From NCBI RefSeq assembly GCF_003751635.1, contig NZ_RJVI01000001.1, positions 536,726 to 600,725 on the forward strand: 64,000 nucleotides of DNA, given 5' to 3'. Every line of letters starts with the position of its first letter. The first letter of the stretch is position 1. The position numbers and the translations under genes are program-made. The notes under the pieces are model-generated. The model worked only from the letters and a program-made list of their open reading frames with translations, had not been told where the DNA came from and did no database searches. Shown here piece by piece: positions 1 through 64,000 of the stretch. This DNA comes from Inmirania thermothiophila (GTDB taxonomy: Bacteria; Pseudomonadota; Gammaproteobacteria; DSM-100275).

Positions 1-75
1 GAAGGCCACCTTGACCGTGCTGGTGCCGGCCCCGGAGGAGCCGGTGACGGCGATGATGGGGTGCTTGACCGACAT
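1..75 (-). CDS. prk: Phosphoribulokinase, N-terminal 25 residues (cut by window edge)
   Basis: The minus-strand reading starts at ATG 75-73 and runs off the left edge. The 25 visible residues begin MSVKHPIIAVTGSSGAGTST, the N-terminus of proteobacterial phosphoribulokinase with its P-loop variant GSSGAGTS (residues 12-19). The enzyme phosphorylates ribulose 5-phosphate to ribulose 1,5-bisphosphate in the cytoplasm and is specific to the Calvin cycle, so it points to autotrophy. A GGAGG ribosome site (minus strand) lies just upstream. The gene follows the MBL-fold hydrolase gene on the same strand with a 179-base gap. Only the start is visible, but the motif is distinctive; a uridine kinase-like paralogue is the only real alternative. 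Confidence 0.85.
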   Translation of the reverse strand, partial: MSVKHPIIAVTGSSGAGTSTVKVAF

Positions 76-254
76 CGCGCTTTCCTCCCGTCCACCTGGA
101 TCCGTCGCCGCGACGGGGGCCGCGGCCGCCGCCTCGGGGCCGTCGGAAGCCTCCCGCACGCGCGAGGACGGCACCGCAGGCTGCGCGGCGCCGCCGTGAT
201 GGGCCCTTGATAGCAGATCGGGGGTGAAAAGCTGACTATTTTGTTCCTATGCCC
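76..254 (-). promoter_or_regulatory. Leader/promoter region of the phosphoribulokinase gene
   Basis: This 179-base gap holds no gene. Its far end (about 205-255) is clearly lower in GC than the surroundings and contains a -10-like TATCAA on the minus strand (213-208), but I find no well-spaced -35 element. The remaining roughly 130 bases would be a long GC-rich leader of prk. A CbbR-type regulator site would be expected here from family knowledge but cannot be assigned by eye. Confidence 0.3.
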
Positions 255-986
255 TCATCCGGGGGCGTTATCCGGCCCCGACCGGCGGCCGCGGACCGCC
301 TCCGGCGGCACCGGCCGGTAGGGGGTGCTGCGGATGCGGTCGTGCTCCACCATGCGGTAGCGGACGAAGTCCTCGAGGCGGTTGAAGTGCAGGAACGGGT
401 TGCCGCGCTTCTGCTCGCCCAGGGTGGAGGTCTCGGGCTCGGCGTAGCGGTGGCCGGGATGGATCACGGTCTCGTCGGGCAGGCCGTCGCGCAGGCGGCG
501 CAGGGTGGCGAACATGGCCTCGGGATCACCCCCGCGCAGGTCGCAACGGCCGCAGCCGAAGACGAAGAGGGTGTCGCCGGTGATGAGGTGGTCGCCGATC
601 CGGTAGCAGGCCGAGCCGGGGGTGTGGCCGGGGGTGTGCAGGACCTCGATCTCGGTCTCGCCGAGGCGGATGCGGTCGCCGCCGTGGTGGAGGGTCGGTC
701 GCGGCAGCTCCGCGCCCCAGAAGCGGGCCTCGTCGCGCAGCAGGTGGAGCTGGGCGTCGGTGGCCTCCAGCACCCGCTCGATGCCGTTGACGTGGTCGTG
801 ATGGCTGTGGGTGAGGAGGATGTCGGTGATGCGCACGCCGCGCTCGCCGGCCAGCGCCAGGACCCGCTCCACCTCCCACGCCGGGTCCACCACCGCGGCG
901 CGGCCGCTGGCCGCGTCCTGGACGAGGTAGACGAGGTTCTCCATGGGCCCGAGCTCCAGGGCCTCGATGCGGACGCCTTCGCTCAT
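255..986 (-). CDS. MBL-fold metallohydrolase, hydroxyacylglutathione hydrolase-like
   Basis: This 243-residue cytoplasmic protein has the metallo-beta-lactamase fold signature THSHHDH at residues 59-65, a second metal-binding HTPGHTPG near 117-124, and GDTLF near 137 that supplies the bridging aspartate. A C-terminal PGH motif gives the last histidine. The layout fits glyoxalase II (GloB), which hydrolyses S-D-lactoylglutathione; persulfide dioxygenase (ETHE1-like) relatives share these motifs and would suit a sulfur oxidiser. The order and length (GloB is about 250 residues) favour a GloB-type thioesterase, but I cannot separate the two by eye. It lies between trmB and prk on the same strand, and is preceded by a 44-base gap. 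Confidence 0.75.
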   Translation of the reverse strand: MSEGVRIEALELGPMENLVYLVQDAASGRAAVVDPAWEVERVLALAGERGVRITDILLTHSHHDHVNGIERVLEATDAQLHLLRDEARFWGAELPRPTLHHGGDRIRLGETEIEVLHTPGHTPGSACYRIGDHLITGDTLFVFGCGRCDLRGGDPEAMFATLRRLRDGLPDETVIHPGHRYAEPETSTLGEQKRGNPFLHFNRLEDFVRYRMVEHDRIRSTPYRPVPPEAVRGRRSGPDNAPG

Positions 987-1030
987 GTCGGCTCTCCCGT
1001 GCTTCGGCCTCCGCCCGCGAGCTTAGCCCA

Positions 1031-1741
1031 TCAGGCGCCCTCGCGGCGGCGGTAGAGGAGGTCCAGGACCGGATGGCCGAGGCGCTCGCCGCGGGCCTCG
1101 AAGCGGGTGCGTGGGCGCCACGGCGGCCGCGGGGCGAAGCGGCCGGGCCCCTCGAGGTTGATCAGGCCCGGCTCCGCCTCCAGCACCGCCACCATGTGCT
1201 CGGCGTAGTCGGGCCAGTCGGTGGCGAGGTGCAGAAGCCCCCCGGGGCGGAGCACGCGCAGCAGCTCGCGCACGAAGGGGGGCTGGACGAGGCGGCGCTT
1301 GTGGTGGCGCTTCTTGGGCCAGGGGTCCGGGAACCAGATCAGGATCCGGTCGAGGGAGGCCGCCGGCAGGTGGCGGGAGAGCACCTCCACGGCGTCGTCG
1401 CAGATCACCCGCACGTTGCCGAGGCCCTCGCGCTCGAGCCCGAGGAGCAGATGGCCGACGCCGGGGCGGTGGACCTCGATGCCGAGGAAGTCCTCCTCGA
1501 GGGCGGTGCGGGCGAGCGTGAGCAGCGCCTCGCCGTTGCCGAACCCGATCTCGAGGGTGCGCCGCGCCCTGCGCCCGAATGCGGCGTCGAGATCGAGCAC
1601 CCCCCGGGGCTCGAGGCCGTAGCGCGGCCACAGGGTCGCCAGCGCCCGGCGCTGGGCCGCCGTCATCCGCCCCTCGCGGCGGACGAAGCTGCGGATGCGC
1701 CGGGTCTGCGCCGGCCCGCCTTCCTGCGTCGGCGCGGTCAC
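1031..1741 (-). CDS. trmB: tRNA (guanine-N7-)-methyltransferase
   Basis: TrmB uses S-adenosylmethionine to make m7G46 in the variable loop of tRNAs. The 236-residue product has the SAM-binding motif LEIGFGNGE at 63-71 and the hallmark FPDPWPKKRHHKRRL at 137-151, followed by the C-terminal TRFE-type motif near 213. Length and motif order match the bacterial family. It is the last gene of a thiS-thiG-trmB string, with 19 bases between thiG and trmB. The start is the ATG that leaves a 20-30 residue basic N-terminal extension typical of gammaproteobacterial TrmB. Confidence 0.95.
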   Translation of the reverse strand: MTAPTQEGGPAQTRRIRSFVRREGRMTAAQRRALATLWPRYGLEPRGVLDLDAAFGRRARRTLEIGFGNGEALLTLARTALEEDFLGIEVHRPGVGHLLLGLEREGLGNVRVICDDAVEVLSRHLPAASLDRILIWFPDPWPKKRHHKRRLVQPPFVRELLRVLRPGGLLHLATDWPDYAEHMVAVLEAEPGLINLEGPGRFAPRPPWRPRTRFEARGERLGHPVLDLLYRRREGA

Positions 1742-1760
1742 GGGTGCCGCCGGCTCCCGC

Positions 1761-2564
1761 TCAGAAGAAGGTGCCGTCGATGGGCGAGGAGGCCGCGGCG
1801 TAGCGCTTGCGCGGGATGCGCCCGGCGAGATAGGCCTCGCGGCCCGCCTCCACCGCCTTGCGCATGGCCGAGGCCATGAGCACCGGGCGCTTGGCGCCGG
1901 CGATGGCGGTGTTCATGAGCACGCCGTCGCAGCCGAGCTCCATGGCGATGGCGGCGTCGGAGGCGGTGCCGACGCCGGCGTCCACGAGGATGGGCACCTG
2001 GGCGTTCTCGACGATGGTGAGGATGTTGTAAGGGTTGCGGATGCCGAGCCCGGAGCCGATGGGGGCGGCGAGCGGCATCACCGCCACGCACCCCATCTCC
2101 TCGAATCGCCGCGCCGCGACCGGGTCGTCGCTGGTGTAGACCATGACCTGGAAGCCCTCCCGGATCAGGATCTCGGCCGCACGCAGGGTCTCGGGGATGT
2201 CCGGGTAGAGGGTCTTCTCGTCGCCGAGGACCTCGAGCTTGACCAGGCTGTGGCCGTCGAGGAGCTCGCGCGCGAGGCGGCAGGTGCGCACCGCGTCCTC
2301 GGCGCTGTAGCAGCCCGCGGTGTTGGGCAGGATCGTGTAGCGGTCGGGCGGGAGGACGTCGAGGAGGTTGGGCTCGTCCGGGTTCTGGCCGATGTTGGTG
2401 CGGCGGATGGCGACGGTGACGATCTCGGCCCCGCTGGCCTCCACCGCGGCCCGGGTCTCCTCGAGGTCGCGGTACTTGCCGGTGCCGACGAGCAGGCGCG
2501 AGCGGTAGCGGCGACCGGCGATGATCAGCGGGTCGTCGGGCAGGGCGTCGGTGACGGCGTTCAT
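1761..2564 (-). CDS. thiG: Thiazole synthase
   Basis: ThiG condenses deoxyxylulose 5-phosphate, dehydroglycine and ThiS thiocarboxylate sulfur to form the thiazole phosphate of thiamine. The 267-residue TIM-barrel protein carries the N-terminal LLVGTGKY motif (24-31) and LVKLEVL, whose Lys109 is the expected Schiff-base lysine. A phosphate-binding GVGTASDAA motif lies near the C-terminus. It sits directly downstream of thiS (28-base gap), the standard pairing. Neither thiO/thiH nor the adenylyltransferase thiF is in the window, so the dehydroglycine source is not visible here. Confidence 0.95.
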
Positions 2565-2592
2565 GGGGCTCCCTTCTTGCTTGCGGGCGGCG

Positions 2593-2793
2593 TCAGCCGC
2601 CGCCGATGGCGTGGACGATCTCCACCCGGTCGCCCGGCTGCAGGCGCCGGTGCGGGTGTTCGCTGCGGGGCACGATCTCGCGGTTGACCTCCACCGCGAG
2701 CCGCCGTCCCTCCAGTCCGAGCAGGCGCACGAGCCCGGCCACGGTGAGCTCGTCGGCGACGCTGCGGGCCTCTCCGTTGACGATGATCTCCAT
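2593..2793 (-). CDS. thiS: Sulfur carrier protein ThiS
   Basis: This 66-residue ubiquitin-fold protein begins [10 protein letters not shown] and ends in GGG; the C-terminal Gly-Gly is adenylated and thiocarboxylated to deliver sulfur to ThiG. Length and ending are typical. It is the first gene of the thiS-thiG-trmB string. The 90 bases upstream carry a minus-strand -10-like TAGAAT (2830-2825) but no recognisable TPP riboswitch. Confidence 0.93.
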
Positions 2794-2839
2794 GCGGGTG
2801 CGCGCAGGGATTGCCGAAGGGGGGATTCTACAACAGGCG

Positions 2840-2866
2840 CGCCGCCGCGGGCGGGCCGCGGCGGCG
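2840..2866 (-). terminator. GC-rich hairpin closing the sigma/anti-sigma operon
   Basis: A perfect 11-base-pair stem (2840-2850 with 2856-2866) with a 5-base loop lies 17 bases past the stop of the DUF3379 gene on the minus strand. No clean T-run follows, only TGTTGT, and then the TAGAAT -10-like element for thiS. Position between two operons favours a weak terminator. Such stems also arise by chance in sequence this GC-rich. Confidence 0.4.
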
Positions 2867-2883
2867 GGGAGGGCGGGGCGCGT

Positions 2884-3624
2884 TCAGTACCAGCGCACGG
2901 CGCGGCGCAGGCGTTCCTCGTAGGGCGCCAGGGACTCGCCGGCGGGGCCGAGGACGGCGACGCTGCCCTTGCCCTCGGGCCAGATCACGCCCTCGAGGCC
3001 GTCGTGGCGGATGGGCTCGCGGCGCGGGACCTGCTCGCCCATGAGGTAGACCACGGTCACCGGCCCGCGCGCGCCCCGGAAGACCAGCATCCCGGCCTTG
3101 CGGCCCTGCAGCCGCGTCACCTCGCAGTAGGCCACCGGTCCGAGGTCGCCCACCAGCTGCGCCCCGATCTCGCGGAACATGTTGCGCACCACCTGGTCGT
3201 CGGCTTCGGTGCCCGCCGCCACGCGCATGATCTCGGCCATGCGCTCGCCCACGGTGGCCGCCACCATGTGCTCCACCGGGGCCTCGCGGCTCTGCTGCAG
3301 GTAGTAGCCGCCGCCGAGGATGCCCGCCACCAGGAGGACGCTGGCGGCGAGGGCGTAGACCTGCAGCCAGCGCTGGCGGCGGGCCCGCGGCCTGCCCTCC
3401 TCGCGCAGGCTCTGCCGAAGCAGGATGCGCGCCGACAGCCCCTCCGGCACCGGCACCTTGCAGGCCTCGTGGAGGGCGGCCTCGAGGCGCTCGATGCGCT
3501 CGGCCTCCGAGCGGCAGCCCGGACAGTCGCGTCGGTGCGCGCTGAGCGCGGGGTCGCGGTCGCGCGGATCCACGAGGATGCGGCGGCGGAACTCGAGACA
3601 GCTGATGGGAGGCACGGCGTTCAT
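2884..3624 (-). CDS. DUF3379-type anti-sigma factor
   Basis: This 246-residue protein is predicted to hold the neighbouring ECF sigma factor inactive at the membrane. The N-terminus has Cys9 and a zinc-binding anti-sigma-like H30-x3-C34-x2-C37. One membrane segment follows at about 87-108, leaving the C-terminal 135 residues in the periplasm. The architecture and the LEFRRR N-terminus fit the DUF3379 family, which is regularly encoded next to ECF sigma factors in gammaproteobacteria. Its start overlaps the sigma gene stop by 4 bases (ATGA), so the two are translationally coupled. The inducing signal is not evident. Confidence 0.8.
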
Positions 3625-4148
3625 TTCTTCACCTCTGCGGAAGCCTCGGCGTCACCCTCGAGCAGCTCCCGCATCTTCTTGCGCGCACGGAACAGCCGTG
3701 TCATCACGGCGCCGGCCGAGATCCCCAGCATCTGGCCGATCTCCTCGGCGGTGTAGCCGCCGATCACCTGCAGCACGAGGGGTTCGCGGTAGTCCTCGGG
3801 CAGCTCGGCGAGGGCCCGCCGCAGGACGAAGGCCTCGGTGCTGGTGTCGTAGCCCCTCGCCCCCGGCACGCGCTCGAAGTCGGGGTCGTCCAGCATGTCC
3901 AGGCGCTTGCGCTCGTAGAGCCGCGCATGCTCCCTGCGCACGATGGTGAAGAGCCAGCCCTTGGCCGCCTTCTCGTCGCGCAGGTTGTCGATGGAGCGCC
4001 AGGCGCGCAGGAAGGTCTCCTGCACGAGCTCCTCGGCGGTGTCGCGGTTCCGGCACAGCCAGAAGGCGTAGCGGTAGAGGTCCGCGGAGAAGCTCTGGAC
4101 CAGCGCCTCGAAGCGGGCTCGCGCGTCGCCCTCGTCGTTCTGTGTCAT
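3621..4148 (-). CDS. ECF-family RNA polymerase sigma factor
   Basis: The 175-residue protein has sigma region 2 (about 20-85, with LVQETFLRAWRS binding core polymerase and the -10 element) and region 4 (about 108-165, with LPEDYREPLVL and the helix-turn-helix EEIGQMLGISAGAVMTRL). It lacks regions 1 and 3, as ECF factors do. It is coupled by a 4-base overlap to the DUF3379 anti-sigma gene. The 110-base upstream gap is shared with the divergent tRNA-Gly promoter; I see no clear autoregulatory GGAAC-type -35. A GGAG lies 11 bases before the ATG. Confidence 0.9.
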   Translation of the reverse strand: MTQNDEGDARARFEALVQSFSADLYRYAFWLCRNRDTAEELVQETFLRAWRSIDNLRDEKAAKGWLFTIVRREHARLYERKRLDMLDDPDFERVPGARGYDTSTEAFVLRRALAELPEDYREPLVLQVIGGYTAEEIGQMLGISAGAVMTRLFRARKKMRELLEGDAEASAEVKK

Positions 4149-4221
4149 CTCTGTTCACGCTCCATGAGACCGGCCCTCTCCGGCAACCCTTACCGCGGGG
4201 GGTCCGCCTCGATCCGGACCC

Positions 4222-4251
4222 TTGCCGCCTCCCCCGGCCGATGCATAGAAT
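4222..4251 (+). promoter_or_regulatory. Sigma-70 promoter of tRNA-Gly
   Basis: TTGCCG at 4222-4227 and TAGAAT at 4246-4251 are separated by 18 bases. Transcription would start near 4258, about four bases before the mature tRNA, giving an almost leaderless precursor. The position directly upstream of the tRNA supports the call. Confidence 0.7.
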
Positions 4252-4261
4252 GAGCGCGCAC

Positions 4262-4335
4262 GCGGGTGTAGTTCAATGGTAGAACCTCAGCTTCCCAAGC
4301 TGATGACGTGGGTTCGATTCCCATCACCCGCTCCA
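4262..4335 (+). tRNA. tRNA-Gly (anticodon CCC)
   Basis: The 74 bases fold into a full cloverleaf. The acceptor GCGGGTG pairs with CACCCGC, the D stem is GTTC/GAAC, and the anticodon stem is TCAGC/GCTGA around the loop TTCCCAA (anticodon CCC). The T arm is GTGGG/CCCAT with TTCGATT. The discriminator is T (U in the tRNA) and CCA is encoded. It reads GGG codons, frequent in this GC-rich genome. No T-run terminator follows. Confidence 0.97.
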
Positions 4336-4494
4336 GATTCCCCCCGCTGAATCCGCGCCCCGCGATCCCCGCCCGCAGCGCCCCGAAGGGTCGCGCGGAC
4401 TGCGCCCCCCCGGGGCGGGCGCGATCCCTCGTCCGCCCCCGGCGGGGCGCTTCGGCCGTCGCTGCGGGCGAGGCCCGGCGCGCGGTCGCGGCCG
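4336..4494. other. Intergenic stretch with a long-range inverted repeat
   Basis: No gene is visible. An 11-base perfect inverted repeat (4370-4380 with 4460-4470) encloses 79 bases, and a second match (4378-4384 with 4444-4450) nests beside it. It could be a structured RNA tail of the tRNA transcript, or chance pairing in GC-rich DNA. Confidence 0.25.
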
Positions 4495-4977
4495 CTACGC
4501 CGCGGGCGGCCGGCGCCGCGGCAGGAGGCCGTCCTCGGCCAGGCGCTCGTGGATCTCCATGGGCGCCATCCGGCACAGGTCCTTGGCCACCTCCTGCACG
4601 GTCACCCCGGCGGCGCTGCCGTTGAGGCTCTGGCGCAGGTGGCCCAGCATGCGCTTCTCCGCCACCAGGACGAGCCGCGCGGGATGCCGGCGCAGCATGC
4701 GGGCGGCGGTCTCCCCGATGCGGCGCGCGAAGCGACGCTCGAACTCCGCCATGTGGCCCTCGCGGTGGTCGTCGTAGCCGTGGGCGCCGCCGCCGCCGGG
4801 GGCGCGGTTGCGGCCGCTCTTGGGGTCGCTCCAGACCTCCCCGGAGGCGTCCTCGTTGGTGAGGCTGGCGGTCTCGACGAGGTTGGGGCCCGACTCCAGC
4901 TCGGGGTGCTCCGCCGGGCGCAGCTCGAAGAAGCGGGCGCAGCCCTGGCCGGCGACGATCACGCAGTATCGGGTCAT
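4495..4977 (-). CDS. Host attachment protein family member
   Basis: The 160-residue protein matches the overall pattern of the host-attachment family (named after an Agrobacterium plant-attachment protein). It has an N-terminal beta strand MTRYCVIVAGQGCARFFEL, a Gly-rich central loop with HGYDDHREGHMAEFERRFA, and a C-terminal half with ARLVLVAEKRMLGHLRQSL. The fold resembles eRF1/Pelota-like or RNase-like domains, but the biochemical role is unknown. It probably acts in the cytoplasm, since no signal peptide is seen. The chosen ATG (4977) overlaps the upstream DUF3047 stop by 4 bases, which argues for co-translation; a longer frame upstream is a shadow of that gene. Confidence 0.75.
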   Translation of the reverse strand: MTRYCVIVAGQGCARFFELRPAEHPELESGPNLVETASLTNEDASGEVWSDPKSGRNRAPGGGGAHGYDDHREGHMAEFERRFARRIGETAARMLRRHPARLVLVAEKRMLGHLRQSLNGSAAGVTVQEVAKDLCRMAPMEIHERLAEDGLLPRRRPPAA

Positions 4978-5657
4978 GGTCGGCTCACCTCCTGGTGGGG
5001 TGGGACGGGGGCCGCCGCCGCGGCGGCGGGCAGGAAGGCGATGGCGCCGTAGTAGGCGAGGGCCTCGGAGCCGGTGTCGTCGGCGTCGGTCATCAGCGCC
5101 ACCGCCTCGATCCGGCGCACCTCGCGCCCGAAGGCGCGGCGCAGGTCCGCGGCGACGTCGCGCTCGTGGGTCTGCCAGCGGCCGAGGCCCGCCTCGCCCT
5201 GCGCCACCGACCACATCACGGTGTGGCCGGTGTAGGGGTTGGGCCAGCGGGTCCCGGGGGGCGTCGCCCGCGTCCAGACGTAGTCGAGGGCGTAGCGCTG
5301 CCACGGGAACGGACCGGTGCGGAAGACGACATAGAGGCGGGCGGCGAAGTCGTCGCCGGCGCGGCTGTGCTCGGCGGCGCCCCGCGGCAGCCGTTCCACG
5401 CGCCAGCGCCAGCGCAGCAGCGGCGTGGCGGCGAGGTCCACGGCGACGGGCCGCACGAGGCCGGAGGCGCCGGCGCGGGCATGGGCCTCGAGCACCGGCT
5501 CCCCGTCGAGGGTCACGATCCGGTAGCGCGTGCGCCCGTGGAAGCGCTGCTCCTCCCATCCGGCGAGCCCCTCCCGGGCCGGGTCCAGGACCTGCGCCGA
5601 TGCCTGCGCCGCGCACGCAAGCAGGAGGGCGAGAGTCAGGCGCAGGCATCGGGTCAA
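4974..5657 (-). CDS. DUF3047 family exported protein
   Basis: This protein of about 227 residues starts at a TTG (5657) placed 12 bases after GGAGGA. That start gives a clean signal peptide (LTRCLRLTLALLLACAAQASA, cleavage near residue 21). The mature part resembles DUF3047: W-R-W-R-V-E-plus-LP near 85, DDFAARLYVVF near 110, then YVWTRATPPGT and an NPYTGH motif. Function is unknown; family members are periplasmic and probably beta-rich. It is the first gene of a two-gene unit with the host-attachment gene. In-frame upstream starts exist, but they lie inside the neighbouring lipoprotein region and would bury the signal peptide. Confidence 0.7.
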   Translation of the reverse strand: MTRCLRLTLALLLACAAQASAQVLDPAREGLAGWEEQRFHGRTRYRIVTLDGEPVLEAHARAGASGLVRPVAVDLAATPLLRWRWRVERLPRGAAEHSRAGDDFAARLYVVFRTGPFPWQRYALDYVWTRATPPGTRWPNPYTGHTVMWSVAQGEAGLGRWQTHERDVAADLRRAFGREVRRIEAVALMTDADDTGSEALAYYGAIAFLPAAAAAAPVPPHQEVSRP

Positions 5658-5730
5658 GGCGGGTGCGGCTCCTCCGTTGGCCCCCACCAGAAACCTATAG
5701 CAGGGCGGCGGAGCCGCTGCCACCGCCCCC

Positions 5731-7173
5731 TCAGGGGGCGGGGAGGAAGGCCTCCTCGAGGAGGAAGGGGTCGTCGAAGTGCCGCCGGCCGACGAAGGCG
5801 ATGGCGTGGTGCCCCCACTGGCGCATCGCCCCGGGGTGCGGGATGCCCATGGGCCAGAGCAGCCAGCGCTCGCCCCGGTCGGTGCCGGGCACGATGCCGT
5901 CGGGGCGGAAGAGGCTGCGCCGCCCCCCCTCCGGCAGCGGCAGGGAGCGCAGCTCCGCATACGGGGCGAGACGGTAGCGGGCGGCGGGGGCCGAGGGCGG
6001 CGGGCGCCAGTCCACGTGCAGGAGCTGGTGGGTGCCGGCGGCGAGGAAGAGCGCCGGGGCCGCCGCCCCCGCCGGGGGCGGCGGGATCACGGCGGGCACG
6101 AAGGGCGGCTCGCCGGCGGCGGGCGGCCAGGGCCTCGGCCGCAGCCTCGGCGTGGGCAGGAACATGTGGTAGCAGCCGCAGTTGTGCATGACGTCGTAGG
6201 CGAGGGGACGCCCCTCGCGGTCGAGGGTGACGCGCCAGGTGAGGCCGTCGAGGCGGCCGCCCAGGAGGTCGAACGGGCCGCTCCGCGGCCGTTCCGGGAA
6301 CCAGACGACGTAGACGATCTGCAGCAGCGTCTCGCCCTGCAGGCGGGTGTGGGCGAGGCGCCAGTAGACCACCGGGTCGCCGCGGTCCACGTCGGGCCGG
6401 GCCGCGCCGCGGCGCCAGCGCGGGCGGCCGGGGTCGTCGGCGGGGCCGGCGCGGGCGATGACGAAGGTCGGGGCGTGGCGGGCCGCGAGCGCCCTCGCCG
6501 CCGCGGCCTCCGGGCGCGGGATGCCGAGGGCGTCGCGGGTCGGGGGCCAGGGCGGCGCCGTCTCGGCGCGGGGCGGCCGCAGGATCCGCCACGGCCCCCC
6601 CGCGGGCAGCGCCTGCGGCGGCAGGGCGAAGGTGCCCGCGGCGCGGCGGCGCCAGCGCCGGGCGAGGAGGTCGACGGGGAGGGCGGTGACGGCATAGAGG
6701 CCGAGGACGCGCCGAGCGGTGCGATACTCGTCCGGGACGCGCACCGCCGCCGCCAGCGCCCGCGCGGCGCCCGCATCCGCGGCCAGGGCGGCGACGAGGG
6801 CGCGGCCGCAGCGCTCGATCTCGTCCGGCGTCGCCGGGGCCGGTCCCGGCAGGTTGGCGAGCTCGGCGCGTCGCGCCTCGAGGTCGAGCCGGCGCAGGGC
6901 CTCGAGCCAGGCCCGCCGCGCCCCGGCTGTCGCGAGCTCGCCGGCGAAGGAGGCGAGGAGGCGGTCGACCCGCAGGTAGGGATGCCCGGGGATCCGGGCC
7001 GCCTCGCCGTCGCCGACCCCGGCGGCAGCCACCGCAGCATCCAGGGCCTCGAGACGCCCGAGACAGCCCTCCGCGCCCGCGGGCTCGGCCGGCGGGGGCG
7101 GGCGGGCGGCGGCGCAGGCGGCGAGAAGGCCTGCGGCGAGGAGCAGCAGCGGCGTGCGCGCGCGGCGGAACAT
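5731..7173 (-). CDS. Large lipoprotein of unknown function
   Basis: The 480-residue product has a lipoprotein signal: MFRRARTPLLLLAAGLLAAC, lipobox LAAC with Cys20. The middle is Ala/Arg-rich. The C-terminal half is more structured, with DPVVYWRLAHTR, IVYVVWFPERPRSGPFDLLGG and the Cys/His-rich VMHNCGCYHMFLP (near residue 350), then HQLLHVDWRPP and a GHHAIAFVGRRHF ending. The spaced Cys and His residues suggest a metal site. I do not recognise the family. The start ATG at 7173 is chosen because it gives the lipobox; a much longer frame runs upstream but overlaps asmA on the other strand. It is divergent from asmA across 77 bases. Confidence 0.7.
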   Translation of the reverse strand: MFRRARTPLLLLAAGLLAACAAARPPPPAEPAGAEGCLGRLEALDAAVAAAGVGDGEAARIPGHPYLRVDRLLASFAGELATAGARRAWLEALRRLDLEARRAELANLPGPAPATPDEIERCGRALVAALAADAGAARALAAAVRVPDEYRTARRVLGLYAVTALPVDLLARRWRRRAAGTFALPPQALPAGGPWRILRPPRAETAPPWPPTRDALGIPRPEAAAARALAARHAPTFVIARAGPADDPGRPRWRRGAARPDVDRGDPVVYWRLAHTRLQGETLLQIVYVVWFPERPRSGPFDLLGGRLDGLTWRVTLDREGRPLAYDVMHNCGCYHMFLPTPRLRPRPWPPAAGEPPFVPAVIPPPPAGAAAPALFLAAGTHQLLHVDWRPPPSAPAARYRLAPYAELRSLPLPEGGRRSLFRPDGIVPGTDRGERWLLWPMGIPHPGAMRQWGHHAIAFVGRRHFDDPFLLEEAFLPAP

Positions 7174-7250
7174 CCTATGCTTGCAGGAGCCGTGTGGGGG
7201 AAGCTTAGTCTGCCGCCGCGCGATGCACCGCAAGCCCAGGGGGAGGCGCC

Positions 7251-9614
7251 ATGAGAGTCTGGCTGCGACGGATCGGGATCGCACTCGGGGTGCTGGTGGT
7301 GCTCTTCGCCGCCGTGCTCGGATACGTGGCGGCGACCTTCGATCCCGACGACTACCGCGACGAGATCGAGGCCGCGGTGGAGGCGCGCACCGGGCGCGCG
7401 CTGCGCATCGGCGGCGGGCTCGAGCTCGAGCTCTTCCCGTGGCTTGCGGTGCGCACGGGGCGGGTGGAGCTTGCCGACGCGCCGGGCTTCGGCGCCGGCC
7501 CCTTCGCCGCCATCGAGCGGGCCGAGGTGCGGGTGCGGCTGCTGCCGCTGCTGCGCCGCGAGCTCGAGGTCGGCCGGGTGCGCGTCGAGGGGCTGAGACT
7601 GCACCTTCGCGTCGACGGCGAGGGCCGCAGCAACTGGGCCGACCTCGCCGGCGGGGGCGGTGCGGCCGAGGGGGCGGGCGGCGGCGAGGCGGCGCCGGCC
7701 CTCGCCCTGGCGGTGGCCGGGCTCGAGGTCCGCGACGCCCGCATCGAGTACGTGGACGAGCAGGCCGGCCACGGCCTGACCCTGGGCGGGCTCGAACTCG
7801 AGACCGGGCCCCTGCGTCCCGGGGCGGCGGTGCCGGTGCGGCTGCGCACCGGGATCGAGGCCGAGCCCGCGGGCCTGCAGGGCCGCCTCGAGGTGGGCGG
7901 CGAGGTGACGGTGGACGAGGCGCTGCAGGGGCTGCGGGTGCGCGGCCTCGACCTGCGGCTGCACGCGGCGGGTGCGGGGCTGCCGGATGCGGGGGTGGAT
8001 CTGGGCGTGCGCGGCGACCTCGCCGCGGACGGCGCCGCCGGACGGCTCGTGGCCGAGGGGCTGGAGCTCGAGCTCCCCGGGCTGCTGCTTGCGGGACGGG
8101 CCGAGGCGGCGGCGCCGGCGCGGGCCGAGGTGGTGCTCGACAGCCGGCGACTGGCCCCGGCGGAGCTGCTCGCCGCGTTGGGGATCGCCGCCCCCCTGCC
8201 CGCCGGCTCACCGCTCCTTGCCCAGGGCGAGCTCGGCCTCACGGCGCGCCTCGAGGGCGCCCGGCTCGAGGTGCCGCGGCTCGCGGCGGCGCTGGGGCCC
8301 GTGCGCATGCAGGCGCGTGGGACGGTGCCGGATCTTGCCGCCGGCGCCTTCGAGGGGCGGGTGGAGATCGCGCCCTTCTCGCCGCGGGCGGTCCTCGGCG
8401 CGGCGGGCGTGGAGGTGCCGGAGACGGCGGATCCGGCGGTCCTCGGCGAGGCGGCGCTGCGCACGGCCCTGCGCGGCGATGCCGCCGGCATCGAGCTGCA
8501 CGAGCTCGCCCTGCGCCTCGACCAGACCCGGGTGCAGGGCCGGCTGGCGGTGGAAGGGCTGGCGCGGACCCCGCCGGCGCTTCGCTTCGATCTCGAGGTC
8601 GACGCCGTCGATCTCGACCGCTATCTCCCGCCGCAGGCCGCCGAGACCGCGCCGCCGAGCCCGGGCACCGCCGCCGTCGGCACCGCGGCGCTGCCCCTGG
8701 AGATGCTGCGCGCGCTGCAGGCCGATGGCCGCGTGCGCATCGGGCGGCTCAAGGCCTTCGGGATCCGTTCCGAGGCGGTCTCCATCCGGATCGCGGCCGG
8801 CGACGGCCTCCTCCGCCTGGGCCCCAATGCGGCCCTTCTCTACGGCGGCCGCTACGCCGGCGACGTGCAGCTCGACGTGCGCGGCGACGCGCCGGTCTGG
8901 CAGGCCCGCGAGACCCTCACCGACGTGGATGTCGGCGCCCTCCTGCGCGACGCCATGGGCGAGGAGCGGCTGCAGGGCCGGGCCGAGGTGGCGCTGGCGC
9001 TGGCCGCCGAGGGGGCCGATCCGGTGGGCCTGCGGCGCACGGTGGACGGCACCGCCCGCTTCGTCTTCCGCGACGGCCTCGTGCGAGGGGTCAACATCGC
9101 GCAGCTGATCCGCGAGGCCCGCGCCCGTCTCGAGGGCAGGCCGGTGCCGAAGGCGGAGGGGCCGGCCGAGACGGACTTCACCGAGCTTGCCGGCAGCGCG
9201 GTGATCCGCGACGGGATCCTGCGCAACGACGATCTCCGCGCCCGCTCCCCGCTGCTCCGGGTGGCCGGTGCAGGCACCGTGGATCTGCCGGGCGAGCGCC
9301 TCGACTATCTGCTGCGGGTCAAGCTGGTGGGCACCCTGGAGGGCCAGGGCGGGGCGGACCTCGCCGCGCTCAAGGGGCTCGAGATCCCGTTGCGGATCCG
9401 GGGACCCTGGGCCGGGCCGTCGTTCAGCGTGGAGCTCGATAAGGTCCTCGCGGGCAAGGCCAAGGCGCGGCTCGAGGCCGAGGAGGCGAAGGCGCGGGCC
9501 CGCCTCGAGGCCGAGAAGGCCGAGGCGCGGCAGCGGCTCGAGGAGAAGAAGCGGGCCGTGGAGGAGGAGACCCGGCGCAAGCTCGAGGACAAGCTCAAGG
9601 GCCTGCTGCGATGA
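7251..9614 (+). CDS. asmA: AsmA family protein
   Basis: This 787-residue inner-membrane protein has one N-terminal anchor (about 8-28) and a long periplasmic body. The AsmA N-terminal domain starts FDPDDYRDEIEAAVEARTGR and continues through GGLELELFPWLAVRTG and PGFG. The C-terminal AsmA_2-type region is near 590-725, and a charged helical tail (about 735-785) is rich in KARLEAE repeats and should form a coiled coil. AsmA-like proteins belong to the bridge-like group implicated in phospholipid transport to the outer membrane. Its stop overlaps the mutY start by 4 bases (ATGA); asmA-mutY is a conserved gammaproteobacterial pair. Confidence 0.9.
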   Translation: MRVWLRRIGIALGVLVVLFAAVLGYVAATFDPDDYRDEIEAAVEARTGRALRIGGGLELELFPWLAVRTGRVELADAPGFGAGPFAAIERAEVRVRLLPLLRRELEVGRVRVEGLRLHLRVDGEGRSNWADLAGGGGAAEGAGGGEAAPALALAVAGLEVRDARIEYVDEQAGHGLTLGGLELETGPLRPGAAVPVRLRTGIEAEPAGLQGRLEVGGEVTVDEALQGLRVRGLDLRLHAAGAGLPDAGVDLGVRGDLAADGAAGRLVAEGLELELPGLLLAGRAEAAAPARAEVVLDSRRLAPAELLAALGIAAPLPAGSPLLAQGELGLTARLEGARLEVPRLAAALGPVRMQARGTVPDLAAGAFEGRVEIAPFSPRAVLGAAGVEVPETADPAVLGEAALRTALRGDAAGIELHELALRLDQTRVQGRLAVEGLARTPPALRFDLEVDAVDLDRYLPPQAAETAPPSPGTAAVGTAALPLEMLRALQADGRVRIGRLKAFGIRSEAVSIRIAAGDGLLRLGPNAALLYGGRYAGDVQLDVRGDAPVWQARETLTDVDVGALLRDAMGEERLQGRAEVALALAAEGADPVGLRRTVDGTARFVFRDGLVRGVNIAQLIREARARLEGRPVPKAEGPAETDFTELAGSAVIRDGILRNDDLRARSPLLRVAGAGTVDLPGERLDYLLRVKLVGTLEGQGGADLAALKGLEIPLRIRGPWAGPSFSVELDKVLAGKAKARLEAEEAKARARLEAEKAEARQRLEEKKRAVEEETRRKLEDKLKGLLR

Positions 9615-10651
9615 GGGGGGCGTTCGCCGCCGCCGTCATCGACTGGCAGCGCCGGGCGGGACGCCATGACCTGCCCTGGCAGCGGCCGCGCACGCCCTAT
9701 CGCGTCTGGGTCTCGGAGGTGATGCTCCAGCAGACCCGGGCCGAGACCGTGATCCCCTACTTCGCGCGCTTCACCGCGCGCTGGCCGGACGTGCCGGCGC
9801 TGGCGGCGGCGGGCCGCGAGGAGGTCCTGGCCGCGTGGTCGGGGCTCGGCTACTACCGGCGCGCGATCCACCTGCACGAGGCGGCGCGGCGCATCGTCGA
9901 GCGGCACGGCGGGGCGCTGCCGCGCGATCTGGAGGCGCTCGCCGCCCTGCCGGGTATCGGCCGCTCCACCGCCGGCGCCATCCTCGCCCTCGCCTGGGGG
10001 GAGCCTGCGCCGATCCTCGACGGCAACGTCCGCCGCCTCCTCGCCCGCTGGCACGCGGTGGAGGGCTGGCCCGGACGCGCGGCGGTGGCGTGCAGGCTCT
10101 GGGCGCTCGCCGAGGGGCATCTGCCGCGGCGCGACGTCGCCGCCTACACGCAGGGGCTGATGGATCTCGGGGCCACCGTCTGCACACCGCGGCGGCCGGC
10201 CTGCGCCGCCTGCCCGGTGGCCTTCGGCTGCGAGGCGAGGCGGCGCGGCGACCCGTGCGCCTATCCGGCCCCGGCGCCGCGGCGGCGCCGACCGCGGCGC
10301 CGCACCCGCATGCTCGTCCTGCGCCGAGGCGACGGTCGTGTTCTCCTGGCGCGCCGGCCGCCGGCGGGGGTGTGGCCGGGGCTCTGGAGTCTGCCGGAGT
10401 GCGCGCCGGGCGACGACCCCGAGGCCTGGTGCCGGGTGCACCTGGGTTTCGCCGCCCGCACCGAGGCGGTGCTGCCGACGGTGCGTCACGCCTTCACCCA
10501 CTTCGAGCTCGAGATCGAGCCGCTGCTGCTCACGGTGGAGGGCGCGGCGGCGGTGGGCGAGGGGCAGGTGTGCTGGGTCGGCGGGGAGGAGACGCAAGGT
10601 CTCGCGCTGCCTGCGCCGGTGCGGGCCATCCTCGGCCGCATCGGCGCTTGA
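9611..10651 (+). CDS. mutY: A/G-specific adenine DNA glycosylase
   Basis: MutY removes adenine mispaired with 8-oxoguanine or G. The 346-residue protein has the SEVMLQQT motif with catalytic Glu36, helix-hairpin-helix LPGIGRSTA (113-121), catalytic Asp137 in LDGNV, and an iron-sulfur loop with Cys191, 198, 201 and 207 (C-x6-C-x2-C-x5-C). A C-terminal NUDIX-like domain (about 230-345) recognises oxoG. All key residues are present. It is coupled to asmA by ATGA. The tRNA-Phe promoter overlaps its stop codon. The yggX gene that often follows mutY is absent here. Confidence 0.97.
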   Translation: MRGAFAAAVIDWQRRAGRHDLPWQRPRTPYRVWVSEVMLQQTRAETVIPYFARFTARWPDVPALAAAGREEVLAAWSGLGYYRRAIHLHEAARRIVERHGGALPRDLEALAALPGIGRSTAGAILALAWGEPAPILDGNVRRLLARWHAVEGWPGRAAVACRLWALAEGHLPRRDVAAYTQGLMDLGATVCTPRRPACAACPVAFGCEARRRGDPCAYPAPAPRRRRPRRRTRMLVLRRGDGRVLLARRPPAGVWPGLWSLPECAPGDDPEAWCRVHLGFAARTEAVLPTVRHAFTHFELEIEPLLLTVEGAAAVGEGQVCWVGGEETQGLALPAPVRAILGRIGA

Positions 10652-10676
10652 CGCCTGCAAGGGGCGCGGATTTAAT
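10648..10676 (+). promoter_or_regulatory. Sigma-70 promoter of tRNA-Phe
   Basis: TTGACG (10648-10653) and TTTAAT (10671-10676) are separated by 17 bases, with a predicted start near 10683. The -35 element overlaps the mutY stop codon. This is one of the best consensus promoters in the window and gives a leader of about 29 bases before the tRNA. Confidence 0.8.
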
Positions 10677-10711
10677 AGCCGTCCTTTCCGCCGCATCCCG
10701 GCGGGCCCAGC

Positions 10712-10787
10712 GGCCAGGTAGCTCAGTTGGTAGAGCAGGGGACTGAAAATCCCCGTGTCGGCGGTTCGATTCCGTCCCTGGCCACCA
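10712..10787 (+). tRNA. tRNA-Phe (anticodon GAA)
   Basis: The 76-base cloverleaf has acceptor GGCCAGG/CCTGGCC, D stem GCTC/GAGC, anticodon stem GGGGA/TCCCC with loop CTGAAAA (anticodon GAA), T arm GGCGG/CCGTC with loop TTCGATT, and an encoded CCA. It reads UUU/UUC codons. The nearest neighbour, zapA, converges on it. Confidence 0.98.
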
Positions 10788-10936
10788 ATCCCCCCAACCG
10801 ATCGACGTGCAGGGGTCGCCGGCCCGCGGCGGCGAGGGCGCCTGCGGGCCCAGTGCTCGCATGCATCCGGCGAGCCTCGCGCCGCGACGCGGTCGGGTGC
10901 CCGTAGAGGTTGAGGGAGGTGGCGCCGTCCCGCGCC
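10788..10936 (-). other. Gap downstream of zapA (usual slot of 6S RNA)
   Basis: In many gammaproteobacteria ssrS (6S RNA) follows zapA on the same strand. These 149 bases are shorter than a typical 6S RNA, and I cannot make the closed-stem/central-bubble structure or recognise its conserved blocks. The stretch contains GC hairpins such as GCCCGC/GCGGGC. No protein gene is seen. Confidence 0.2.
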
Positions 10937-11254
10937 TTACGCGCCGCCCTTGCCGGGGGCCTCGCCCAGGGTCTCGGCGATGCGCCGCTGCAGGGCGTCG
11001 ATGCGGGCGCGCAGCTCGGCGATGCTGCGGCTGCGCTCCTCGCGCAGGCGCAGGTAGTCGTGGGTGATATTGAGGGCGGCCATGACGGCGATGCGCTCGA
11101 GGCCGACGACCTTGCCGCTGTCGCGGATCTCGCGCATGCGCTCGCCGAGGTGGCGGGCCGAGGTCAGCAGCGCCTCGCGCTCCTCCGGCGGGCAGGCGAC
11201 GCGGTACTCGCGGTCGAGGATGCGGACCGTGACCGCGATGGGGGCCTCGCTCAC
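10937..11254 (-). CDS. zapA: Cell division protein ZapA
   Basis: The 105-residue protein begins SEAPIAVTVRILDREYRVACP, the ZapA beta-hairpin domain. It continues with the helix and LRLREERSRSIAELRARIDALQRR, the C-terminal coiled coil used for tetramer formation. ZapA crosslinks FtsZ protofilaments at the division ring. Its start overlaps the TIGR02449 gene stop by 4 bases. The pair is divergent from ygfB-pepP, the usual arrangement. Confidence 0.93.
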   Translation of the reverse strand: MSEAPIAVTVRILDREYRVACPPEEREALLTSARHLGERMREIRDSGKVVGLERIAVMAALNITHDYLRLREERSRSIAELRARIDALQRRIAETLGEAPGKGGA

Positions 11255-11484
11255 GGGCCTTCCTCCATGCTGCGCAGGTGCGCGATCATGGCCTCGACGC
11301 GGCTGCGCGCGCGCTCGTTGCGCTCGATGAGGCTGGCGCGCTCGGCCATGAGGGTGCGCTGCTGCTGGCGCAGCGCCTCGTTCTCCTCCTCGAGGCGGCG
11401 GCAGCGGGCGAGCAGCCGCTCGAGGAGCGCCTCGAGGTCCTCCAGGCGACGGGCCAGCTCGGCGATGTCCTCCTCCCCCGCCAT
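11251..11484 (-). CDS. TIGR02449 family coiled-coil protein (ZapB-like)
   Basis: The 77-residue protein is one long heptad-rich helix: ELARRLEDLEALLERLLARC, then EEENEALRQQQRTLMAERASL and a short tail. TIGR02449 proteins are encoded immediately upstream of zapA in gammaproteobacteria and look like small ZapB-type division factors; direct evidence for function is limited. The ATG at 11484 is chosen because it gives the family's usual size of 65-80 residues and is followed by a 4-base overlap with zapA. Confidence 0.85.
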   Translation of the reverse strand: MAGEEDIAELARRLEDLEALLERLLARCRRLEEENEALRQQQRTLMAERASLIERNERARSRVEAMIAHLRSMEEGP

Positions 11485-11595
11485 GAGGCCAATATAGGCA
11501 GCGCCTTCGAGGGCGGTCAATGCGCGGCCGCGGCGCGCCCCTGTGCTACGGTAAGGCGGTTGCGGCGGGGCGGCCGGCGATGATGGAGACGGCAG

Positions 11596-12135
11596 ATGGG
11601 CAGCGCGGAGGCGTACGAGCGGCTGGAGCGCGTGCTGCGCCAGGCGGGCCTGGGCACGGGGCTTGCCGATGCCCACGGCGTCCTCGCCGGGCTGCTGTGC
11701 GCCGATGCCGAGGCGGCGTGGGGACGCTGGCGGCGGCACCTGCGCGCCGAGGGGCTCGGGGGCGGGGTGCCGGAGGCGGAGCTTCGGGCCCTGCACGATG
11801 CCGCCGCCGCGGCCCTCGCCGAGGAGACGGGCTTCGGCTTCACGCCCCTGCTGCCGCCCGACGAGGCGCCCCTGGCGCGGCGGGTGGCGGCGCTCGGGGC
11901 CTGGTGCCAGGGCTTCCTCTTCGGGCTGGGGGCGGCCGGTGCCGGGGAGGTGGAGGACGAGGCCGCGGCCGAGGCCCTGCGCGACCTGTGGCAGATCGCC
12001 CAGGTGAGCGACGAGGTGGCCGCGGACGAGGCCGACGAGGCGGCCTACGCCGAGCTGGTGGAGTTTCTGCGCGTGGCGGTGCAGCTGGTGCGCGAGGCCC
12101 TGCGGGCGCGGGGGCGGGGCGATGGACCGGCGTGA
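11596..12135 (+). CDS. ygfB: UPF0149 family protein YgfB
   Basis: The 179-residue helical protein matches UPF0149. It has YERLERVLRQAG at the N-terminus, DAHGVLAGLLCA (about 25-36), LLPPDEAPLARRVAALGAWCQGFLFGLG (about 90-120) and the LRDLWQIAQVS ending motif. In Pseudomonas, YgfB has been linked to repression of peptidoglycan-derived resistance genes; the general function remains uncertain. It lies directly before pepP with a 14-base overlap, the conserved ygfB-pepP order. The start follows an AGACGGCAG-type weak ribosome site. Confidence 0.9.
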   Translation: MGSAEAYERLERVLRQAGLGTGLADAHGVLAGLLCADAEAAWGRWRRHLRAEGLGGGVPEAELRALHDAAAAALAEETGFGFTPLLPPDEAPLARRVAALGAWCQGFLFGLGAAGAGEVEDEAAAEALRDLWQIAQVSDEVAADEADEAAYAELVEFLRVAVQLVREALRARGRGDGPA

Positions 12136-13429
12136 GTTCGCGCGCCGGCGCCGCCGGCTGATGCGGATCATGGGCGAGGGCGCGATCGCCATCGTGCCCA
12201 CGGCTCCGGTGCGCATCCGCAACCGCGATGTGGAGTACCCCTACCGGCCCGAGAGCGACTTCCTCTACCTCACCGGCTTTCCCGAGCCCGAGGCGGTGGC
12301 GGTTCTGGTGCCGGGACGGCCGCACGGCGAGTTCATCCTCTTCTGCCGCGAGCGCGATCCCGAGCAGGAGACCTGGCACGGCCGCCGCGCCGGCCTCGAG
12401 GGGGCGGTGGAGCACTACGGCGCCGACGACGCCTTCCCCATCGGCGACCTCGACGACATCCTGCCGGGGCTGCTGGAGGATCGCGAGCGGGTCTACTACG
12501 CCATGGGGCGGGACCCGGACTTCGACCGCCGCCTCATGGCGTGGGTCAACCGCGTGCGCGCCAAGGCCCGCACCGGGGTCCACGCGCCGGTGGAGTTCGT
12601 CGCCCTCGAGCACGTCCTCCACGAGCTGCGCCTGCACAAGAGCCGGGCGGAGGTGGCGGCGATCCGGCGCGCGGTGCGCATCACCGAGGCCGCGCACCGC
12701 CGCGCCATGGCCGCCTGCCGGCCGGGGGTGACCGAGTACGCGCTGGAGGCCGAGCTCCTCTACGAGTTCGTGCGCCAGGGTGCGCGCTCCCCCGCCTACC
12801 CCTCCATCGTCGGTGCCGGGGCCAATGCCTGCATCCTCCACTACACGGAGAACAGCGCCACGGTGCAGGCGGGCGACCTCGTTCTCATCGACGCGGGCGC
12901 CGAGTGGGAAGGCTACGCCGCCGATCTGACCCGCACCTTCCCCGCCGACGGGCGCTTCCGCCCGGCCCAGCGGGCCCTCTACGAGCTGGTGCTGGAGGCG
13001 CAGCTTGCCGCCATCGAGGCGGTGCGGCCGGGGGCGAGCTGGGATGCGCCGCACCAGGCCGCGGTGCGGGTGGTGACCAAGGGGCTGGTGCGGCTCGGCC
13101 TGCTGGAGGGGCGGGTGGCGCGGCTCATCCGCGACGAGGCGTACAAGCGCTTCTACCTGCATCGCACCGGGCACTGGCTGGGCATGGACGTGCACGACGT
13201 CGGCGACTACAAGGTGGGCGGCGAGTGGCGGGTCCTGGAGCCGGGCATGGTGCTGACGGTGGAGCCCGGTCTCTACGTCGCCCCGGACGCCAAGGGCGTG
13301 GCGCGGCGGTGGCGGGGGATCGGCATCCGCATCGAGGACGACGTCCTCGTCACCCGCGACGGCTGCGAGGTCCTGTCGGCGGCGCTGCCCAAGGAGCCGG
13401 ATGCGGTGGAGGCGCTGGTGGGCGCGTAG
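12122..13429 (+). CDS. pepP: Xaa-Pro aminopeptidase P
   Basis: PepP releases N-terminal residues that precede proline and needs two Mn ions. The 435-residue protein has an N-terminal creatinase-like domain (1-170) and the pita-bread catalytic domain. Metal and catalytic residues are seen in IDAGAEWEGYAADLTRTFP (two Asp), HRTGHWLGMDVHD (His), VEPGLY (Glu) and GIRIEDDV (Glu). It overlaps ygfB by 14 bases. In E. coli ubiH and ubiI follow; here the next gene is the iron transporter, so the pepP-ubi string is broken. Confidence 0.95.
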   Translation: MDRREFARRRRRLMRIMGEGAIAIVPTAPVRIRNRDVEYPYRPESDFLYLTGFPEPEAVAVLVPGRPHGEFILFCRERDPEQETWHGRRAGLEGAVEHYGADDAFPIGDLDDILPGLLEDRERVYYAMGRDPDFDRRLMAWVNRVRAKARTGVHAPVEFVALEHVLHELRLHKSRAEVAAIRRAVRITEAAHRRAMAACRPGVTEYALEAELLYEFVRQGARSPAYPSIVGAGANACILHYTENSATVQAGDLVLIDAGAEWEGYAADLTRTFPADGRFRPAQRALYELVLEAQLAAIEAVRPGASWDAPHQAAVRVVTKGLVRLGLLEGRVARLIRDEAYKRFYLHRTGHWLGMDVHDVGDYKVGGEWRVLEPGMVLTVEPGLYVAPDAKGVARRWRGIGIRIEDDVLVTRDGCEVLSAALPKEPDAVEALVGA

Positions 13430-13452
13430 CCCGACCGCTCCGGTCAACAATC

Positions 13453-13471
13453 GCGAATGCAAATCTTTCTT
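13453..13471 (+). promoter_or_regulatory. Putative Fur box
   Basis: The 19 bases match the Fur consensus at 13 positions, with the core AATGCAAATCTTT agreeing at 11 of 13. The site sits immediately upstream of the -35 element of the iron transporter, so Fur-Fe(II) binding would block transcription. The low-GC patch stands out sharply from its surroundings. Confidence 0.65.
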
Positions 13472-13472
13472 G

Positions 13473-13501
13473 TTTACATGCGCATCGGCGTGGGCTAACA
13501 T
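13473..13501 (+). promoter_or_regulatory. Sigma-70 promoter of the iron transporter
   Basis: TTTACA (13473-13478) and TAACAT (13496-13501) are spaced by exactly 17 bases. The start site would be near 13508, leaving a 28-base leader with a GGAGGAG ribosome site before the ATG at 13536. The Fur box ends one base upstream of the -35 element. Confidence 0.7.
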
Positions 13502-13535
13502 CACGCCCGGTGATCGCAATCGGAGGAGATCCGTC

Positions 13536-14543
13536 ATGCGCAAGCTCTTCGGCGTCCTGCTGCTTTCGGCCGCGGCCGCTGCGGCCTCCGCGGCTGAGGT
13601 CAACGTCTACTCGGCGCGCAAGGAGGCGCTCATCCTGCCGCTGCTCGAGCGCTTCACGGAGAAGACGGGGATCACCGTCAACCTCCTCACCGCGGAGGCG
13701 GACGCGCTGCTCAAGCGCCTCGAGAGCGAGGGGCACAACACCCCCGCCGACGTCCTCATCACGGTGGATGCCGGGCGGCTGCACCGGGCCAAGGCCGCGG
13801 GTGTGCTCCAGCCGGTGCGCTCGCAGGTCCTCGAGGAGGCGATCCCGGCCGCCTACCGCGACCCGGAGGGCTACTGGTACGGGCTGTCGCTGCGCGCGCG
13901 CGTGATCTTCTATGCCAAGGACCGCGTCCGCCCCGAGGCGCTCTCCACCTACGAGGATCTGGCCGATCCCAGGTGGCGCGGGCGCATCTGCGTGCGCTCC
14001 TCCTCCAATATCTACAACCAGTCCCTCGTGGCCTCCCTGATCGCCGCCCACGGCGAGGCCGAGGTGGAGCGGTGGGCGCGGGGGCTCGTGGCCAACTTCG
14101 CCCGCCCGCCCCGCGGCGGCGACCGCGACCAGATCAAGGCGGTGGCCGCCGGCGAGTGCGATCTCGCGCTCGCCAACACCTACTACTACGCGCAGATGCT
14201 CACGGGGAAGGACGCGGCCCAGCGCGAGGCGGCGCGCAAGGTGGGCATCTTCTTCCCGAACCAGGACGGGCGCGGCGCCCACGTCAACGTCAGCGGCGCG
14301 GGCGTCACCCGGTGGGCCCGTCACCGCGAGGAGGCGGTGCGGCTGCTGGAGTTCCTCGCCAGCGAGGAGGCCCAGGCGTGGTACGCCGAGGTCAACCACG
14401 AGTACCCGGTCCGCCCCGGCGTGCCGGTGAGCGAGGTCCTGCAGGCGTGGGGCGACTTCCGCAAGGACAGCCTCAACCTCGCCCGCCTCGGCGAGCTCAA
14501 CGCCGCCGCGGTGCGGATCATGGACCGCGCCGGCTGGCGCTGA
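13536..14543 (+). CDS. Iron(III) ABC transporter substrate-binding protein
   Basis: This 335-residue periplasmic protein has a signal peptide (1 to about 21, MRKLFGVLLLSAAAAAASAA). The mature start EVNVYSARKEALILPLLERF is typical of the FbpA/FutA family. The clustered tyrosines in ANTYYYAQMLTG (about 211-222) are the expected Fe(III) ligands. The ATG at 13536 follows GGAGGAG and gives the signal peptide; an earlier in-frame start overlaps pepP. The permease gene begins 7 bases after the stop. A Fur box and promoter upstream indicate induction on iron limitation. Confidence 0.92.
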   Translation: MRKLFGVLLLSAAAAAASAAEVNVYSARKEALILPLLERFTEKTGITVNLLTAEADALLKRLESEGHNTPADVLITVDAGRLHRAKAAGVLQPVRSQVLEEAIPAAYRDPEGYWYGLSLRARVIFYAKDRVRPEALSTYEDLADPRWRGRICVRSSSNIYNQSLVASLIAAHGEAEVERWARGLVANFARPPRGGDRDQIKAVAAGECDLALANTYYYAQMLTGKDAAQREAARKVGIFFPNQDGRGAHVNVSGAGVTRWARHREEAVRLLEFLASEEAQAWYAEVNHEYPVRPGVPVSEVLQAWGDFRKDSLNLARLGELNAAAVRIMDRAGWR

Positions 14544-14550
14544 GCGGGCG

Positions 14551-16272
14551 GTGCCGGTGGGTGCGCCGGGGACCGCGACGCTGACGCCCGCCCGCCGGCC
14601 GGCGGGCGGGCGCGCCTTCGCCTTGGATCCGTGGCGGCTGACGGTGCTTGCCCTCGCGGCGCTGCTGGCGCTTCCCGTGGTCACCGTCGCCGCCCACGTC
14701 TTCCACCCGGCGGGCGAGGTCTGGCGGCACCTGGTGGCGACGGTGCTCGCCGAGTACGTGCGCAACTCGCTGCTGCTCGCCGCCGGGGTGGGTGCGGGGA
14801 CGCTGGTGATCGGGGTCGGCACGGCCTGGCTCACCACCCTGTGCCGCTTCCCGGGGCGGCGTCTCTTCGAGTGGGCGCTGCTGCTGCCGCTGGCGGTGCC
14901 CGCCTACATCATCGCCTACACCTACACCGGGATGCTGGACTTCGCCGGCCCCGTGCAGTCGGCGCTGCGCGAGGCCTTCGGCTGGCGCCACGGCGACTAC
15001 TGGTTTCCCGAGATCCGCTCCCTCGGCGGCGCGGTGGCGATGTTGACGCTGGTGCTCTACCCCTACGTCTACCTCCTCGCGCGCGCGGCCTTCCTGGAGC
15101 AGTCGGTGGCGGCCCTGGAGGCCGCGCGCATCCTCGGCTGCGGCCCGTGGGGCGCGTTCCTGCGGGTGGCGGTGCCGGCCGCGCGGCCGGCCATCGTCGC
15201 CGGGGTCAGCCTCGTCCTCATGGAGACGCTGGCCGACTTCGGCACCGTGCAGTACTTCGGCGTCAGCACCTTCACCACCGGGATCTACCGCACCTGGTTC
15301 GGGCTCGGCGACAGCGCCGCGGCGGCGCAGCTTGCGGCGGTGCTGCTGGGCTTCGTCTTCGCGGTGCTGGTGCTGGAGCGGCGCGCGCGGCGCCGGGCGC
15401 GCTTCCACCACGTCGCGGGGAGCGGACGGCCGCTGCCGGTGGTGCGTCTGCGCGGGGTGCGGGGCTGGCTCGCCGCCGCGGCCTGCGCGCTGCCGCTGCT
15501 GCTCGGCTTCGCCCTGCCCTTCCTACAGCTCGCGGCATGGACGGTGCAGACGGCGGAGAGCGCCTTCGATCCCCGCTTCCTGCGCCTCGTCGTCAACACC
15601 CTCAACCTCGCCGGCGGCACCGCCGTCCTCGCCCTCGTGGTGGCCCTCGTCATGGCCTACGGGCGGCGCCTGCGCGGCGGTGCGGCGGTGGCGGCGGCGG
15701 TGCGGGTGGCGGCGACGGGCTACGCCGTGCCCGGCACCGTCATCGCCGTCGGCGTGCTGATCCCCTTCGGTGCCCTGGACAACGCCCTCGACGCCTGGAT
15801 GCGGGCGCATCTCGGGGTCTCCACCGGGCTGCTTCTGTCGGGCACGGTGGCGGGCCTCGTCTTCGCCTACCTGGTGCGCTTCCTCGCGGTGTCGCTGAAC
15901 ACGGTGGAGTCGGGGCTTGCCAGGATCCGGCCCGCCATGGACGAGGCCGCGCGCACCCTCGGCCACGCCCCCCGCGAGATCCTGCGCCGCGTCCACCTGC
16001 CGATGCTGCGGGGCAGCCTGCTCACCGCGGTGCTGCTGGTCTTCGTCGACGTCATGAAGGAGCTGCCGGCGACCCTGATCCTGCGGCCCTTCAACTTCAA
16101 CACCCTGGCGGTGCGGGCCTACGAGCTGGCCTCGGACGAGCGCCTCATGGATGCCGCCGCACCGGCGGTCACCATCGTCCTCGCCGGCATCGTGCCGGTG
16201 CTGCTGCTCAGCCGCGCCATCGCCCGCAGCCGCCGCCGCGAGGTGGAGGCGGCCGAGCTCGGCACCCTCTGA
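14551..16272 (+). CDS. Iron(III) ABC transporter permease (fused two-domain)
   Basis: This 573-residue membrane protein starts at GTG. It has about twelve membrane segments in two homologous halves, each with a BPD-transporter EAA-type loop: ALEAARILGCGPWGAFLRVAVPAARPA (about 190-215) and MDEAARTLGHAPREILRRVHLPML (about 465-490). This is the FbpB fused-permease layout that moves Fe(III) through the inner membrane. The ATP-binding subunit FbpC is not next to it; only 3 bases separate its stop from that of the convergent sensor kinase gene. An ATPase must be supplied from elsewhere. Confidence 0.92.
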   Translation: MPVGAPGTATLTPARRPAGGRAFALDPWRLTVLALAALLALPVVTVAAHVFHPAGEVWRHLVATVLAEYVRNSLLLAAGVGAGTLVIGVGTAWLTTLCRFPGRRLFEWALLLPLAVPAYIIAYTYTGMLDFAGPVQSALREAFGWRHGDYWFPEIRSLGGAVAMLTLVLYPYVYLLARAAFLEQSVAALEAARILGCGPWGAFLRVAVPAARPAIVAGVSLVLMETLADFGTVQYFGVSTFTTGIYRTWFGLGDSAAAAQLAAVLLGFVFAVLVLERRARRRARFHHVAGSGRPLPVVRLRGVRGWLAAAACALPLLLGFALPFLQLAAWTVQTAESAFDPRFLRLVVNTLNLAGGTAVLALVVALVMAYGRRLRGGAAVAAAVRVAATGYAVPGTVIAVGVLIPFGALDNALDAWMRAHLGVSTGLLLSGTVAGLVFAYLVRFLAVSLNTVESGLARIRPAMDEAARTLGHAPREILRRVHLPMLRGSLLTAVLLVFVDVMKELPATLILRPFNFNTLAVRAYELASDERLMDAAAPAVTIVLAGIVPVLLLSRAIARSRRREVEAAELGTL

Positions 16273-16275
16273 GGC

Positions 16276-17598
16276 TCAGGCTGCGGGCAGCTCCACCTCC
16301 ACCGCGAGGCCGCCGAGCGCGGCCGAGGGCGCGAGCCGCAGCCGTCCGCCGTAGTGCCCGACGATGTCGGCGACGATGGCGAGGCCGAGGCCGTGCCCCG
16401 GCGCGGCCTCGTCGGCGCGGCGGCCCCGGCGCGCGAGCGCCTGCGTCGCCTGCGGCTCGATCCCGGGGCCGTCGTCCTCGATGCGCAGCACGAGCCGCGC
16501 CGCCTCCTGCCGCGCCTCGACGCGGACCCGCCGGCGGGCCCAGCGCACGGCGTTGTCGAGGAGGTTGCCGAGGAGCTCGACGAGGTCGTCCCGGTCGCCG
16601 GCGAAGGCGCATCGGGGCGGCAGGGCGAGCTCCACGGCGAGGTCGTCGCGCCCGTGCATGCGCTGCACGAGGGCGGCGAGCTCGTGCACCTCGGGGGCGA
16701 GCAGCACGCGCCGGCCCGGCTCCGGGTGACCGGCAATGCGCGCGCGGCGCAGCTCGCGGGTGATGCGGGTCTCGATGGCGTCGAGCTGGGCGGCGAGCTC
16801 GCGCGCGGCGGCGCTGCCGGCGAGCTCCGGGTCGGCGAGCGCGCGTCGGGCGACGGCGAGCGGGGTCTTGAGGGCGTGGGCGAGGTCGCCGATGGCGCTG
16901 CGGCTGCGGGCGAGGCGCTCGCGCAGCAGGGCCACGAGGCGGCCGATCTCGGCCAGCAGGGGGCGGATCTCGGCGGGGGCGCGGGCGGGATCCGGGACGC
17001 CGTCGGCGCCGTCGCGCAGCCGGCGCACCGCCTCGGCGGCGGCGCGCAGCGGGGCGAGGGCACGGCCCACGATCCAGCCCTGGAGGGCGAGGACGAGCGC
17101 GGCCGCGGCGGCGGCGGCGAGGGCGAGGCGACGGGTGAGCCCGGCGAGCGCCGCCTCCACGGGCATGAGGTCCTCGGCGACGAGGACGGTCAGGGTCATG
17201 CCCTGCTTGCGGTAGTCGCCGCCCACCGCCAGCAGGCGCTGCCCCGCGGGTCCCGGCAGGTGCAGCCGCCCGGTCGGCAGAGCGTCGGGCAGGGCCAGCT
17301 CCGCGTCCCACAGGGAGCGCGAGCGCAGGGTCCTGCCGCCGCCCTGCACCACGTAGTAGTGGCCGGAGAGGGGGCGGTGGAAGACCGGGTCGAGGCGGCG
17401 CTCGTCGAGGACGGGGGCGCCGTCGGCGCCGCGCGCCACCGCCGCGAGGACGCCCTCGAGATCGTGCTCGAGGCGCGCGGCGACGTAGTCCTCCAGGAGG
17501 GCGCCGAGGCCCCGTCCGCCGAGCCAGGCGAGGGCGGCGAAGGCGAGGACCAGCGCCAGGCTGAGGCTTGCCAGGAGCCGTGCGCGCAGCGAGGTCAT
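16276..17598 (-). CDS. Sensor histidine kinase (OmpR/PhoQ-type)
   Basis: The 440-residue membrane kinase has TM1 at about 10-30, a 125-residue periplasmic sensor region, TM2 at about 157-177, then HAMP, a dimerisation helix with DLAHALKTPLAVA (phospho-accepting His241), and the ATPase domain. Boxes are NLLDNA (N), DDGPGI (G1) and GHGLGL (G2). The HALKTPL form is common in PhoQ-like kinases. It is the last gene of a seven-gene operon and overlaps the response regulator by 4 bases. The PepSY and redox cytochromes upstream suggest a periplasmic redox or envelope signal, which is inference. Confidence 0.9.
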   Translation of the reverse strand: MTSLRARLLASLSLALVLAFAALAWLGGRGLGALLEDYVAARLEHDLEGVLAAVARGADGAPVLDERRLDPVFHRPLSGHYYVVQGGGRTLRSRSLWDAELALPDALPTGRLHLPGPAGQRLLAVGGDYRKQGMTLTVLVAEDLMPVEAALAGLTRRLALAAAAAAALVLALQGWIVGRALAPLRAAAEAVRRLRDGADGVPDPARAPAEIRPLLAEIGRLVALLRERLARSRSAIGDLAHALKTPLAVARRALADPELAGSAAARELAAQLDAIETRITRELRRARIAGHPEPGRRVLLAPEVHELAALVQRMHGRDDLAVELALPPRCAFAGDRDDLVELLGNLLDNAVRWARRRVRVEARQEAARLVLRIEDDGPGIEPQATQALARRGRRADEAAPGHGLGLAIVADIVGHYGGRLRLAPSAALGGLAVEVELPAA

Positions 17599-18263
17599 GC
17601 CGCCCCGGGATCGAGGAGATAGCCCTGTCCGCGCAGGGCCCGGATGCGGTGGCGCCCGATCTTGCGCCGCAGCCGCGCGATGTGGACCTCGAGGGCGTTG
17701 CTCTCTGGGGCGTCGGCGATGCCCCAGGTCTCGTCGACGAGGGTGGCGCGGGGGACGATGCGTCCGCTGCGCAGCATCAGCGCGCGCAGGAGGCGGAACT
17801 CGGTGGCGGTGAGGGGGTGCTCGGCACCGTCGGGGGTGACGACGCTCTGGCGGGTCTCGTCGAGGGCGAGCCCGGCGGCACGCAGCGGACCCGGCAGCCG
17901 GGGCGTGCCGCGCCGCAGGAGGGCGCGGATCCGCTCCAGCAGCTCCTCGGGGTGGAAGGGCTTGCCGAGGTAGTCGTCGGCCCCGGCGCGCAGGCCCTCG
18001 ACGCGCTCGCTCCAGGCGTCGCGGGCGGTGAGGACGAGCACGGGCACGGCGCAGCCCTGCGCGCGCCAGCGGCGCAGCACCTCCAGGCCCGGCAGATCCG
18101 GCAGCCCGAGGTCGAGGATGACCACCGCATAGGGCTCGGTGGCGCCGAGATGCAGGGCCTCGCGGCCGCTCGTGGTGCGGTCGACGCGAAAACCGGCGGC
18201 GGCGAGATCCTCGGCGATGCCGCGGGCGAGGGCGGCGTCGTCCTCCACCACCAGGGCGCGCAT
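17595..18263 (-). CDS. OmpR/PhoP-family response regulator
   Basis: The 222-residue regulator has a receiver domain (1-120) with acidic Asp8/Asp9, phospho-accepting Asp51 in LDLGLPDLPG, Thr79 and Lys101. A winged-helix DNA-binding domain follows (about 125-220) with LTATEFRLLRALM, VEVH-like ALEVHIARLRRKIG and the wing RALRGQGYLL. Its ATG shares one base with the stop of the PepSY gene (TGATG) and its stop overlaps the kinase start, so all three are coupled. It probably regulates this operon, though no binding repeat was identified. Confidence 0.92.
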   Translation of the reverse strand: MRALVVEDDAALARGIAEDLAAAGFRVDRTTSGREALHLGATEPYAVVILDLGLPDLPGLEVLRRWRAQGCAVPVLVLTARDAWSERVEGLRAGADDYLGKPFHPEELLERIRALLRRGTPRLPGPLRAAGLALDETRQSVVTPDGAEHPLTATEFRLLRALMLRSGRIVPRATLVDETWGIADAPESNALEVHIARLRRKIGRHRIRALRGQGYLLDPGAA

Positions 18264-18562
18264 CAGGGTTCCTCGTCCTCCACCGAGAGCAGTCGTCCGC
18301 TGGCGGCGTCCAGCAGGAGCTTGCGCACCCGGCCGTCCTTGCCGAGGACCTCCACCTCGTAGACCGGCCGGCCGTCCTCGTCCTCGAGCTCCAGCTCGAG
18401 GATGCGCCCGGCAAGGTGCGGCGGGATGCGCGCCATGATGCGCTCCAGGGACAGGACCCTGCCGGATTCGCGCAGCCGGCGGGCGCGCTCGTGGTCGCCC
18501 CCGCCGCCCGCCGCCGCGGCCAGCGCCGCCAGCGCCAGCATCGCTGCCGCCGCCGTCCTCAC
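18263..18562 (-). CDS. PepSY domain exported protein
   Basis: The 99-residue protein has a signal sequence and one PepSY domain (about 35-95): LERIMARIPPHLAGRILELE, PVYEVEVLGKDGRVRKLLLD, then ASGRLLSVEDEEP. PepSY proteins of this size are periplasmic and often pair with two-component systems and membrane redox proteins. I choose the GTG at 18562, which overlaps the cytochrome b561 stop by 4 bases (GTGA); an ATG at 18598 would add 12 residues. The next gene, the response regulator, shares its final A. Confidence 0.8.
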   Translation of the reverse strand: MRTAAAAMLALAALAAAAGGGGDHERARRLRESGRVLSLERIMARIPPHLAGRILELELEDEDGRPVYEVEVLGKDGRVRKLLLDAASGRLLSVEDEEP

Positions 18563-19104
18563 CGCCCGCCCGGCCCCGCCCGCTTGCGCCCGGTCCACAT
18601 CGCACGGACCAGGTTCTCACCGCCGAGGAGGCTGCTCAAGAGCACCCCGCCGAGGTGGAGCAGGACCAGGAACAGGCTGAGACCGGCGAGGAACTCGTGC
18701 AGCTCCTCCGCGGCCTCCCCCGCGCCCCCGGGCTCCAGGGCGGCCAGCCCGCTCGCCACCACCAGCGCGAGCGTCGCCAGCATCAGCACCACCGACCAGC
18801 CCCCGGCCGGGTTGTGGCCGAGATGGTGCGGCGGGTCGCCCGCGGCGAGGGCGCGCAGGTAGGCGATGGCCTCGCGCGGGGGGCGGACGAAGTCGCGGAA
18901 GCGGGCGTGGCGGGTGCCGACGAGGCCCCACAGCAGGCGCAAGGCGACGATGCCGCCGACGAGGTACCCCACCGCCACGTGCAGCCCCTCGAGGGTCTCG
19001 GCGCTGGCCCATGCCAGGGCGTAGGCGAGCACGAGGCTCCAGTGCAGGATCCGCACCAGCGGGTCCCAGACCGTGACCTCCGCCGGCGGGGCGCGCTCAG
19101 TCAT
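18559..19104 (-). CDS. Cytochrome b561 family protein (second copy)
   Basis: The 181-residue protein has four membrane helices and two pairs of heme-ligand histidines, typical of cytochrome b561 (PF01292-like). Examples are RILHWSLVLAYALAW, EGLHVAVGYLVGG, the conserved loop GTRHARFRDFVRPPREA with LGHNPAGGW, and the final ELHEFLAGLSLFLVLLHLGG. It should pass quinol electrons to the periplasmic c-type cytochromes encoded upstream. The ATG at 19104 follows GGGAGG by seven bases and overlaps the diheme cytochrome stop by 8 bases. A 134-base segment is nearly identical to the first copy. Confidence 0.9.
   Translation of the reverse strand: MTERAPPAEVTVWDPLVRILHWSLVLAYALAWASAETLEGLHVAVGYLVGGIVALRLLWGLVGTRHARFRDFVRPPREAIAYLRALAAGDPPHHLGHNPAGGWSVVLMLATLALVVASGLAALEPGGAGEAAEELHEFLAGLSLFLVLLHLGGVLLSSLLGGENLVRAMWTGRKRAGPGGR
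18797..18930. repeat. 134-base block shared by the two cytochrome b561 genes, copy 1
   Basis: This block aligns without gaps to 20329-20462, with 8 mismatches counted by eye (about 94% identity). It encodes the loop from GTRHARFRDFVRPP to LGHNPAGGW. Flanking parts of the two genes are much less alike, so either strong protein constraint or gene conversion has kept this block similar. Confidence 0.85.
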
Positions 19105-19642
19105 CTTCCCACCTCCCGTGGCCGGGGATGCGGACATCGTCCTCGTCGAACAATCCCTGCGCCGCCCTAGTGTGGCACGCGGGGCAGTTGGCGAAGCTCC
19201 CCACCTCGGGGTTCTCCACCACCCAGCGGCGGCGCACCTCGTCGTGCTTGCGCAGGAAATAGCGCGTGGTGGTGATCCGTGGCAGCCCGTCGGCCGTGGC
19301 GGGGGCGGGGCGCCTTCGGGCGCGCACGCCGGGGCGGCGGTCGCCGGCGTGGGCCTCGAGATAGGCCCGCACGCGGGCCGCGGTCGCCGGGTCGAGGCTT
19401 GCGTCGTCGCCGAAGTGGGCGTCGAGCCGGTCCATGATGCGCGCCCATTCGGCGGCGGTGAGCAGGGCCGGGGGATAGGCCATGTGGCAGGCGCCGCACT
19501 CCTCGACGTAGGCCCGGTCGGTGGCCGGCGGCAGGTCGGGGCGGTGGCGGCGCCAGCCGTCCTCGCCGGCGGCGATGCGCAGGGCGCCGGCGGTGGCCGC
19601 GAGCGCGGCCAGCACGATGAGGGCGCTTCGGACGTATCGCAT
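19097..19642 (-). CDS. Diheme cytochrome c (DHC family)
   Basis: The 181-residue periplasmic protein has a signal peptide (1 to about 25) and two heme c motifs, CGACH (49-53) and CPACH (153-157). Length and spacing fit the DHC family, whose members partner SHP cytochromes and a membrane cytochrome b in Rhodobacter and Shewanella. The ATG at 19642 follows AGGAGG by 6 bases. It lies between the SHP-like cytochrome gene and the second b561 gene; electron flow from b561 through DHC to SHP is the expected scheme. Confidence 0.9.
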   Translation of the reverse strand: MRYVRSALIVLAALAATAGALRIAAGEDGWRRHRPDLPPATDRAYVEECGACHMAYPPALLTAAEWARIMDRLDAHFGDDASLDPATAARVRAYLEAHAGDRRPGVRARRRPAPATADGLPRITTTRYFLRKHDEVRRRWVVENPEVGSFANCPACHTRAAQGLFDEDDVRIPGHGRWEDD

Positions 19643-19659
19643 GGGGATCCTCCTCGTTT

Positions 19660-20058
19660 TCACTGGCGGGACAGGAAGGTGACGAGATCCCCCTTCTCCC
19701 GGGCGGTGCAGACCCGGCCCAGCACCCAGCGGCAGTTGCGGTGCAGCCACTTGCCGATCTTGCCGGCGTCGGTGAGCCGCTCGGGGTTGGCCGAGGGGGC
19801 CATGGGGTCGATGCGCTCGCCGGTGCGCACGTGACGACCGGGGCGGGTGAGGTCGTCACCGTGGCAGCTCGTGCAGGCGCGGGGGCGGCCGTCGGGGCCG
19901 GGGAAGGTGCGGCGCCAGAGGGCGGCGCCGCGCTCGGCGGAGAAGGGGCCGGCGGTGCGCCACTGGGCGAGCAGGCGCTCGGCCGCCGGTGGGGGGGCGG
20001 CGCCGGCCGCGGCGGCGGCGAGCAGGGCGGCTGCGGCGAGGGCAAGGCGTCGGTTCAT
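19660..20058 (-). CDS. SHP-like cytochrome c (DUF1924)
   Basis: The 132-residue periplasmic cytochrome has a signal peptide (1-20) and one heme motif CTSCH (62-66) in the context GRPRACTSCHGDDLTRPGRH. Two further cysteines in NCRWVLGRVC (109 and 117) could form the disulfide known in SHP (sphaeroides heme protein), a high-spin cytochrome that binds oxygen and nitric oxide. Those family properties are from SHP literature, not visible here. The start overlaps the upstream b561 gene by 4 bases. The axial ligand cannot be assigned by eye. Confidence 0.85.
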   Translation of the reverse strand: MNRRLALAAAALLAAAAAGAAPPPAAERLLAQWRTAGPFSAERGAALWRRTFPGPDGRPRACTSCHGDDLTRPGRHVRTGERIDPMAPSANPERLTDAGKIGKWLHRNCRWVLGRVCTAREKGDLVTFLSRQ

Positions 20059-20651
20059 GGCGTCCTCCTCTTGCGTCCGTGGAACAGGGCGGCCACGAGG
20101 TCCTCGCGGTGCTGCACGCAGGCCGCGAGCACGCCGGCGACGTGGGCCGCGGCGAGGACGAGCACCCCGTCGGCGAGGAGCTCGTGTCCGGCCGCGAGGG
20201 CGGCGGTGCCCCGGGGTCCCAGGTCGGGGACGAGCCCGGCCAGCGGGCCGGCCCCTTCGGCGGCGGCGTGGAGGGCGAGCCCGGTCGCCGTCGTCGTCCC
20301 CACCGCCGCGAGCAGGGCGAGCACCATCCAGCCCCCGGCGGGGTTGTGACCGAGGTGGCGCGGCGGGTCGCCCGCGGCGATGGCGCGCAGGTAGGCGAGG
20401 GCCTCGCGCGGGGGGCGGACGAAGTCGCGGAAGCGGGCGTGGCGGGTGCCCACGAAGCCCCAGGCCAGGCGCAGCGCCACCGCCACGGCGGCGATCTCGC
20501 CCGCGGCGACGTGCAGCCACAGCCAGCCGTCGCTCGCCCAGGCGACGGTCACGGCGGCGACCAGCGTCCAGTGGCCGACGCGCACCGGGAGGTCCCAGAC
20601 CGGGACCGTGTCGGCGGCGGCCGGAAGGCGGGGGCGGCCGGATGCGGGCAT
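20055..20651 (-). CDS. Cytochrome b561 family protein (first copy, operon head)
   Basis: The 198-residue four-helix membrane cytochrome begins MPASGRPR and shows WDLPVRVGHWTLVAAVTVAW, WLWLHVAAGEIAA, the family loop GTRHARFRDFVRPPREA with LGHNPAGGW, and a C-terminal AGHELLADGVLVLAAAHVAG. It heads the operon b561-SHP-DHC-b561-PepSY-regulator-kinase. The ATG at 20651 follows GGGAGG. An upstream in-frame extension lies in the gcvT promoter region and is rejected. Compared with the second copy it has a longer loop between the last two helices. Confidence 0.9.
   Translation of the reverse strand: MPASGRPRLPAAADTVPVWDLPVRVGHWTLVAAVTVAWASDGWLWLHVAAGEIAAVAVALRLAWGFVGTRHARFRDFVRPPREALAYLRAIAAGDPPRHLGHNPAGGWMVLALLAAVGTTTATGLALHAAAEGAGPLAGLVPDLGPRGTAALAAGHELLADGVLVLAAAHVAGVLAACVQHREDLVAALFHGRKRRTP
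20329..20462. repeat. 134-base block shared by the two cytochrome b561 genes, copy 2
   Basis: Partner of 18797-18930 in direct orientation, with 8 mismatches in 134 aligned bases. The two copies lie 1.4 kb apart in one operon. Confidence 0.85.
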
Positions 20652-20735
20652 GGCGTCCTCCCTGGGGGCGGTTGCCGGGGACGCTAGCGGACGTGGCTGA
20701 CACGGAGATGAAGGGCGTGGGGTGCGGCGTCCGCG

Positions 20736-20765
20736 TTGGAACTGCTGGGGGGCCAGCGCTATAGT
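20736..20765 (+). promoter_or_regulatory. Promoter of the gcv operon with overlapping palindrome
   Basis: TTGGAA (20736-20741) and TATAGT (20760-20765) are 18 bases apart, with a start near 20772 and a leader of about 107 bases before gcvT. The -10 element lies inside a perfect inverted repeat, GCGCTA-TAGT-TAGCGC (20756-20771), which could be an operator. I find no glycine riboswitch core in the leader. The rest of this 227-base divergent gap shows no gene. Confidence 0.6.
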
Positions 20766-20878
20766 TAGCGCCGTCGCCGGGGATGCATTCCCGCGCGGCC
20801 CGTGCCGGCGGGCAGCGCCGCCGCGCTCCATGGGGACGCCGCCTGCGGCACCGCACCACCGAGGAGTCCACGCCCGAG

Positions 20879-22009
20879 ATGTCCAGACGCACGCCCCTGC
20901 ACGACCACCACGTCGCCGGCGGCGCCCGCATGGTGGAGTTCGCCGGCTGGCGGATGCCGCTGCACTACGGCTCGCAGGTGGAGGAGCACCACCGCGTGCG
21001 CCGCGAGGCGGGCATGTTCGACGTCTCGCACATGACCATCGTCGATCTCGAGGGCCCGGCGGCGCGCCCCTTCCTGCGCCGGCTGCTCGCCAACGACGTG
21101 GACCGCCTGCAGGTGCCGGGCAAGGCGCTCTACGGCTGCATGCTCAACGAGCGGGGCGGGGTCGTCGACGACCTCATCGCCTACTTCCTCGCCGAGGGGC
21201 GCTTCCGCCTCGTGGTCAACGCCGCCACCCGCGAGAAGGATCTCGACTGGATCCGCCGCCACGCGGCACCGTTCGAGGTGGCGGTGACGGTGCGGGACGA
21301 TCTGGCGATGCTCGCGGTGCAGGGGCCGGCGGCGCGCGAGCGGGTGCACAGGGTGCTCGGCGCCGGGGCCGATGCCGCGGCGCGGCTTGCGCCCTTCCAC
21401 GGTGCCGAGATCGGCGGGCTCTTCGTGGCCCGCACCGGCTACACCGGCGAGGACGGCTACGAGCTCATGATCCCGGCCGCGGAGGCGGGCGCCTGGTGGG
21501 ACCGGCTGCGCGAGGCGGGGGTCGCGCCCTGCGGCCTGGGGGCGCGGGACACGCTGCGTCTCGAGGCCGGCATGTGCCTCTACGGCCAGGACATGGACGA
21601 GGAGGTGACCCCGCTCGAGTGCGGGCTGGGCTGGACCGTCGCCTGGGAGCCGGCCTCGCGCGCCTTCATCGGCCGCGAGGCGCTGGAGGCGCAGCGGGCG
21701 GCCGGGGTGACGGTGCGCGCCGTGGGCCTGCTCCTGGAGGGGCGCGGGGTGCTGCGCCACGGGCAGAAGGTGTACGTCCCGGGGCAGGGCGAGGGGGTGG
21801 TCACCAGCGGCGGCTTCTCGCCCACCCTCGGCCGCTCCATCGGCCTGGCCCGCGTGCCGGTGCGCGTCGGGACCCATTGCGAGGTGGAGATCCGCGGGCG
21901 GCGCGAGCGCGCCCGCATCGTCAAGCCGCCGTTCGTGCGTCACGGGCGGGTGATGGTGGACCTCGGCGGCGGCCCGAGCGGAGAGGAAGGAGAGCAGAGC
22001 GGTGAGTGA
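20879..22009 (+). CDS. gcvT: Glycine cleavage system T protein (aminomethyltransferase)
   Basis: GcvT transfers the aminomethyl carbon from lipoyl-GcvH to tetrahydrofolate and releases ammonia. The 376-residue protein begins [24 protein letters not shown] and has [11 protein letters not shown], the [10 protein letters not shown] motif, [10 protein letters not shown] and the C-terminal KPPFVR barrel. The ATG at 20879 has GAGGAG 12 bases upstream; a longer start would reach into the promoter. Its stop overlaps the gcvH GTG by 8 bases. It heads gcvT-gcvH-gcvPA-tpx-gcvPB-dgkA. Confidence 0.95.
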
Positions 22010-22394
22010 CATCCCGGCGCAGCTCAGGTACACCCGCAGCCACGAGTGGGTGCGGATCGAGGACGACGGCAGCGTGGTGGTGGGCATCACCGACCACGCC
22101 CAGGAGCAGCTCGGCGACCTGGTCTTCGTCGAGCTGCCGGAGGTGGGGCGCAGGGTCGCGGCGGGCGAGGACTGCGCGGTGGTGGAGTCGGTCAAGGCGG
22201 CCTCCGACGTCTACGCCCCGGTGGCCGGCGAGGTGGCCGAGGTCAACGGCGAGCTCGAGGGCAGCCCCGAGCTGGTCAACCAGGACCCCTACGGGCGCGG
22301 GTGGCTGTTCCGGCTCCGCGACGCCGACCTCGGCTCGGCCGAGCTCCTGGACGCCGAGGCCTACCGCGCCCACGTGGAGTCCGAGGAGCACTGA
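22002..22394 (+). CDS. gcvH: Glycine cleavage system H protein
   Basis: The 130-residue shuttle protein carries its lipoyl group on Lys65 in [14 protein letters not shown]. It presents glycine-derived intermediates to the P, T and L proteins. The start is GTG within the end of gcvT. The flanking [10 protein letters not shown] and [21 protein letters not shown] are family hallmarks. LipB and LipA, which install the lipoyl group, are encoded at 54.4-56.1 kb of this window. The L protein (lpdA) is not here. Confidence 0.96.
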
Positions 22395-22399
22395 GGGCC

Positions 22400-23785
22400 A
22401 TGCCCTTCATCCCGCACACCGAGGACGACGTCCGCGCGATGCTCGCGGCCATAGGCGTCGACTCGGTGGAGGCCCTCTTCGAGGAGGTCCCGCCGCAGCT
22501 TCGCAGCCGCGTCGGCGAGCGGATGCCGGCGGCGGTGCCCGAGATGGAGGTGGCCCGCATCATGCACCGGCGCGCGGCCGCCGACGGCCTCCCGGTCTGC
22601 TTCGCCGGCGCCGGCGCCTACGACCACCACGTGCCGGCGGCGGTGTGGGAGCTGGCGACGCGGGGCGAGTTCTACACCGCCTACACGCCGTACCAGGCGG
22701 AGGCGAGCCAGGGCACCCTCCAGCTCATCTACGAGTACCAGACCATGATGGCGCGGCTGACCGCGCTGGAGGTCTCCAACGCCTCGCTCTACGACGGCGC
22801 CTCGGCGCTGGCCGAGGCGGTGCTGATGGCGGTGCGGGCCAACCGGCGCGCCGGCGGCCGGCGCGTGCTCATGCCGCGCACGGTCCATCCGGCCTATCGG
22901 GCCACCGTGCGCACCATCGTCTCGCCCCAGGGGATCGAGGTGGCGGAGCTGCCCTTCGATCCCGCCACCGGCGTCACCGATCCCGCAGCGGTGGAGGGCC
23001 CGGTGGCGGCGGTGGTGATCCCGCAGCCCAACTACTTCGGGCGCCTGGAGGAGGTGGACGCGCTCACCGACCGCGCCCACGCCGCGGGCGCCCTTGCCGT
23101 GGCGGTGGTGAACCCGCTCTCGCTGGGGCTGCTCAAGCCGCCGGGGGCGTGGGGCGCCGACGGCGTGGACATCGCCTGCGGCGAGGGCCAGCCGCTCGGC
23201 GTGCCCCTCTCCTCCGGCGGGCCCTACTTCGGCTTCCTCTGCTGCCGGCGCGAGCACGTGCGGCAGATGCCGGGGCGGCTCGTGGGGCGCACCGTCGACC
23301 GCGACGGCTGCGTCGGCTTCACCCTCACCCTGCAGGCGCGCGAGCAGCACATCCGCCGCTCCAAGGCCACGTCCAACATCTGCACCAACCAGGGCCTGAT
23401 GGTGACCGCGGCCACCATCCACATGGCCCTGCTGGGGCCGGAGGGGCTGGCGCGCACGGCGGCGGCCTGCCATGCCAACACCGCGCGGCTGGCCGCGGCG
23501 CTGACCGCCGTCGAGGGCGTCGAGCGCCTCATGGAGGGGCCCTTCTTCCACGAAGTGGTGCTGCGCCTGCCGCTGCCGGCGCGCGAGGTGCTGGACACCC
23601 TCGCCACCTACGACCTCGTCGGCGGGGTCGCCCTCGCCGGCGACTATCCCGAGCTCGGCGAGGGGGCGCTGCTGGTGTGCGCCACGGAGAAGCGCACCGA
23701 GGAGGAGATCGGCCGCTACGCCGAGCACCTCGGGCGCATCCTCGCGCGGCGCGCCCCGCCCTGCGAGCGGCTGCGCCCGCGCTAG
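22400..23785 (+). CDS. gcvPA: Glycine dehydrogenase (decarboxylating) subunit 1
   Basis: This 461-residue subunit is the N-terminal half of the split P protein, which decarboxylates glycine with pyridoxal phosphate. It starts [20 protein letters not shown] and has [27 protein letters not shown] and [15 protein letters not shown]. The PLP lysine is on the other subunit, as expected for the split form. It begins 6 bases after gcvH. In most split systems gcvPB follows directly; here tpx intervenes. Confidence 0.95.
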
Positions 23786-23829
23786 GGGCGGTGCCCCCCT
23801 TCCCCCCACCACCAGAGGAGGCCCCGGCC

Positions 23830-24333
23830 ATGGCGACCATCACCCTGCGCGGAACCGAGATCCACACCTGCGGCGAGCTGCCGGCGGTGGGCGCCAGGGC
23901 GCCCGACTTCCGGCTCACCGACGCGGAGCTTCGTGACGTCACGCTTGCCGACTTCGCCGGACGGCGCAAGGTGCTCAACATCGTCCCCAGCCTCGACACC
24001 CCCACCTGCGCCACCTCCACGCGCAAGTTCAACGAGCGCGCGGCGGCCCTCGACAACACCGTGGTGCTGGTGATCTCGGCCGACCTGCCCTTCGCGCAGA
24101 AGCGCTTCTGCGCCACCGAGGGCATCGAGCGCGTGGTGCCGCTGTCCATGATGCGCTCGCGCAGGTTCGCCAAGGACTACGGGGTACTGATCGAGGACGG
24201 GCCGCTGGCGGGGCTGACGGCGCGGGCGGTGGTGGTGCTGGACGTCAACGACCGCGTGCTCCATGCCGAGCTGGTGCCCGAGATCGCCCAGGAGCCCGAC
24301 TACGACGCGGCCGTCGCCGCGCTGTCGGCCTGA
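23830..24333 (+). CDS. tpx: Thiol peroxidase (Tpx), inserted in the gcv operon
   Basis: This atypical 2-Cys peroxiredoxin of 167 residues reduces hydroperoxides using thioredoxin. Peroxidatic Cys60 lies in [16 protein letters not shown] and resolving Cys94 in [10 protein letters not shown], the Tpx spacing. The ATG at 23830 follows GAGGAGG by about nine bases; a long in-frame extension upstream is a shadow of gcvPA. Spacing to gcvPA (44 bases) and gcvPB (28 bases) and the shared strand make it part of the operon. Tpx is usually monocistronic, so the position is unusual. Confidence 0.95.
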
Positions 24334-24361
24334 GCGGCGGAGCGGCCTCAGGGAGGTCCCG

Positions 24362-25810
24362 ATGCTGATCTTCGACCTGTCGCGCCCGGGCCGGCGCAAC
24401 CCGGCCCACGCCCCGGCGGCGGAGGCGTCGGCCGACGACATCCCGCCGCACCTCAGGCGCCGGCAGCCGCCGGCGCTGCCGGAGGTCTCGGAACTGGAGG
24501 CGGTGCGCCACTACACCCGCCTGTCCCAGCGCAACTTCTCCATCGACACCCACTTCTACCCGCTGGGCTCGTGCACCATGAAGTACAACCCCCGGGCGTG
24601 CAACAGCCTCGCCATGCTTCCCGGGTTCCTCGCCCGCCACCCCCTAGCCCCGGAGGCCCTGAGCCAGGGCTTCATGGCCTGCCTCTGGGAGCTGCAGGAG
24701 ATGCTCGCCGAGGTGACGGGGATGGCCGAGGTCTCGCTCACTCCGGCCGCCGGCGCCCAAGGGGAGCTCGCCGGCGTGATGATGATCCGCGCCTACCACC
24801 GGGCGCGGGGCGAGGAGGGGCGCACGGAGATGCTGGTGCCGGACGCGGCCCACGGCACCAACCCCGCCTCGGCGGTGATGGCGGGCTTCACGGTGCGGGA
24901 GATCCCCACCGACGCCGAGGGCGACGTGGACCTCGAGGCCCTGCGCGCGGCGGTGGGTCCGCGCACCGCGGGGCTGATGCTCACCAACCCCTCGACCCTC
25001 GGCGTGTTCGAGCGGCGCATCGACGAGATCGCCCGCATCGTCCACGACGCCGGCGGCCTGCTCTACTACGACGGGGCCAACCTCAACGCCATCCTCGGCA
25101 AGGTGCGCCCCGGGGACATGGGCTTCGACGTGATCCACGTCAACCTGCACAAGACCTTCGCCACCCCTCACGGCGGCGGCGGGCCGGGGGCCGGTCCCGT
25201 GGGGGTGAGCGCGCGGCTCGCGCCCTTCCTCCCGGTGCCCATGGTGGCGCGCGAGGGCGAGCGCTACCGCTGGCTCACCGAGGTCGACCGGCCGCAGACC
25301 ATCGGCCGGCTGTCGGCCTTCGCCGGCAACGCGGGGGTGCTGCTCAGGGCCTACGTCTACATGCGCCTGGTGGGGCGCGAGGGGATGGAGCGCATCGCCG
25401 AGATGGCGACCCTCAATGCCAACTACCTGCTCGCCAGGCTGCGTGCGGCCGGCTTCGAGCCCGCCTTCCCCGGCCGCCGCGCGACCCACGAGTTCATCCT
25501 CACCCTGCGCCGCTTCGCCAAGGAGCACGGGGTCACCGCCATGGACTTCGCCAAACGGCTGCTGGACCACGGCCAGCACGCCCCCACCACCTACTTCCCG
25601 CTCCTGGTCCCCGAGTGCCTGCTCATCGAGCCCACCGAGACCGAGAGCCGGGAGGCGCTGGACCGCTTCGTCGAGGCCATGGCGGCCATCGCCGAGGAGG
25701 CGCGGACCCAGCCCGAGCGGGTCCGCGAGGCGCCGCACACCCTGCCGGTGCGCCGCCTCGACGACGTGCGCGCCGCCCGCGAGCTGGACGTCGCCCTGGC
25801 GGAGGGCTGA
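24362..25810 (+). CDS. gcvPB: Glycine dehydrogenase (decarboxylating) subunit 2
   Basis: This 482-residue subunit carries the PLP lysine, Lys264, in [20 protein letters not shown]. Other motifs are [14 protein letters not shown] (66-78) and [10 protein letters not shown]. With GcvPA it forms the P protein. The ATG at 24362 follows GGGAGG; an upstream in-frame start overlaps tpx. The C-terminus ends with the [18 protein letters not shown] segment common in the family. It is followed one base later by the GTG of dgkA. Confidence 0.96.
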
Positions 25811-25811
25811 G

Positions 25812-26180
25812 GTGCGTCCGGGGGAGCGCCCGCGGGGGCTGCGCCGCCTGGTTCTTGCCTTCGGCCATTCGCTGCGCGGGCTTCGCGCGGCGTGGCGCGA
25901 CGAGGAGGCCTTCCAGCTCGAGGTGGCGGCCGCGGTGGTGCTGCTCCCCGCAGCCTTCTGGCTGGGGCGCGACGGGACGGAGCGGGCCCTGCTCGCCGGC
26001 AGCGTCCTGCTGGTGCCGCTGGTGGAGCTGCTCAACAGCGCGGTGGAGGCCACGGTGGATCGCATCGGCACCGAGCACCACCCCCTCGCCGGCCAGGCCA
26101 AGGACCTGGGATCGGCGGCGGTGCTGGTGGCGCTGCTGCTCGCGGCCGCGGTGTGGGCGGCGGTGCTCTGGCCGGCGTGA
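25812..26180 (+). CDS. dgkA: Diacylglycerol kinase
   Basis: This small 122-residue membrane kinase rephosphorylates diacylglycerol to phosphatidic acid. It has three membrane segments and the active-site signature VELLNSAVEATVDRIG with AKDLGSAAV. The AFRDEEAFQLE-like amphipathic helix (here AWRDEEAFQLE, near 30) carries a conserved Glu. It starts at GTG, one base after the gcvPB stop. It ends the operon; the next terminator on this strand is at 26312-26343. Confidence 0.93.
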   Translation: MRPGERPRGLRRLVLAFGHSLRGLRAAWRDEEAFQLEVAAAVVLLPAAFWLGRDGTERALLAGSVLLVPLVELLNSAVEATVDRIGTEHHPLAGQAKDLGSAAVLVALLLAAAVWAAVLWPA

Positions 26181-26193
26181 GAATGCATTTCAA

Positions 26194-26207
26194 TTGACCT
26201 GGATCAT
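26194..26207 (+). promoter_or_regulatory. FNR/Anr-type box
   Basis: TTGACCTGGATCAT matches the FNR-family pattern TTGAT-N4-ATCAA at 8 of 10 conserved positions. It lies in an AT-enriched patch 14 bases past dgkA. Its centre (26200.5) is exactly 41.5 bases before 26242, the first base of the hairpin RNA candidate. A weak -10-like CTCAAT at 26230-26235 is at the matching distance for a class II activated promoter. Confidence 0.55.
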
Positions 26208-26241
26208 GGTCCGCGCCGGCGTTCTGGGGCTCAATGGCACG

Positions 26242-26343
26242 CACCGGAGTGATCCCTTCCCCTCCCCCGATGCTCCGGTGGGCGCCCGCAAGGGCGCCGG
26301 ACGTCACCCCGGGCGGGGGCCTCGCGCCCCCGCCTCTTTTTTT
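26242..26343 (+). ncRNA. Candidate small regulatory RNA, FNR-controlled
   Basis: About 102 bases fold into three consecutive hairpins: an 8-bp stem (26242-26249/26273-26280) extended by two G-U pairs with a 19-base loop rich in C (ATCCCTTCCCCTCCCCCGA); a 7-bp stem with a GCAA tetraloop (26281-26287/26292-26298); and a 9-bp terminator hairpin followed by T7. No protein frame with codon bias is present. The C-rich loop is complementary to Shine-Dalgarno sequences, a common sRNA seed design. An FNR-type box sits 41.5 bases upstream of the inferred start. The whole is new to me; family assignment was not possible. Confidence 0.5.
26312..26343 (+). terminator. Rho-independent terminator
   Basis: The stem GGCGGGGGC/GCCCCCGCC (26312-26320 with 26326-26334) has a 5-base loop and is followed by TC and seven Ts (26337-26343). 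It is the clearest intrinsic terminator in the window. It ends either dgkA read-through or the small RNA. Confidence 0.9.
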
Positions 26344-26426
26344 GCCCGGGCGGCGTCCGGCCCCGCCGAGGGAATAGCGAAGGGCGAAGGGCGTTGACCG
26401 GACAGGCGGACGGCACGGAGGGACCG

Positions 26427-26930
26427 GTGTCCGAGGAGGCGGGGCAGCTCGTCGCCCACATCCCCAGGCTCAGGCGCTACGCGCGGGCCCTGGTGGGCGA
26501 TCCGGAGGCCGCGGACGATCTCGTCCAGGACACCCTGGAGCGGGCGCTGACGCGGCTCAACCGCTTCCGGCCCGGGACCGACCTGCGGGCCTGGCTGTTC
26601 ACGATCATGCACAACCTCTACGTCAGCGCCCTGCGCCGCTACCACCGCCGTCCCCTCCACCACGCCTTCGAGGAGGGACGCGAGGGGGTGCCGGGGGGGC
26701 AGGAGGACAGCCTGCGCCTGGACGAGCTGGAGGCGGCGCTCGCGCGCCTGCCGTCGGCGCAGCGCGAGGTGCTGCTGCTGGTGGTGCTGGAGGGGATGCG
26801 CTACGAGGAGGTGGCGGCGGTGCTGGAGATCCCGCTGGGCACCGTGATGTCGCGCCTGTACCGGGCACGGGAGCGGCTGCGCCGCCTCCTCGAGGGGGGC
26901 GCCGGGCCGCGCCTGCGGAGGGTGAAGTGA
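26427..26930 (+). CDS. ECF-family RNA polymerase sigma factor
   Basis: The 167-residue sigma factor has region 2 (about 10-75, with ADDLVQDTLERALTRLNRF) and region 4 (about 100-158, with LPSAQREVLLLVVLEGMRYEEVAAVLEIPLGTVMSRL). The GTG at 26427 follows GGAGGG by 4-5 bases and is preferred to a TTG at 26394 that has no ribosome site. It is coupled by GTGA to the anti-sigma gene. Region 4 and the DxxR-like pattern place it near the RpoE-like/ECF-with-transmembrane-anti-sigma groups; the regulon is unknown. Confidence 0.9.
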   Translation: MSEEAGQLVAHIPRLRRYARALVGDPEAADDLVQDTLERALTRLNRFRPGTDLRAWLFTIMHNLYVSALRRYHRRPLHHAFEEGREGVPGGQEDSLRLDELEAALARLPSAQREVLLLVVLEGMRYEEVAAVLEIPLGTVMSRLYRARERLRRLLEGGAGPRLRRVK

Positions 26931-27666
26931 GCGGGGGGCGCATCGCCGAGGCGGACCTGCACGCCTACGTCGACGGGCTGCTGCCGGCGGAGCGGCGGGC
27001 GCAGGTGGAATCCTGGCTCGCCGAGCATCCGGAGGAGGCGGCGCGTCTGGCGGCCTACGCCCGCATCGGCGATGCGGTGCGGGCGCGGTTCCAGGAGGTG
27101 GTGGAGGAGCCGGTCCCGGCGCGGCTCCTGGTGTGGCGGCGGCGGCGCCGGCCGGGGCCGCTCCTCGCGGTGGCGGCGGCGCTCGCCCTCGGGATCGCGG
27201 TGGGCTGGTTCGCCCGCGGCCTCGAGCCCGGCGGTCTGGGAGGCAGCGGCGCGCCGGCGGAGCGGGCGCTCGCGGTGCGGGCGGCGGTGGCCCACGCGGT
27301 CTACGCCCCCGAGGTGCGCCATCCGGTGGAGGTGTCGGCGGGGGAGGAGGCGCACCTGGCGGCCTGGCTCGGCAAGCGGCTGGGGGCGCCGCTGCGCCCG
27401 CCGCGGCTGGGCGAGGCGGGCTTCACGCTGGTGGGCGGGCGGCTGCTGCCCGGCGAGGCGGGGCCGGCGGCGCAGTTCATGTACGAGGACCGCGCCGGGC
27501 GGCGCCTGACCCTCTACGTCGCCCGCGAGGCCCGGCGCGGCGACACCGCCTTCCGCTACCTGCGCGAGGGCGGGGTGAGCGTCTTCTACTGGGTGGACGG
27601 GCCCTTCGGCTACGCCCTCAGCGGCGCGCTGGAGCGCGCCGAGCTGCTGGCCGTGGCCCGCCGCGT

Positions 27667-29694
<2,028 letters not shown>

Positions 29695-29744
29695 GGCGGG
29701 CTCCAATCCGAGCAGTTCGCTCAGGATTGTAGCAGCCGCCGCCC

Positions 29745-30389
29745 TCAGCCCCCGAGGATCTCCCAGCCGAGGCCGCGGGCCTCGCTGCGCAGGCCGGTGT
29801 CGGGGTGCACCGCCACCGCCTCGCCGACGGCGGCGAGCAGGGGCCGGTCGCTGGCCGAGTCGGCGTAGGCCACCGCCTCCTCGAGGGGCAGGCGGAGCTC
29901 GGCGGCGAGGGCCCGCGCGAGCCGCTCCTTCTCGGCGCCGTAGGGGTGGACCGGGGGCGGGGCGGCGGTGAAGCGCCCTGCGCGCAGGTCGCAGCGGGTG
30001 GCGATCACGTGCGGGATGGCGAGGGCCTCGGCGAGGGGGCGGGCGAGGAAGGCGGGGGTGCCGGTGAGCAGCGCGAGGACGTCGCCGGCGGCGCGGTGGC
30101 CCTCGATGCGCCGGCGCATCACCGGCCGGACCGCCGGCAGCAGGCGCCGCGCCACGAAGCGCTCGGCCTCCGCTGCCACCGGCTCGAGGCGCAGGCCGGC
30201 CAGATACGCCTTGTCCTTCTTCCAGACGTCGGCGCCGTAGCGGCGGCGGTGGCGGACGGCGAAGGCGAGGAAGGCGCCGAGCTGGGCCGGGCCCAGAAGG
30301 CCGCGGCGCAGGAGGTGGCGGAAGAAGCGCCGCTCGGAGCTCGTTCCCTCGAGCAGCGTGCCGTCCACATCCACCAGGACCAGCCTCAC
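29745..30389 (-). CDS. HAD-IB family hydrolase
   Basis: The 214-residue protein has HAD motif [10 protein letters not shown] (nucleophile Asp7, Asp9), motif [11 protein letters not shown] (Thr about 112) and motifs III/IV in [11 protein letters not shown] (about 183-193). The cap lies between motifs I and II, as in subfamily IB phosphoserine-phosphatase-like enzymes. The start is GTG (30389), overlapping the CDP-alcohol phosphatidyltransferase stop by 4 bases. This coupling suggests a lipid phosphate or head-group phosphate substrate, for example phosphatidylglycerophosphate; that is inference. Confidence 0.85.
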
Positions 30390-31015
30390 GGAGCGGCCTC
30401 GCGCCCGGGGCGGGACCGGAAGGCCTCGTGGACGGCCACCTCGACCAGCACCGGCAGGCCGCGCAGGAGGCAGAGCACCACCGCGAGGACGTAGAGCACC
30501 TGGGAGGCGAGGCCAAGAGGCGCCGACCACTGCGCCCACAGGCTCGGCGCCAGCGCCGGCCAGGGCTGCAGGAAGAGGATCCAGCCGAAGGTCACGCCCT
30601 TGATCACGCCGTAGCTCAGACGCATGAAGCGGCCGGCGACGAGGAACCGGCCGATGCGCGTCTGCATCATGCCGAAGGGCGTCTCGCCGCGGGCGGCGCC
30701 CTGGCTGCGCAGGCTGTCCACGAGGATGCCGCGGGTGAGGAAGACGATGGGGACCCACACCGGCACCAGGTCGAGGTCGGCGAGCACCACCCAGAGGACG
30801 TTCTCCACCACGCGGTCGACGGCGATGTCGAAGATGGCGCCGAAGAGCGACTCCTCGCCGCGCCGGCGGGCGATGTAGCCGTCGAGGCCGTCGAGGGCGA
30901 AGATGAGCGCCACCAGCGGGGCGTTGGCGAGCTGCACCAGCGGCGGCGCCTGGTAGGCCATCCACACGAGCAGGAAGAGCAGCAGGAAGCGGAGGGTTGT
31001 GACGAGGTTGGCCAT
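30386..31015 (-). CDS. CDP-alcohol phosphatidyltransferase
   Basis: This 209-residue membrane enzyme carries the full family motif D-x2-D-G-x2-A-R-x8-G-x3-D-x3-D in [18 protein letters not shown] and the following residues (about 42-65). It has five to six membrane segments. It should exchange CMP of CDP-diacylglycerol for an alcohol, but the alcohol is unknown (glycerophosphate and inositol types share the motif). The chosen ATG (31015) begins [21 protein letters not shown]. It is divergent from rlmI, whose promoter lies between them, and is coupled to the HAD gene. Confidence 0.85.
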
Positions 31016-31040
31016 GGCGTCGCGGCACCGGGCCGCGCAG

Positions 31041-31069
31041 TTGGTGCACGGCGAAGGAGGGATTATAGT
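31041..31069 (+). promoter_or_regulatory. Promoter of the rlmI-lgt-thyA-folA operon
   Basis: TTGGTG (31041-31046) and TATAGT (31064-31069) are 17 bases apart. The start would be near 31076, only about four bases before the rlmI ATG at 31080, so the mRNA may be leaderless. An AGGAGG at 31055 lies upstream of the predicted start and cannot serve that ATG. Confidence 0.65.
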
Positions 31070-31079
31070 GGGCGCCCCC

Positions 31080-32288
31080 ATGGCCAACCAAACCCACCAG
31101 GAAGCGGCGGTGGCGACCCTGCGGCTTCGCCGCGGCGAGGATCGGCGCCTGCGTGCGGGCCACCTCTGGGTCTACAGCAACGAGGTGGACACCGCGCGCA
31201 CGCCCCTCAAGGGCCTGGAGCCGGGAGCGCCGGTGCTGGTCCTGGACCATCGCGGCGGCGTCGTGGGCGCAGGCTACGCGAACCCGCGCTCGCTGATCTG
31301 CGCCCGCCTGGTCAGCCACGGCCGCCGTCTGCTCGATCGGCGCCTGCTCGTCGAGCGGCTGCGGCGGGCCCTGGCCCTGCGCGAGCGGCTGTTCCCGGCC
31401 CCCAGCTACCGCCTCGCCTTCGGCGAGGGCGACCACCTGCCGGGGCTGGTGGTGGACCGCTACGGCGAGACCGCGGTGGTGCAGCTGACCACGGCGGGCA
31501 TGGAGCGCATGCGCGAGGCGGTGGTGGCGGCGCTCGCCGAGGTGGCGGGGGTGCGCCACGTGCTCGCCCGCAACGACACCGCGGTGCGCGCCCTCGAGGG
31601 GCTCGCGCGCTACGTGGAGCCGTGGCTCGGCGAGCCGCCGCCGGTGGTCCTCGTGGAGGAGGACGGCGCCGTCTTCGAGGTGGACCCCGCCGCCGGGCAG
31701 AAGACGGGCTGGTTCTACGACCAGCGTGCCAACCGCCGCACCGCGGCCGCCCTCGCGCGGGGGGCGCGCGTCCTCGACGTCTTCAGCTACGTGGGCGGGT
31801 TCGGCATCCGCGCGGCCCTCGCCGGGGCGCGGGAGGTGCGCTGCATCGACGCCTCGGAGGCGGCGCTGGCGCGCCTTGCCGCCAACGCCGAGCGCAACGG
31901 CGTGGCGGCGCGCGTGCGCGCGGAGCGGGCCGACGCCTTCGAGGCCCTGGAGGCGCTGGCCGCCGAGGGGGCGCGCTTCGACCTCGTCATCCTCGACCCC
32001 CCGGCGCTCATCAAGCGGGCCCGGGACTGCAAGGCGGGGCTCGCCGCCTACCGCCGGCTCAACGCCCTCGGCATGGCGGTGACCGCCGAGGGCGGCTTCC
32101 TCGTGAGCTGCTCCTGCTCGCATCACCTCGAGGAGGAGGCGCTGCGGCGCGTGGTGCGCGAGGCCGCACGGACGCAGGGGCGGGCGGTGCAGGAGCTTGC
32201 CGCTGCCGGGCAGGACATGGACCATCCGGTGCACCCGGCGATGCCCGAGACCCGCTACCTCAAGGCCCTCTTCCTCCGGGTGATCTGA
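31080..32288 (+). CDS. rlmI: 23S rRNA m5C methyltransferase (RlmI-type)
   Basis: RlmI methylates C1962 of 23S rRNA with SAM. The 402-residue protein has an N-terminal PUA domain (about 10-90, with [10 protein letters not shown]) and a Rossmann methyltransferase domain: [16 protein letters not shown] motif [22 protein letters not shown] and the catalytic-type SCSCSHH. The ATG at 31080 is preferred over upstream in-frame codons because it lies just after the promoter. It is one base before lgt's start, so the operon is tight. Confidence 0.92.
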
Positions 32289-33080
32289 ATGCTGCGCCAT
32301 CCCGACATCGACCCCGTCGCCATCCGCCTCGGGCCGCTGCAGGTGCACTGGTACGGGATCATGTACCTGGTGGGCTTCGCCGCGGGCTGGTGGCTGGGCC
32401 GGCGCCGCGCGGCCCGTTCGGGCAGCGGCTGGAGCGCGCGCGAGGTGGACGACCTCGTCTTCTACGTCGCCCTCGGGGTGATCCTCGGCGGGCGCCTGGG
32501 CTACGTGCTCTTCTACGGGCTCGACGCCTTCCTCGCCCGCCCGCTCTCCATCCTCGAGGTCTGGAAGGGCGGCATGTCCTTCCACGGCGGGCTCCTGGGG
32601 GTGGCGGTGGCGCTCGGGCTCTTCGCCCGCCGCTTCGGCAAGCCGCTGCTTGCGCTGGCCGACTTCGTCGCGCCGCTGGTCCCGGTGGGTCTCGGCGCCG
32701 GGCGCATCGGCAACTTCATCAACGGCGAGCTGTGGGGGCGGCCGACGGCGCTGCCCTGGGGCATGGTGTTCGAGGGCGCAGGGCCGCTCCCGCGGCATCC
32801 GAGCCAGCTCTACGAAGCCTTCCTCGAGGGGGTGGTGCTGTTCGCGCTCGTCTGGTGGTTCTCGGCGCGGCCGCGGCCGGCGGGGGCGGTGACGGGGCTC
32901 TTTCTGCTCCTCTACGGCGGCTTCCGCTTCCTCGTGGAGTTCGTGCGCGAGCCGGACGCGCACATCGGCTTCGTCGCCTTCGGCTGGATGACCATGGGGC
33001 AGCTGCTCTCGCTGCCCATGATCGCGGCCGGTGCGGGGCTCTTGCTGTGGGCGCTGCGGCGCCGGGAGGGGGTGGCATGA
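32289..33080 (+). CDS. lgt: Prolipoprotein diacylglyceryl transferase
   Basis: Lgt attaches a diacylglyceryl group to the lipobox cysteine of prolipoproteins at the inner membrane. The 263-residue protein has seven membrane segments and the motifs [17 protein letters not shown] (the catalytic-region His), and the phosphatidylglycerol-binding [13 protein letters not shown] signature (about 138-150), then HPSQLYEA. It starts immediately after the rlmI stop and overlaps thyA by 4 bases (ATGA). The lipoproteins encoded nearby (5.7 kb, rlpA) are plausible substrates. Confidence 0.96.
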
Positions 33081-33907
33081 GGCCGTATCTGGCGCTGATG
33101 CGGCGCATCCTCGAGGAGGGGGTGCGCAAGGAGGACCGCACCGGCACCGGGACCCTCAGCGTCTTCGGCCATCAGATGCGCTTCGATCTCGCCGAGGGCT
33201 TTCCGCTCGTCACCACCAAGCGGGTGCATCTGAAGTCCGTCGTCCACGAGCTGCTCTGGTTCCTGCGCGGGGAGACGCGCCTGGACTACCTCCACGCCCA
33301 CGGGGTCACGATCTGGGACGAGTGGGCGCACGAGGGCGATCTGGGCCCCATCTACGGGCGCCAGTGGCGCGCCTGGCCCGCCCCCGACGGGCGCGTGATC
33401 GATCAGCTCGCCGAGGTGGTGGAGGCGATCCGGCGCACGCCGCACTCGCGCCGGCTCGTGGTCTCGGCGTGGAACGTGGCGGACCTGCCGGACGAGTCGA
33501 TCCCGCCGCAGGAGAACGTGCGCCGCGGGCGCATGGCGCTCGCGCCGTGCCATGCGCTGTTCCAGTTCCACGTCGCCGACGGGCGCCTGTCCTGCCAGCT
33601 CTACCAGCGCAGCGCCGACGTCTTCCTCGGCGTGCCCTTCAACATCGCCTCCTACGCGCTGCTCACCCTGATGGTGGCGCAGGTGACCGGCCACGAGCCG
33701 GGGGAGTTCATCTGGACCGGCGGCGACTGCCACCTCTACCTCAACCATCTGGAGCAGGCGCGCACACAGCTTGCGCGCGAGCCGCGGCCGCTGCCGCGCA
33801 TGGTGCTCAACCCCGCGGTGCGCTCGCTGTTCGATTTCCGCTACGAGGACTTCCGCATCGAGGGCTACGACCCCCACCCCCACATCCCGGCGCCGGTGGC
33901 GGTGTGA
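33077..33907 (+). CDS. thyA: Thymidylate synthase
   Basis: ThyA converts dUMP to dTMP with methylene-tetrahydrofolate. The 276-residue protein has [20 protein letters not shown], the catalytic Cys158 in [10 protein letters not shown], and [18 protein letters not shown]. All family hallmarks are present. The ATG overlaps lgt. Its stop overlaps the GTG of folA by 4 bases, coupling it to the enzyme that regenerates its folate. Confidence 0.97.
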
Positions 33908-34395
33908 GCGTGCTGAGCCTCATCGCGGCCATCGACGAGGGCGGCCTCATCGGCCGCGGCAACGCCCTGCCGTGGCGCCTGCCGGCGGACCTGCGCCACT
34001 TCCGCGCCGTCACCTGGGGCAAGCCCGTGGTCATGGGGCGGCGCACCTTCGAGTCCATCGGCCGTCCCCTGCCGGGGCGGCGCAACATCGTGGTCACCCG
34101 CGACCCGGACTGGCGCGCCGCGGGCTGCGAGCGCGCCGCCTCGCCCGAGGCCGCCCTCGCCCTCGCCGCCGGCGCCCGGGAGGTGATGGTGATCGGCGGC
34201 GCCGCCCTCTATCGCCACTTCCTCCCGCGCGCCGACCGGCTCTACCTCACGCGCATCCACCACCGCTTCGAGGGCGACGCCTGGTTCCCGCCCATCGACC
34301 CCGCGCAGTGGGTCGAGGTCGCGCGCGAGGACCACGCCCCCGACGCCGACAATCCCTGGCCCTACAGCTTCCTGGTCCTGGAGCGCCGCGCCTGA
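33904..34395 (+). CDS. folA: Dihydrofolate reductase
   Basis: FolA reduces dihydrofolate to tetrahydrofolate with NADPH. The 163-residue protein (GTG start) shows [20 protein letters not shown], active-site Asp29 in LPADLRHF, the NADPH-binding GRRTFESIG and [10 protein letters not shown]. Length is typical. The final 34 bases overlap the 3' end of the convergent apaH gene. Confidence 0.96.
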
Positions 34396-35207
34396 GGCGG
34401 CCGCCGCGGGCAGTCCACCTGGACCAACTCGGGGGGGCGGGCGTCGAGGCGCAGGGCGCTCAGGCGCCCGCCCCAGACGCAGCCCGAGTCCAGGCACCAG
34501 CCGGCGCGGGTGGCGCGCAGCCCCGCCGTGGACCAGTGGCCGAAGACGAGGCCGCGGACCCGGCAGTCGGGGTGGTCGAACCAGGGTACGAGGCCCGGCG
34601 GGGCGGCCTCGGGGGCGGCGTAGCCGTCCAGGGCGAGGGCCCCGTCGGCGGTGACGAGGCGGATCCGGGTGAGGGCGTTGACGATGAAGCGCAGCCGCGC
34701 CGCGCCCGCCAGCGCCTCGTCCCAGCGCGCCGGCTCGTCGCCGTACATCGCGGCGAGGAGGTCGCGGCGGCGGCCGCCGCGCAGCCACGCCTCCACCTCC
34801 GCCGCGTGCGCCGCCGCCGCCTCGAGATCCCAGCCGGGCGGGACCCCGGCGTGGACCAGGGCGAGACCCAGGGCCTCGTCGCGGTGCAGCAGGGGGCGGT
34901 TGTGCAGCCACGTCAGGAGCTCGGCGGCGTCGGGGGCCTCGAGGACGTCGAGGGCATCGCCCGGCTCCGGTCCGCGCACGCCCTCGGCCAGGGCCAGCAG
35001 GTGCAGGTCGTGGTTGCCGAGGACGCAGACGGCGGCCTCGCCGAGGTCGCGCATGAGGCGCAGGACCCCCGCCGAGTCGGGGCCGCGGGCGACCAGGTCC
35101 CCCACCAGCCACAGGCGGTCGGCGGACGGATCGAAGCCGATCCGGTGGAGGATCCGGGCCAGGGCCTCGCGGCAGCCCTGCACATCGCCCACCGCCCACA
35201 GGGCCAT
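34362..35207 (-). CDS. apaH: Diadenosine tetraphosphatase (symmetrical)
   Basis: ApaH splits Ap4A into two ADP and also removes Np4 caps from RNA. The 281-residue metallophosphoesterase has WAVGDVQG (5-12), GDLVARGPDS (about 36-45) and GNHDLH (about 63-68). It lies downstream of apaG; the apaG stop shares its last base with the apaH ATG. The convergent overlap with folA is 34 bases. Confidence 0.95.
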   Translation of the reverse strand: MALWAVGDVQGCREALARILHRIGFDPSADRLWLVGDLVARGPDSAGVLRLMRDLGEAAVCVLGNHDLHLLALAEGVRGPEPGDALDVLEAPDAAELLTWLHNRPLLHRDEALGLALVHAGVPPGWDLEAAAAHAAEVEAWLRGGRRRDLLAAMYGDEPARWDEALAGAARLRFIVNALTRIRLVTADGALALDGYAAPEAAPPGLVPWFDHPDCRVRGLVFGHWSTAGLRATRAGWCLDSGCVWGGRLSALRLDARPPELVQVDCPRRPPQARRSRTRKL

Positions 35208-35587
35208 CAGTGCAGGATGCCCGGCACCGCGAGGGTGAAGCGCGGGATCTCGGCCTCGAACCCGACCCCCGCCTCGTCCACCAGGCGGTAGACCCCCTCC
35301 ATGCTGCCGAGGGGCGTCTCCAGCATGGCGCCGCTGGTGTAGCGGAAGGCCTCGCCGGGCCGCAGCACCGGCTGCTGGCCCACGACGCCCTCGCCCTCCA
35401 CCTCCTGGACGCGGCCGTTGGCGTCGGTGATGACCCAGCGCCGCGCGAGCAGCTGCGCGGCGCGCGTGCCCGCATTGAGGATGGTGATGGTGTAGGCGAA
35501 GACGTAGCGGTCGCCGGCCGGATCGGACTGCTCCTCCACGTAGCGGGTCTCCACCTCGATCTCGATGCGATGCTCGGGCGCGCTCAT
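35207..35587 (-). CDS. apaG: ApaG domain protein
   Basis: The 126-residue ApaG/F-box-associated fold protein begins MSAPEHRIEIEVETRYVEEQ and has FAYTITILNAGTRAAQLLARRW, VGQQPVLRPGEAFRYTSG and MEGVYRLV. Function is unresolved; loss in Salmonella affects cobalt resistance and magnesium efflux. It usually lies between ksgA and apaH; here it sits between glk and apaH. It starts 4 bases inside glk's stop. Confidence 0.94.
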   Translation of the reverse strand: MSAPEHRIEIEVETRYVEEQSDPAGDRYVFAYTITILNAGTRAAQLLARRWVITDANGRVQEVEGEGVVGQQPVLRPGEAFRYTSGAMLETPLGSMEGVYRLVDEAGVGFEAEIPRFTLAVPGILH

Positions 35588-36567
35588 GGTGTCTCCTCCC
35601 GCGCGCCGGCCTCGGCGGCGCACAGCGCCGCCCCGACGAGCCCCGGGGCGGGGTGGATGACGACGTGGACCGGGATGCGGGCCACCACCGGAGTCATGCG
35701 GCCCTTGGCCAGGAAGGCCTCGAGGAAGGGGCCCTGGCGCAGCGCGTCGAGGATGGCCGGGGCGATGCCCCCGGCGAGGTAGAGCCCGCCCGCCGGCAGC
35801 CAGGCCAGCGCTAGGTTCCCGGCCTGGGCGCCGTAGATGCGCACGAACCGCCCCAGGGCGGCGGCCGCCGCCGGCTCCCCCGCGCGCGCCCTCGCCACCA
35901 CCTCGGGCGGGGCGAGCGCGGCCCCCTGGTCCCCCCGGCGGCGGGCGAGGAAGGCGTGGATGCGCGCAAGCCCCGGGCCCGACAGCACCCGCTCCAGGGA
36001 GACGCGGCCGAACTCGGCCCGCAGCGCCTCGAGGAGGGCGGTCTCGAGGGCGTCGGCGGGGGCGAAGTCCATGTGGCCGGCCTCGGTGGCGTGCACCCGC
36101 CAGCCGTCCCCCGCGGGCAGCAGCAGCGCCGCGCCGAGGCCGGTGCCGGCGCCGAGGGCGGCGCGCGGCGCCGCCGGGTCGGGCCGCCCGCGCTGCAGCG
36201 TCACCACCTCGGTCTCCGCGTCGAGGGCCGGCAGGGCGCGGGCGATGGCGGCGAAGTCGTTGACCAGGCGCGCCCTCGGGACCCCCGCGGCGGCGGCGAG
36301 CTCGGCCGCGTCCACCTCCCACGGCAGGTTGGTGAGGCGCGCCCGTCCCCCGGCCGGGGTCGCCTCCACGGGGCCGGCGACCCCGATGCAGGCCGCCGCC
36401 GCCTCGCCCCCGGCCTCGGCGAGGAAGCGACGCACCGCCTCCGTCAGGCCGGAAAGCTCGGCGCTGGCGTAGCGGTGCACGGGGCCGAGCACGACGCGCC
36501 CGTCCGCCACCTCCGCAAGCGCCAGCAGCAGCTTGGTGCCGCCCAGGTCGCCGGCGAGGACCTTCAT
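35584..36567 (-). CDS. glk: Glucokinase
   Basis: Glk phosphorylates glucose to glucose 6-phosphate with ATP. The 327-residue protein has the ATP-binding GDLGGTK (6-12), LVNDFAAIA (the catalytic Asp region), GAGTGLGAA and EAGHMDF, and a C-terminal LYLAGGIAPAI. The length suits proteobacterial Glk. It overlaps pgl and apaG by 4 bases each. Glk with phosphogluconolactonase suggests glucose handling through the Entner-Doudoroff or pentose phosphate route, perhaps from stored glycogen. Confidence 0.93.
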   Translation of the reverse strand: MKVLAGDLGGTKLLLALAEVADGRVVLGPVHRYASAELSGLTEAVRRFLAEAGGEAAAACIGVAGPVEATPAGGRARLTNLPWEVDAAELAAAAGVPRARLVNDFAAIARALPALDAETEVVTLQRGRPDPAAPRAALGAGTGLGAALLLPAGDGWRVHATEAGHMDFAPADALETALLEALRAEFGRVSLERVLSGPGLARIHAFLARRRGDQGAALAPPEVVARARAGEPAAAAALGRFVRIYGAQAGNLALAWLPAGGLYLAGGIAPAILDALRQGPFLEAFLAKGRMTPVVARIPVHVVIHPAPGLVGAALCAAEAGAREETP

Positions 36568-37304
36568 GCGCCCTCCCGCGGGACGCCCGCCGCGGCCGCC
36601 GCGTCCAGGAACCACTCGAGGGTCCCGCGCGGGGCGAGGCGCTGCACCGGAAGCGGCTCGCCCCGTGGGGCCTCGGCCAGCGCGCGGCGCACCACCGCCG
36701 CCTTCTCCTCGCCGGCGACCAGCAGGAGGAGGTGGCGGGCGTGGTCGAGCACCGGCAGGGTGAGGGTCAGCCGCGGCGGCTCGATGCCCGGCTCGTCCAC
36801 CGCCGCCACCGGATCGTCGCGCTCGGCGAGGGCGCGCGTGCCGGGGAAGAGGGAGGCGACGTGGCCGTCGGCGCCGAGCCCCAGGAGGACCAGGTCGAGA
36901 CAGGGCACGCCGAGGGCGCTGAGGGGGGCGAGGGCGCACAGGGTGGCGGCATAGGCCTCGGCGTCGTCGCGCAGGCAGGGCGGGCGGGCGCGCATGGGAT
37001 GGACCTGGGCCGGCGGCACGGGGACGTGCTCGAGCAGGGTCTCGCGCGCCATGCGGTAGTTGCTGCGGGGGTCGTCGAAGGGGACCGCGCGCTCGTCGCC
37101 GAACCAGACGTGGACGCGGCGCCAGTCGATCCCGCCGCGCCGGGCGAGCCGGCGGTAGAGGGCGCGCGGGGTGCGCCCGCCGGCGAGGGCGAGGTGGGCG
37201 GTCCCGGCGGTGGCGACGGCCCGGCGCAGGATCTCCTCGCAGCGCGCCGCGGCCGCCTCGGCCAGGGTCTCGGGGTCGTCGAGGATGCGGATCTGGGGCG
37301 GCAT
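36564..37304 (-). CDS. pgl: 6-phosphogluconolactonase
   Basis: Pgl hydrolyses 6-phosphogluconolactone. The 246-residue NagB-like protein has LALAGGRTPRALYRRLA (about 40-56), VHVWFGDERAVPFDDPRSNYRMARE and LLGLGADGHVASLFPGT, all diagnostic. The ATG at 37304 is preferred to a longer in-frame extension, which has no start of good context. It is the first gene of pgl-glk-apaG-apaH. No zwf is present. Confidence 0.93.
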   Translation of the reverse strand: MPPQIRILDDPETLAEAAAARCEEILRRAVATAGTAHLALAGGRTPRALYRRLARRGGIDWRRVHVWFGDERAVPFDDPRSNYRMARETLLEHVPVPPAQVHPMRARPPCLRDDAEAYAATLCALAPLSALGVPCLDLVLLGLGADGHVASLFPGTRALAERDDPVAAVDEPGIEPPRLTLTLPVLDHARHLLLLVAGEEKAAVVRRALAEAPRGEPLPVQRLAPRGTLEWFLDAAAAAGVPREGA

Positions 37305-37422
37305 GGTGCGCCTCCTCGCGCGGGCGGCCGGGCGCCGCTGCCGCGGCCGCGAAACGGTCCTAGTATAGGAGGAGGGGCGTGGCCGGGTGCGCCCCACCCA
37401 CGACCGGAAAGGAGGGGAGACG

Positions 37423-37632
37423 ATGTATCTCAAGCACCGCCCCAGCGGAGACCTGGTGGAGATCCTGGAGGTGACGGCCCTCGCCGATCCCTGCCGCGAC
37501 CGTGTGGTGGGCCGCTTCCACGCCGGCGAGGAGCTGCAGGAGCCGGCGGTGTTTCCGAAGGCGGAACTGGCCTTCCCGTCGGGGGAGGACCTGCCGCGCT
37601 GCTGGCTCGATCCCGACTGGCGCGCGCGCTGA
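37423..37632 (+). CDS. Small conserved protein of unknown function
   Basis: The 69-residue protein begins MYLKHRPSGDLVEILEVTAL, then has DPCRDRVVGRFHAGEELQEPAVFPKAELAFPSGEDLPRCWLDPDW. It is preceded by a strong AAGGAGGGG ribosome site. The two single cysteines and balanced charge suggest a small soluble domain. I recall similar short proteins in sulfur-oxidising gammaproteobacteria, sometimes called acetyltransferase without basis; nothing here supports an enzyme. It converges on the universal stress protein gene across 8 bases. Confidence 0.75.
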   Translation: MYLKHRPSGDLVEILEVTALADPCRDRVVGRFHAGEELQEPAVFPKAELAFPSGEDLPRCWLDPDWRAR

Positions 37633-37640
37633 GCGGCGGC

Positions 37641-38078
37641 TCAGCGGGGCACCCGCACCGCGAGCACGTCGCAGGGGGCGCCGTGGAGCACGGCGTCGGC
37701 GGTGGAGCCCAGCAGCAGGGCGAGCCCGTGCCGCTCGTGGGCGCCGACGACGATGAGGTCGGCGCCGCTCTCGCGCGCCGCGCGCACGATCTCGCTCTTG
37801 GTGGAGCCGAGCTCGATGCGGCGCTCGGCGTCGGCGAGGCCGAGCGACTCGGCGAGTTCGGCAAGCCGCGCCTCGGCCTCCCGCATGAGCTCCTCGTCGA
37901 GCTCCACCGGCTGGGCGAGGACGAGGTCGTTGGAGAGGTCCAGCGGCACGTGCTCGACGACGTGGAGCAGGGTCAGCCGCGCCCCGCAGTGCCGGGCGAT
38001 GGCGGCCGCGCGCTCGGCCACGCGCCGGCCCTCGTCGGTGAGGTCGACGGCCAGCAGGATGTGACGGTAGGTCTCCAT
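37641..38078 (-). CDS. Universal stress protein (UspA family)
   Basis: The 145-residue protein has the Usp fold: METYRHILLAVDLTDEGRR, LTLLHVVEH, then ADLIVVGAHERHGLALLLGSTADAVLHGAPCDVLAVR. The ATP-binding pattern G-x2-G-x9-G-S/T is modified but recognisable. Usp proteins bind nucleotides and are induced in stress and oxygen limitation. The ATG (38078) has GGAGCGCGAG upstream. A 5-4-5 palindrome at 38144-38157 in the promoter could be an FNR/CRP-family site. Confidence 0.92.
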   Translation of the reverse strand: METYRHILLAVDLTDEGRRVAERAAAIARHCGARLTLLHVVEHVPLDLSNDLVLAQPVELDEELMREAEARLAELAESLGLADAERRIELGSTKSEIVRAARESGADLIVVGAHERHGLALLLGSTADAVLHGAPCDVLAVRVPR

Positions 38079-38143
38079 CTCGCGCTCCTCCGCTTGGGGA
38101 CGGACCCGCGGTTGTGGTGTAATGCCCGGCTCCGTCCGCAACA

Positions 38144-38157
38144 TGGATTCTGATCCA
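38144..38157. promoter_or_regulatory. Perfect 5-4-5 palindrome, FNR/CRP-like
   Basis: TGGAT-TCTG-ATCCA is a perfect inverted repeat with the half-site length and spacing of FNR-family boxes (TTGAT-N4-ATCAA), differing at one base per half. It lies in the 134-base divergent gap between the universal stress protein and oxidoreductase genes. A start 41.5 bases toward usp would be at 38109, with TACACC as a weak -10 element. Confidence 0.4.
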
Positions 38158-38212
38158 GAGGCCGCGCGCTGTCACCTCTGCGGGCGGGGCGCGTGGCGGG
38201 AGGCGGGCTTCC

Positions 38213-39151
38213 GTGCATGATCCCATCCGCGTCGGCGTCGTCGGGGTCGGCTACCTCGGCAGCATCCACGCGCGCATCTACGCGCGCATGCCGCAGGTGC
38301 GCCTGGTGGGGGTGGCCGACCTCGATCCCGCGCGCGCCCGCGCGGTGGCCGCCGAGTGCGGCTGCGAGGCCTTCGCCGATGGCTCGGAGCTGCTCGGGCG
38401 GGTGGACGCGGTGAGCGTCGTCGTCCCCACCGTGGCCCATCTGGAGGTGGCCCGCCCCTTCCTCGAGCGGGGCGTGCACATGCTGCTGGAGAAGCCCATC
38501 GCGGCGACCCTGGCCGAGGCCGAGGCGGTGATCGAGGCCGCCGAGCGCGGCGGCGCGATCCTGCAGATCGGGCACCTCGAGCGCTACAACGCCGGCGTCA
38601 TGGCGCTCGCCGAGCGCATCGCGCGCCCGCGCTTCATCGAGGTCCACCGCATCGGCGAGTTCGTCGGCCGTGCCACCGACGTGGACGTGGTCACCGACCT
38701 CATGATCCACGACATCGACATCATCCTGTCCCTGGTGGGGGAGGAGATCGCCTCGGTCTCGGCGGTGGGCTCGCCGGTCATCACCGGGCACGTGGACATC
38801 GCCAACGCCCGGCTCGAGTTCGTCAACGGCACGGTCGCCAACGTCACCGCCAGCCGCGTCTCCACCAAGCGGCTGCGCCGCATCCGCGTCTTCTCCGAGC
38901 ACGGCTACGACGCCCTGGACTTCATCGACCAGCAGATCGACAGCGTGCGCACGGGGCCGGCCCGGGCCGGGGGCGGCTGGCCCGAGATCCGCCACGAGCG
39001 CATCGAGGTGGCGCCGCGCCCGCCCCTGGATGCGGAGCTGGAGGACTTCCTGCGCGTGGTGCGCGAGGGCGGCCGGCCGCTGGTGGACGGCCGTGCCGGC
39101 CTCGAGGCCCTGCGCGTCGCCATCGAGGTACGCGAGAGGATCGGCTCATGA
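38213..39151 (+). CDS. Gfo/Idh/MocA oxidoreductase (GnnA-like)
   Basis: The 312-residue protein (GTG start) has the N-terminal NAD-binding motif VGVVGVGYLGSIHAR (7-21), LLEKPIAATLAEAEAV with the family EKP motif, and IGHLERYNAGVMAL. In family Gfo/Idh/MocA these enzymes oxidise sugar substrates. The overlapping aminotransferase gene suggests oxidation followed by transamination of a UDP-GlcNAc carbon, as in GnnA/GnnB of Acidithiobacillus for lipid A diamino sugar, or WbpB/WbpE for O-antigen. The isolated pair with no O-antigen genes nearby favours GnnA. Assignment is inference. Confidence 0.8.
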   Translation: MHDPIRVGVVGVGYLGSIHARIYARMPQVRLVGVADLDPARARAVAAECGCEAFADGSELLGRVDAVSVVVPTVAHLEVARPFLERGVHMLLEKPIAATLAEAEAVIEAAERGGAILQIGHLERYNAGVMALAERIARPRFIEVHRIGEFVGRATDVDVVTDLMIHDIDIILSLVGEEIASVSAVGSPVITGHVDIANARLEFVNGTVANVTASRVSTKRLRRIRVFSEHGYDALDFIDQQIDSVRTGPARAGGGWPEIRHERIEVAPRPPLDAELEDFLRVVREGGRPLVDGRAGLEALRVAIEVRERIGS

Positions 39152-40260
39152 GCACGACCGGGCCTGCGGTGCCCTTTCTCGACCTGGGGCCGGAGTTCGA
39201 GGCCCTCGCCCCCGCCTGGTTCCAGGCCCTGCGGGAGATCGGCGCCGGCGGGCGCTTCATCCTCGGCCCCAACGTCGAGGCCTTGGAGGCCGAGGCCGCG
39301 GCCTACGTCGGGGCCGCGCACGCCGTGGGCGTGGCCAACGGCACCGACGCCCTCGTGCTCGCCCTTCGCGCGCTGGGGATCGGCCCCGGCGACGAGGTGA
39401 TCACCACCCCCTTCACCTTCTTCGCCACCGCCGAGGCCGTCTCCCTGGTGGGGGCGACGCCGGTCTTCGCCGACATCGACCCGGCGAGCTTCAACCTGGA
39501 TCCGGCGAGCGTGGCCGAGCGCATCGGGCCGCGCACCGCCGCCATCCTCGTGGTCCACATCTTCGGCCACCCCGCGGACATGGGGGCGTTCACGGAGCTT
39601 GCCCGCCGCCACGGGCTGGCGCTGGTGGAGGACTGCGCCCAGGCCTTCGGCGCCGAGTGGCGGGGGCGGCGCGTGGGCAGCTTCGGCGATGCCGCCGCGG
39701 TGAGCTTCTACCCCACCAAGGTGCTCGGCTGCTACGGCGACGGCGGCATGGTCTTCACGCAGCGCGCCGAGGTGGCCGAGCGGGTGCGCCATCTGCGCAA
39801 CCACGGCGCCACCGCGCCCTTCATGCACGACACCCTCGGCTGCAACAGCCGCCTCGACGAGGTGCAGGCCGCGCTGCTCAGGCTCAAGCTCGCGCGCATC
39901 GAGGACCTGATCGCGGGCAGGCGGCGGGTCGCCGCGGCCTATGATGAGGGGCTTGCCGGCTGCGACCTGGTCACGCCGGGGCAGCCCGCGGAGGGCCGCC
40001 ACGTCTTCAATCTCTACACCGTGCGCAGCCCGCGCCGCGACGCCCTGCGCAGCGGCCTCGCCGCCGCCGGCATCCCCACCTCCCAGTGCTATCCTCTGGG
40101 TCTGCACCGGCAGGCGGTCTATCGCGACCTCGGCTACCGCGAGGGCGACCTGCCGGTCACCGATCAGGCCTGCCGCGAGACCCTCTCCCTGCCCATCTAC
40201 CCCGACATGGACGAGGCGCGCATCGCGCGCGTCTGCGAGGCGGTGCGCGCCGCGGCCTGA
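39148..40260 (+). CDS. DegT/DnrJ/EryC1/StrS aminotransferase (GnnB-like)
   Basis: This 370-residue PLP-dependent aminotransferase has PFLDLGPEFEAL, ILGPNVEALE, the internal aldimine Lys191 in SFYPTKVLGCYGDGG, EDCAQAFGAE (about 161-170) and the SRLDEVQAALL motif. It should transaminate a keto-sugar nucleotide. It overlaps the oxidoreductase gene by 4 bases (ATGA). If GnnB, it forms UDP-GlcNAc3N for lipid A with amide-linked chains, known in Acidithiobacillus and in purple sulfur bacteria as 2,3-diaminoglucose lipid A. Confidence 0.88.
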   Translation: MSTTGPAVPFLDLGPEFEALAPAWFQALREIGAGGRFILGPNVEALEAEAAAYVGAAHAVGVANGTDALVLALRALGIGPGDEVITTPFTFFATAEAVSLVGATPVFADIDPASFNLDPASVAERIGPRTAAILVVHIFGHPADMGAFTELARRHGLALVEDCAQAFGAEWRGRRVGSFGDAAAVSFYPTKVLGCYGDGGMVFTQRAEVAERVRHLRNHGATAPFMHDTLGCNSRLDEVQAALLRLKLARIEDLIAGRRRVAAAYDEGLAGCDLVTPGQPAEGRHVFNLYTVRSPRRDALRSGLAAAGIPTSQCYPLGLHRQAVYRDLGYREGDLPVTDQACRETLSLPIYPDMDEARIARVCEAVRAAA

Positions 40261-40273
40261 TCCCCGGCGCGAG

Positions 40274-40409
40274 TTCACAACCGCGCGGCGGCCCGCGGAT
40301 GCCGAATTCGGATCCGCGGCGCACCGCCTGAATTCATACTTTGCTTGAAAGCGCGGTCGCCCTGGCCAATAATCATGGCGCCTTGTCTTGCCGTTCACGT
40401 TGTGAATTC
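40274..40409. repeat. Repeated operator-like motifs upstream of the winged-helix gene
   Basis: Three GAATTC copies occur at 40304-40309, 40330-40335 and 40404-40409. TTCACAA (40274-40280) and TTGTGAA (40400-40406) are exact reverse complements. TTCAC-GTT-GTGAA (40394-40406) is a palindrome just past the promoter. Such clustering is striking in this GC-rich DNA and fits multi-site binding by a regulator, possibly the protein encoded next. Confidence 0.5.
40345..40373 (+). promoter_or_regulatory. Promoter of the coiled-coil/winged-helix gene
   Basis: TTGAAA (40345-40350) and AATAAT (40368-40373) are 17 bases apart; transcription would start near 40380. This 163-base intergenic stretch is far richer in A/T than its surroundings. 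Confidence 0.65.
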
Positions 40410-40423
40410 AGGGGGTGGAAGAC

Positions 40424-40867
40424 ATGAAGTCGATCGAGGAGATGAGCGCCGCCGAGCTGTATGAACTCGCCCGCCGCAAGGAGGAGGAGGAGAAGCGGCG
40501 CGAGCAGGAGGCGATGCGGCGCCAGGTCGAGGAGCTGCGGGCGAAGCGGCGCGAGATTCAGAACCGCATGCGCCAGGAGATCGCCGCCATCGACCGCGAG
40601 ATCCGCAGGCTCGAGGGGGCGGCGGGGATGCGCGGCCGCCGCCGCCGCACCGGGGGCGAGGCGGCGGGGTCGAGCCGCCGCGGCGGCGTGCTCTCGGCCC
40701 GCGCCCTGGAGATCATCGCCGCCGACGGGCCCATCGACACCGCCACCCTGCGCACGCGCCTCGAGTCCGAGGGCATCGCCACCAAGAACCTCGGCCAGAC
40801 CCTCAGCTACCTCAAGAAGCGCGGCCGCGTGCTGACGCCGCGCCGCGGCGTCTACACCGCCGCCTGA
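40424..40867 (+). CDS. Coiled-coil plus winged-helix protein, possible nucleoid or regulatory protein
   Basis: The 147-residue product has an N-terminal charged coiled coil (about 1-65, KEEEEKRREQEAMRRQVEE and onwards), a basic linker with RGRRRRTGG, and a C-terminal domain (about 88-147) that looks like a winged helix: ARALEIIAADGPIDTATLRT, then LGQTLSYLKKRGRVLTPRRG with the wing. The layout recalls H-NS-like or MucR-like oligomerising DNA binders, but I do not recognise the family. The ATG at 40424 follows AGGGGG by 8 bases; a GTG at 40415 is possible. It converges on rsmA with a 16-base overlap. Confidence 0.7.
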   Translation: MKSIEEMSAAELYELARRKEEEEKRREQEAMRRQVEELRAKRREIQNRMRQEIAAIDREIRRLEGAAGMRGRRRRTGGEAAGSSRRGGVLSARALEIIAADGPIDTATLRTRLESEGIATKNLGQTLSYLKKRGRVLTPRRGVYTAA

Positions 40868-41622
40868 CGGGCGAGGCGCGCGAACTCCTCCACCGTGAGG
40901 GTCTCCGGCCGCCGCCGGGGGTCGATCCCGGCGGCGGTGATGGCCTCCTCGGCGAGGACCCCGGCGAGGGCGTTGCGCAGGGTCTTGCGCCGCTGCCCGA
41001 AGGCGGCGCGCAGGACCCGGTCGAAGGCGCCGTCGAGCGCCGGCGCCACCGCGGGCGCCGCCAGCGGCTCGAGGCGCACCACCGTCGACCACACCCGCGG
41101 CGGCGGGCGGAACGCGCCCGGGCCGACGCGGAAGAGCGGGCGCACCGCGCAGCGCGCCTGCACCGCCACCGAGAGCCGGCCGTAGTCGCGCCCGCCCGGC
41201 GCGGCCGCCATGCGCGCCACCACCTCGTGCTGGAGCATGAGGCACATGGCGCGCACGTGCCGCAGCTGCCCGAGGAGGCGGAACAGGAGCGGGGTCGAGA
41301 CGTTGTAGGGCAGGTTCCCCACCACCAGGAAGGGGCCGGGGCCGAGGGCCGCGAGCTCCAGCGCGAGCGCATCCATGGCGTGGATGCGCAGCTCGCCGAG
41401 GCCCTCGCAGCGGGCGGCGAGCGCGGGCAGCAGCTCGCGGTCGAGCTCCACCACGTCGAGGCGGCCGAGGCGGCGCAGCAGCGGCACCGTGAGGGCGCCG
41501 AGGCCGGGGCCGATCTCCACCACGGCGTCGCCCGGGCGCGGGTCGGCGGCGGCGACGATGCGCTCGATGACCGCCGGATCGTGGAGGAAGTGCTGCCCGA
41601 GGCGGCGCTTGGGCCGGGTCAT
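40852..41622 (-). CDS. rsmA: 16S rRNA dimethyladenosine transferase (KsgA)
   Basis: RsmA dimethylates A1518 and A1519 of 16S rRNA. The 256-residue protein has KRRLGQHFLHD, the SAM motif VEIGPGLG (35-42), and the catalytic NLPYN (103-107). Its ATG overlaps the pdxA stop by 4 bases (41619-41622). The downstream apaG that usually follows is 5 kb away. The 3' end overlaps the winged-helix gene by 16 bases. Confidence 0.97.
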   Translation of the reverse strand: MTRPKRRLGQHFLHDPAVIERIVAAADPRPGDAVVEIGPGLGALTVPLLRRLGRLDVVELDRELLPALAARCEGLGELRIHAMDALALELAALGPGPFLVVGNLPYNVSTPLLFRLLGQLRHVRAMCLMLQHEVVARMAAAPGGRDYGRLSVAVQARCAVRPLFRVGPGAFRPPPRVWSTVVRLEPLAAPAVAPALDGAFDRVLRAAFGQRRKTLRNALAGVLAEEAITAAGIDPRRRPETLTVEEFARLARQAAV

Positions 41623-42599
41623 GGCGCGCCGGCGAGGGTGGCGGCGAGACGCAGCGCCTCGTGCAGGCTGCCGGGGTCGGCGCGCCCGGTGCCGGCGAGC
41701 TCCAGGGCCGTGCCGTGGTCCACCGAGGTGCGCACGATGGGCAGGCCGAGGGTGACGTTGACGGCGCGACCGAAGCCGCGGTGCTTGAGCACCGGCAGCC
41801 CCTGATCGTGGTACATGGCGAGGACCGCGTCGGCGCCGGCGAGGCGGGCCGGGGTGAAGGCGGTGTCGGCGGGCAGCGGGCCGATCACGTCGGCGCCGCC
41901 GGCGCGGGCCTTCGCCACCGCCGGGGCGATGTGCTCGATCTCCTCCCGCCCGAGGTGGCCGCCCTCCCCGGCGTGGGGGTTGAGACCGCAGACCAGGATG
42001 CGCGGGCGCGGGATGCGGAAGCGGTGGCGCAGGTCGTGCTCGAGGACCGCCAGCACCGCCTCCACCCGCTCGCGGCGCACGGCCTCGGGGACCGCCCGCA
42101 GGGGCAGGTGGGTGGTGACGAGGGCGACGCGCAGCCGCTGCGCCACCAGCATCATCACCGGCTGGGCCGCGCCGCACTCGGCGGCGACGAGCTCGGTGTG
42201 CCCGCTGAAGGGGATGCCGGCGTCGTTGATGACGCCCTTGTGCACGGGGGCGGTGACGAGGGCGGCGAAGCGCCCGGCGAGGCAGCCGCGCACCGCCCGC
42301 CGCACCGTCTCCACCACGTAGGGGGCGAGGGCCGGGTCGGGCCGTCCGGGCGTGGCGGTGCCCGGGGCGGGGACGTGGAGGACGGCGAGACGGCCGGCGC
42401 GGGCCGGGCGCGGCGGTGCTGCGAGGTCCGCCTCCGTCAGGGCCACGTCCCAGCCGAGGGCGCGGGCGCGGGCCTCGAGCAGGGCGCGGTCGGCCACCAC
42501 CACCGGCTCCCAGGGCCAGTCCCGCTCGGCAAGGCGCAGGCAGAGCTCCGGTCCGACCCCGGCGGGCTCGCCGGCGGTGACGGCGAGGCGCAGGCTCAT
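41619..42599 (-). CDS. pdxA: 4-hydroxythreonine-4-phosphate dehydrogenase
   Basis: PdxA oxidises 4-phosphohydroxy-threonine in pyridoxal phosphate biosynthesis. The 326-residue protein begins [16 protein letters not shown] and has [21 protein letters not shown] (metal His), [12 protein letters not shown] and [13 protein letters not shown]. Motifs and length match the family. It overlaps surA and rsmA by 4 bases each, in the conserved lptD-surA-pdxA-rsmA order. PLP serves GcvPA/PB and the aminotransferases here. Confidence 0.96.
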
Positions 42600-43882
42600 C
42601 CGGAGCCGAGGCGCACCTCGACGTGGGCCTCGTCGCGCAGCCGCTGCAGCCACAGGGCGAGCTCCTCCTCGCTCTTGCGGCGGCGGATCTGGCGCACGGC
42701 CTCCTCGCGACGCGCCTCCTCGGTGTTGTCGTGGCTGCGCCGCCCCAGCACCTGCACGATGTGCCAGCCGAAGCGGGTGCGGAAGGGCTCGCTGATCTCG
42801 CCCGGCGCGAGCGCCGCCATCGCCTTCTCGAACTCCGGCACCACGTCCCCCGGGCCGACCCAGCCCAGGTCGCCGCCCTCGGCGGCCGAGACCGGATCCT
42901 CCGAGTGGGCCCGGGCGAGGGCGGCGAAGTCCTCGCCCGCGAGGGCGCGCGCCCGCAGCAGCAGGAGGCGGCGGCGGGCCTCGGTGTCGTCCACCACGGC
43001 GCTGGTGCGCACGAGGATGTGGCGGGCGTGGGTCTGGGTGACGCGCCGGCGGGCCTCGCCGCCGCGCACCTCCAGCAGCTTGATGATGTGGAAGCCGCTG
43101 GCGGTGCGGATGGGACCGGCGATCTCGCCGGGGCGCATCCGCCGCACCTCCTCGACGAAGGGGGTGGGGAGCTGGCCCGGCTTGCGCCAGCCGAGGTCGC
43201 CGCCGGCGAGGGCCTGCTGGCCGTCGGACTCGGCGACCGCGGTCCGGGCGAAGTCGGCGCCGGCGCGCAGGCGCTCGAGGATCGCCTCGGCGCGGCGCCG
43301 CGCGGCCTCGATGCGCTCCGGCGTGGCCCCCTCGGGGAGGGCGACCAGGATGTGCCCGAGCCGGTACTCGCGGTCTGCGGCGAGGGGATCCTCCCGCTCG
43401 AGGAAGCGCCGGATCTCGTGCTCCTGCACCTGGATGCGGGAGAAGACGGCGCGCTGGCGCAGCCGCCCGATGGTGATCTGGCGGCGCAGGTCCTCGCGGA
43501 AGCGGGCGTAGGGGTAGCCCTGGGACTCGATGAGCTCGCGGAAGCGGTCGAGGCCGAGGCCGTTGTCGCGGGCGAGGTTGCGAAGCGCCTGGTCGACGGT
43601 GGTGTCGTCCACCTGGATGCCCGCGGCCGCCGCGGCCTGGAGCTGGATGCGGTCGAGGATCTCGCGCTCGAGCACCTGCCGGGCGAGCTCGTCGCGCGGC
43701 GGGATCGGGGTGCCGTCGGCCTCGAGCTGGCGCCGCACGAGGTCGATGCGGGCGGCGAGCTCGGTGGCGGTGATGACGTCGTCGTTGACCACCGCGACGA
43801 TGCGGTCGAGCGGCTCGGCCGCCGGCGCGAGGGCGGGCAGCGCCAGCCACGCGGCGAGCAGGAGCAGGAGGGCCTTGCGCAT
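42596..43882 (-). CDS. surA: Periplasmic peptidyl-prolyl isomerase/chaperone SurA
   Basis: SurA chaperones outer-membrane proteins, including LptD. The 428-residue protein has a signal peptide (1 to about 20), an N-terminal SurA domain ([21 protein letters not shown]) and two parvulin-type PPIC domains (about 165-265 and 280-380), each with the HILV-containing core. The order and length match. It starts 6 bases after the lptD stop, supporting co-transcription. Confidence 0.96.
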
Positions 43883-43888
43883 GGGGTC

Positions 43889-46051
43889 TCAGGGTCCGTC
43901 GGGGTAGCCAAGGATACCACGCCCGAGGATGTCCTCGAGGCGGTTGCCGACCCGGGCCAGGCCCTTCAGCACCAGCTGGAGGTAGAAGCTGGTGTTGGTG
44001 TCGCCCTCGGTGTCGTTGACGAAGCGGCGGCCCACCACGCGCAGCATCCAGCAGCAGCTCTCGTACTCGAGGCCGAGGAAGGTCTCGAGGTCCTGGCGCG
44101 CGTCGAGGTCGCGGTTCCAGCGCCCCACCGTGTACCAGCGCCGGCCGAGGGGCCAGCGGAAGGAGAGGTCGCTCTGGCGCGAGGCCTCGGCCTCGAAGCG
44201 GTAGGCGAGGTTGAGGATGTGGCGCTCGTCGGGCCGGTACTGCAGGCGCACGTTGGCCTCCTCGGTGCGCGGGGTCTCGGTGTCGTAGCGGGCGTCGGCG
44301 AGGACCCGCCAGCCGCCTGCCAGGGCTGCCGTGAGCTCGCCCACCAGCGCCGAGCGCGCCGCCGTCTCCGGTGCCTTGCCCGGCAGGACCACGCGCCGGT
44401 CGCGGAAGTGGAGGATCTGGCCCACGGAGGCCCGGAGCCGCTCGCGGCCGCCGTCGGCGTCCAGCAGCCGCGAGGTCAGGGCCAGCGTGAGCTGGTCGGC
44501 GTCGCCGACGCGGTCGGCCCCGCTGAAGCGGTTGTCGCGGAAGAGCCCGGCGAAGGTGAGCTCCAGGCGGGCGCTGTCGAAGACCGGGATCGCCGACTGG
44601 TCGCGGTAGGGCACCCGGAGGTAGAACAGGCGCGGCTCCAGGGTCTGGAGGAAGCGTGGGGTCTGGCGCTCGAGGACGAGCCCGGCGTCGAGGCTGAAGC
44701 CGGGCAGCGAGCGGCTCGGGTTCTCCTCCCCGGTGACGGGTCCGGCCAGATCGTAGGCGGTGTGCCGCGCCCACAGCCTCGGCACCACGAACCCCCACGG
44801 GCGGCGCAGGGGCCAGGCCAGCGAGCCCAAGAGGTCGAGGCGCCGCCCCTCCACCTTGACGTCGTGCTCGAAGCGGGTCGCCTCCAGGCGCAGCCCGGGC
44901 TCCAAGGGGCCGAGCCGGGGCGGGTTGCGCAGCAGCACCTCCAGCGCCGGGAGGCGACGGTAGGGGCGGGCGGTCTCGGCGACGGTGCCGTCGACGGTCT
45001 GGAAGGCCTGCAGGCGCAGCCGGGTGCGCCAGCGGGGACCGGCGTAGGTGAGGTCGGCCCGCTGCTCGAGATGGGTCGTGCTGGCCACCGCCAGGGTCTC
45101 GCCGAAGTCCTCGAAATAGCCGGTGTCGGAGGCGCGGGCGGCGTCGAGGTCGTAGAGCCAGCGGGCGCCGAGGCGTCCGCTCTCGCGCCAGCGGGCGAGC
45201 CAGCGGCGCCCGCCCGTGAGCCGGTCCTCGGGCACGAGGTCGGCCTCCAGCGTGCCGGCGCCGTGGCGCTGCAGGTGCCGCGCCTCCACCCCGAGGAAGG
45301 CGCCGCGGCGCGAGGTCAGCCGCGGCGTCAGGGTGAGGTCGTACTGGGGCGCGATGTTCCAGTACCAGGGGACGGCGAGCTCGCTCCCGGTCTCGCTGCT
45401 CGAGCCGAGGCGCGGGATCAGGAAGCCGGTCTTGCGCCGGTCGTCCACGGGGAAGGAGAAGACGGGCAGATAGAAGACGGGGACGCCGTGGATGCGCAGG
45501 TTGGCGTGGTAGGCGGTGCCGCTGCCGCGGGCCATGTCGATGCGCACCTCGGGCCCCTCGAGGCGCCAGAACTCCGCCGTCGGGTCGCAGGTGGTGTAGG
45601 TGAAGCCGAGGAGCCGGTAGCGGTCGCGGTCCTCCATGAAGACCCGGTCCGCGCCGCCGCGGGCGTGGCGCGAGAGGATGCGGTAGCGCACGCCCTCGAG
45701 CTCGCCGCGGGCGCCGTCGTCCTCGACGCGCGCCCGCTCGGCCTCGATCACGGTGTCGCCGTCGCTCACCCGCACCCCCTCCTCGGCGGTGCCGACCCCG
45801 GTGTCGCGGTCGTAGTCCAGGGTCTCGGCCTCCACCACCCGGGCCGGGGTGTCGATGCGGGCCTCGCCGCGGGCGCGCAGCCGATGGGCGTCGCCCGCCA
45901 CCTCGCGGCCGCGGATGCGGGTGCCGCCGCCGGCGGCGGGCTCCGGGCGCGGGGCTTGGCCGGAGTCCATGGGCAGGCACAGGTCCCAGGGGTCGGCCGC
46001 GGCCGCCGCGTGGGCGAGGAGCAGGAGGGCGAGGAGGATGCGCGCGCGCAT
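43889..46051 (-). CDS. lptD: LPS-assembly protein LptD
   Basis: LptD is the outer-membrane beta-barrel that inserts lipopolysaccharide. The 720-residue protein has a signal peptide from MRARILLALLLLAHAAAAAD, an N-terminal OstA/beta-jellyroll region (about 50-200, with VVEAETLDYDRDTGVGTAEE), and a barrel with alternating aromatic strands ending YPDGP. Cysteines at about 30 and 690 resemble the disulfide pattern. I choose 46051 over an upstream ATG (46072) because it gives the signal peptide. It is divergent from amgK. Confidence 0.95.
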   Translation of the reverse strand: MRARILLALLLLAHAAAAADPWDLCLPMDSGQAPRPEPAAGGGTRIRGREVAGDAHRLRARGEARIDTPARVVEAETLDYDRDTGVGTAEEGVRVSDGDTVIEAERARVEDDGARGELEGVRYRILSRHARGGADRVFMEDRDRYRLLGFTYTTCDPTAEFWRLEGPEVRIDMARGSGTAYHANLRIHGVPVFYLPVFSFPVDDRRKTGFLIPRLGSSSETGSELAVPWYWNIAPQYDLTLTPRLTSRRGAFLGVEARHLQRHGAGTLEADLVPEDRLTGGRRWLARWRESGRLGARWLYDLDAARASDTGYFEDFGETLAVASTTHLEQRADLTYAGPRWRTRLRLQAFQTVDGTVAETARPYRRLPALEVLLRNPPRLGPLEPGLRLEATRFEHDVKVEGRRLDLLGSLAWPLRRPWGFVVPRLWARHTAYDLAGPVTGEENPSRSLPGFSLDAGLVLERQTPRFLQTLEPRLFYLRVPYRDQSAIPVFDSARLELTFAGLFRDNRFSGADRVGDADQLTLALTSRLLDADGGRERLRASVGQILHFRDRRVVLPGKAPETAARSALVGELTAALAGGWRVLADARYDTETPRTEEANVRLQYRPDERHILNLAYRFEAEASRQSDLSFRWPLGRRWYTVGRWNRDLDARQDLETFLGLEYESCCWMLRVVGRRFVNDTEGDTNTSFYLQLVLKGLARVGNRLEDILGRGILGYPDGP

Positions 46052-46092
46052 GGGCCCGCAAGGATAGCCCAAGGGGGGGCGGCGGCCCAGCG

Positions 46093-46122
46093 TGGACGGG
46101 CGGCCGCGGCGGCGGATATGCT
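46093..46122 (+). promoter_or_regulatory. Promoter of amgK-murU
   Basis: TGGACG (46093-46098) and TATGCT (46117-46122) are 18 bases apart. The start would coincide with 46129, the A of the amgK ATG, so the transcript may be leaderless. Confidence 0.5.
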
Positions 46123-46128
46123 CGCGCC

Positions 46129-47148
46129 ATGGGCGCTGGGCAGGCGATGGCGGCGGAGCGCGCCGAGAGGCTGCGGGCGTGGCTCGCGGCGCGCCTCGGC
46201 ACGGCGGTGCCGCCCCTCGAGCCCCTGGCCGGGGATGCGAGCTTCCGCCGCTACTTCCGGCTGCACCTGGGCGGGCTCGGGCTGGTGGCGGTGGACGCCC
46301 CGCCCGAGCGCGAGGACAGCGCTCCCTTCGTGCGTCTGGCGGGGCGGCTCGCGGCGCTGGGTGTGGCGGTGCCGCGGGTCCTCGCGGCGGATCTGGCCGA
46401 GGGCTTCCTGCTCGTCACCGACCTCGGCGACACCTGCTACCTCGAGGCCCTGCGCGAGGGCGACGCCGACGCCCTCTACGGGGCGGCGCTGGAGACGCTG
46501 CTGCGCATGCAGGCGGGGGCGCGGCCGTGGGCGGCGACGCTGCCGCCCTACGACGAGGCGCTGCTGCGGGCGGAGCTGGATCTCTTCCCGCGCTGGTATC
46601 TTGGACGCCACCTGGGCGCGCGCCTGGGCGCGGCGGCGCGGCGGGTGCTGGAGAGCGCCTGGCGGCGGCTGGTGGCCGAGGCGCTGGCGCAGCCGCGCCT
46701 CTTCGTCCACCGCGACTACCACGCCCGCAACCTGATGCGGCTGCCGGAGGGCGGGCCCGGTGTGCTGGACTTCCAGGACGCGGTGCTGGGGCCTGCCACC
46801 TACGACTTGGTCTCGCTGCTGCGCGACTGCTACATCGCCTGGCCGCCGGCGCGGGTGCGGGGCTGGGCCCTGGCGTGGCGGGCGGAGGCGCGCGCCCTGG
46901 GGCTGCTGCCCGACGTGGGCGAGGCCCGCTTCCTGCGCTGGTTCGACTGGATGGGGGTGCAGCGCCACCTCAAGGCGGCGGGCATCTTCGCCCGCCTCTA
47001 CCACCGCGACGGCAAGCCCGGCTATCTCGCCGACATCCCCCGCACCCTGGGCTACGTGACGGCGGTGTGCGAGGCCTACGGCGAGCTGCGGCCCCTCGGC
47101 AGGCTGCTTGCGGACCTCGGTGCGGAGGCGGCCCCGTGCGCGCCCTGA
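46129..47148 (+). CDS. amgK: N-acetylmuramate/N-acetylglucosamine kinase
   Basis: AmgK phosphorylates MurNAc at C1 in the MurU recycling pathway of Pseudomonas. The 339-residue aminoglycoside-phosphotransferase-fold protein has VHRDYHARNLM (about 198-208, catalytic Asp) and GVLDFQDAVLG (metal Asp). The ATG at 46129 lies directly after the promoter; a second ATG at 46147 would lose 6 residues. The next gene, murU, starts 13 bases inside its end, the conserved amgK-murU arrangement beside lptD. Confidence 0.93.
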   Translation: MGAGQAMAAERAERLRAWLAARLGTAVPPLEPLAGDASFRRYFRLHLGGLGLVAVDAPPEREDSAPFVRLAGRLAALGVAVPRVLAADLAEGFLLVTDLGDTCYLEALREGDADALYGAALETLLRMQAGARPWAATLPPYDEALLRAELDLFPRWYLGRHLGARLGAAARRVLESAWRRLVAEALAQPRLFVHRDYHARNLMRLPEGGPGVLDFQDAVLGPATYDLVSLLRDCYIAWPPARVRGWALAWRAEARALGLLPDVGEARFLRWFDWMGVQRHLKAAGIFARLYHRDGKPGYLADIPRTLGYVTAVCEAYGELRPLGRLLADLGAEAAPCAP

Positions 47149-47813
47149 TCCTCGCCGCCGGGCGCGGCGAGCGCCTGCGCCCCCTCACCGACCGCACCCC
47201 CAAGGCCCTGCTCGAGGTGGGCGGGCGCGCCCTCATCGAGCATCACCTGGTGCGGCTGGCCGCGGCCGGGATCCGCGAGGTGGCGGTCAACCTCGGCCAC
47301 CTGGGGGAGCGGATCCGCGCCCGCCTCGGCGACGGGCGCCGCCACGGCGTGCGCATCACCTACTTCCCGGAGGCGCCGGTGCTCGAGACCGCGGGGGCGG
47401 TGGTGAACGCGCTGGCGTGGCTGGGCCGGGGGCCCTTCCTCGTCCTCAACGCCGACGTCTACACCGATCTCGACCCCGGGCGGCTGCGCATCCCGGCGTG
47501 GGCCGACGCCCACCTGGTGCTGGTGCCCAATCCCGCCCACCACCCCGCCGGCGACTTCGCCATCGACGCGCAGGGCCGCGTCGGCGGCCCGGGACCGCGC
47601 CGGACCTTCGCCGGGATCGGGCTCTATCGCGCCGCGCTCTTCGCCGGGTGCGCGCCGGGGCCGCGGCCGCTGGGGCCGCTGCTGCGCGAGGCGGCGGCCG
47701 CCGGCCGCGTGAGCGGGGTGCTCCACCGGGGATGCTGGCTCGACGTCGGCACCCCCGAGCGGCTCGCCGAGGCGCGGCGCCTCGCCGCGGCGCTGGAGGG
47801 CGCCCATGGGTGA
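47136..47813 (+). CDS. murU: N-acetylmuramate alpha-1-phosphate uridylyltransferase
   Basis: MurU makes UDP-MurNAc from MurNAc 1-phosphate, bypassing de novo synthesis targeted by fosfomycin. The 225-residue nucleotidyltransferase has the signature LAAGRGERLRPLTDRTPKAL (6-25), VNLGHLGERI and LVLNADVYTDLD (about 105-116). The GTG start overlaps amgK. Its stop overlaps the GCS2-type ligase start by 8 bases, tying that unusual gene to the same transcript. Confidence 0.93.
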   Translation: MRALILAAGRGERLRPLTDRTPKALLEVGGRALIEHHLVRLAAAGIREVAVNLGHLGERIRARLGDGRRHGVRITYFPEAPVLETAGAVVNALAWLGRGPFLVLNADVYTDLDPGRLRIPAWADAHLVLVPNPAHHPAGDFAIDAQGRVGGPGPRRTFAGIGLYRAALFAGCAPGPRPLGPLLREAAAAGRVSGVLHRGCWLDVGTPERLAEARRLAAALEGAHG

Positions 47814-49221
47814 GGAGATCGGGCGCGAGGTCTTTACCGAGGCCGACCGCGAGGCCTTCCGCGCCCGCCTCGCCGAGGAGACGGCGCTGTTGGTGGCGCG
47901 CTGCCGCGCGGGGCTCGGCGGCGAGGCGGCGGCGGTGGGGGGCTGGGAGCTCGAGGCCTGGCTGGTGGATGCCGCGGGGCGGCCGGCGCCGGTCAACGAG
48001 GCGCTGCTCGCGCGTGCCCGCGGGCTGCCGCTGTGTCCGGAGCTCGCCCGCTTCAACCTCGAGCTCAACGGCGAGGCGAGGCCGCTGCGCGGGCGGGCCC
48101 TCAGCGCCATCGCCCGCGATCTCGACAAGACCTGGCGCGCCGCCGCGGAGGCGGCGCGCGAGCTCGGGGCGCGCCTGGCCATGATCGGGACCCTGCCGAG
48201 CGCACGCCCCGACGACTTCGGGCCGCAGGCGATGTCGCCGCTGCGCCGCTACCGCGCCCTCAACGCGGAGGTCATGCGTCTGCGCCGCGGGCGGCCGGTG
48301 GTGGTGGAGATCGGCGGGCGCGAGCGGCTGCGCTGCGCCCGTTCGGACCTCATGCTGGAGGCGGCCTCCACCTCCTTCCAGATCCACCTCCAGGTGGAGG
48401 CGGCGCGGGCGGGCGACCTCTACAACGCCGCCGTCGCCGCCTCGGGGCCGATGGTGGCCGCCTGCGCCAACGCCCCCTTCCTCTTCGGCCGCGAGCTCTG
48501 GGCCGAGACCCGCATCCCGCTCTTCGAGCAGGCGGTGGCGGTGGGCGGGCCGGGCTCGCCCGACCGGGTCACCCTCGGCGCCGGCTACCTCGAGGGGGGG
48601 CTGGAGGGGCTGTTCCAGGAGAACCTGCGCTACCCGGTGCTGCTGCCCATCCTCTTCGACGCGCCGCCCGAGCGGTTCGCGCACCTGCGCCTGCACAACG
48701 GCACCATCTGGCGCTGGAACCGCCCCCTCGTGGGCTTCGACGCGGACGGGCGGCTGCGGCTGCGGGTCGAGCACCGGGTGGTTCCGGCGGGGCCGACGGT
48801 GGCCGACGCGGTGGCCAACGCCGCGCTCTTCTTCGGCCTCGCCCACCGCCTGGCGGCACTGGGGCCGGAGCTGGCGAGGCGGCTGCCGTTCGCGGCCGCG
48901 CGTGCGAACCTGTATGCTGCAGCGCGGCACGGGCTCGCGGCGCGCCTGCGCTGGCTCGACGGGCGCGAGCGCGAGGCGCGGGCGCTGTGGCTCGAGGAGC
49001 TGCTGCCGCTCGCCCACGAGGGGCTTGCGCGGCTCGGCCTCGACGGCGCCGATGCCGCGGCCCATCTCGCGGTGGTGGAGGCGCGGCTGCAACGGCGGCG
49101 CACCGGCGCCGACTGGCAGCGCGCATGGGTGGCACGCCACGGTGCCGACATGGTGCGCCTGACCGAGGCCTACCTCGCCCGCCAGGACGGGGGGGCGCCG
49201 GTGTGCGAGTGGGAGGTCTGA
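47806..49221 (+). CDS. Glutamate-cysteine ligase family protein (GCS2-type)
   Basis: The 471-residue protein has the glutamine-synthetase-like fold of the GCS2/YbdK carboxylate-amine ligase family: GGWELEAWLVDAAGRP (about 45-60), FNLELNGEARPL, AASTSFQIHLQVEAA and RYPVLLPILFDAPPERF. It should join an amino group to a carboxylate using ATP; it could supply gamma-glutamylcysteine (GshA-like) or another dipeptide. E. coli-type GshA is not seen. The downstream AstE-like peptidase gene starts in its last base, so the two form a module. The exact substrates are unknown. Confidence 0.8.
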   Translation: MGEEIGREVFTEADREAFRARLAEETALLVARCRAGLGGEAAAVGGWELEAWLVDAAGRPAPVNEALLARARGLPLCPELARFNLELNGEARPLRGRALSAIARDLDKTWRAAAEAARELGARLAMIGTLPSARPDDFGPQAMSPLRRYRALNAEVMRLRRGRPVVVEIGGRERLRCARSDLMLEAASTSFQIHLQVEAARAGDLYNAAVAASGPMVAACANAPFLFGRELWAETRIPLFEQAVAVGGPGSPDRVTLGAGYLEGGLEGLFQENLRYPVLLPILFDAPPERFAHLRLHNGTIWRWNRPLVGFDADGRLRLRVEHRVVPAGPTVADAVANAALFFGLAHRLAALGPELARRLPFAAARANLYAAARHGLAARLRWLDGREREARALWLEELLPLAHEGLARLGLDGADAAAHLAVVEARLQRRRTGADWQRAWVARHGADMVRLTEAYLARQDGGAPVCEWEV

Positions 49222-50252
49222 TGCTGCGGGTGCTGGAGGGGCTTCCGGAGGGGTTTCTCGCCGCCGACGCGCGGACGCTGCACCGCGTCCTGCCGGGCCC
49301 TGCGCTGATCCACCTGCGCGGGCGCCGCGAGCCGCCGCTCTTCGTCTCGCTGCTGCTGCACGGCAACGAGCCGGTGGGTCTGGAGGCGGTGCAGCGGCTG
49401 CTGGCGGCGGGGCGGGAGCTGCCGCGGGCGCTGACCCTCTTCGTGGGCAACGTCGAGGCGGCGCGCGCCGGCGTGCGGCGCCTGCCCGGACAGCCCGACT
49501 ACAACCGCGTCTGGCCCGGCAGCGAGCTGCCGCCCGCCCCCGAGCACGCGATGATGGCGGAGGTGGTGGCGCGGATGCGCGAGCGGGGCGTCTTCGCCAG
49601 CGTCGACCTGCACAACAACACCGGGCTCAACCCCCACTACGCCTGCGTCAACCGCCTCGAGCCCGCCTTCCTCCACCTCGCGGTGCTGTTCTCGCGCACG
49701 GTGGTGTGGTTCCTGCGCCCGCGCGGGGTGCAGTCGGCGGCCTTCGCCCCGCTGTGTCCGTCGGTGACCCTGGAGTGCGGCCGCGTGGGGGAGGCCCGCG
49801 GCGCCGCCCATGCCTGCGCGTTCCTGGAGGCCTGCCTGCGCATGGACCACCTGCCGGCGCATCCGGTGCCGGGCCACGACATCGATCTCTTCCACACCGT
49901 CGCCGTGGTGCGGGTCGCCGAGGGCGTGCCGCTCGGTCTGGGCCGGGGCGGCCCGGGGCTGCGGCTCGCCCCCGACCTCGACCGCCTCAACTTCCGCGAG
50001 CTGCCGCCCGGGACCGTGCTGGGCTGGGTGGAGGGCTGCGGGGCGCGCTGCCTGGAGGTCCACGACGAGGCCGGCCGCGACGTCGCCCGCCGCTACTTCG
50101 AGGTCACCGACGGGGCGCTGCGGACGCGGGTCCCGCTGATGCCCTCGATGCTGACCCTCGATACGGAGGTGGTGCGCCAGGACTGCCTCTGCTACCTGAT
50201 GGAGCGGGTCCCGGCGGCGGCCGCCGGCGGCGCGGTGGCCGCCGCCGGCTGA
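49221..50252 (+). CDS. Succinylglutamate desuccinylase/aspartoacylase family M14 peptidase
   Basis: The 343-residue protein has the zinc motif LLHGNEPVG (His and Glu, about 50-57), SVDLHNNTGLNPHYACVN (third zinc ligand, near 133) and VTLECGRVGEARGAAHA with the catalytic Glu. It starts in a TGATG junction with the GCS2-type ligase. Family members deacylate N-acyl amino acids or trim amide-linked groups. Coupling to an amide-forming ligase suggests a linked make-and-trim pathway, which is inference. A C-terminal Ala/Gly tail ends near the convergent FHA gene. Confidence 0.82.
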   Translation: MLRVLEGLPEGFLAADARTLHRVLPGPALIHLRGRREPPLFVSLLLHGNEPVGLEAVQRLLAAGRELPRALTLFVGNVEAARAGVRRLPGQPDYNRVWPGSELPPAPEHAMMAEVVARMRERGVFASVDLHNNTGLNPHYACVNRLEPAFLHLAVLFSRTVVWFLRPRGVQSAAFAPLCPSVTLECGRVGEARGAAHACAFLEACLRMDHLPAHPVPGHDIDLFHTVAVVRVAEGVPLGLGRGGPGLRLAPDLDRLNFRELPPGTVLGWVEGCGARCLEVHDEAGRDVARRYFEVTDGALRTRVPLMPSMLTLDTEVVRQDCLCYLMERVPAAAAGGAVAAAG

Positions 50253-50259
50253 GCCGGGC

Positions 50260-50913
50260 TCAGTCGGCGCCGCCGAGGAAGAAGCCCATCTTGGTGCCGG
50301 CGATCTCGATGGTGTCGCCGTCCTCCAGGCGGCGGGCCTGGGGGCCGATGGAGGTGCCGTTGACCACCGGGTAGCGGCCGTCGGCGCCGTCCACGTGGAC
50401 GATGTAGTAGCCCTGGGGGCGGCGGCTGATGGCCGCCACCTGCACCCCCGGCCGCCCGATGGTGGTGAGGGCCTTGGTGAGGGCGAGTTCGCGCCCGGCG
50501 TGGGGGCCGTTGAGGACCTGCAGCCTGGCCGGGGGCGGCGTCGCCGCGGCCGCGGGGCCGGCCCCCAGCGCGGCGGCGGCCTGGGGGCGGATGACCACCG
50601 TCTTCTCCAAGTCCTCGGCCGCTGCGGGGTCGGCCACGTAGCGCAGCTCGTGCTTGCCGATGGTGATCACGTCGCCGTTGCGCAGGGCGTGCTTCTTGAT
50701 CGGGCGGCCGTTGACGAGCGTGCCGTTGGTGCTGTCGAGATCCTCGATGAAGGCGTCGTTGAGGATGGTGAGCACGGCGGCGTGATGGCCGCTGACGGCG
50801 AGGTTCTCGATGCGGATGTCGTTGTCGGGGTGCCGCCCGATGGTGATCCGCTCGCGGTCGAGGGGGTACTCGCCGAGGATCTTGCCCTGGAAGCTCAGAA
50901 CCAGCTTGCCCAT
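50260..50913 (-). CDS. FHA-domain protein with two FHA modules
   Basis: FHA domains bind phosphothreonine. The first (about 5-90) is intact: ITIGRHPDNDI, SGHHA and DLDSTNGTLVNG with Arg27, Ser41, His44 and Asn63. The second (about 130-217) has TIGRPG and DGADGRYPVVNGTSI but lacks the full Arg/Ser/His set, so it may be degenerate. The 217-residue protein is probably the reader of marks made by the CHASE2 kinase and erased by the PP2C phosphatase encoded just upstream (17-base gap). Confidence 0.9.
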   Translation of the reverse strand: MGKLVLSFQGKILGEYPLDRERITIGRHPDNDIRIENLAVSGHHAAVLTILNDAFIEDLDSTNGTLVNGRPIKKHALRNGDVITIGKHELRYVADPAAAEDLEKTVVIRPQAAAALGAGPAAAATPPPARLQVLNGPHAGRELALTKALTTIGRPGVQVAAISRRPQGYYIVHVDGADGRYPVVNGTSIGPQARRLEDGDTIEIAGTKMGFFLGGAD

Positions 50914-50929
50914 GGTGTCGTGTCCCTGA

Positions 50930-51748
50930 TCAGTCGAACCATGTCACCAGTCGCCGCCACCAGCTGCGCCGCGCCGGGAAGGGCCGGCGCACCTCGGCCA
51001 GGATGACGGAGATGTTGTCCCTGCCGCCGTGGGCGTTGGCGAGCGCCACCAGCCGCCGGGCACGCGCCTCCAGGGGGCTGTCGGCGCGGGCGAGCTCGGC
51101 GGCGATCTCGCCATCGTCCATCATGTCGCTGAGCCCGTCGGAGCAGAGCAGGAAGAGGTCGCCCGGGCGCACCGCCTCCTCCTGCAGGTCCACCGCCACC
51201 TGCGGCTCGGTCCCGAGGGCGCGGGTGATGACGTTGCGGTTGAGGGCCGTGGCCGCCTCCTCGGGGGTGTAGAAGCCGCGGGCGACGAGTTCCTGCACCA
51301 GCGTGTGGTCGGTGGTGAGCTGCTCGAGGACGCCCGCGCGCAGGCGGTAGACGCGGGAATCGCCCACGTGGGCGATGCTCGCGCGGTCGTCGTGGAAGAG
51401 CAGCCCCACCAGCGTCGTCCCCATGCCCCGGCACTGCGGGCGCGCGGCGGCCGCCTCGTGGATGGCGGCATTGGCCTTGTGCACCGCCTCCGCGAGCACC
51501 CGCGTCGCGGGCGCGAAGCCCGCCCAGTCGCCGCCGCCCTCCGGGTGCGGCAGGCGGCGGCGCAGCTCCCGCATCACCACCTCCACGGCGAGGGCGCTCG
51601 CCACCTCGCCGGCGTTGTGCCCGCCCATGCCGTCGGCGAGGAGCGCGATGCCGAGCCCCTCGTCGATGCCGATGCTGTCCTCGTTGTGGGCGCGCACGCG
51701 ACCGGCATCGCTGACCCCGGCGAAGGCAATGCTCCCGCGCACGCTCAC
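50930..51748 (-). CDS. PP2C-family serine/threonine phosphatase
   Basis: The 272-residue PP2C phosphatase has RAHNEDSIGI (20-29), the metal-site LLADGMGGHNAGEVAS with Asp39, GTTLVGLLFHDDRASIAHVGDSR, LFLLCSDGLSDMM and HGGRDNISVILAE. It should reverse phosphorylation by the adjacent kinase. It lies 36 bases after the kinase stop and before the FHA gene. No T6SS genes accompany it here, though kinase/phosphatase/FHA sets can belong to such systems. Confidence 0.94.
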   Translation of the reverse strand: MSVRGSIAFAGVSDAGRVRAHNEDSIGIDEGLGIALLADGMGGHNAGEVASALAVEVVMRELRRRLPHPEGGGDWAGFAPATRVLAEAVHKANAAIHEAAAARPQCRGMGTTLVGLLFHDDRASIAHVGDSRVYRLRAGVLEQLTTDHTLVQELVARGFYTPEEAATALNRNVITRALGTEPQVAVDLQEEAVRPGDLFLLCSDGLSDMMDDGEIAAELARADSPLEARARRLVALANAHGGRDNISVILAEVRRPFPARRSWWRRLVTWFD

Positions 51749-51784
51749 GTCCTTCTCCCGTATCGGCCCCGCATCGCTCCGGCT

Positions 51785-54367
51785 TTACCCCGTGTTGCGC
51801 CCCGCCGCGGCGGCGCGGCTCGCTGCGGCCAGCCGCCGGCCGCAGGCGCGCACCGCGCGCGCCATCTCCGCGCCGCTCTGGAAGCGCGCCTGCGGCGTCT
51901 TGGCGAGCGCCTTGGCGAGCAGCTCGTCGATGCAGGGCGGCAGGCGCGGGTTGAGCCGCGAGGGCGGCCGGTGGGGCTCGTGGGTGATCTTGTACATGAG
52001 GCCGGTCATGGAGTCGGCGCGGAAGGGCAGCTCCCCGGTGAGGAGCTGGTAGAGCATGACGCCGAGGGAGAACAGGTCCGAGCGCCCGTCCACCCGCTGC
52101 CCCGCCACCTGCTCCGGCGACATGTAGGCGGGCGTGCCGAGGACGGTGCCGGTGCGGGTGCGGCTGGCGTCGGTGATGCGCGCGATACCGAAGTCGGTGA
52201 GCTTCACGAGGCCGCTGCGCGGCTCGAAGACGATGTTGCCCGGCTTGATGTCGCGGTGCACCACGTGGTGGCGATGGGCGTAGTCGAGGGCCTCGGCCGC
52301 CTTGACCGCGATGTGCAGGGCCACCGCCGGCGGCAGCAGGCGGCCGCGGCGGGTGAAGACGGTGAGGTCGCGCCCCTCCAGGTACTCCATGGCGATGTAG
52401 GCGAGGTCGTGCTCCTCGCCCACATCATAGATGGTCACGATGTTGGGGTGGTTGAGCCGCCCCGCGGTCTCGGCCTCGCGGAAGAAGCGCGCCTTGACCT
52501 CGGCGAGCTCGTCCGGTTCGAACTCCTGCGCCAGGGGCAGGGTCTTGATCGCGACGATGCGGTTGATGCGCGGGTCGCGGCCGCGGTAGACCACGCCCAT
52601 GGCGCCCCGGCCCAGGACCTCCTCCACCACGTAGCGGCCCAGCATGGGCTTCTGCACCCCCTCGGTGTCCAGGAGGAGCGGCCCCGAGGAGCCGCCGGTG
52701 GTGGCGGCGCCGGCGAGCCCCAGCTCCGCCGCCGACTCGAGCTGGCGCGTCTTCTCGATGCGCTCGGCGATGTCGCGAAAGCCCCCGTCGTGCCCGGCCA
52801 TGTACTCGTAGACCGCGCGCGCCTTGGCGAACTGGCGCTTGCGCTCGTAGTCAAGGGCGAGGTTGTAGAGGAGGTCCATGGTCTCGCCGTCGAGCCGGCA
52901 CTTGCGCAGCCGCTCGAAGGCGAGGTCGAGCTGCCCTTGGCCCTGGAGGGCGACCCCCAGCATGCGGTTGGTCTCGGACCACTCCCCCTCCGAGATCCAG
53001 CGGCCCCCGATGCCGGCACCCAGCCGGTGGAGGGCGAGCCCGGTCTGCGCGGCAAGGAGCACCAGCGCCGCCCCCGCGAGGGGCAGCCAGGTCTCGCGCA
53101 CGGCGAGCAGCAGCAGCTCGGCATCGAGCACCACGTTGACGAGGACCACGGTGAGGACCCAGCCGGCGACGACGCCCGTGCGCGGCAGCACCGCCACCGC
53201 CACCAGCAGGGCGAGGAGGAGGGCGCCGTGGCGCAGGGTCGGCGCGGCCGGCGGCTCGCGGAACCAGGCGCCGGCGAGCAGGGCCTCGGTGGCCGCGGCG
53301 GTGGCCACCGCCGCGGGCAGCCGCCCCGCCGGGGTCGGGGCCGGCGCCACCCCCGGGAGCCCGCCGAGGCCGAGGACCACGGCGCGCCCGCGCAGCACGG
53401 CCGGCGGCCGGCCCGAAAGCAGCGCCGCCGCCGAGATCACCGGGACCGAGGCCGCCGCACCCCAGTGCGGCAGGACGAGTCCCTGGACGGGTTCGAGCGG
53501 GCGGCCGCCGAGGGTGACGCGTTCCGGGTCGGCGCCGCGGGGCCCGCCCCCGTCGGCGGCGAGCGCGAGGGCGAGGGGCACGGTGGCGAGCCGCAGCCCC
53601 CCGACCTCCACCCCCAGCGGCAGCCGCCGCCACTGCGGCGGGACCACGCCCACGGCGCGCACGGCGGCGGCGAGTGCCTCGGGCAGCGGGGCGAGGCCGC
53701 CGATGCCGGGCAGCGGCGCGTCGCCGCCGAGGGCGTGGGCGGCGAGCCCCGCCGCCGGCGGCGCCTCCCCCGGGGTGAGCGCGAGCACCAGCGGCGGGGG
53801 GCCGCCGAGGCGCGCCGCGAGGGCGTCCTCGCCGCGGCTCGGGGCGGTGGCGGCGAGCCGGGCCAGCCGCTGCAGGCGTGCCGGCAGCCCATCGGCGAGG
53901 CCGCCCTCGCGCAGCAGGCGGCGGGCGGCGGCGAGGCGCGGGTCGCCGTCTCCGTCCTCCAGGGTCCTGCCGAGACCGCGCAGGGCGCGCGCGGCGCGGG
54001 CGAGCGCGGCCTCGTCGAGCTCGGCGAGCAGGCGCTGCAGGTGGCGGGCCTCGGGGGGCGGGGCGGGGGCCGCCGCCGGCACGAGGTCGGCGACGGCGGC
54101 GGCCCCGGCGGCGGCGATGCGCTCGAGGAGGGCGGCGTGGACGCCGGGGCTCCAGGGCGGCGGCCCGAGGGCGGCGACGGTGTCGGCGTCCACCAGGACC
54201 GCGGCGGTGTGCGCCGCGGTGGGCGGCGGGCGCAGGCGCTGGGCGAGGTCGTAGACTGCGCCCTCGAGGGCCTGCCCCCAGGGCGAGAGGGCGGCGACGA
54301 GGGCGGCGAGCCCCGCCGCCAGGGCCGCGAACCACGCCTCCCCCCCGAGCCGCCGTGCGCGCCTCAC
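51785..54367 (-). CDS. CHASE2-domain membrane serine/threonine protein kinase
   Basis: The 860-residue protein has an N-terminal anchor, a CHASE2 periplasmic sensor (about 15-375), three membrane helices (about 380-445), a helical TPR-like linker (about 465-540) and a C-terminal Hanks-type kinase (about 579-834). The kinase has GRGAMGVVYRG, catalytic Lys608, HRDIKPGN with Asp706 and the DFG at 725-727. The GTG at 54367 is favoured over a TTG (54400) because GGGGGG precedes it. It heads the kinase-PP2C-FHA operon. An AT-rich stretch upstream (54401-54457) probably holds the promoter. Confidence 0.88.
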   Translation of the reverse strand: MRRARRLGGEAWFAALAAGLAALVAALSPWGQALEGAVYDLAQRLRPPPTAAHTAAVLVDADTVAALGPPPWSPGVHAALLERIAAAGAAAVADLVPAAAPAPPPEARHLQRLLAELDEAALARAARALRGLGRTLEDGDGDPRLAAARRLLREGGLADGLPARLQRLARLAATAPSRGEDALAARLGGPPPLVLALTPGEAPPAAGLAAHALGGDAPLPGIGGLAPLPEALAAAVRAVGVVPPQWRRLPLGVEVGGLRLATVPLALALAADGGGPRGADPERVTLGGRPLEPVQGLVLPHWGAAASVPVISAAALLSGRPPAVLRGRAVVLGLGGLPGVAPAPTPAGRLPAAVATAAATEALLAGAWFREPPAAPTLRHGALLLALLVAVAVLPRTGVVAGWVLTVVLVNVVLDAELLLLAVRETWLPLAGAALVLLAAQTGLALHRLGAGIGGRWISEGEWSETNRMLGVALQGQGQLDLAFERLRKCRLDGETMDLLYNLALDYERKRQFAKARAVYEYMAGHDGGFRDIAERIEKTRQLESAAELGLAGAATTGGSSGPLLLDTEGVQKPMLGRYVVEEVLGRGAMGVVYRGRDPRINRIVAIKTLPLAQEFEPDELAEVKARFFREAETAGRLNHPNIVTIYDVGEEHDLAYIAMEYLEGRDLTVFTRRGRLLPPAVALHIAVKAAEALDYAHRHHVVHRDIKPGNIVFEPRSGLVKLTDFGIARITDASRTRTGTVLGTPAYMSPEQVAGQRVDGRSDLFSLGVMLYQLLTGELPFRADSMTGLMYKITHEPHRPPSRLNPRLPPCIDELLAKALAKTPQARFQSGAEMARAVRACGRRLAAASRAAAAGRNTG

Positions 54368-54433
54368 TGCCCCCCGAGCCCCCGCATCATGAGCCGGCAA
54401 AGCACATCGTTCCGATTCAATTCTTCTATCTTT

Positions 54434-54446
54434 TTCCGGCCCGGAA
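54434..54446. promoter_or_regulatory. Palindrome in the AT-rich gap before the kinase gene
   Basis: TTCCGGCCCGGAA is a perfect 13-base palindrome within the gap between lipA and the CHASE2 kinase gene. On the minus strand it is followed by AAAAAG and an A/T-rich tract reading into the kinase gene. It could be an operator. It is not a terminator for lipA because the run after the stem is A, not T. Confidence 0.35.
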
Positions 54447-54457
54447 CCGGACCGGGT

Positions 54458-55414
54458 TCACACTTCGTCGCCCTCCGCGGCCTGGGCCTCGGCGTGGTAG
54501 GAGGAGCGCACCAGGGGGCCGGCGGCGACGCTGCGGAAGCCCATGGCGCGGCCCTCGCGGGCGAGCGCGGCGAACTCGTCCGGGTGGACGTAGCGGCGCA
54601 CCGGCAGGTGGTGCAGGGTGGGCTGCAGGTACTGGCCGAGGGTGAGCATCTCGCAGCCGTGCGTCCGCAGGTCGCGCATCACCGCGAGCACCTCCTCGAG
54701 GGTCTCGCCGAGGCCCAGCATCAGCCCCGACTTGGTGGGGACCCCGGGGTGGCGGGCCTTGAACCGCGCCAGCAGGCGCAGGGAGGTGGCGTAGTCGGCG
54801 CCGGGGCGCACCTCGCGGTAGAGGCGCGGCACCGTCTCCAGGTTGTGGTTGAAGACGTCCGGGGGGGCCGCGGAGAGCGCCTCGAGGGCGCGTTCCTGGC
54901 GGCCGCGGAAGTCCGGCACCAGGACCTCCACCCGGATCCCCGGGCTCGCCTCGCGCACCGCCTGCACGCAGGCCGCGAAGTGGGCGGCGCCGCCGTCGCG
55001 CAGGTCGTCGCGGTCGACGGAGGTGATGACCACGTAGCGCAGCCCCATCGCGACCACGGTCTCGGCGAGCTGGCGCGGCTCCGCGGGATCGAGCGGCGCG
55101 GGCCGGCCGTGGGCCACGTCGCAGAAGGGGCAGCGCCGGGTGCAGACGTCGCCCATGATCATGAAGGTGGCGGTGCCGCCCGAGAAACACTCGCCGAGGT
55201 TGGGGCAGGAGGCCTCCTCGCAGACGGTGTGGAGGTGGTGCCGGCGCAGGATCCCCTTGAGGCGCTCGACGCTGCCGCCCACGGGGGCGCGGACGCGGAT
55301 CCAGGAGGGCTTGCGCAGGGGGCGCGCGGTGGGCTCGATGCGCACCGGCAGGCGCGCGGTCTTGGCCGCGCCCTTCTCGCGCAGCGGGGGGGAGGCGGGG
55401 CGCTCGCGGCTCAT
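54458..55414 (-). CDS. lipA: Lipoyl synthase
   Basis: LipA inserts two sulfurs into octanoyl-protein to make lipoyl groups, using radical SAM chemistry. The 318-residue protein has the auxiliary cluster [12 protein letters not shown] (about 64-75), the radical-SAM CTRRCPFC (about 90-97) and the C-terminal RSSYHAE motif. It is coupled to lipB by a 4-base overlap. GcvH from this window is one client. Confidence 0.97.
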
Positions 55415-56064
55415 GCGGGGATCTCCAGGCGGGGGGCGGCCGGCACCGGTTCGAGGCCGAGGCGGCGGGCGAGGACGTCGGCGAGGACGGCGGCGACGCG
55501 ATCCGGGTCGGCGGGGCCGCCGAGGTCGGCCACCTGCGTCACCTCGAGGCCGGGGTGGCCGCAGGGGTCGATGCGGCGGAAGGGGGCGAGGTCCATGGCG
55601 ACGTTGAGGGCGAGGCCGTGGTAGCTGCGGCCGCGCCGCACCCGCAGGCCCAGGGAGGCGATCTTGCGTCCGTCCACGTAGACCCCCGGGGCCCCCTCGC
55701 GGCGCGCGCCGCGGATGTCCCAGAGCGCCAGCGCCTCCATCACCGCCTCCTCGAGGCAGCGGACGAGCCCCCTGACCCCGAGCCCCAGCCGCGCGAGGTC
55801 GAGGAGCAGGTAGGCCACCACCTGCCCCGGCCCGTGGTAGGTGACCTGGCCGCCGCGGTCGGTGCGCACCACCGGGATGCCGCCGGCGTCGCGCACGTGC
55901 GCCTCGCGGCCGGCGAGCCCGAGGGTGTAGACCGGGGGATGTTCCAGCAGCCACAGCTCGTCGTCGGTGGTGCCGGTGCGGGCGGCGGTGAAGGCCTGCA
56001 TGCGCCGCCAGGCGGCCTCGTAGGGTACGCGGCCGAGGCGCCGCACCTGCAGGGTCGCGCTCAC
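55411..56064 (-). CDS. lipB: Octanoyl-[GcvH]:protein transferase LipB
   Basis: LipB moves octanoyl from acyl carrier protein to lipoyl domains. The 217-residue protein has [25 protein letters not shown] with Lys about 146, and [11 protein letters not shown] with catalytic Cys. The start is GTG (56064), overlapping the ybeD stop by 4 bases; an in-frame upstream codon would give a much longer form without family support. The ybeD-lipB-lipA order is conserved. Confidence 0.95.
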
Positions 56065-56330
56065 AGCAGCATGAGCACGCGCTCGCTGGCGTGCAGGGCC
56101 TGGTAGAGGCTGTCGAGCTGGAGGCGGCTGCGCGCCTCGACGCGCACCGTCACCGCCAGGTAGCGGCCCTCCTGGCTGGTGCGGGTGGAGACCGCCTCCG
56201 GGGGGATCTCGCCCACGATCTCGCGGCAGATGGCGAGCACGTGCTCCAGGAAGTCGCCCCCCGCGGCCCCGATCACCTTGACCGGGAACTCGCACGGGAA
56301 CTGCAGGGGGCTGTCCTGGTCGCTGCGCAT
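56061..56330 (-). CDS. ybeD: YbeD/DUF493 family protein
   Basis: The 89-residue protein has the ferredoxin-like (ACT-like) fold pattern: [54 protein letters not shown] and a C-terminal VLMLL. Function is unknown; it is regularly encoded between dacA and lipB in gammaproteobacteria. The ATG at 56330 fits the family length of 85-95. It ends in a 4-base overlap with lipB. Confidence 0.92.
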
Positions 56331-56374
56331 GGCCTGCTCCTCTCGCGCACCCCCGGGCGCGCCCGTCTGCGTCC

Positions 56375-57250
56375 TCAGCCGGCCTCGCCGCGGCGCACCG
56401 CCTCCCGATAGGCATCGTACAGGGCCCAGGCGCGGGCGAAAAGCGGACCCGGGCGGCCGTCGCCGACGGGGCGGCCGTCGAGACGCACCACGGGCAGCAG
56501 CTCGCGGGTGGAGCTGCTGATCCAGATCTCCTCGGCGCCGGCGAGGCGCGCCGCCGGCAGCGGCTCCTCGCGGCAGGGCAGCCCCGCCTCGCGCAGGAGT
56601 TCCAGCACCAGGTCGCGGGTGATGCCGGGGAGCATGTGCTCCCCCTTGGGGGGCGTGCGCACGACGCCGTCCGCGACCACGAAGACGTTGCTCGCCGAGC
56701 CCTCGCTGACGAGCCCGTCGCGCACCAGCAGGGCCTCGTCGGCGCCGAGTTCGGCCGCCTGCTGCCGCGCGAGGACGTTGGCGAGCAGCGTGATGGCCTT
56801 GACGTGGCACCACCGCCAGCGGATGTCGGGCAGGGTCACCACCACCGCGCCTCGTGCCCGCAGGGCGCCGGCGTCGGCGAGCGGCGAGGGCAGGACGAGG
56901 ACGGTGGGGCGGGGCTCGGCGGGGAAGGCGTGGTCGCGCCGGGGCGCCGGGCCGCGGGTGACCTGCAGGTAGAGGGCGAGGTCGCCGCCGCCGCCCTCGT
57001 GGACCGCCTCGGCGAGGAGCTCGCGCCAGCGGGCCCGCGGCAGGGGGTTGGCGAGGCGGATGTGGCCGAGGCTCGCCTCGAGCCGGTCCAGGTGCTGCTC
57101 CAGCCGCAGCGGCCGCCCGCCGTAGACGGGGATGACCTCGTAGACGCCGTCGCCGAAGAGGAAGCCGCGGTCGAGGACGGAGACCCGCGCCTGCGCCAGC
57201 GGCAGCCAGCGGCCGTCGAGCCAGCAGCGCCCGGGGGGGGGCTCGGTCAC
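56375..57250 (-). CDS. dat: D-amino acid aminotransferase-like PLP enzyme (class IV)
   Basis: The 291-residue class IV aminotransferase has [14 protein letters not shown] (about 25-38), the PLP Lys in [17 protein letters not shown] (about 150), [21 protein letters not shown] and [13 protein letters not shown]. Fold-type IV includes D-alanine and branched-chain aminotransferases and ADC lyase; the position between dacA and ybeD matches the gene called dat in Pseudomonas-type clusters. It may supply D-Ala or D-Glu. The GTG start overlaps the dacA stop by 4 bases. Confidence 0.88.
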
Positions 57251-58389
57251 TGGAACCACAGCCGCACCTCGTCGATGAGCCGCTGGGCGAGGCCGCCGAG
57301 GGGCACGTCGGCGAGCGCCACCAGCGGCCGCTCGGCCAGGGTCTCGCCGCCGAGCCGCACCCGCACCGTGCCGAGGCGCTGGCCCTTGCGGGCGGGGGCG
57401 GTGACGGCGGTGCCGTCGAGGGCCATCTCGGCCTCGAGCTGCTCGTAGGCCCCGCGCGGGATGGTGACGTAGAGGTCCTCGGCGAGCCCGAGGCCCACGG
57501 TGGGCCGTGCGCCCTTCCAGACCCGCGCCTCGGTGAGGGGCTTGCCGGCGGCGTAGAGGCGGTGGGTCTCGAAGAAGCGGAAGCCGTAGTTGAGCAGGGC
57601 CTGGCTCGCCTCGGTGCGGGCCTCGTCGCTGCGCGTGCCCAGCACCACCGAGATCAGCCGCATGGGGCCGCGCCGGGCCGAGGCCACGAGGGAGTAGCCG
57701 GCGCTCTCGGTGTGGCCGGTCTTGATGCCGTCGACGCTGCCGTCGCGCCACAGCAGCCGGTTGCGGTTGTACTGGCGGATGCCGTTGTACTCGTAGACGC
57801 GCTCCTTGAACCATGCGTACTCGCGCGGGAAGTCGCGGATCAGGGCGCGGGCGAGGAGGGCGATGTCGCGCGCGGTCATGTAGTGCTCGGGGTCGGGCAG
57901 CCCGGTGGCGTTGACGAAGTGGCTGCCGGTGAGGCCGAGCTCGGCGGCGGTGCGGTTCATGAGGTCGGCGAAGGCGGCTTCGGTGCCGGCGACCTGCTCG
58001 GCCAGGGCGACGCTGGCGTCGTTGCCCGACTGCACGATGAGGCCCATGAGGAGCTCGCGCACGGTGACCTTGGTGCCGACCTCGATGAACATGCGCGAGC
58101 CCGGCGTGCGCCAGGCCTTCTCGCTCACCGTCACCGCGTCGTCGAGGCGGATGCGGCCGGCGGCGATCTCGCGCAGGACCACGTAGGTGGTCATCACCTT
58201 GGTGATGCTGGCCGGCTCTACGCGGGCCTCGGGCTCGCGCGCGGCGAGGACGCGGCCGCTGTCGAAGTCCATGAGCAGGTAGCTTCGCGCCTCGAGCGCG
58301 GGCGGGGCGGGCACCGGCGGCGCCGCCGCCCGCAGCGCGGGCGCGGCGAGCGCGGCGACGAGGGCGATGAGGATGACGATCGCAGGCAT
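57247..58389 (-). CDS. dacA: D-alanyl-D-alanine carboxypeptidase (PBP5/6 type)
   Basis: DacA trims the terminal D-Ala of peptidoglycan pentapeptides. The 380-residue protein has a signal peptide (1 to about 23), the active-site SITK (Ser61, Lys64), SGN (121-123) and KTG (223-225), and a C-terminal amphipathic membrane-anchoring helix ([11 protein letters not shown]). The ATG at 58389 is chosen for the clean signal peptide over an earlier in-frame ATG (58440). It overlaps dat by 4 bases. Confidence 0.95.
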   Translation of the reverse strand: MPAIVILIALVAALAAPALRAAAPPVPAPPALEARSYLLMDFDSGRVLAAREPEARVEPASITKVMTTYVVLREIAAGRIRLDDAVTVSEKAWRTPGSRMFIEVGTKVTVRELLMGLIVQSGNDASVALAEQVAGTEAAFADLMNRTAAELGLTGSHFVNATGLPDPEHYMTARDIALLARALIRDFPREYAWFKERVYEYNGIRQYNRNRLLWRDGSVDGIKTGHTESAGYSLVASARRGPMRLISVVLGTRSDEARTEASQALLNYGFRFFETHRLYAAGKPLTEARVWKGARPTVGLGLAEDLYVTIPRGAYEQLEAEMALDGTAVTAPARKGQRLGTVRVRLGGETLAERPLVALADVPLGGLAQRLIDEVRLWFQ

Positions 58390-58466
58390 GGCGGTCCGAT
58401 GCTTCCGGGATTGGACGGGCGGAACGTGGCCGCGCCGCATTGTAGCGCAGGCCCGCCCGGCGCCGC

Positions 58467-59276
58467 CTACTCGATCACCACGCGGACCGACTCGAGGCCG
58501 ATGCGGGCGAGGCGTTCGGCCAGGGCGTCGGCCTCCTCGACGCCGGCGAGCGGGCCGATGCGGACGCGGAAGAGGGCGTCGGCGGCGCCGGTGACCCGCC
58601 CCACCTCCACCGGTTCCCGCACCAGGACCTCGAGGCGCCGGCGCAGCAGCTCGGCGTTGCGGCGGCTGACGAAGGCGCCGGCCTGGAGGTAGAGCCGCAC
58701 CGGCGGCGGCGCCGGCGCGGCGGCGGCGACCGGCTCCGGCGGCTGCGGCGCGGCCGCGGCCGACGCCGGGGCCGCCCCGGGGGTGAGGGCCTCGACCTCC
58801 ACGAGGGCGGTCCCCTTGTCGGCGAAGCCGAGCCGGAGCGCGGCGGCGTAGGAGAGGTCGATGATGCGGTTGCGCCGGAACGGGCCGCGGTCGTTGACCC
58901 GCACCACCACGCTGCGGCCGTTCTCGAGGTTGGTCACCCGCACGTAGGTGGGCAGCGGCAGGGTGCGGTGGGCGGCGGTCATCGCGTACATGTCGTAGGG
59001 CTCGCCGCTGGCGGTGCGCCGGCCGTGGAACTTGCGCCCGTACCAGGAGGCGATGCCGCGCTCGCGATAGCCCTCGGCGCTCGCCAGGACGTGGTAGCGC
59101 CGCCCTTCGACCACGTAGCTGTCGGGGTTGCCGTAGGGGCTGCGCGGCTCGGCCCGCGGCACCGCCTCGGCCACCGCCGAGAGGTCGGGCGCCCGCGCCG
59201 GGGGGCCGTCGTGGCGCACCAGGGCGCTGCAGCCGCCGAGCAGGAGCAGCAGCGCCGGCAGCAGCCGCGCCCTCAT
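58467..59276 (-). CDS. rlpA: Septal ring lytic transglycosylase RlpA
   Basis: RlpA cleaves denuded glycan strands. The 269-residue lipoprotein has the lipobox with Cys16 in LLLLLGGCSAL, a double-psi beta-barrel (about 65-165; ASWYGRKFHGRRTASGEPYDMYAMTAAHRTLP with the catalytic Asp/Glu region and VRVNDRGPF), and a C-terminal SPOR domain (about 192-269) that targets denuded glycans at the septum. It overlaps mltB by 4 bases, in the conserved mrdA-rodA-mltB-rlpA-dacA cluster. Confidence 0.95.
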   Translation of the reverse strand: MRARLLPALLLLLGGCSALVRHDGPPARAPDLSAVAEAVPRAEPRSPYGNPDSYVVEGRRYHVLASAEGYRERGIASWYGRKFHGRRTASGEPYDMYAMTAAHRTLPLPTYVRVTNLENGRSVVVRVNDRGPFRRNRIIDLSYAAALRLGFADKGTALVEVEALTPGAAPASAAAAPQPPEPVAAAAPAPPPVRLYLQAGAFVSRRNAELLRRRLEVLVREPVEVGRVTGAADALFRVRIGPLAGVEEADALAERLARIGLESVRVVIE

Positions 59277-60244
59277 CGCCGGGCCTGGCGCTGCAGCCGC
59301 CCCCGCACGGCCTCGGCCAGCTCGTGGACGGCCATGGCGTAGAGGGGGCTGCGGTTGTAGCGGGTGATGACGCGGAAGTTGGTGAAGACGAGCACCGGCT
59401 GCGCCTCGCCGGCGAGCAGGATGAGGGCCGCGGGCTCGTCGTCGTCCACCGCGCCGAGGGGCTCGACGCCGGCGCGCCGGAGCGCCCCGGCGCTGCGCGC
59501 GAGGTGCAGGTCGGGGTCGAGCAGCGAGGCGAAGTCGCCGGTCACGCGCACCGGCATCGCCACCGGGCCGCCGCGGCGCCAGCCGTGGCGGGCGAGGTAG
59601 TTGCCGATGCTGCCGAGGGCGTCCGGCAGCGACCACAGGTCGCGGTCGCCGTCGCCGTCGAAGTCCACGGCGTAGCGGCGGTAGCTGCTGGGGATGAACT
59701 GGGGCGGCCCCATGGCGCCGGCGTAGGAGCCGGTGACCGCCGCCGGGTCGATGCCGGTCTCGCGTGCGAGCAGCAGGAACTGCTCGAGCTCGCGGCGGAA
59801 GAACGCCGCCCGCGGCGGCCACGCGAAGGCCAGCGTCGAGAGGGCGTCGAGGACGCGGTAGCCCCCGCGGTGGCGCCCATAGCGGGTCTCGACCCCGAGG
59901 ATGGCGACCACCACCGCGGGGTCGACCCCGTAGCGCGCCTCCACCTCCCCGAGCAGGCCGCGGTTGGCGGCCCAGAAGCGCGCCCCTTCCTCGATCCGCG
60001 CCTCGTTGACGAAGATCGGCCGGTAGTCGCGCCAGGGCCGGGCCTCGGCCGGGCGCGCGATGGCGTCGAGGATGCGCTGCTCGAGGCGCACGCCGGCGAA
60101 GAGCGCCGCGAGGCGGTCGCGGTCGAAGCCGTGCTCGCGCACCATGCGCTCGAGGAAGGTCTCGAGCCCGGGGAACTCGGCCGGGGCGGCGCCGGCGCCG
60201 GCGGCGGCGAGGAGGAGGACGGCGGCGAGGCTGCGGCGGGCCAT
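59273..60244 (-). CDS. mltB: Membrane-bound lytic murein transglycosylase B
   Basis: MltB cleaves peptidoglycan glycan strands with anhydro-MurNAc ends. The 323-residue protein has an N-terminal signal, catalytic Glu119 in GVETRYGRHRGGY, AGAMGPPQFIPSSYRRYAVDFDGDGDRDLW and VFTNFRVITRYNRSPLYAMAVHELA. The signal peptide lacks a clear lipobox cysteine, so this copy is probably secreted rather than lipid anchored. It lies 3 bases after rodA and overlaps rlpA. The released anhydro-muropeptides feed the amgK-murU recycling genes. Confidence 0.95.
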   Translation of the reverse strand: MARRSLAAVLLLAAAGAGAAPAEFPGLETFLERMVREHGFDRDRLAALFAGVRLEQRILDAIARPAEARPWRDYRPIFVNEARIEEGARFWAANRGLLGEVEARYGVDPAVVVAILGVETRYGRHRGGYRVLDALSTLAFAWPPRAAFFRRELEQFLLLARETGIDPAAVTGSYAGAMGPPQFIPSSYRRYAVDFDGDGDRDLWSLPDALGSIGNYLARHGWRRGGPVAMPVRVTGDFASLLDPDLHLARSAGALRRAGVEPLGAVDDDEPAALILLAGEAQPVLVFTNFRVITRYNRSPLYAMAVHELAEAVRGRLQRQARR

Positions 60245-60247
60245 GGG

Positions 60248-61372
60248 TCAGGGGGCGAGGAGGCGGCGGTGGCTCTGCACGGCGCTGAGGATACCGAAGC
60301 CGGCCATGAGCGTCACCATGGAGGTGCCCCCGAAGCTCACCAGGGGCAGCGGCAGCCCGACCACGGGCAGCAGCCCCGAGACCATGCCGATGTTGACGAA
60401 GACGTAGACGAAGAAGGTGAGCACCAGGGCCCCGGCGAGCAGGCGCGAGAAGGCGTCCTGGGCGCGGGCGGCGATGGCCAGCCCGCGCCAGGCGATGAGC
60501 AGGTAGAGGCCGATGAGCGCGAGCTCCCCGGCCAGCCCCAGCTCCTCGCCCAGCACGGCGAAGATGAAGTCGGTGGAGCGCTCGGGCAGGAACTCCAGGT
60601 GCGACTGGGTGCCCGCGAGCCAGCCCTTGCCGTAGATGCCGCCCGAGCCGATGGCGATCTTGGACTGGATGATGTGGTAGCCCGCGCCCAGCGGGTCGGA
60701 CTCGGGGTCGAGGAAGGTCCGCACCCGCTGGCGCTGGTACTCGTGCATGAAGTGCCAGGCGAGGGGCGCCCCCGCCGCCGCCGCCAGCGCCCCCCCCAGC
60801 ATCCAGCGCCACGGCAGCCCGGCGAGGAAGAGGGCGGCGAGGCCCGACGCCCCCACCAGCAGCCCGGTGCCGAGGTCGGGCTGGCGCACGATGAGCGCCA
60901 CCGGAAGCGCGATCAGGGCCAGGGCGGCGAGGACGTGGCGCGGCGCCGGCGGCAGCGGGCGGTCGGCGAGAAAGCGCGCCACCATCATGGGCAGGGCGAT
61001 CTTCATGAGCTCCGAGGGCTGGAAGCGGAACAGCCCGAGGTCGAGCCAGCGCTGCGCCCCCTTGCCCACCTCGCCGGCCGCGAGCACCGCCACCAGGAGG
61101 CCCAGGGTCAGGACGTAGGCGAGGGGGGCGGCGGCGCGCAGGTGGCGGGGCGGGACCTGCGCCGCGGCGAGGAAGACGGCGAAGGCGACGCCGAGGCGCA
61201 CGAGCTGCCGGCGCACCACCTCCAGGTCCTCGCCCGAGGCGGAGTAGAGGACGAGGAGCCCGTAGGCGGCGACCAGCGCCAGCAGCCCCAGCAGCGCGCC
61301 GTCGATGCGCAGCAGCCGCCTTGCGCCGGCGAGCAAAAAGAGCAGGAGCTCGGCGGCCGCCCCGCCCCTCAC
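60248..61372 (-). CDS. rodA: Rod shape glycosyltransferase RodA
   Basis: RodA is the SEDS peptidoglycan polymerase working with PBP2. The 374-residue protein has about ten membrane segments and motifs LGLFRFQPSELMKIALPM, RQPDLGTGLLVGASGLA, HEYQRQRVRTFLDPESDPLGAGYHIIQSKIAIGSGG and PLVSFGGTSMVTLMAGFGIL. It starts at GTG (61372), overlapping mrdA by 4 bases. It comes from the same transcript as mreC-mreD-mrdA. Confidence 0.96.
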   Translation of the reverse strand: MRGGAAAELLLFLLAGARRLLRIDGALLGLLALVAAYGLLVLYSASGEDLEVVRRQLVRLGVAFAVFLAAAQVPPRHLRAAAPLAYVLTLGLLVAVLAAGEVGKGAQRWLDLGLFRFQPSELMKIALPMMVARFLADRPLPPAPRHVLAALALIALPVALIVRQPDLGTGLLVGASGLAALFLAGLPWRWMLGGALAAAAGAPLAWHFMHEYQRQRVRTFLDPESDPLGAGYHIIQSKIAIGSGGIYGKGWLAGTQSHLEFLPERSTDFIFAVLGEELGLAGELALIGLYLLIAWRGLAIAARAQDAFSRLLAGALVLTFFVYVFVNIGMVSGLLPVVGLPLPLVSFGGTSMVTLMAGFGILSAVQSHRRLLAP

Positions 61373-63216
61373 GGCTCGATCTCCCCCAGCCAGGCGTCGA
61401 TGACGCGGCGGGCGATCGGTGCCGCGACGGCGCCGCCGCTGCCGCCATGCTCGACCACCACCGCCACCGCGATGCGCGGCCGCCGCGCCGGCGCGTAGGC
61501 GATGAAGAGGGCATGGTCGCGCAGCCGGCGCGGGACGTCCTCCGGCGGCTCGTCCTCCTCGTCGGGCAGGCCGTAGACCTGGGAGGTCCCAGTCTTGCCG
61601 GCGATGCGCACGGGGGCGCCGAGGCCGATGCGGCGGGCGGTGCCCCGCGCGCCGTGCACCACGTCTTCCATCGCCGCCGCCACGTAGGCCCAGTTCTCCG
61701 GCTGCGCCACCGGCAGCGGCTCGGGCGCGCCCGCGGGCAGGGGCTGCGGGGCGCCGCCGGCGGGGGCGCTGGCGCGGGCCAGGCGCGGGCGCACGCGCAG
61801 GCCGCGGTTGGCGAGCGCCGCGGTGGCGGCGGCGAGCTGCAGCGGCGTCGCCAGCAGGAAGCCCTGGCCGATGCCGGTGATGAGGGTCTCGCCCGGGTAC
61901 CAGGGCTCGCCGCGGGCGGCGCGCTTCCACGCCCGCGAGGGCAGCAGCCCCTCCGATTCCCCCGGGAGGTCGACGCCGGTGGGGGCGCCGAAGCCGAAGC
62001 GGGCCAGCCAGTCGTGGATGCGGTCGATGCCCATGCGGTGGGCGAGCTCGTAGAAGTAGACGTCGCAGGACTGGACGATGGCGTCGTGGAGGTCGACGGC
62101 GCCGTGGCCGCGCCGCTTCCAGTCGCGGTAGCGGCGCTCGTCGTTGGGCAGCTGGTAGTAGCCCGGGCAGAAGACCCGCCGCGCCGCCGGGGTGAGACCG
62201 AGCTCCAGCGCCCCCAGCCCGAGGAAGGGCTTGACCGTGGAGCCCGGCGGGTAGCGCCCGTCGAGGGCGCGGTTGAACAGCGGCCGCAGCGGGTGGCTGC
62301 GCAGGGCCTCGTAGTCCCGCGCCGGGATGCCCTCCACGAAGGGGTTCGGGTCGAAGGCAGGGGTGCTGGCGAGGGCCAGCACCTCGCCGCTGCGCGGATC
62401 CAGCGCCACCACCGCCCCGGCCTCCTCGCCGAGGGCCTCCACCGCGGCGCGCTGCAGCTCGATGTCGAGGCTGAGGTGGAGGTCGCGCCCGCCCCGCGGC
62501 GGCGTCTCGTCGAGGGTGCGCAGGATCCGCCCCTCGGCGTTGGTCTCCACCCGCCGGTAGCCCACCGCGCCGTGGAGCAGCGGCTCGTAGACGCGCTCGA
62601 CGCCGGTCTTGCCGATGTGGGTGGTGCCGGCGTAGGCGGCCTCGTCCTCGGGCGCGAGCTCGCCCGGGCCGATGCGGCCCACGTAGCCCACGGCGTGGGC
62701 CGCGAGCGCCCCGAAGGGGTAGCGGCGGGTCAGCCGCGCCTGCACGTCCACCCCCGGGAAGCGGTGGCGCTCCACCGCGAAGGCGGCCACCTCCCGCTCG
62801 TCCATGCCCACGCGCAGGGGCACGGGCTCGAACCGCCGCCGCCGGCGCAGGAGGCGGCGGAAGCGCTCCAGGTCGTCCTCGCCGATGGGGATCACCGCGC
62901 CGAGGCGGCGCAGGGTGCCGTCGAGGTCGGGCACCTGCTCCGGGACCAGGTCCAGGCCGTAGGCGGGGAGGTTCTCGGCCAGGAGCCGTCCGCGGCGGTC
63001 GTAGACCTGGCCCCGGGTCGGCGGCACCGGCAGCAGCCGCACGCGGTTGTCCCGCGACAGCGTCCGGTAGCGTTCGTGCTGGGCCACCTGCAGCCACGCC
63101 AGCCTCGCCACCAGCCCCCCCGCGAGCGCCCCCATGCCGGCGCCGGCGAGGAGGAGGCGCCGCCGCACCAGCCGCGCCTCGGCCTGCTCGTCCCGCAGCG
63201 GCTGACGCCTGCGCAT
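61369..63216 (-). CDS. mrdA: Penicillin-binding protein 2 (MrdA)
   Basis: PBP2 is the transpeptidase partner of RodA in cell elongation. The 615-residue protein has one membrane anchor (about 19-40), a pedestal domain (about 50-250) and the transpeptidase domain with Ser326-TVK, a SCD equivalent of SxN in IVQSCDVYFYELA, and KTG in IAGKTGTSQVYG. The ATG at 63216 lies 6 bases after the mreD stop; a longer frame upstream is a shadow of mreD. Confidence 0.96.
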   Translation of the reverse strand: MRRRQPLRDEQAEARLVRRRLLLAGAGMGALAGGLVARLAWLQVAQHERYRTLSRDNRVRLLPVPPTRGQVYDRRGRLLAENLPAYGLDLVPEQVPDLDGTLRRLGAVIPIGEDDLERFRRLLRRRRRFEPVPLRVGMDEREVAAFAVERHRFPGVDVQARLTRRYPFGALAAHAVGYVGRIGPGELAPEDEAAYAGTTHIGKTGVERVYEPLLHGAVGYRRVETNAEGRILRTLDETPPRGGRDLHLSLDIELQRAAVEALGEEAGAVVALDPRSGEVLALASTPAFDPNPFVEGIPARDYEALRSHPLRPLFNRALDGRYPPGSTVKPFLGLGALELGLTPAARRVFCPGYYQLPNDERRYRDWKRRGHGAVDLHDAIVQSCDVYFYELAHRMGIDRIHDWLARFGFGAPTGVDLPGESEGLLPSRAWKRAARGEPWYPGETLITGIGQGFLLATPLQLAAATAALANRGLRVRPRLARASAPAGGAPQPLPAGAPEPLPVAQPENWAYVAAAMEDVVHGARGTARRIGLGAPVRIAGKTGTSQVYGLPDEEDEPPEDVPRRLRDHALFIAYAPARRPRIAVAVVVEHGGSGGAVAAPIARRVIDAWLGEIEP

Positions 63217-63221
63217 GGCCC

Positions 63222-63716
63222 CTACGTCACCCGGAGCCGCCGCCGCAGGGTGCGCAGCAGCGTGAACACCCAGGGCCAGAGGAGGGTGCCGGTCAGGGAC
63301 GCCCCCCAGTAGGCCCAGGTCTCGGGCGAGCGGCCGGTGAAGCCGCGGATCCACAGATCCAGCAGCTGCCCCAGCAGGAGCAGGACCAGCACCGCGAGCA
63401 TCTGCTGGCGCAGGGGGAAGAGCCGCAGCCGCTGGTGGAGCTTGATCACCAGGTAGGCGAGCACCGCCAGGGTGAGCGCGTGCTGGCCGAGCAGGGTGCC
63501 GGTGAGCACGTCCTCGAACAGGCCGGTGGCCCAGGCCGTGCCCACCCCCACCCGGTGGGGCAGGGCCATGCACCAGTAGATGAGGATGAGGGCCGCCCAC
63601 CGCGGGCGCCAGGGTGCGAAGGCCTCGGGCAGGGGGAGCACGGCGAGGACGAGGGCGGCGAGCAGGGTGGCGGCGATCACCCAGCGCCCGCGCGGGCGGG
63701 CCGGCGTCTCGCTCAC
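63222..63716 (-). CDS. mreD: Rod shape-determining protein MreD
   Basis: MreD is a small inner-membrane protein of the elongasome. The 164-residue product has five membrane segments and the family pattern WAALILIYWCMALPHRVGVGTAWATGLFEDVLTG. It starts at GTG, overlapping the mreC stop by 4 bases. Six bases separate it from mrdA. Confidence 0.92.
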   Translation of the reverse strand: MSETPARPRGRWVIAATLLAALVLAVLPLPEAFAPWRPRWAALILIYWCMALPHRVGVGTAWATGLFEDVLTGTLLGQHALTLAVLAYLVIKLHQRLRLFPLRQQMLAVLVLLLLGQLLDLWIRGFTGRSPETWAYWGASLTGTLLWPWVFTLLRTLRRRLRVT

Positions 63717-64000
63717 GGCGCCGCCTCCCCGGGCCAGACCAGCAGCAGCTCGCGCAGCCGGTCCAGGGCCGCGCTCGGGCGGGCCTCCACCCGCGCGAAG
63801 GGGCGCCCGGGACGCGGCTCCACCACCACCACCTCGGCCACCGGGTAGCCCCTGGGGAAGCGGCCGCCGAGGCCCGAGCTCACGAGCCGGTCGCCGGGGC
63901 GGATGTCGGCGTGGTTGGGCAGGTAGGGCAGGGCCAGGCGGTCCGGGGTCCCGGTGCCGAGGGCCAGCGTGCGCAGGCCGTTGCGCTGCACCTCCACGGG
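63713..64000 (-). CDS. mreC: Rod shape-determining protein MreC, C-terminal part (cut by window edge)
   Basis: The last 95 codons of mreC are visible; the 5' part lies beyond the right edge. The sequence PYLPNHADIRPGDRLVSSGLGGRFPRGYPVAEV is the C-terminal beta-barrel of MreC, which links MreB filaments to PBP2. It is coupled to mreD by a 4-base overlap. The order mreC-mreD-mrdA-rodA is canonical. Confidence 0.92.
   Translation of the reverse strand, partial: PVEVQRNGLRTLALGTGTPDRLALPYLPNHADIRPGDRLVSSGLGGRFPRGYPVAEVVVVEPRPGRPFARVEARPSAALDRLRELLLVWPGEAAP

Follow-up and report, generated by a model that had tools for sequence, protein, structure and literature searches.

A candidate FNR/DNR-controlled small RNA with a C-rich loop between dgkA and an ECF sigma factor gene in Inmirania thermothiophila

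In Escherichia coli, the small RNA FnrS is made under oxygen limitation and its activation is FNR-dependent, and in Pseudomonas aeruginosa the gene of the small RNA ErsA is located at polA. AniS/FnrS of Neisseria represents a small RNA made under oxygen limitation as well (PMC4176332). ErsA is activated under reduced oxygen, acts on anaerobic metabolism and raises Anr, the factor inducing it at low oxygen not being known (PMC8575079). Two further systems are characterized by C-rich sequences. The highly structured, Hfq-independent RNA sX13 of Xanthomonas uses C-rich apical loops (4C/5C) to repress mRNAs featuring G-rich sites near the start codon; its homologues were found in Xanthomonadaceae only, carry three C-rich loops and always reside after polA, a place also occupied by Spot 42 and alpha-r7 (PMC3771888). 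In Bacillus and Staphylococcus, C-rich regions of RoxS/RsaE pair with ribosome-binding sites, and the RNA is NO-induced via an O2/NO-sensing two-component system (PMC4409812).

In this study, a locus of Inmirania thermothiophila was compared with these systems. It is located between dgkA and the gene for an ECF sigma factor, within a window of 64,000 nucleotides (the whole stretch of DNA analysed). Among the explanations considered, an FNR/DNR-controlled small RNA is the most likely one, followed by a 3' UTR of dgkA. More specifically, the locus is proposed to encode an FNR/DNR-induced, terminator-ended independent small RNA which uses its C-rich loop for pairing with ribosome-binding sites rich in G, a reading to which we attribute about an even chance of being correct. 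Fnr or an NO-sensing DNR-type paralogue bound at the box would activate a transcription start near 26242, and RNA polymerase would halt at the terminator, yielding an RNA of ~100 nt with three hairpins in tandem. By its C-rich loop, hairpin 1 may then pair with certain mRNAs at G-rich Shine-Dalgarno sequences (GGAGG, GGGAGG) and would thereby block their translation as oxygen falls or denitrification begins.

Anatomy of the locus and its FNR-type box

All parts of the candidate RNA reside in the intergenic stretch leading from dgkA to the ECF sigma gene (26181-26343); gcvPB, matched by PF21478/PF02347, is located immediately 5' of dgkA. The elements reported in the initial annotation (box, hairpins, terminator and T7) proved to be correct base for base, and the distance of 41.5 bases it had given from the box to the first hairpin is exact, as measured from the box centre at 26200.5 to the start of hairpin 1 (Table 1).

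Table 1. Features of the locus and of other C-rich RNA candidates.
Feature	Position	Strand	Basis or remark
dgkA (diacylglycerol kinase), upstream gene	25812..26180	+	PF01219, 120.8 bits
FNR/DNR-type box TTGACCTGGATCAT	26194..26207	.	sequence; centre 26200.5
Expected -10 place of a class II FNR promoter, CTCAAT, weak	26230..26235	+	
Hairpin 1, C-rich loop, putative seed on G-rich ribosome-binding sites	26242..26280	+	folding
Hairpin 2, 7-bp stem and GCAA tetraloop	26281..26298	+	folding
Intrinsic terminator, 10-bp stem and T7	26311..26343	+	terminator search, folding
Proposed small RNA, ~100 nt	26242..26343	+	anatomy; start inferred from class II spacing
ECF-type promoter-like GGAAT-N16-CGTT	26371..26395	+	pattern match
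ECF sigma factor gene, likely start GTG 26427, SD GGAGGG	26427..26930	+	Pfam/NCBIfam, sequence
polA-linked small RNA candidate	C1 ~192.0 kb (L111 ~2655-2810)	+	TATAAA, three hairpins, T6
Sigma-28-linked family loci	L167-L169, L171, L172, L174-L178, L180, L181, L183, L187, L188, L205-L210, L222; RNA at ~1501 (L181 at 959)		

The stem of hairpin 1 comprises 9-10 bp, and its loop contains an unbroken 16-nt pyrimidine run, TCCCTTCCCCTCCCCC, at 26253-26268. Hairpin 2 reads GGCGCCC-GCAA-GGGCGCC, and the terminator stem (26311-26335) is followed by the T7 tract at 26337-26343. A C-rich apical loop is present in hairpin 1 only, the other two loops being GCAA and CTCGC. The whole candidate RNA was calculated to fold at -58.1 kcal/mol (z -3.4). 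Hairpins 1 and 2 without the terminator reached -34.0 kcal/mol (z -3.5), a value matched by none of 200 shuffles, and for hairpin 1 by itself z was -2.1.

The box, TTGAC-CTGG-ATCAT, agrees with TTGAT-N4-ATCAA at eight of ten positions and differs from TTGAYNNNNRTCAA by one mismatch. The genome encodes Fnr (269 bits at a cut-off of 228), featuring the Cys-rich N-terminus CTHCSLRDVC, and three more Crp/Fnr-type proteins scoring well above the Pfam cut-off. Furthermore, the same type of box, in exact form, was identified upstream of ccoN, napF, nosR, norC and nirS. The first three were named by NCBIfam (ccoN and nosR being scanned as partial proteins), and norC and nirS (cytochrome cd1), to which NCBIfam gave no name, were read from sequence. 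Judged by their sequences, the boxes at the ccoN, nap, nos, nor and nir genes represent a denitrifier's FNR/DNR regulon, and the box of the window is of that type. Because Fnr is encoded and the same box type precedes these genes, an FNR/DNR-class site is credible here, and control of the locus by a factor of the FNR class is plausible; a DNR-type regulator sensing NO would read the same box as Fnr. The FNR-type box of the initial annotation was confirmed as such. Its distance to hairpin 1 is that of a class II promoter, but the -10 is weaker than implied, CTCAAT sharing three of six positions with TATAAT at a centre-to-centre spacing of 32. At this spacing, GATAAG (4/6) accompanies the nirS box, and the -10 sequences of the nosR and napF boxes are no better than that of the window. 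No sigma-70 promoter was recognised by the promoter search upstream of the candidate small RNA.

A perfect FNR-type box, TTGATCTTTGTCAA, was also observed elsewhere in the genome, just before an apparent CRISPR array (C1:900450; L087 ~1501-1514), as deduced from a regularly spaced repeat and from peptides, among them GPNRALTNKGLR, which recur when all six frames are read. It is possible that CRISPR transcription next to this box is linked to oxygen or NO.

Rarity of the combination and search for relatives

Terminator and hairpin statistics were obtained from the 64-kb window together with 400 kb of flanking contig stretches (~464 kb). Strong intrinsic terminators are scarce in this sample (14 in 936 kb of strand), and the one at this locus is the sole example in which the upstream 110 nt contain a long C-rich hairpin and the upstream 220 nt an FNR box as well. 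Pyrimidine-loop hairpins alone are not commoner than expected under a first-order Markov model (9 in 928 kb of strand vs. 7, 10 and 14 in simulations). The FNR box pattern with at most one mismatch occurs 79 times per genome, compared to 16 times for the reversed control, and a chance of ~0.6% per 220 nt upstream of one terminator follows from the genome-wide rate. From these rates, ~0.015 hairpin-terminator pairs would be expected in the sample, and an FNR box at a rate of ~0.006 per terminator; these values are guides, not p-values, the locus having been picked post hoc. Each element is not striking when taken singly; their combination is rare.

To the 56 relatives compared, all of the same class and none of the same order, a wider set of 369 class genomes was added. 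No DNA homologue of the locus was detected in its own genome, in the 56 or in the 369 class genomes, where only chance matches in coding sequences and weak hits were obtained, and the single-sequence covariance model of the window RNA retrieved no homologue across the 369 genomes. A repeat element, such as REP, was ruled out, the locus being single-copy in the genome. Searching the 369 genomes for an FNR box combined with a C-rich run resulted in 35 occurrences among the matches listed vs. 8 for the reversed control, an excess no larger than that of FNR-type palindromes alone in the genome studied. Apart from the window, none of these listed matches had a terminator behind a C-rich hairpin.

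By score, the top foreign match of the single-sequence model (29.1 bits) was an intergenic RNA in another genome, flanked by genes reading as parC and sodB and conserved among three congeneric species. A joint covariance model led from there to a widespread family, in which CAGAACGGA, a C-rich loop with the sequence CCCCTCCTCCC, and TCCGTTCTG precede a terminator. Family matches at E <= 1e-4 were present in 28 of the 369 class genomes; about 17 of them are strong, and the weaker third of the 28 represents other C-rich hairpin RNAs or terminators. In 14 of the 17 strongest matches (background 0.9%), a promoter of the sigma-28 (FliA) type, TAAAGTTT...GCCGATA, was identified, whose start lies 32-37 nt upstream of the RNA, and compensatory changes were seen in 12 of 18 pairs (RNAalifold on a MAFFT alignment). 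The family has no Rfam match, no description of it was found in the literature searched, and it is apparently undescribed.

Further RNAs consisting of a C-rich-loop hairpin and a terminator, with other stems, were observed at L211/L215 (CGACATGC...GCATGTCG), L214/L216 (GATGACGGTC...GACCGTCAT), L212 and L218; some of them occur in related-genome pairs, and they are devoid of sigma-28 promoters. Another possible small RNA is located at C1 ~650.2 kb on the minus strand (L129 ~9150-9350; also L198), with a promoter-like TTGACC...TAAGAAAATT, then CTCCTCCATCCTCCTTTG and a strong T8 terminator.

Weighing of the competing explanations

Second in rank, and in our estimation somewhat unlikely, is an elaborate 3' UTR of gcvPB-dgkA. 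Transcription would then come from upstream, the box would be a chance match or of minor importance, and the hairpins would shield the mRNA end or be cut out as a 3'-UTR-derived small RNA. The terminator does lie on the same strand as dgkA, 131 nt past its stop codon, the -10 is weak, no sigma-70 promoter is recognisable, and the same genome offers a precedent at C3:1045-1106 (minus strand; L199), where a 3' UTR hairpin (ACCACAA...TTGTGGT, its loop containing CCTCCTCC) directly follows a stop codon and precedes a terminator. However, a box of such quality is expected in only ~0.6% of 220-nt stretches, its centre keeps exactly the class II distance to hairpin 1, and the other terminators inspected in this genome are located far nearer to their stop codons (~25-50 nt) than the one following dgkA, which has two additional hairpins in between. 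A leader or attenuator of the ECF sigma operon, in which the FNR-type promoter would drive the sigma gene and the hairpins together with the terminator would set read-through, appears improbable. The sigma gene is indeed next on the same strand, and its Shine-Dalgarno sequence is complementary to the C-rich loop, but no competing anti-terminator fold is predicted for the candidate RNA, whose minimum-free-energy and centroid structures agree, and an ECF-type promoter-like site of the gene's own is situated between terminator and start codon. This GGAAT-N16-CGTT site, ~30 nt before the sigma gene and one of three matches of its type in the window on both strands, is probably an autoregulated promoter. 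Among homologous proteobacterial sigma genes, a common ECF promoter was not conserved (5 of 79 upstream regions vs. 1.9% background). Because its own promoter-like site is apparent, the ECF gene would need no FNR-type promoter.

That the window RNA is a divergent member of the sigma-28-linked family is very improbable, and this assignment was rejected. The first covariance model of the window caught the family at the edge of significance, and the window scores 50.9 bits in the joint model, whose training set, however, included it. With a window-free model, the score decreased to 23.0 bits, achieved through the terminator alone (3.6 bits for the C-rich hairpin), and unrelated terminators of the same genome score equally (22.1, 22.0 and 21.0 bits). 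Moreover, the stretch 26181-26241 contains no FliA-type promoter TAAAG...CCGAT, the FNR-type box being present instead. Both RNAs place one C-rich-loop hairpin directly before a terminator, whereas the conserved CAGAACGGA/TCCGTTCTG stem and the FliA-type promoter are features of the family. Although not a family member, the window RNA shares an architecture used by conserved RNAs of the class, and a C-rich loop combined with a terminator is a real, recurring small RNA architecture there. Compared to these explanations, a separate RNA is favoured because the terminator is placed 131 nt past the dgkA stop and because the ECF gene has a promoter-like site of its own.

Predicted pairing and comparison with described small RNAs

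By analogy with sX13 and RoxS, the loop of the candidate RNA would act on Shine-Dalgarno regions. A scan of 46 window genes (crude gene calls) gave duplexes of <= -18 kcal/mol in 39% of the start regions, compared to 22% within coding sequences. The loop's complementarity to ribosome sites, pointed out in the initial annotation, is real but generic, as that of any C-rich loop in this genome; it fits any G-rich site and denotes a possibility rather than targets, and the accompanying statement that many transcripts are repressed found no support in the scan. Hfq is encoded in the genome, which permits no inference of Hfq dependence. Rfam 15 contains no family at or above the gathering threshold over the locus (best sub-threshold hit suhB/mmgR, 15.7 vs. 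41 bits). In this respect the RNA may be called undescribed, as had been proposed, whereas its kind, namely small RNAs with C-rich loops and small RNAs linked to oxygen or NO, is well described.

FNR-type activation, known for FnrS/AniS, is only proposed for the window RNA; no FnrS match was detected at the locus by Rfam, and FnrS/AniS are not known to have a 16-nt pyrimidine loop comparable to that of the window RNA. ErsA is likewise linked to oxygen, as proposed for the window RNA, but is located at polA and not at dgkA. The candidate resembles RoxS/RsaE in a C-rich region which would pair with ribosome-binding sites, while these Firmicute RNAs depend on ResD/SrrA instead of FNR and the window RNA has no Rfam match. 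If real, the candidate would place a C-rich loop blocking ribosome sites under an oxygen/NO switch of the FNR class, and this in a Gram-negative denitrifier; in Firmicutes, such a pairing has been described for RoxS/RsaE, where the sensor is a different one.

sX13 resembles the window RNA in its high degree of structure and in having C-rich loop sequence, which in the window RNA would act on G-rich ribosome-binding sites; however, the window RNA has one C-rich loop, the dgkA locus and an FNR-type box, as opposed to three loops and a place after polA. In the genome studied, polA (C1:190.8 kb) is trailed by a C-rich RNA candidate of its own (Table 1), whose three hairpins bear pyrimidine-rich loops read as TATCCCTCCCTTG, TCTCCCCAG and GTTTTCCCCCCCTTTT. 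This RNA would be the natural counterpart of sX13 by position, and the window RNA would be additional to it. It is conceivable, albeit rather doubtful, that in this isolated lineage, which also has the polA-linked C-rich small RNA, an FNR/DNR-induced, sX13-like RNA converts the onset of denitrification into a broad translational down-shift via one anti-Shine-Dalgarno loop. Should the window RNA be real, C-rich-loop regulators would arise repeatedly at separate loci (after polA, after dgkA and under FliA), providing a simple, testable rule for finding small RNAs in GC-rich genomes.
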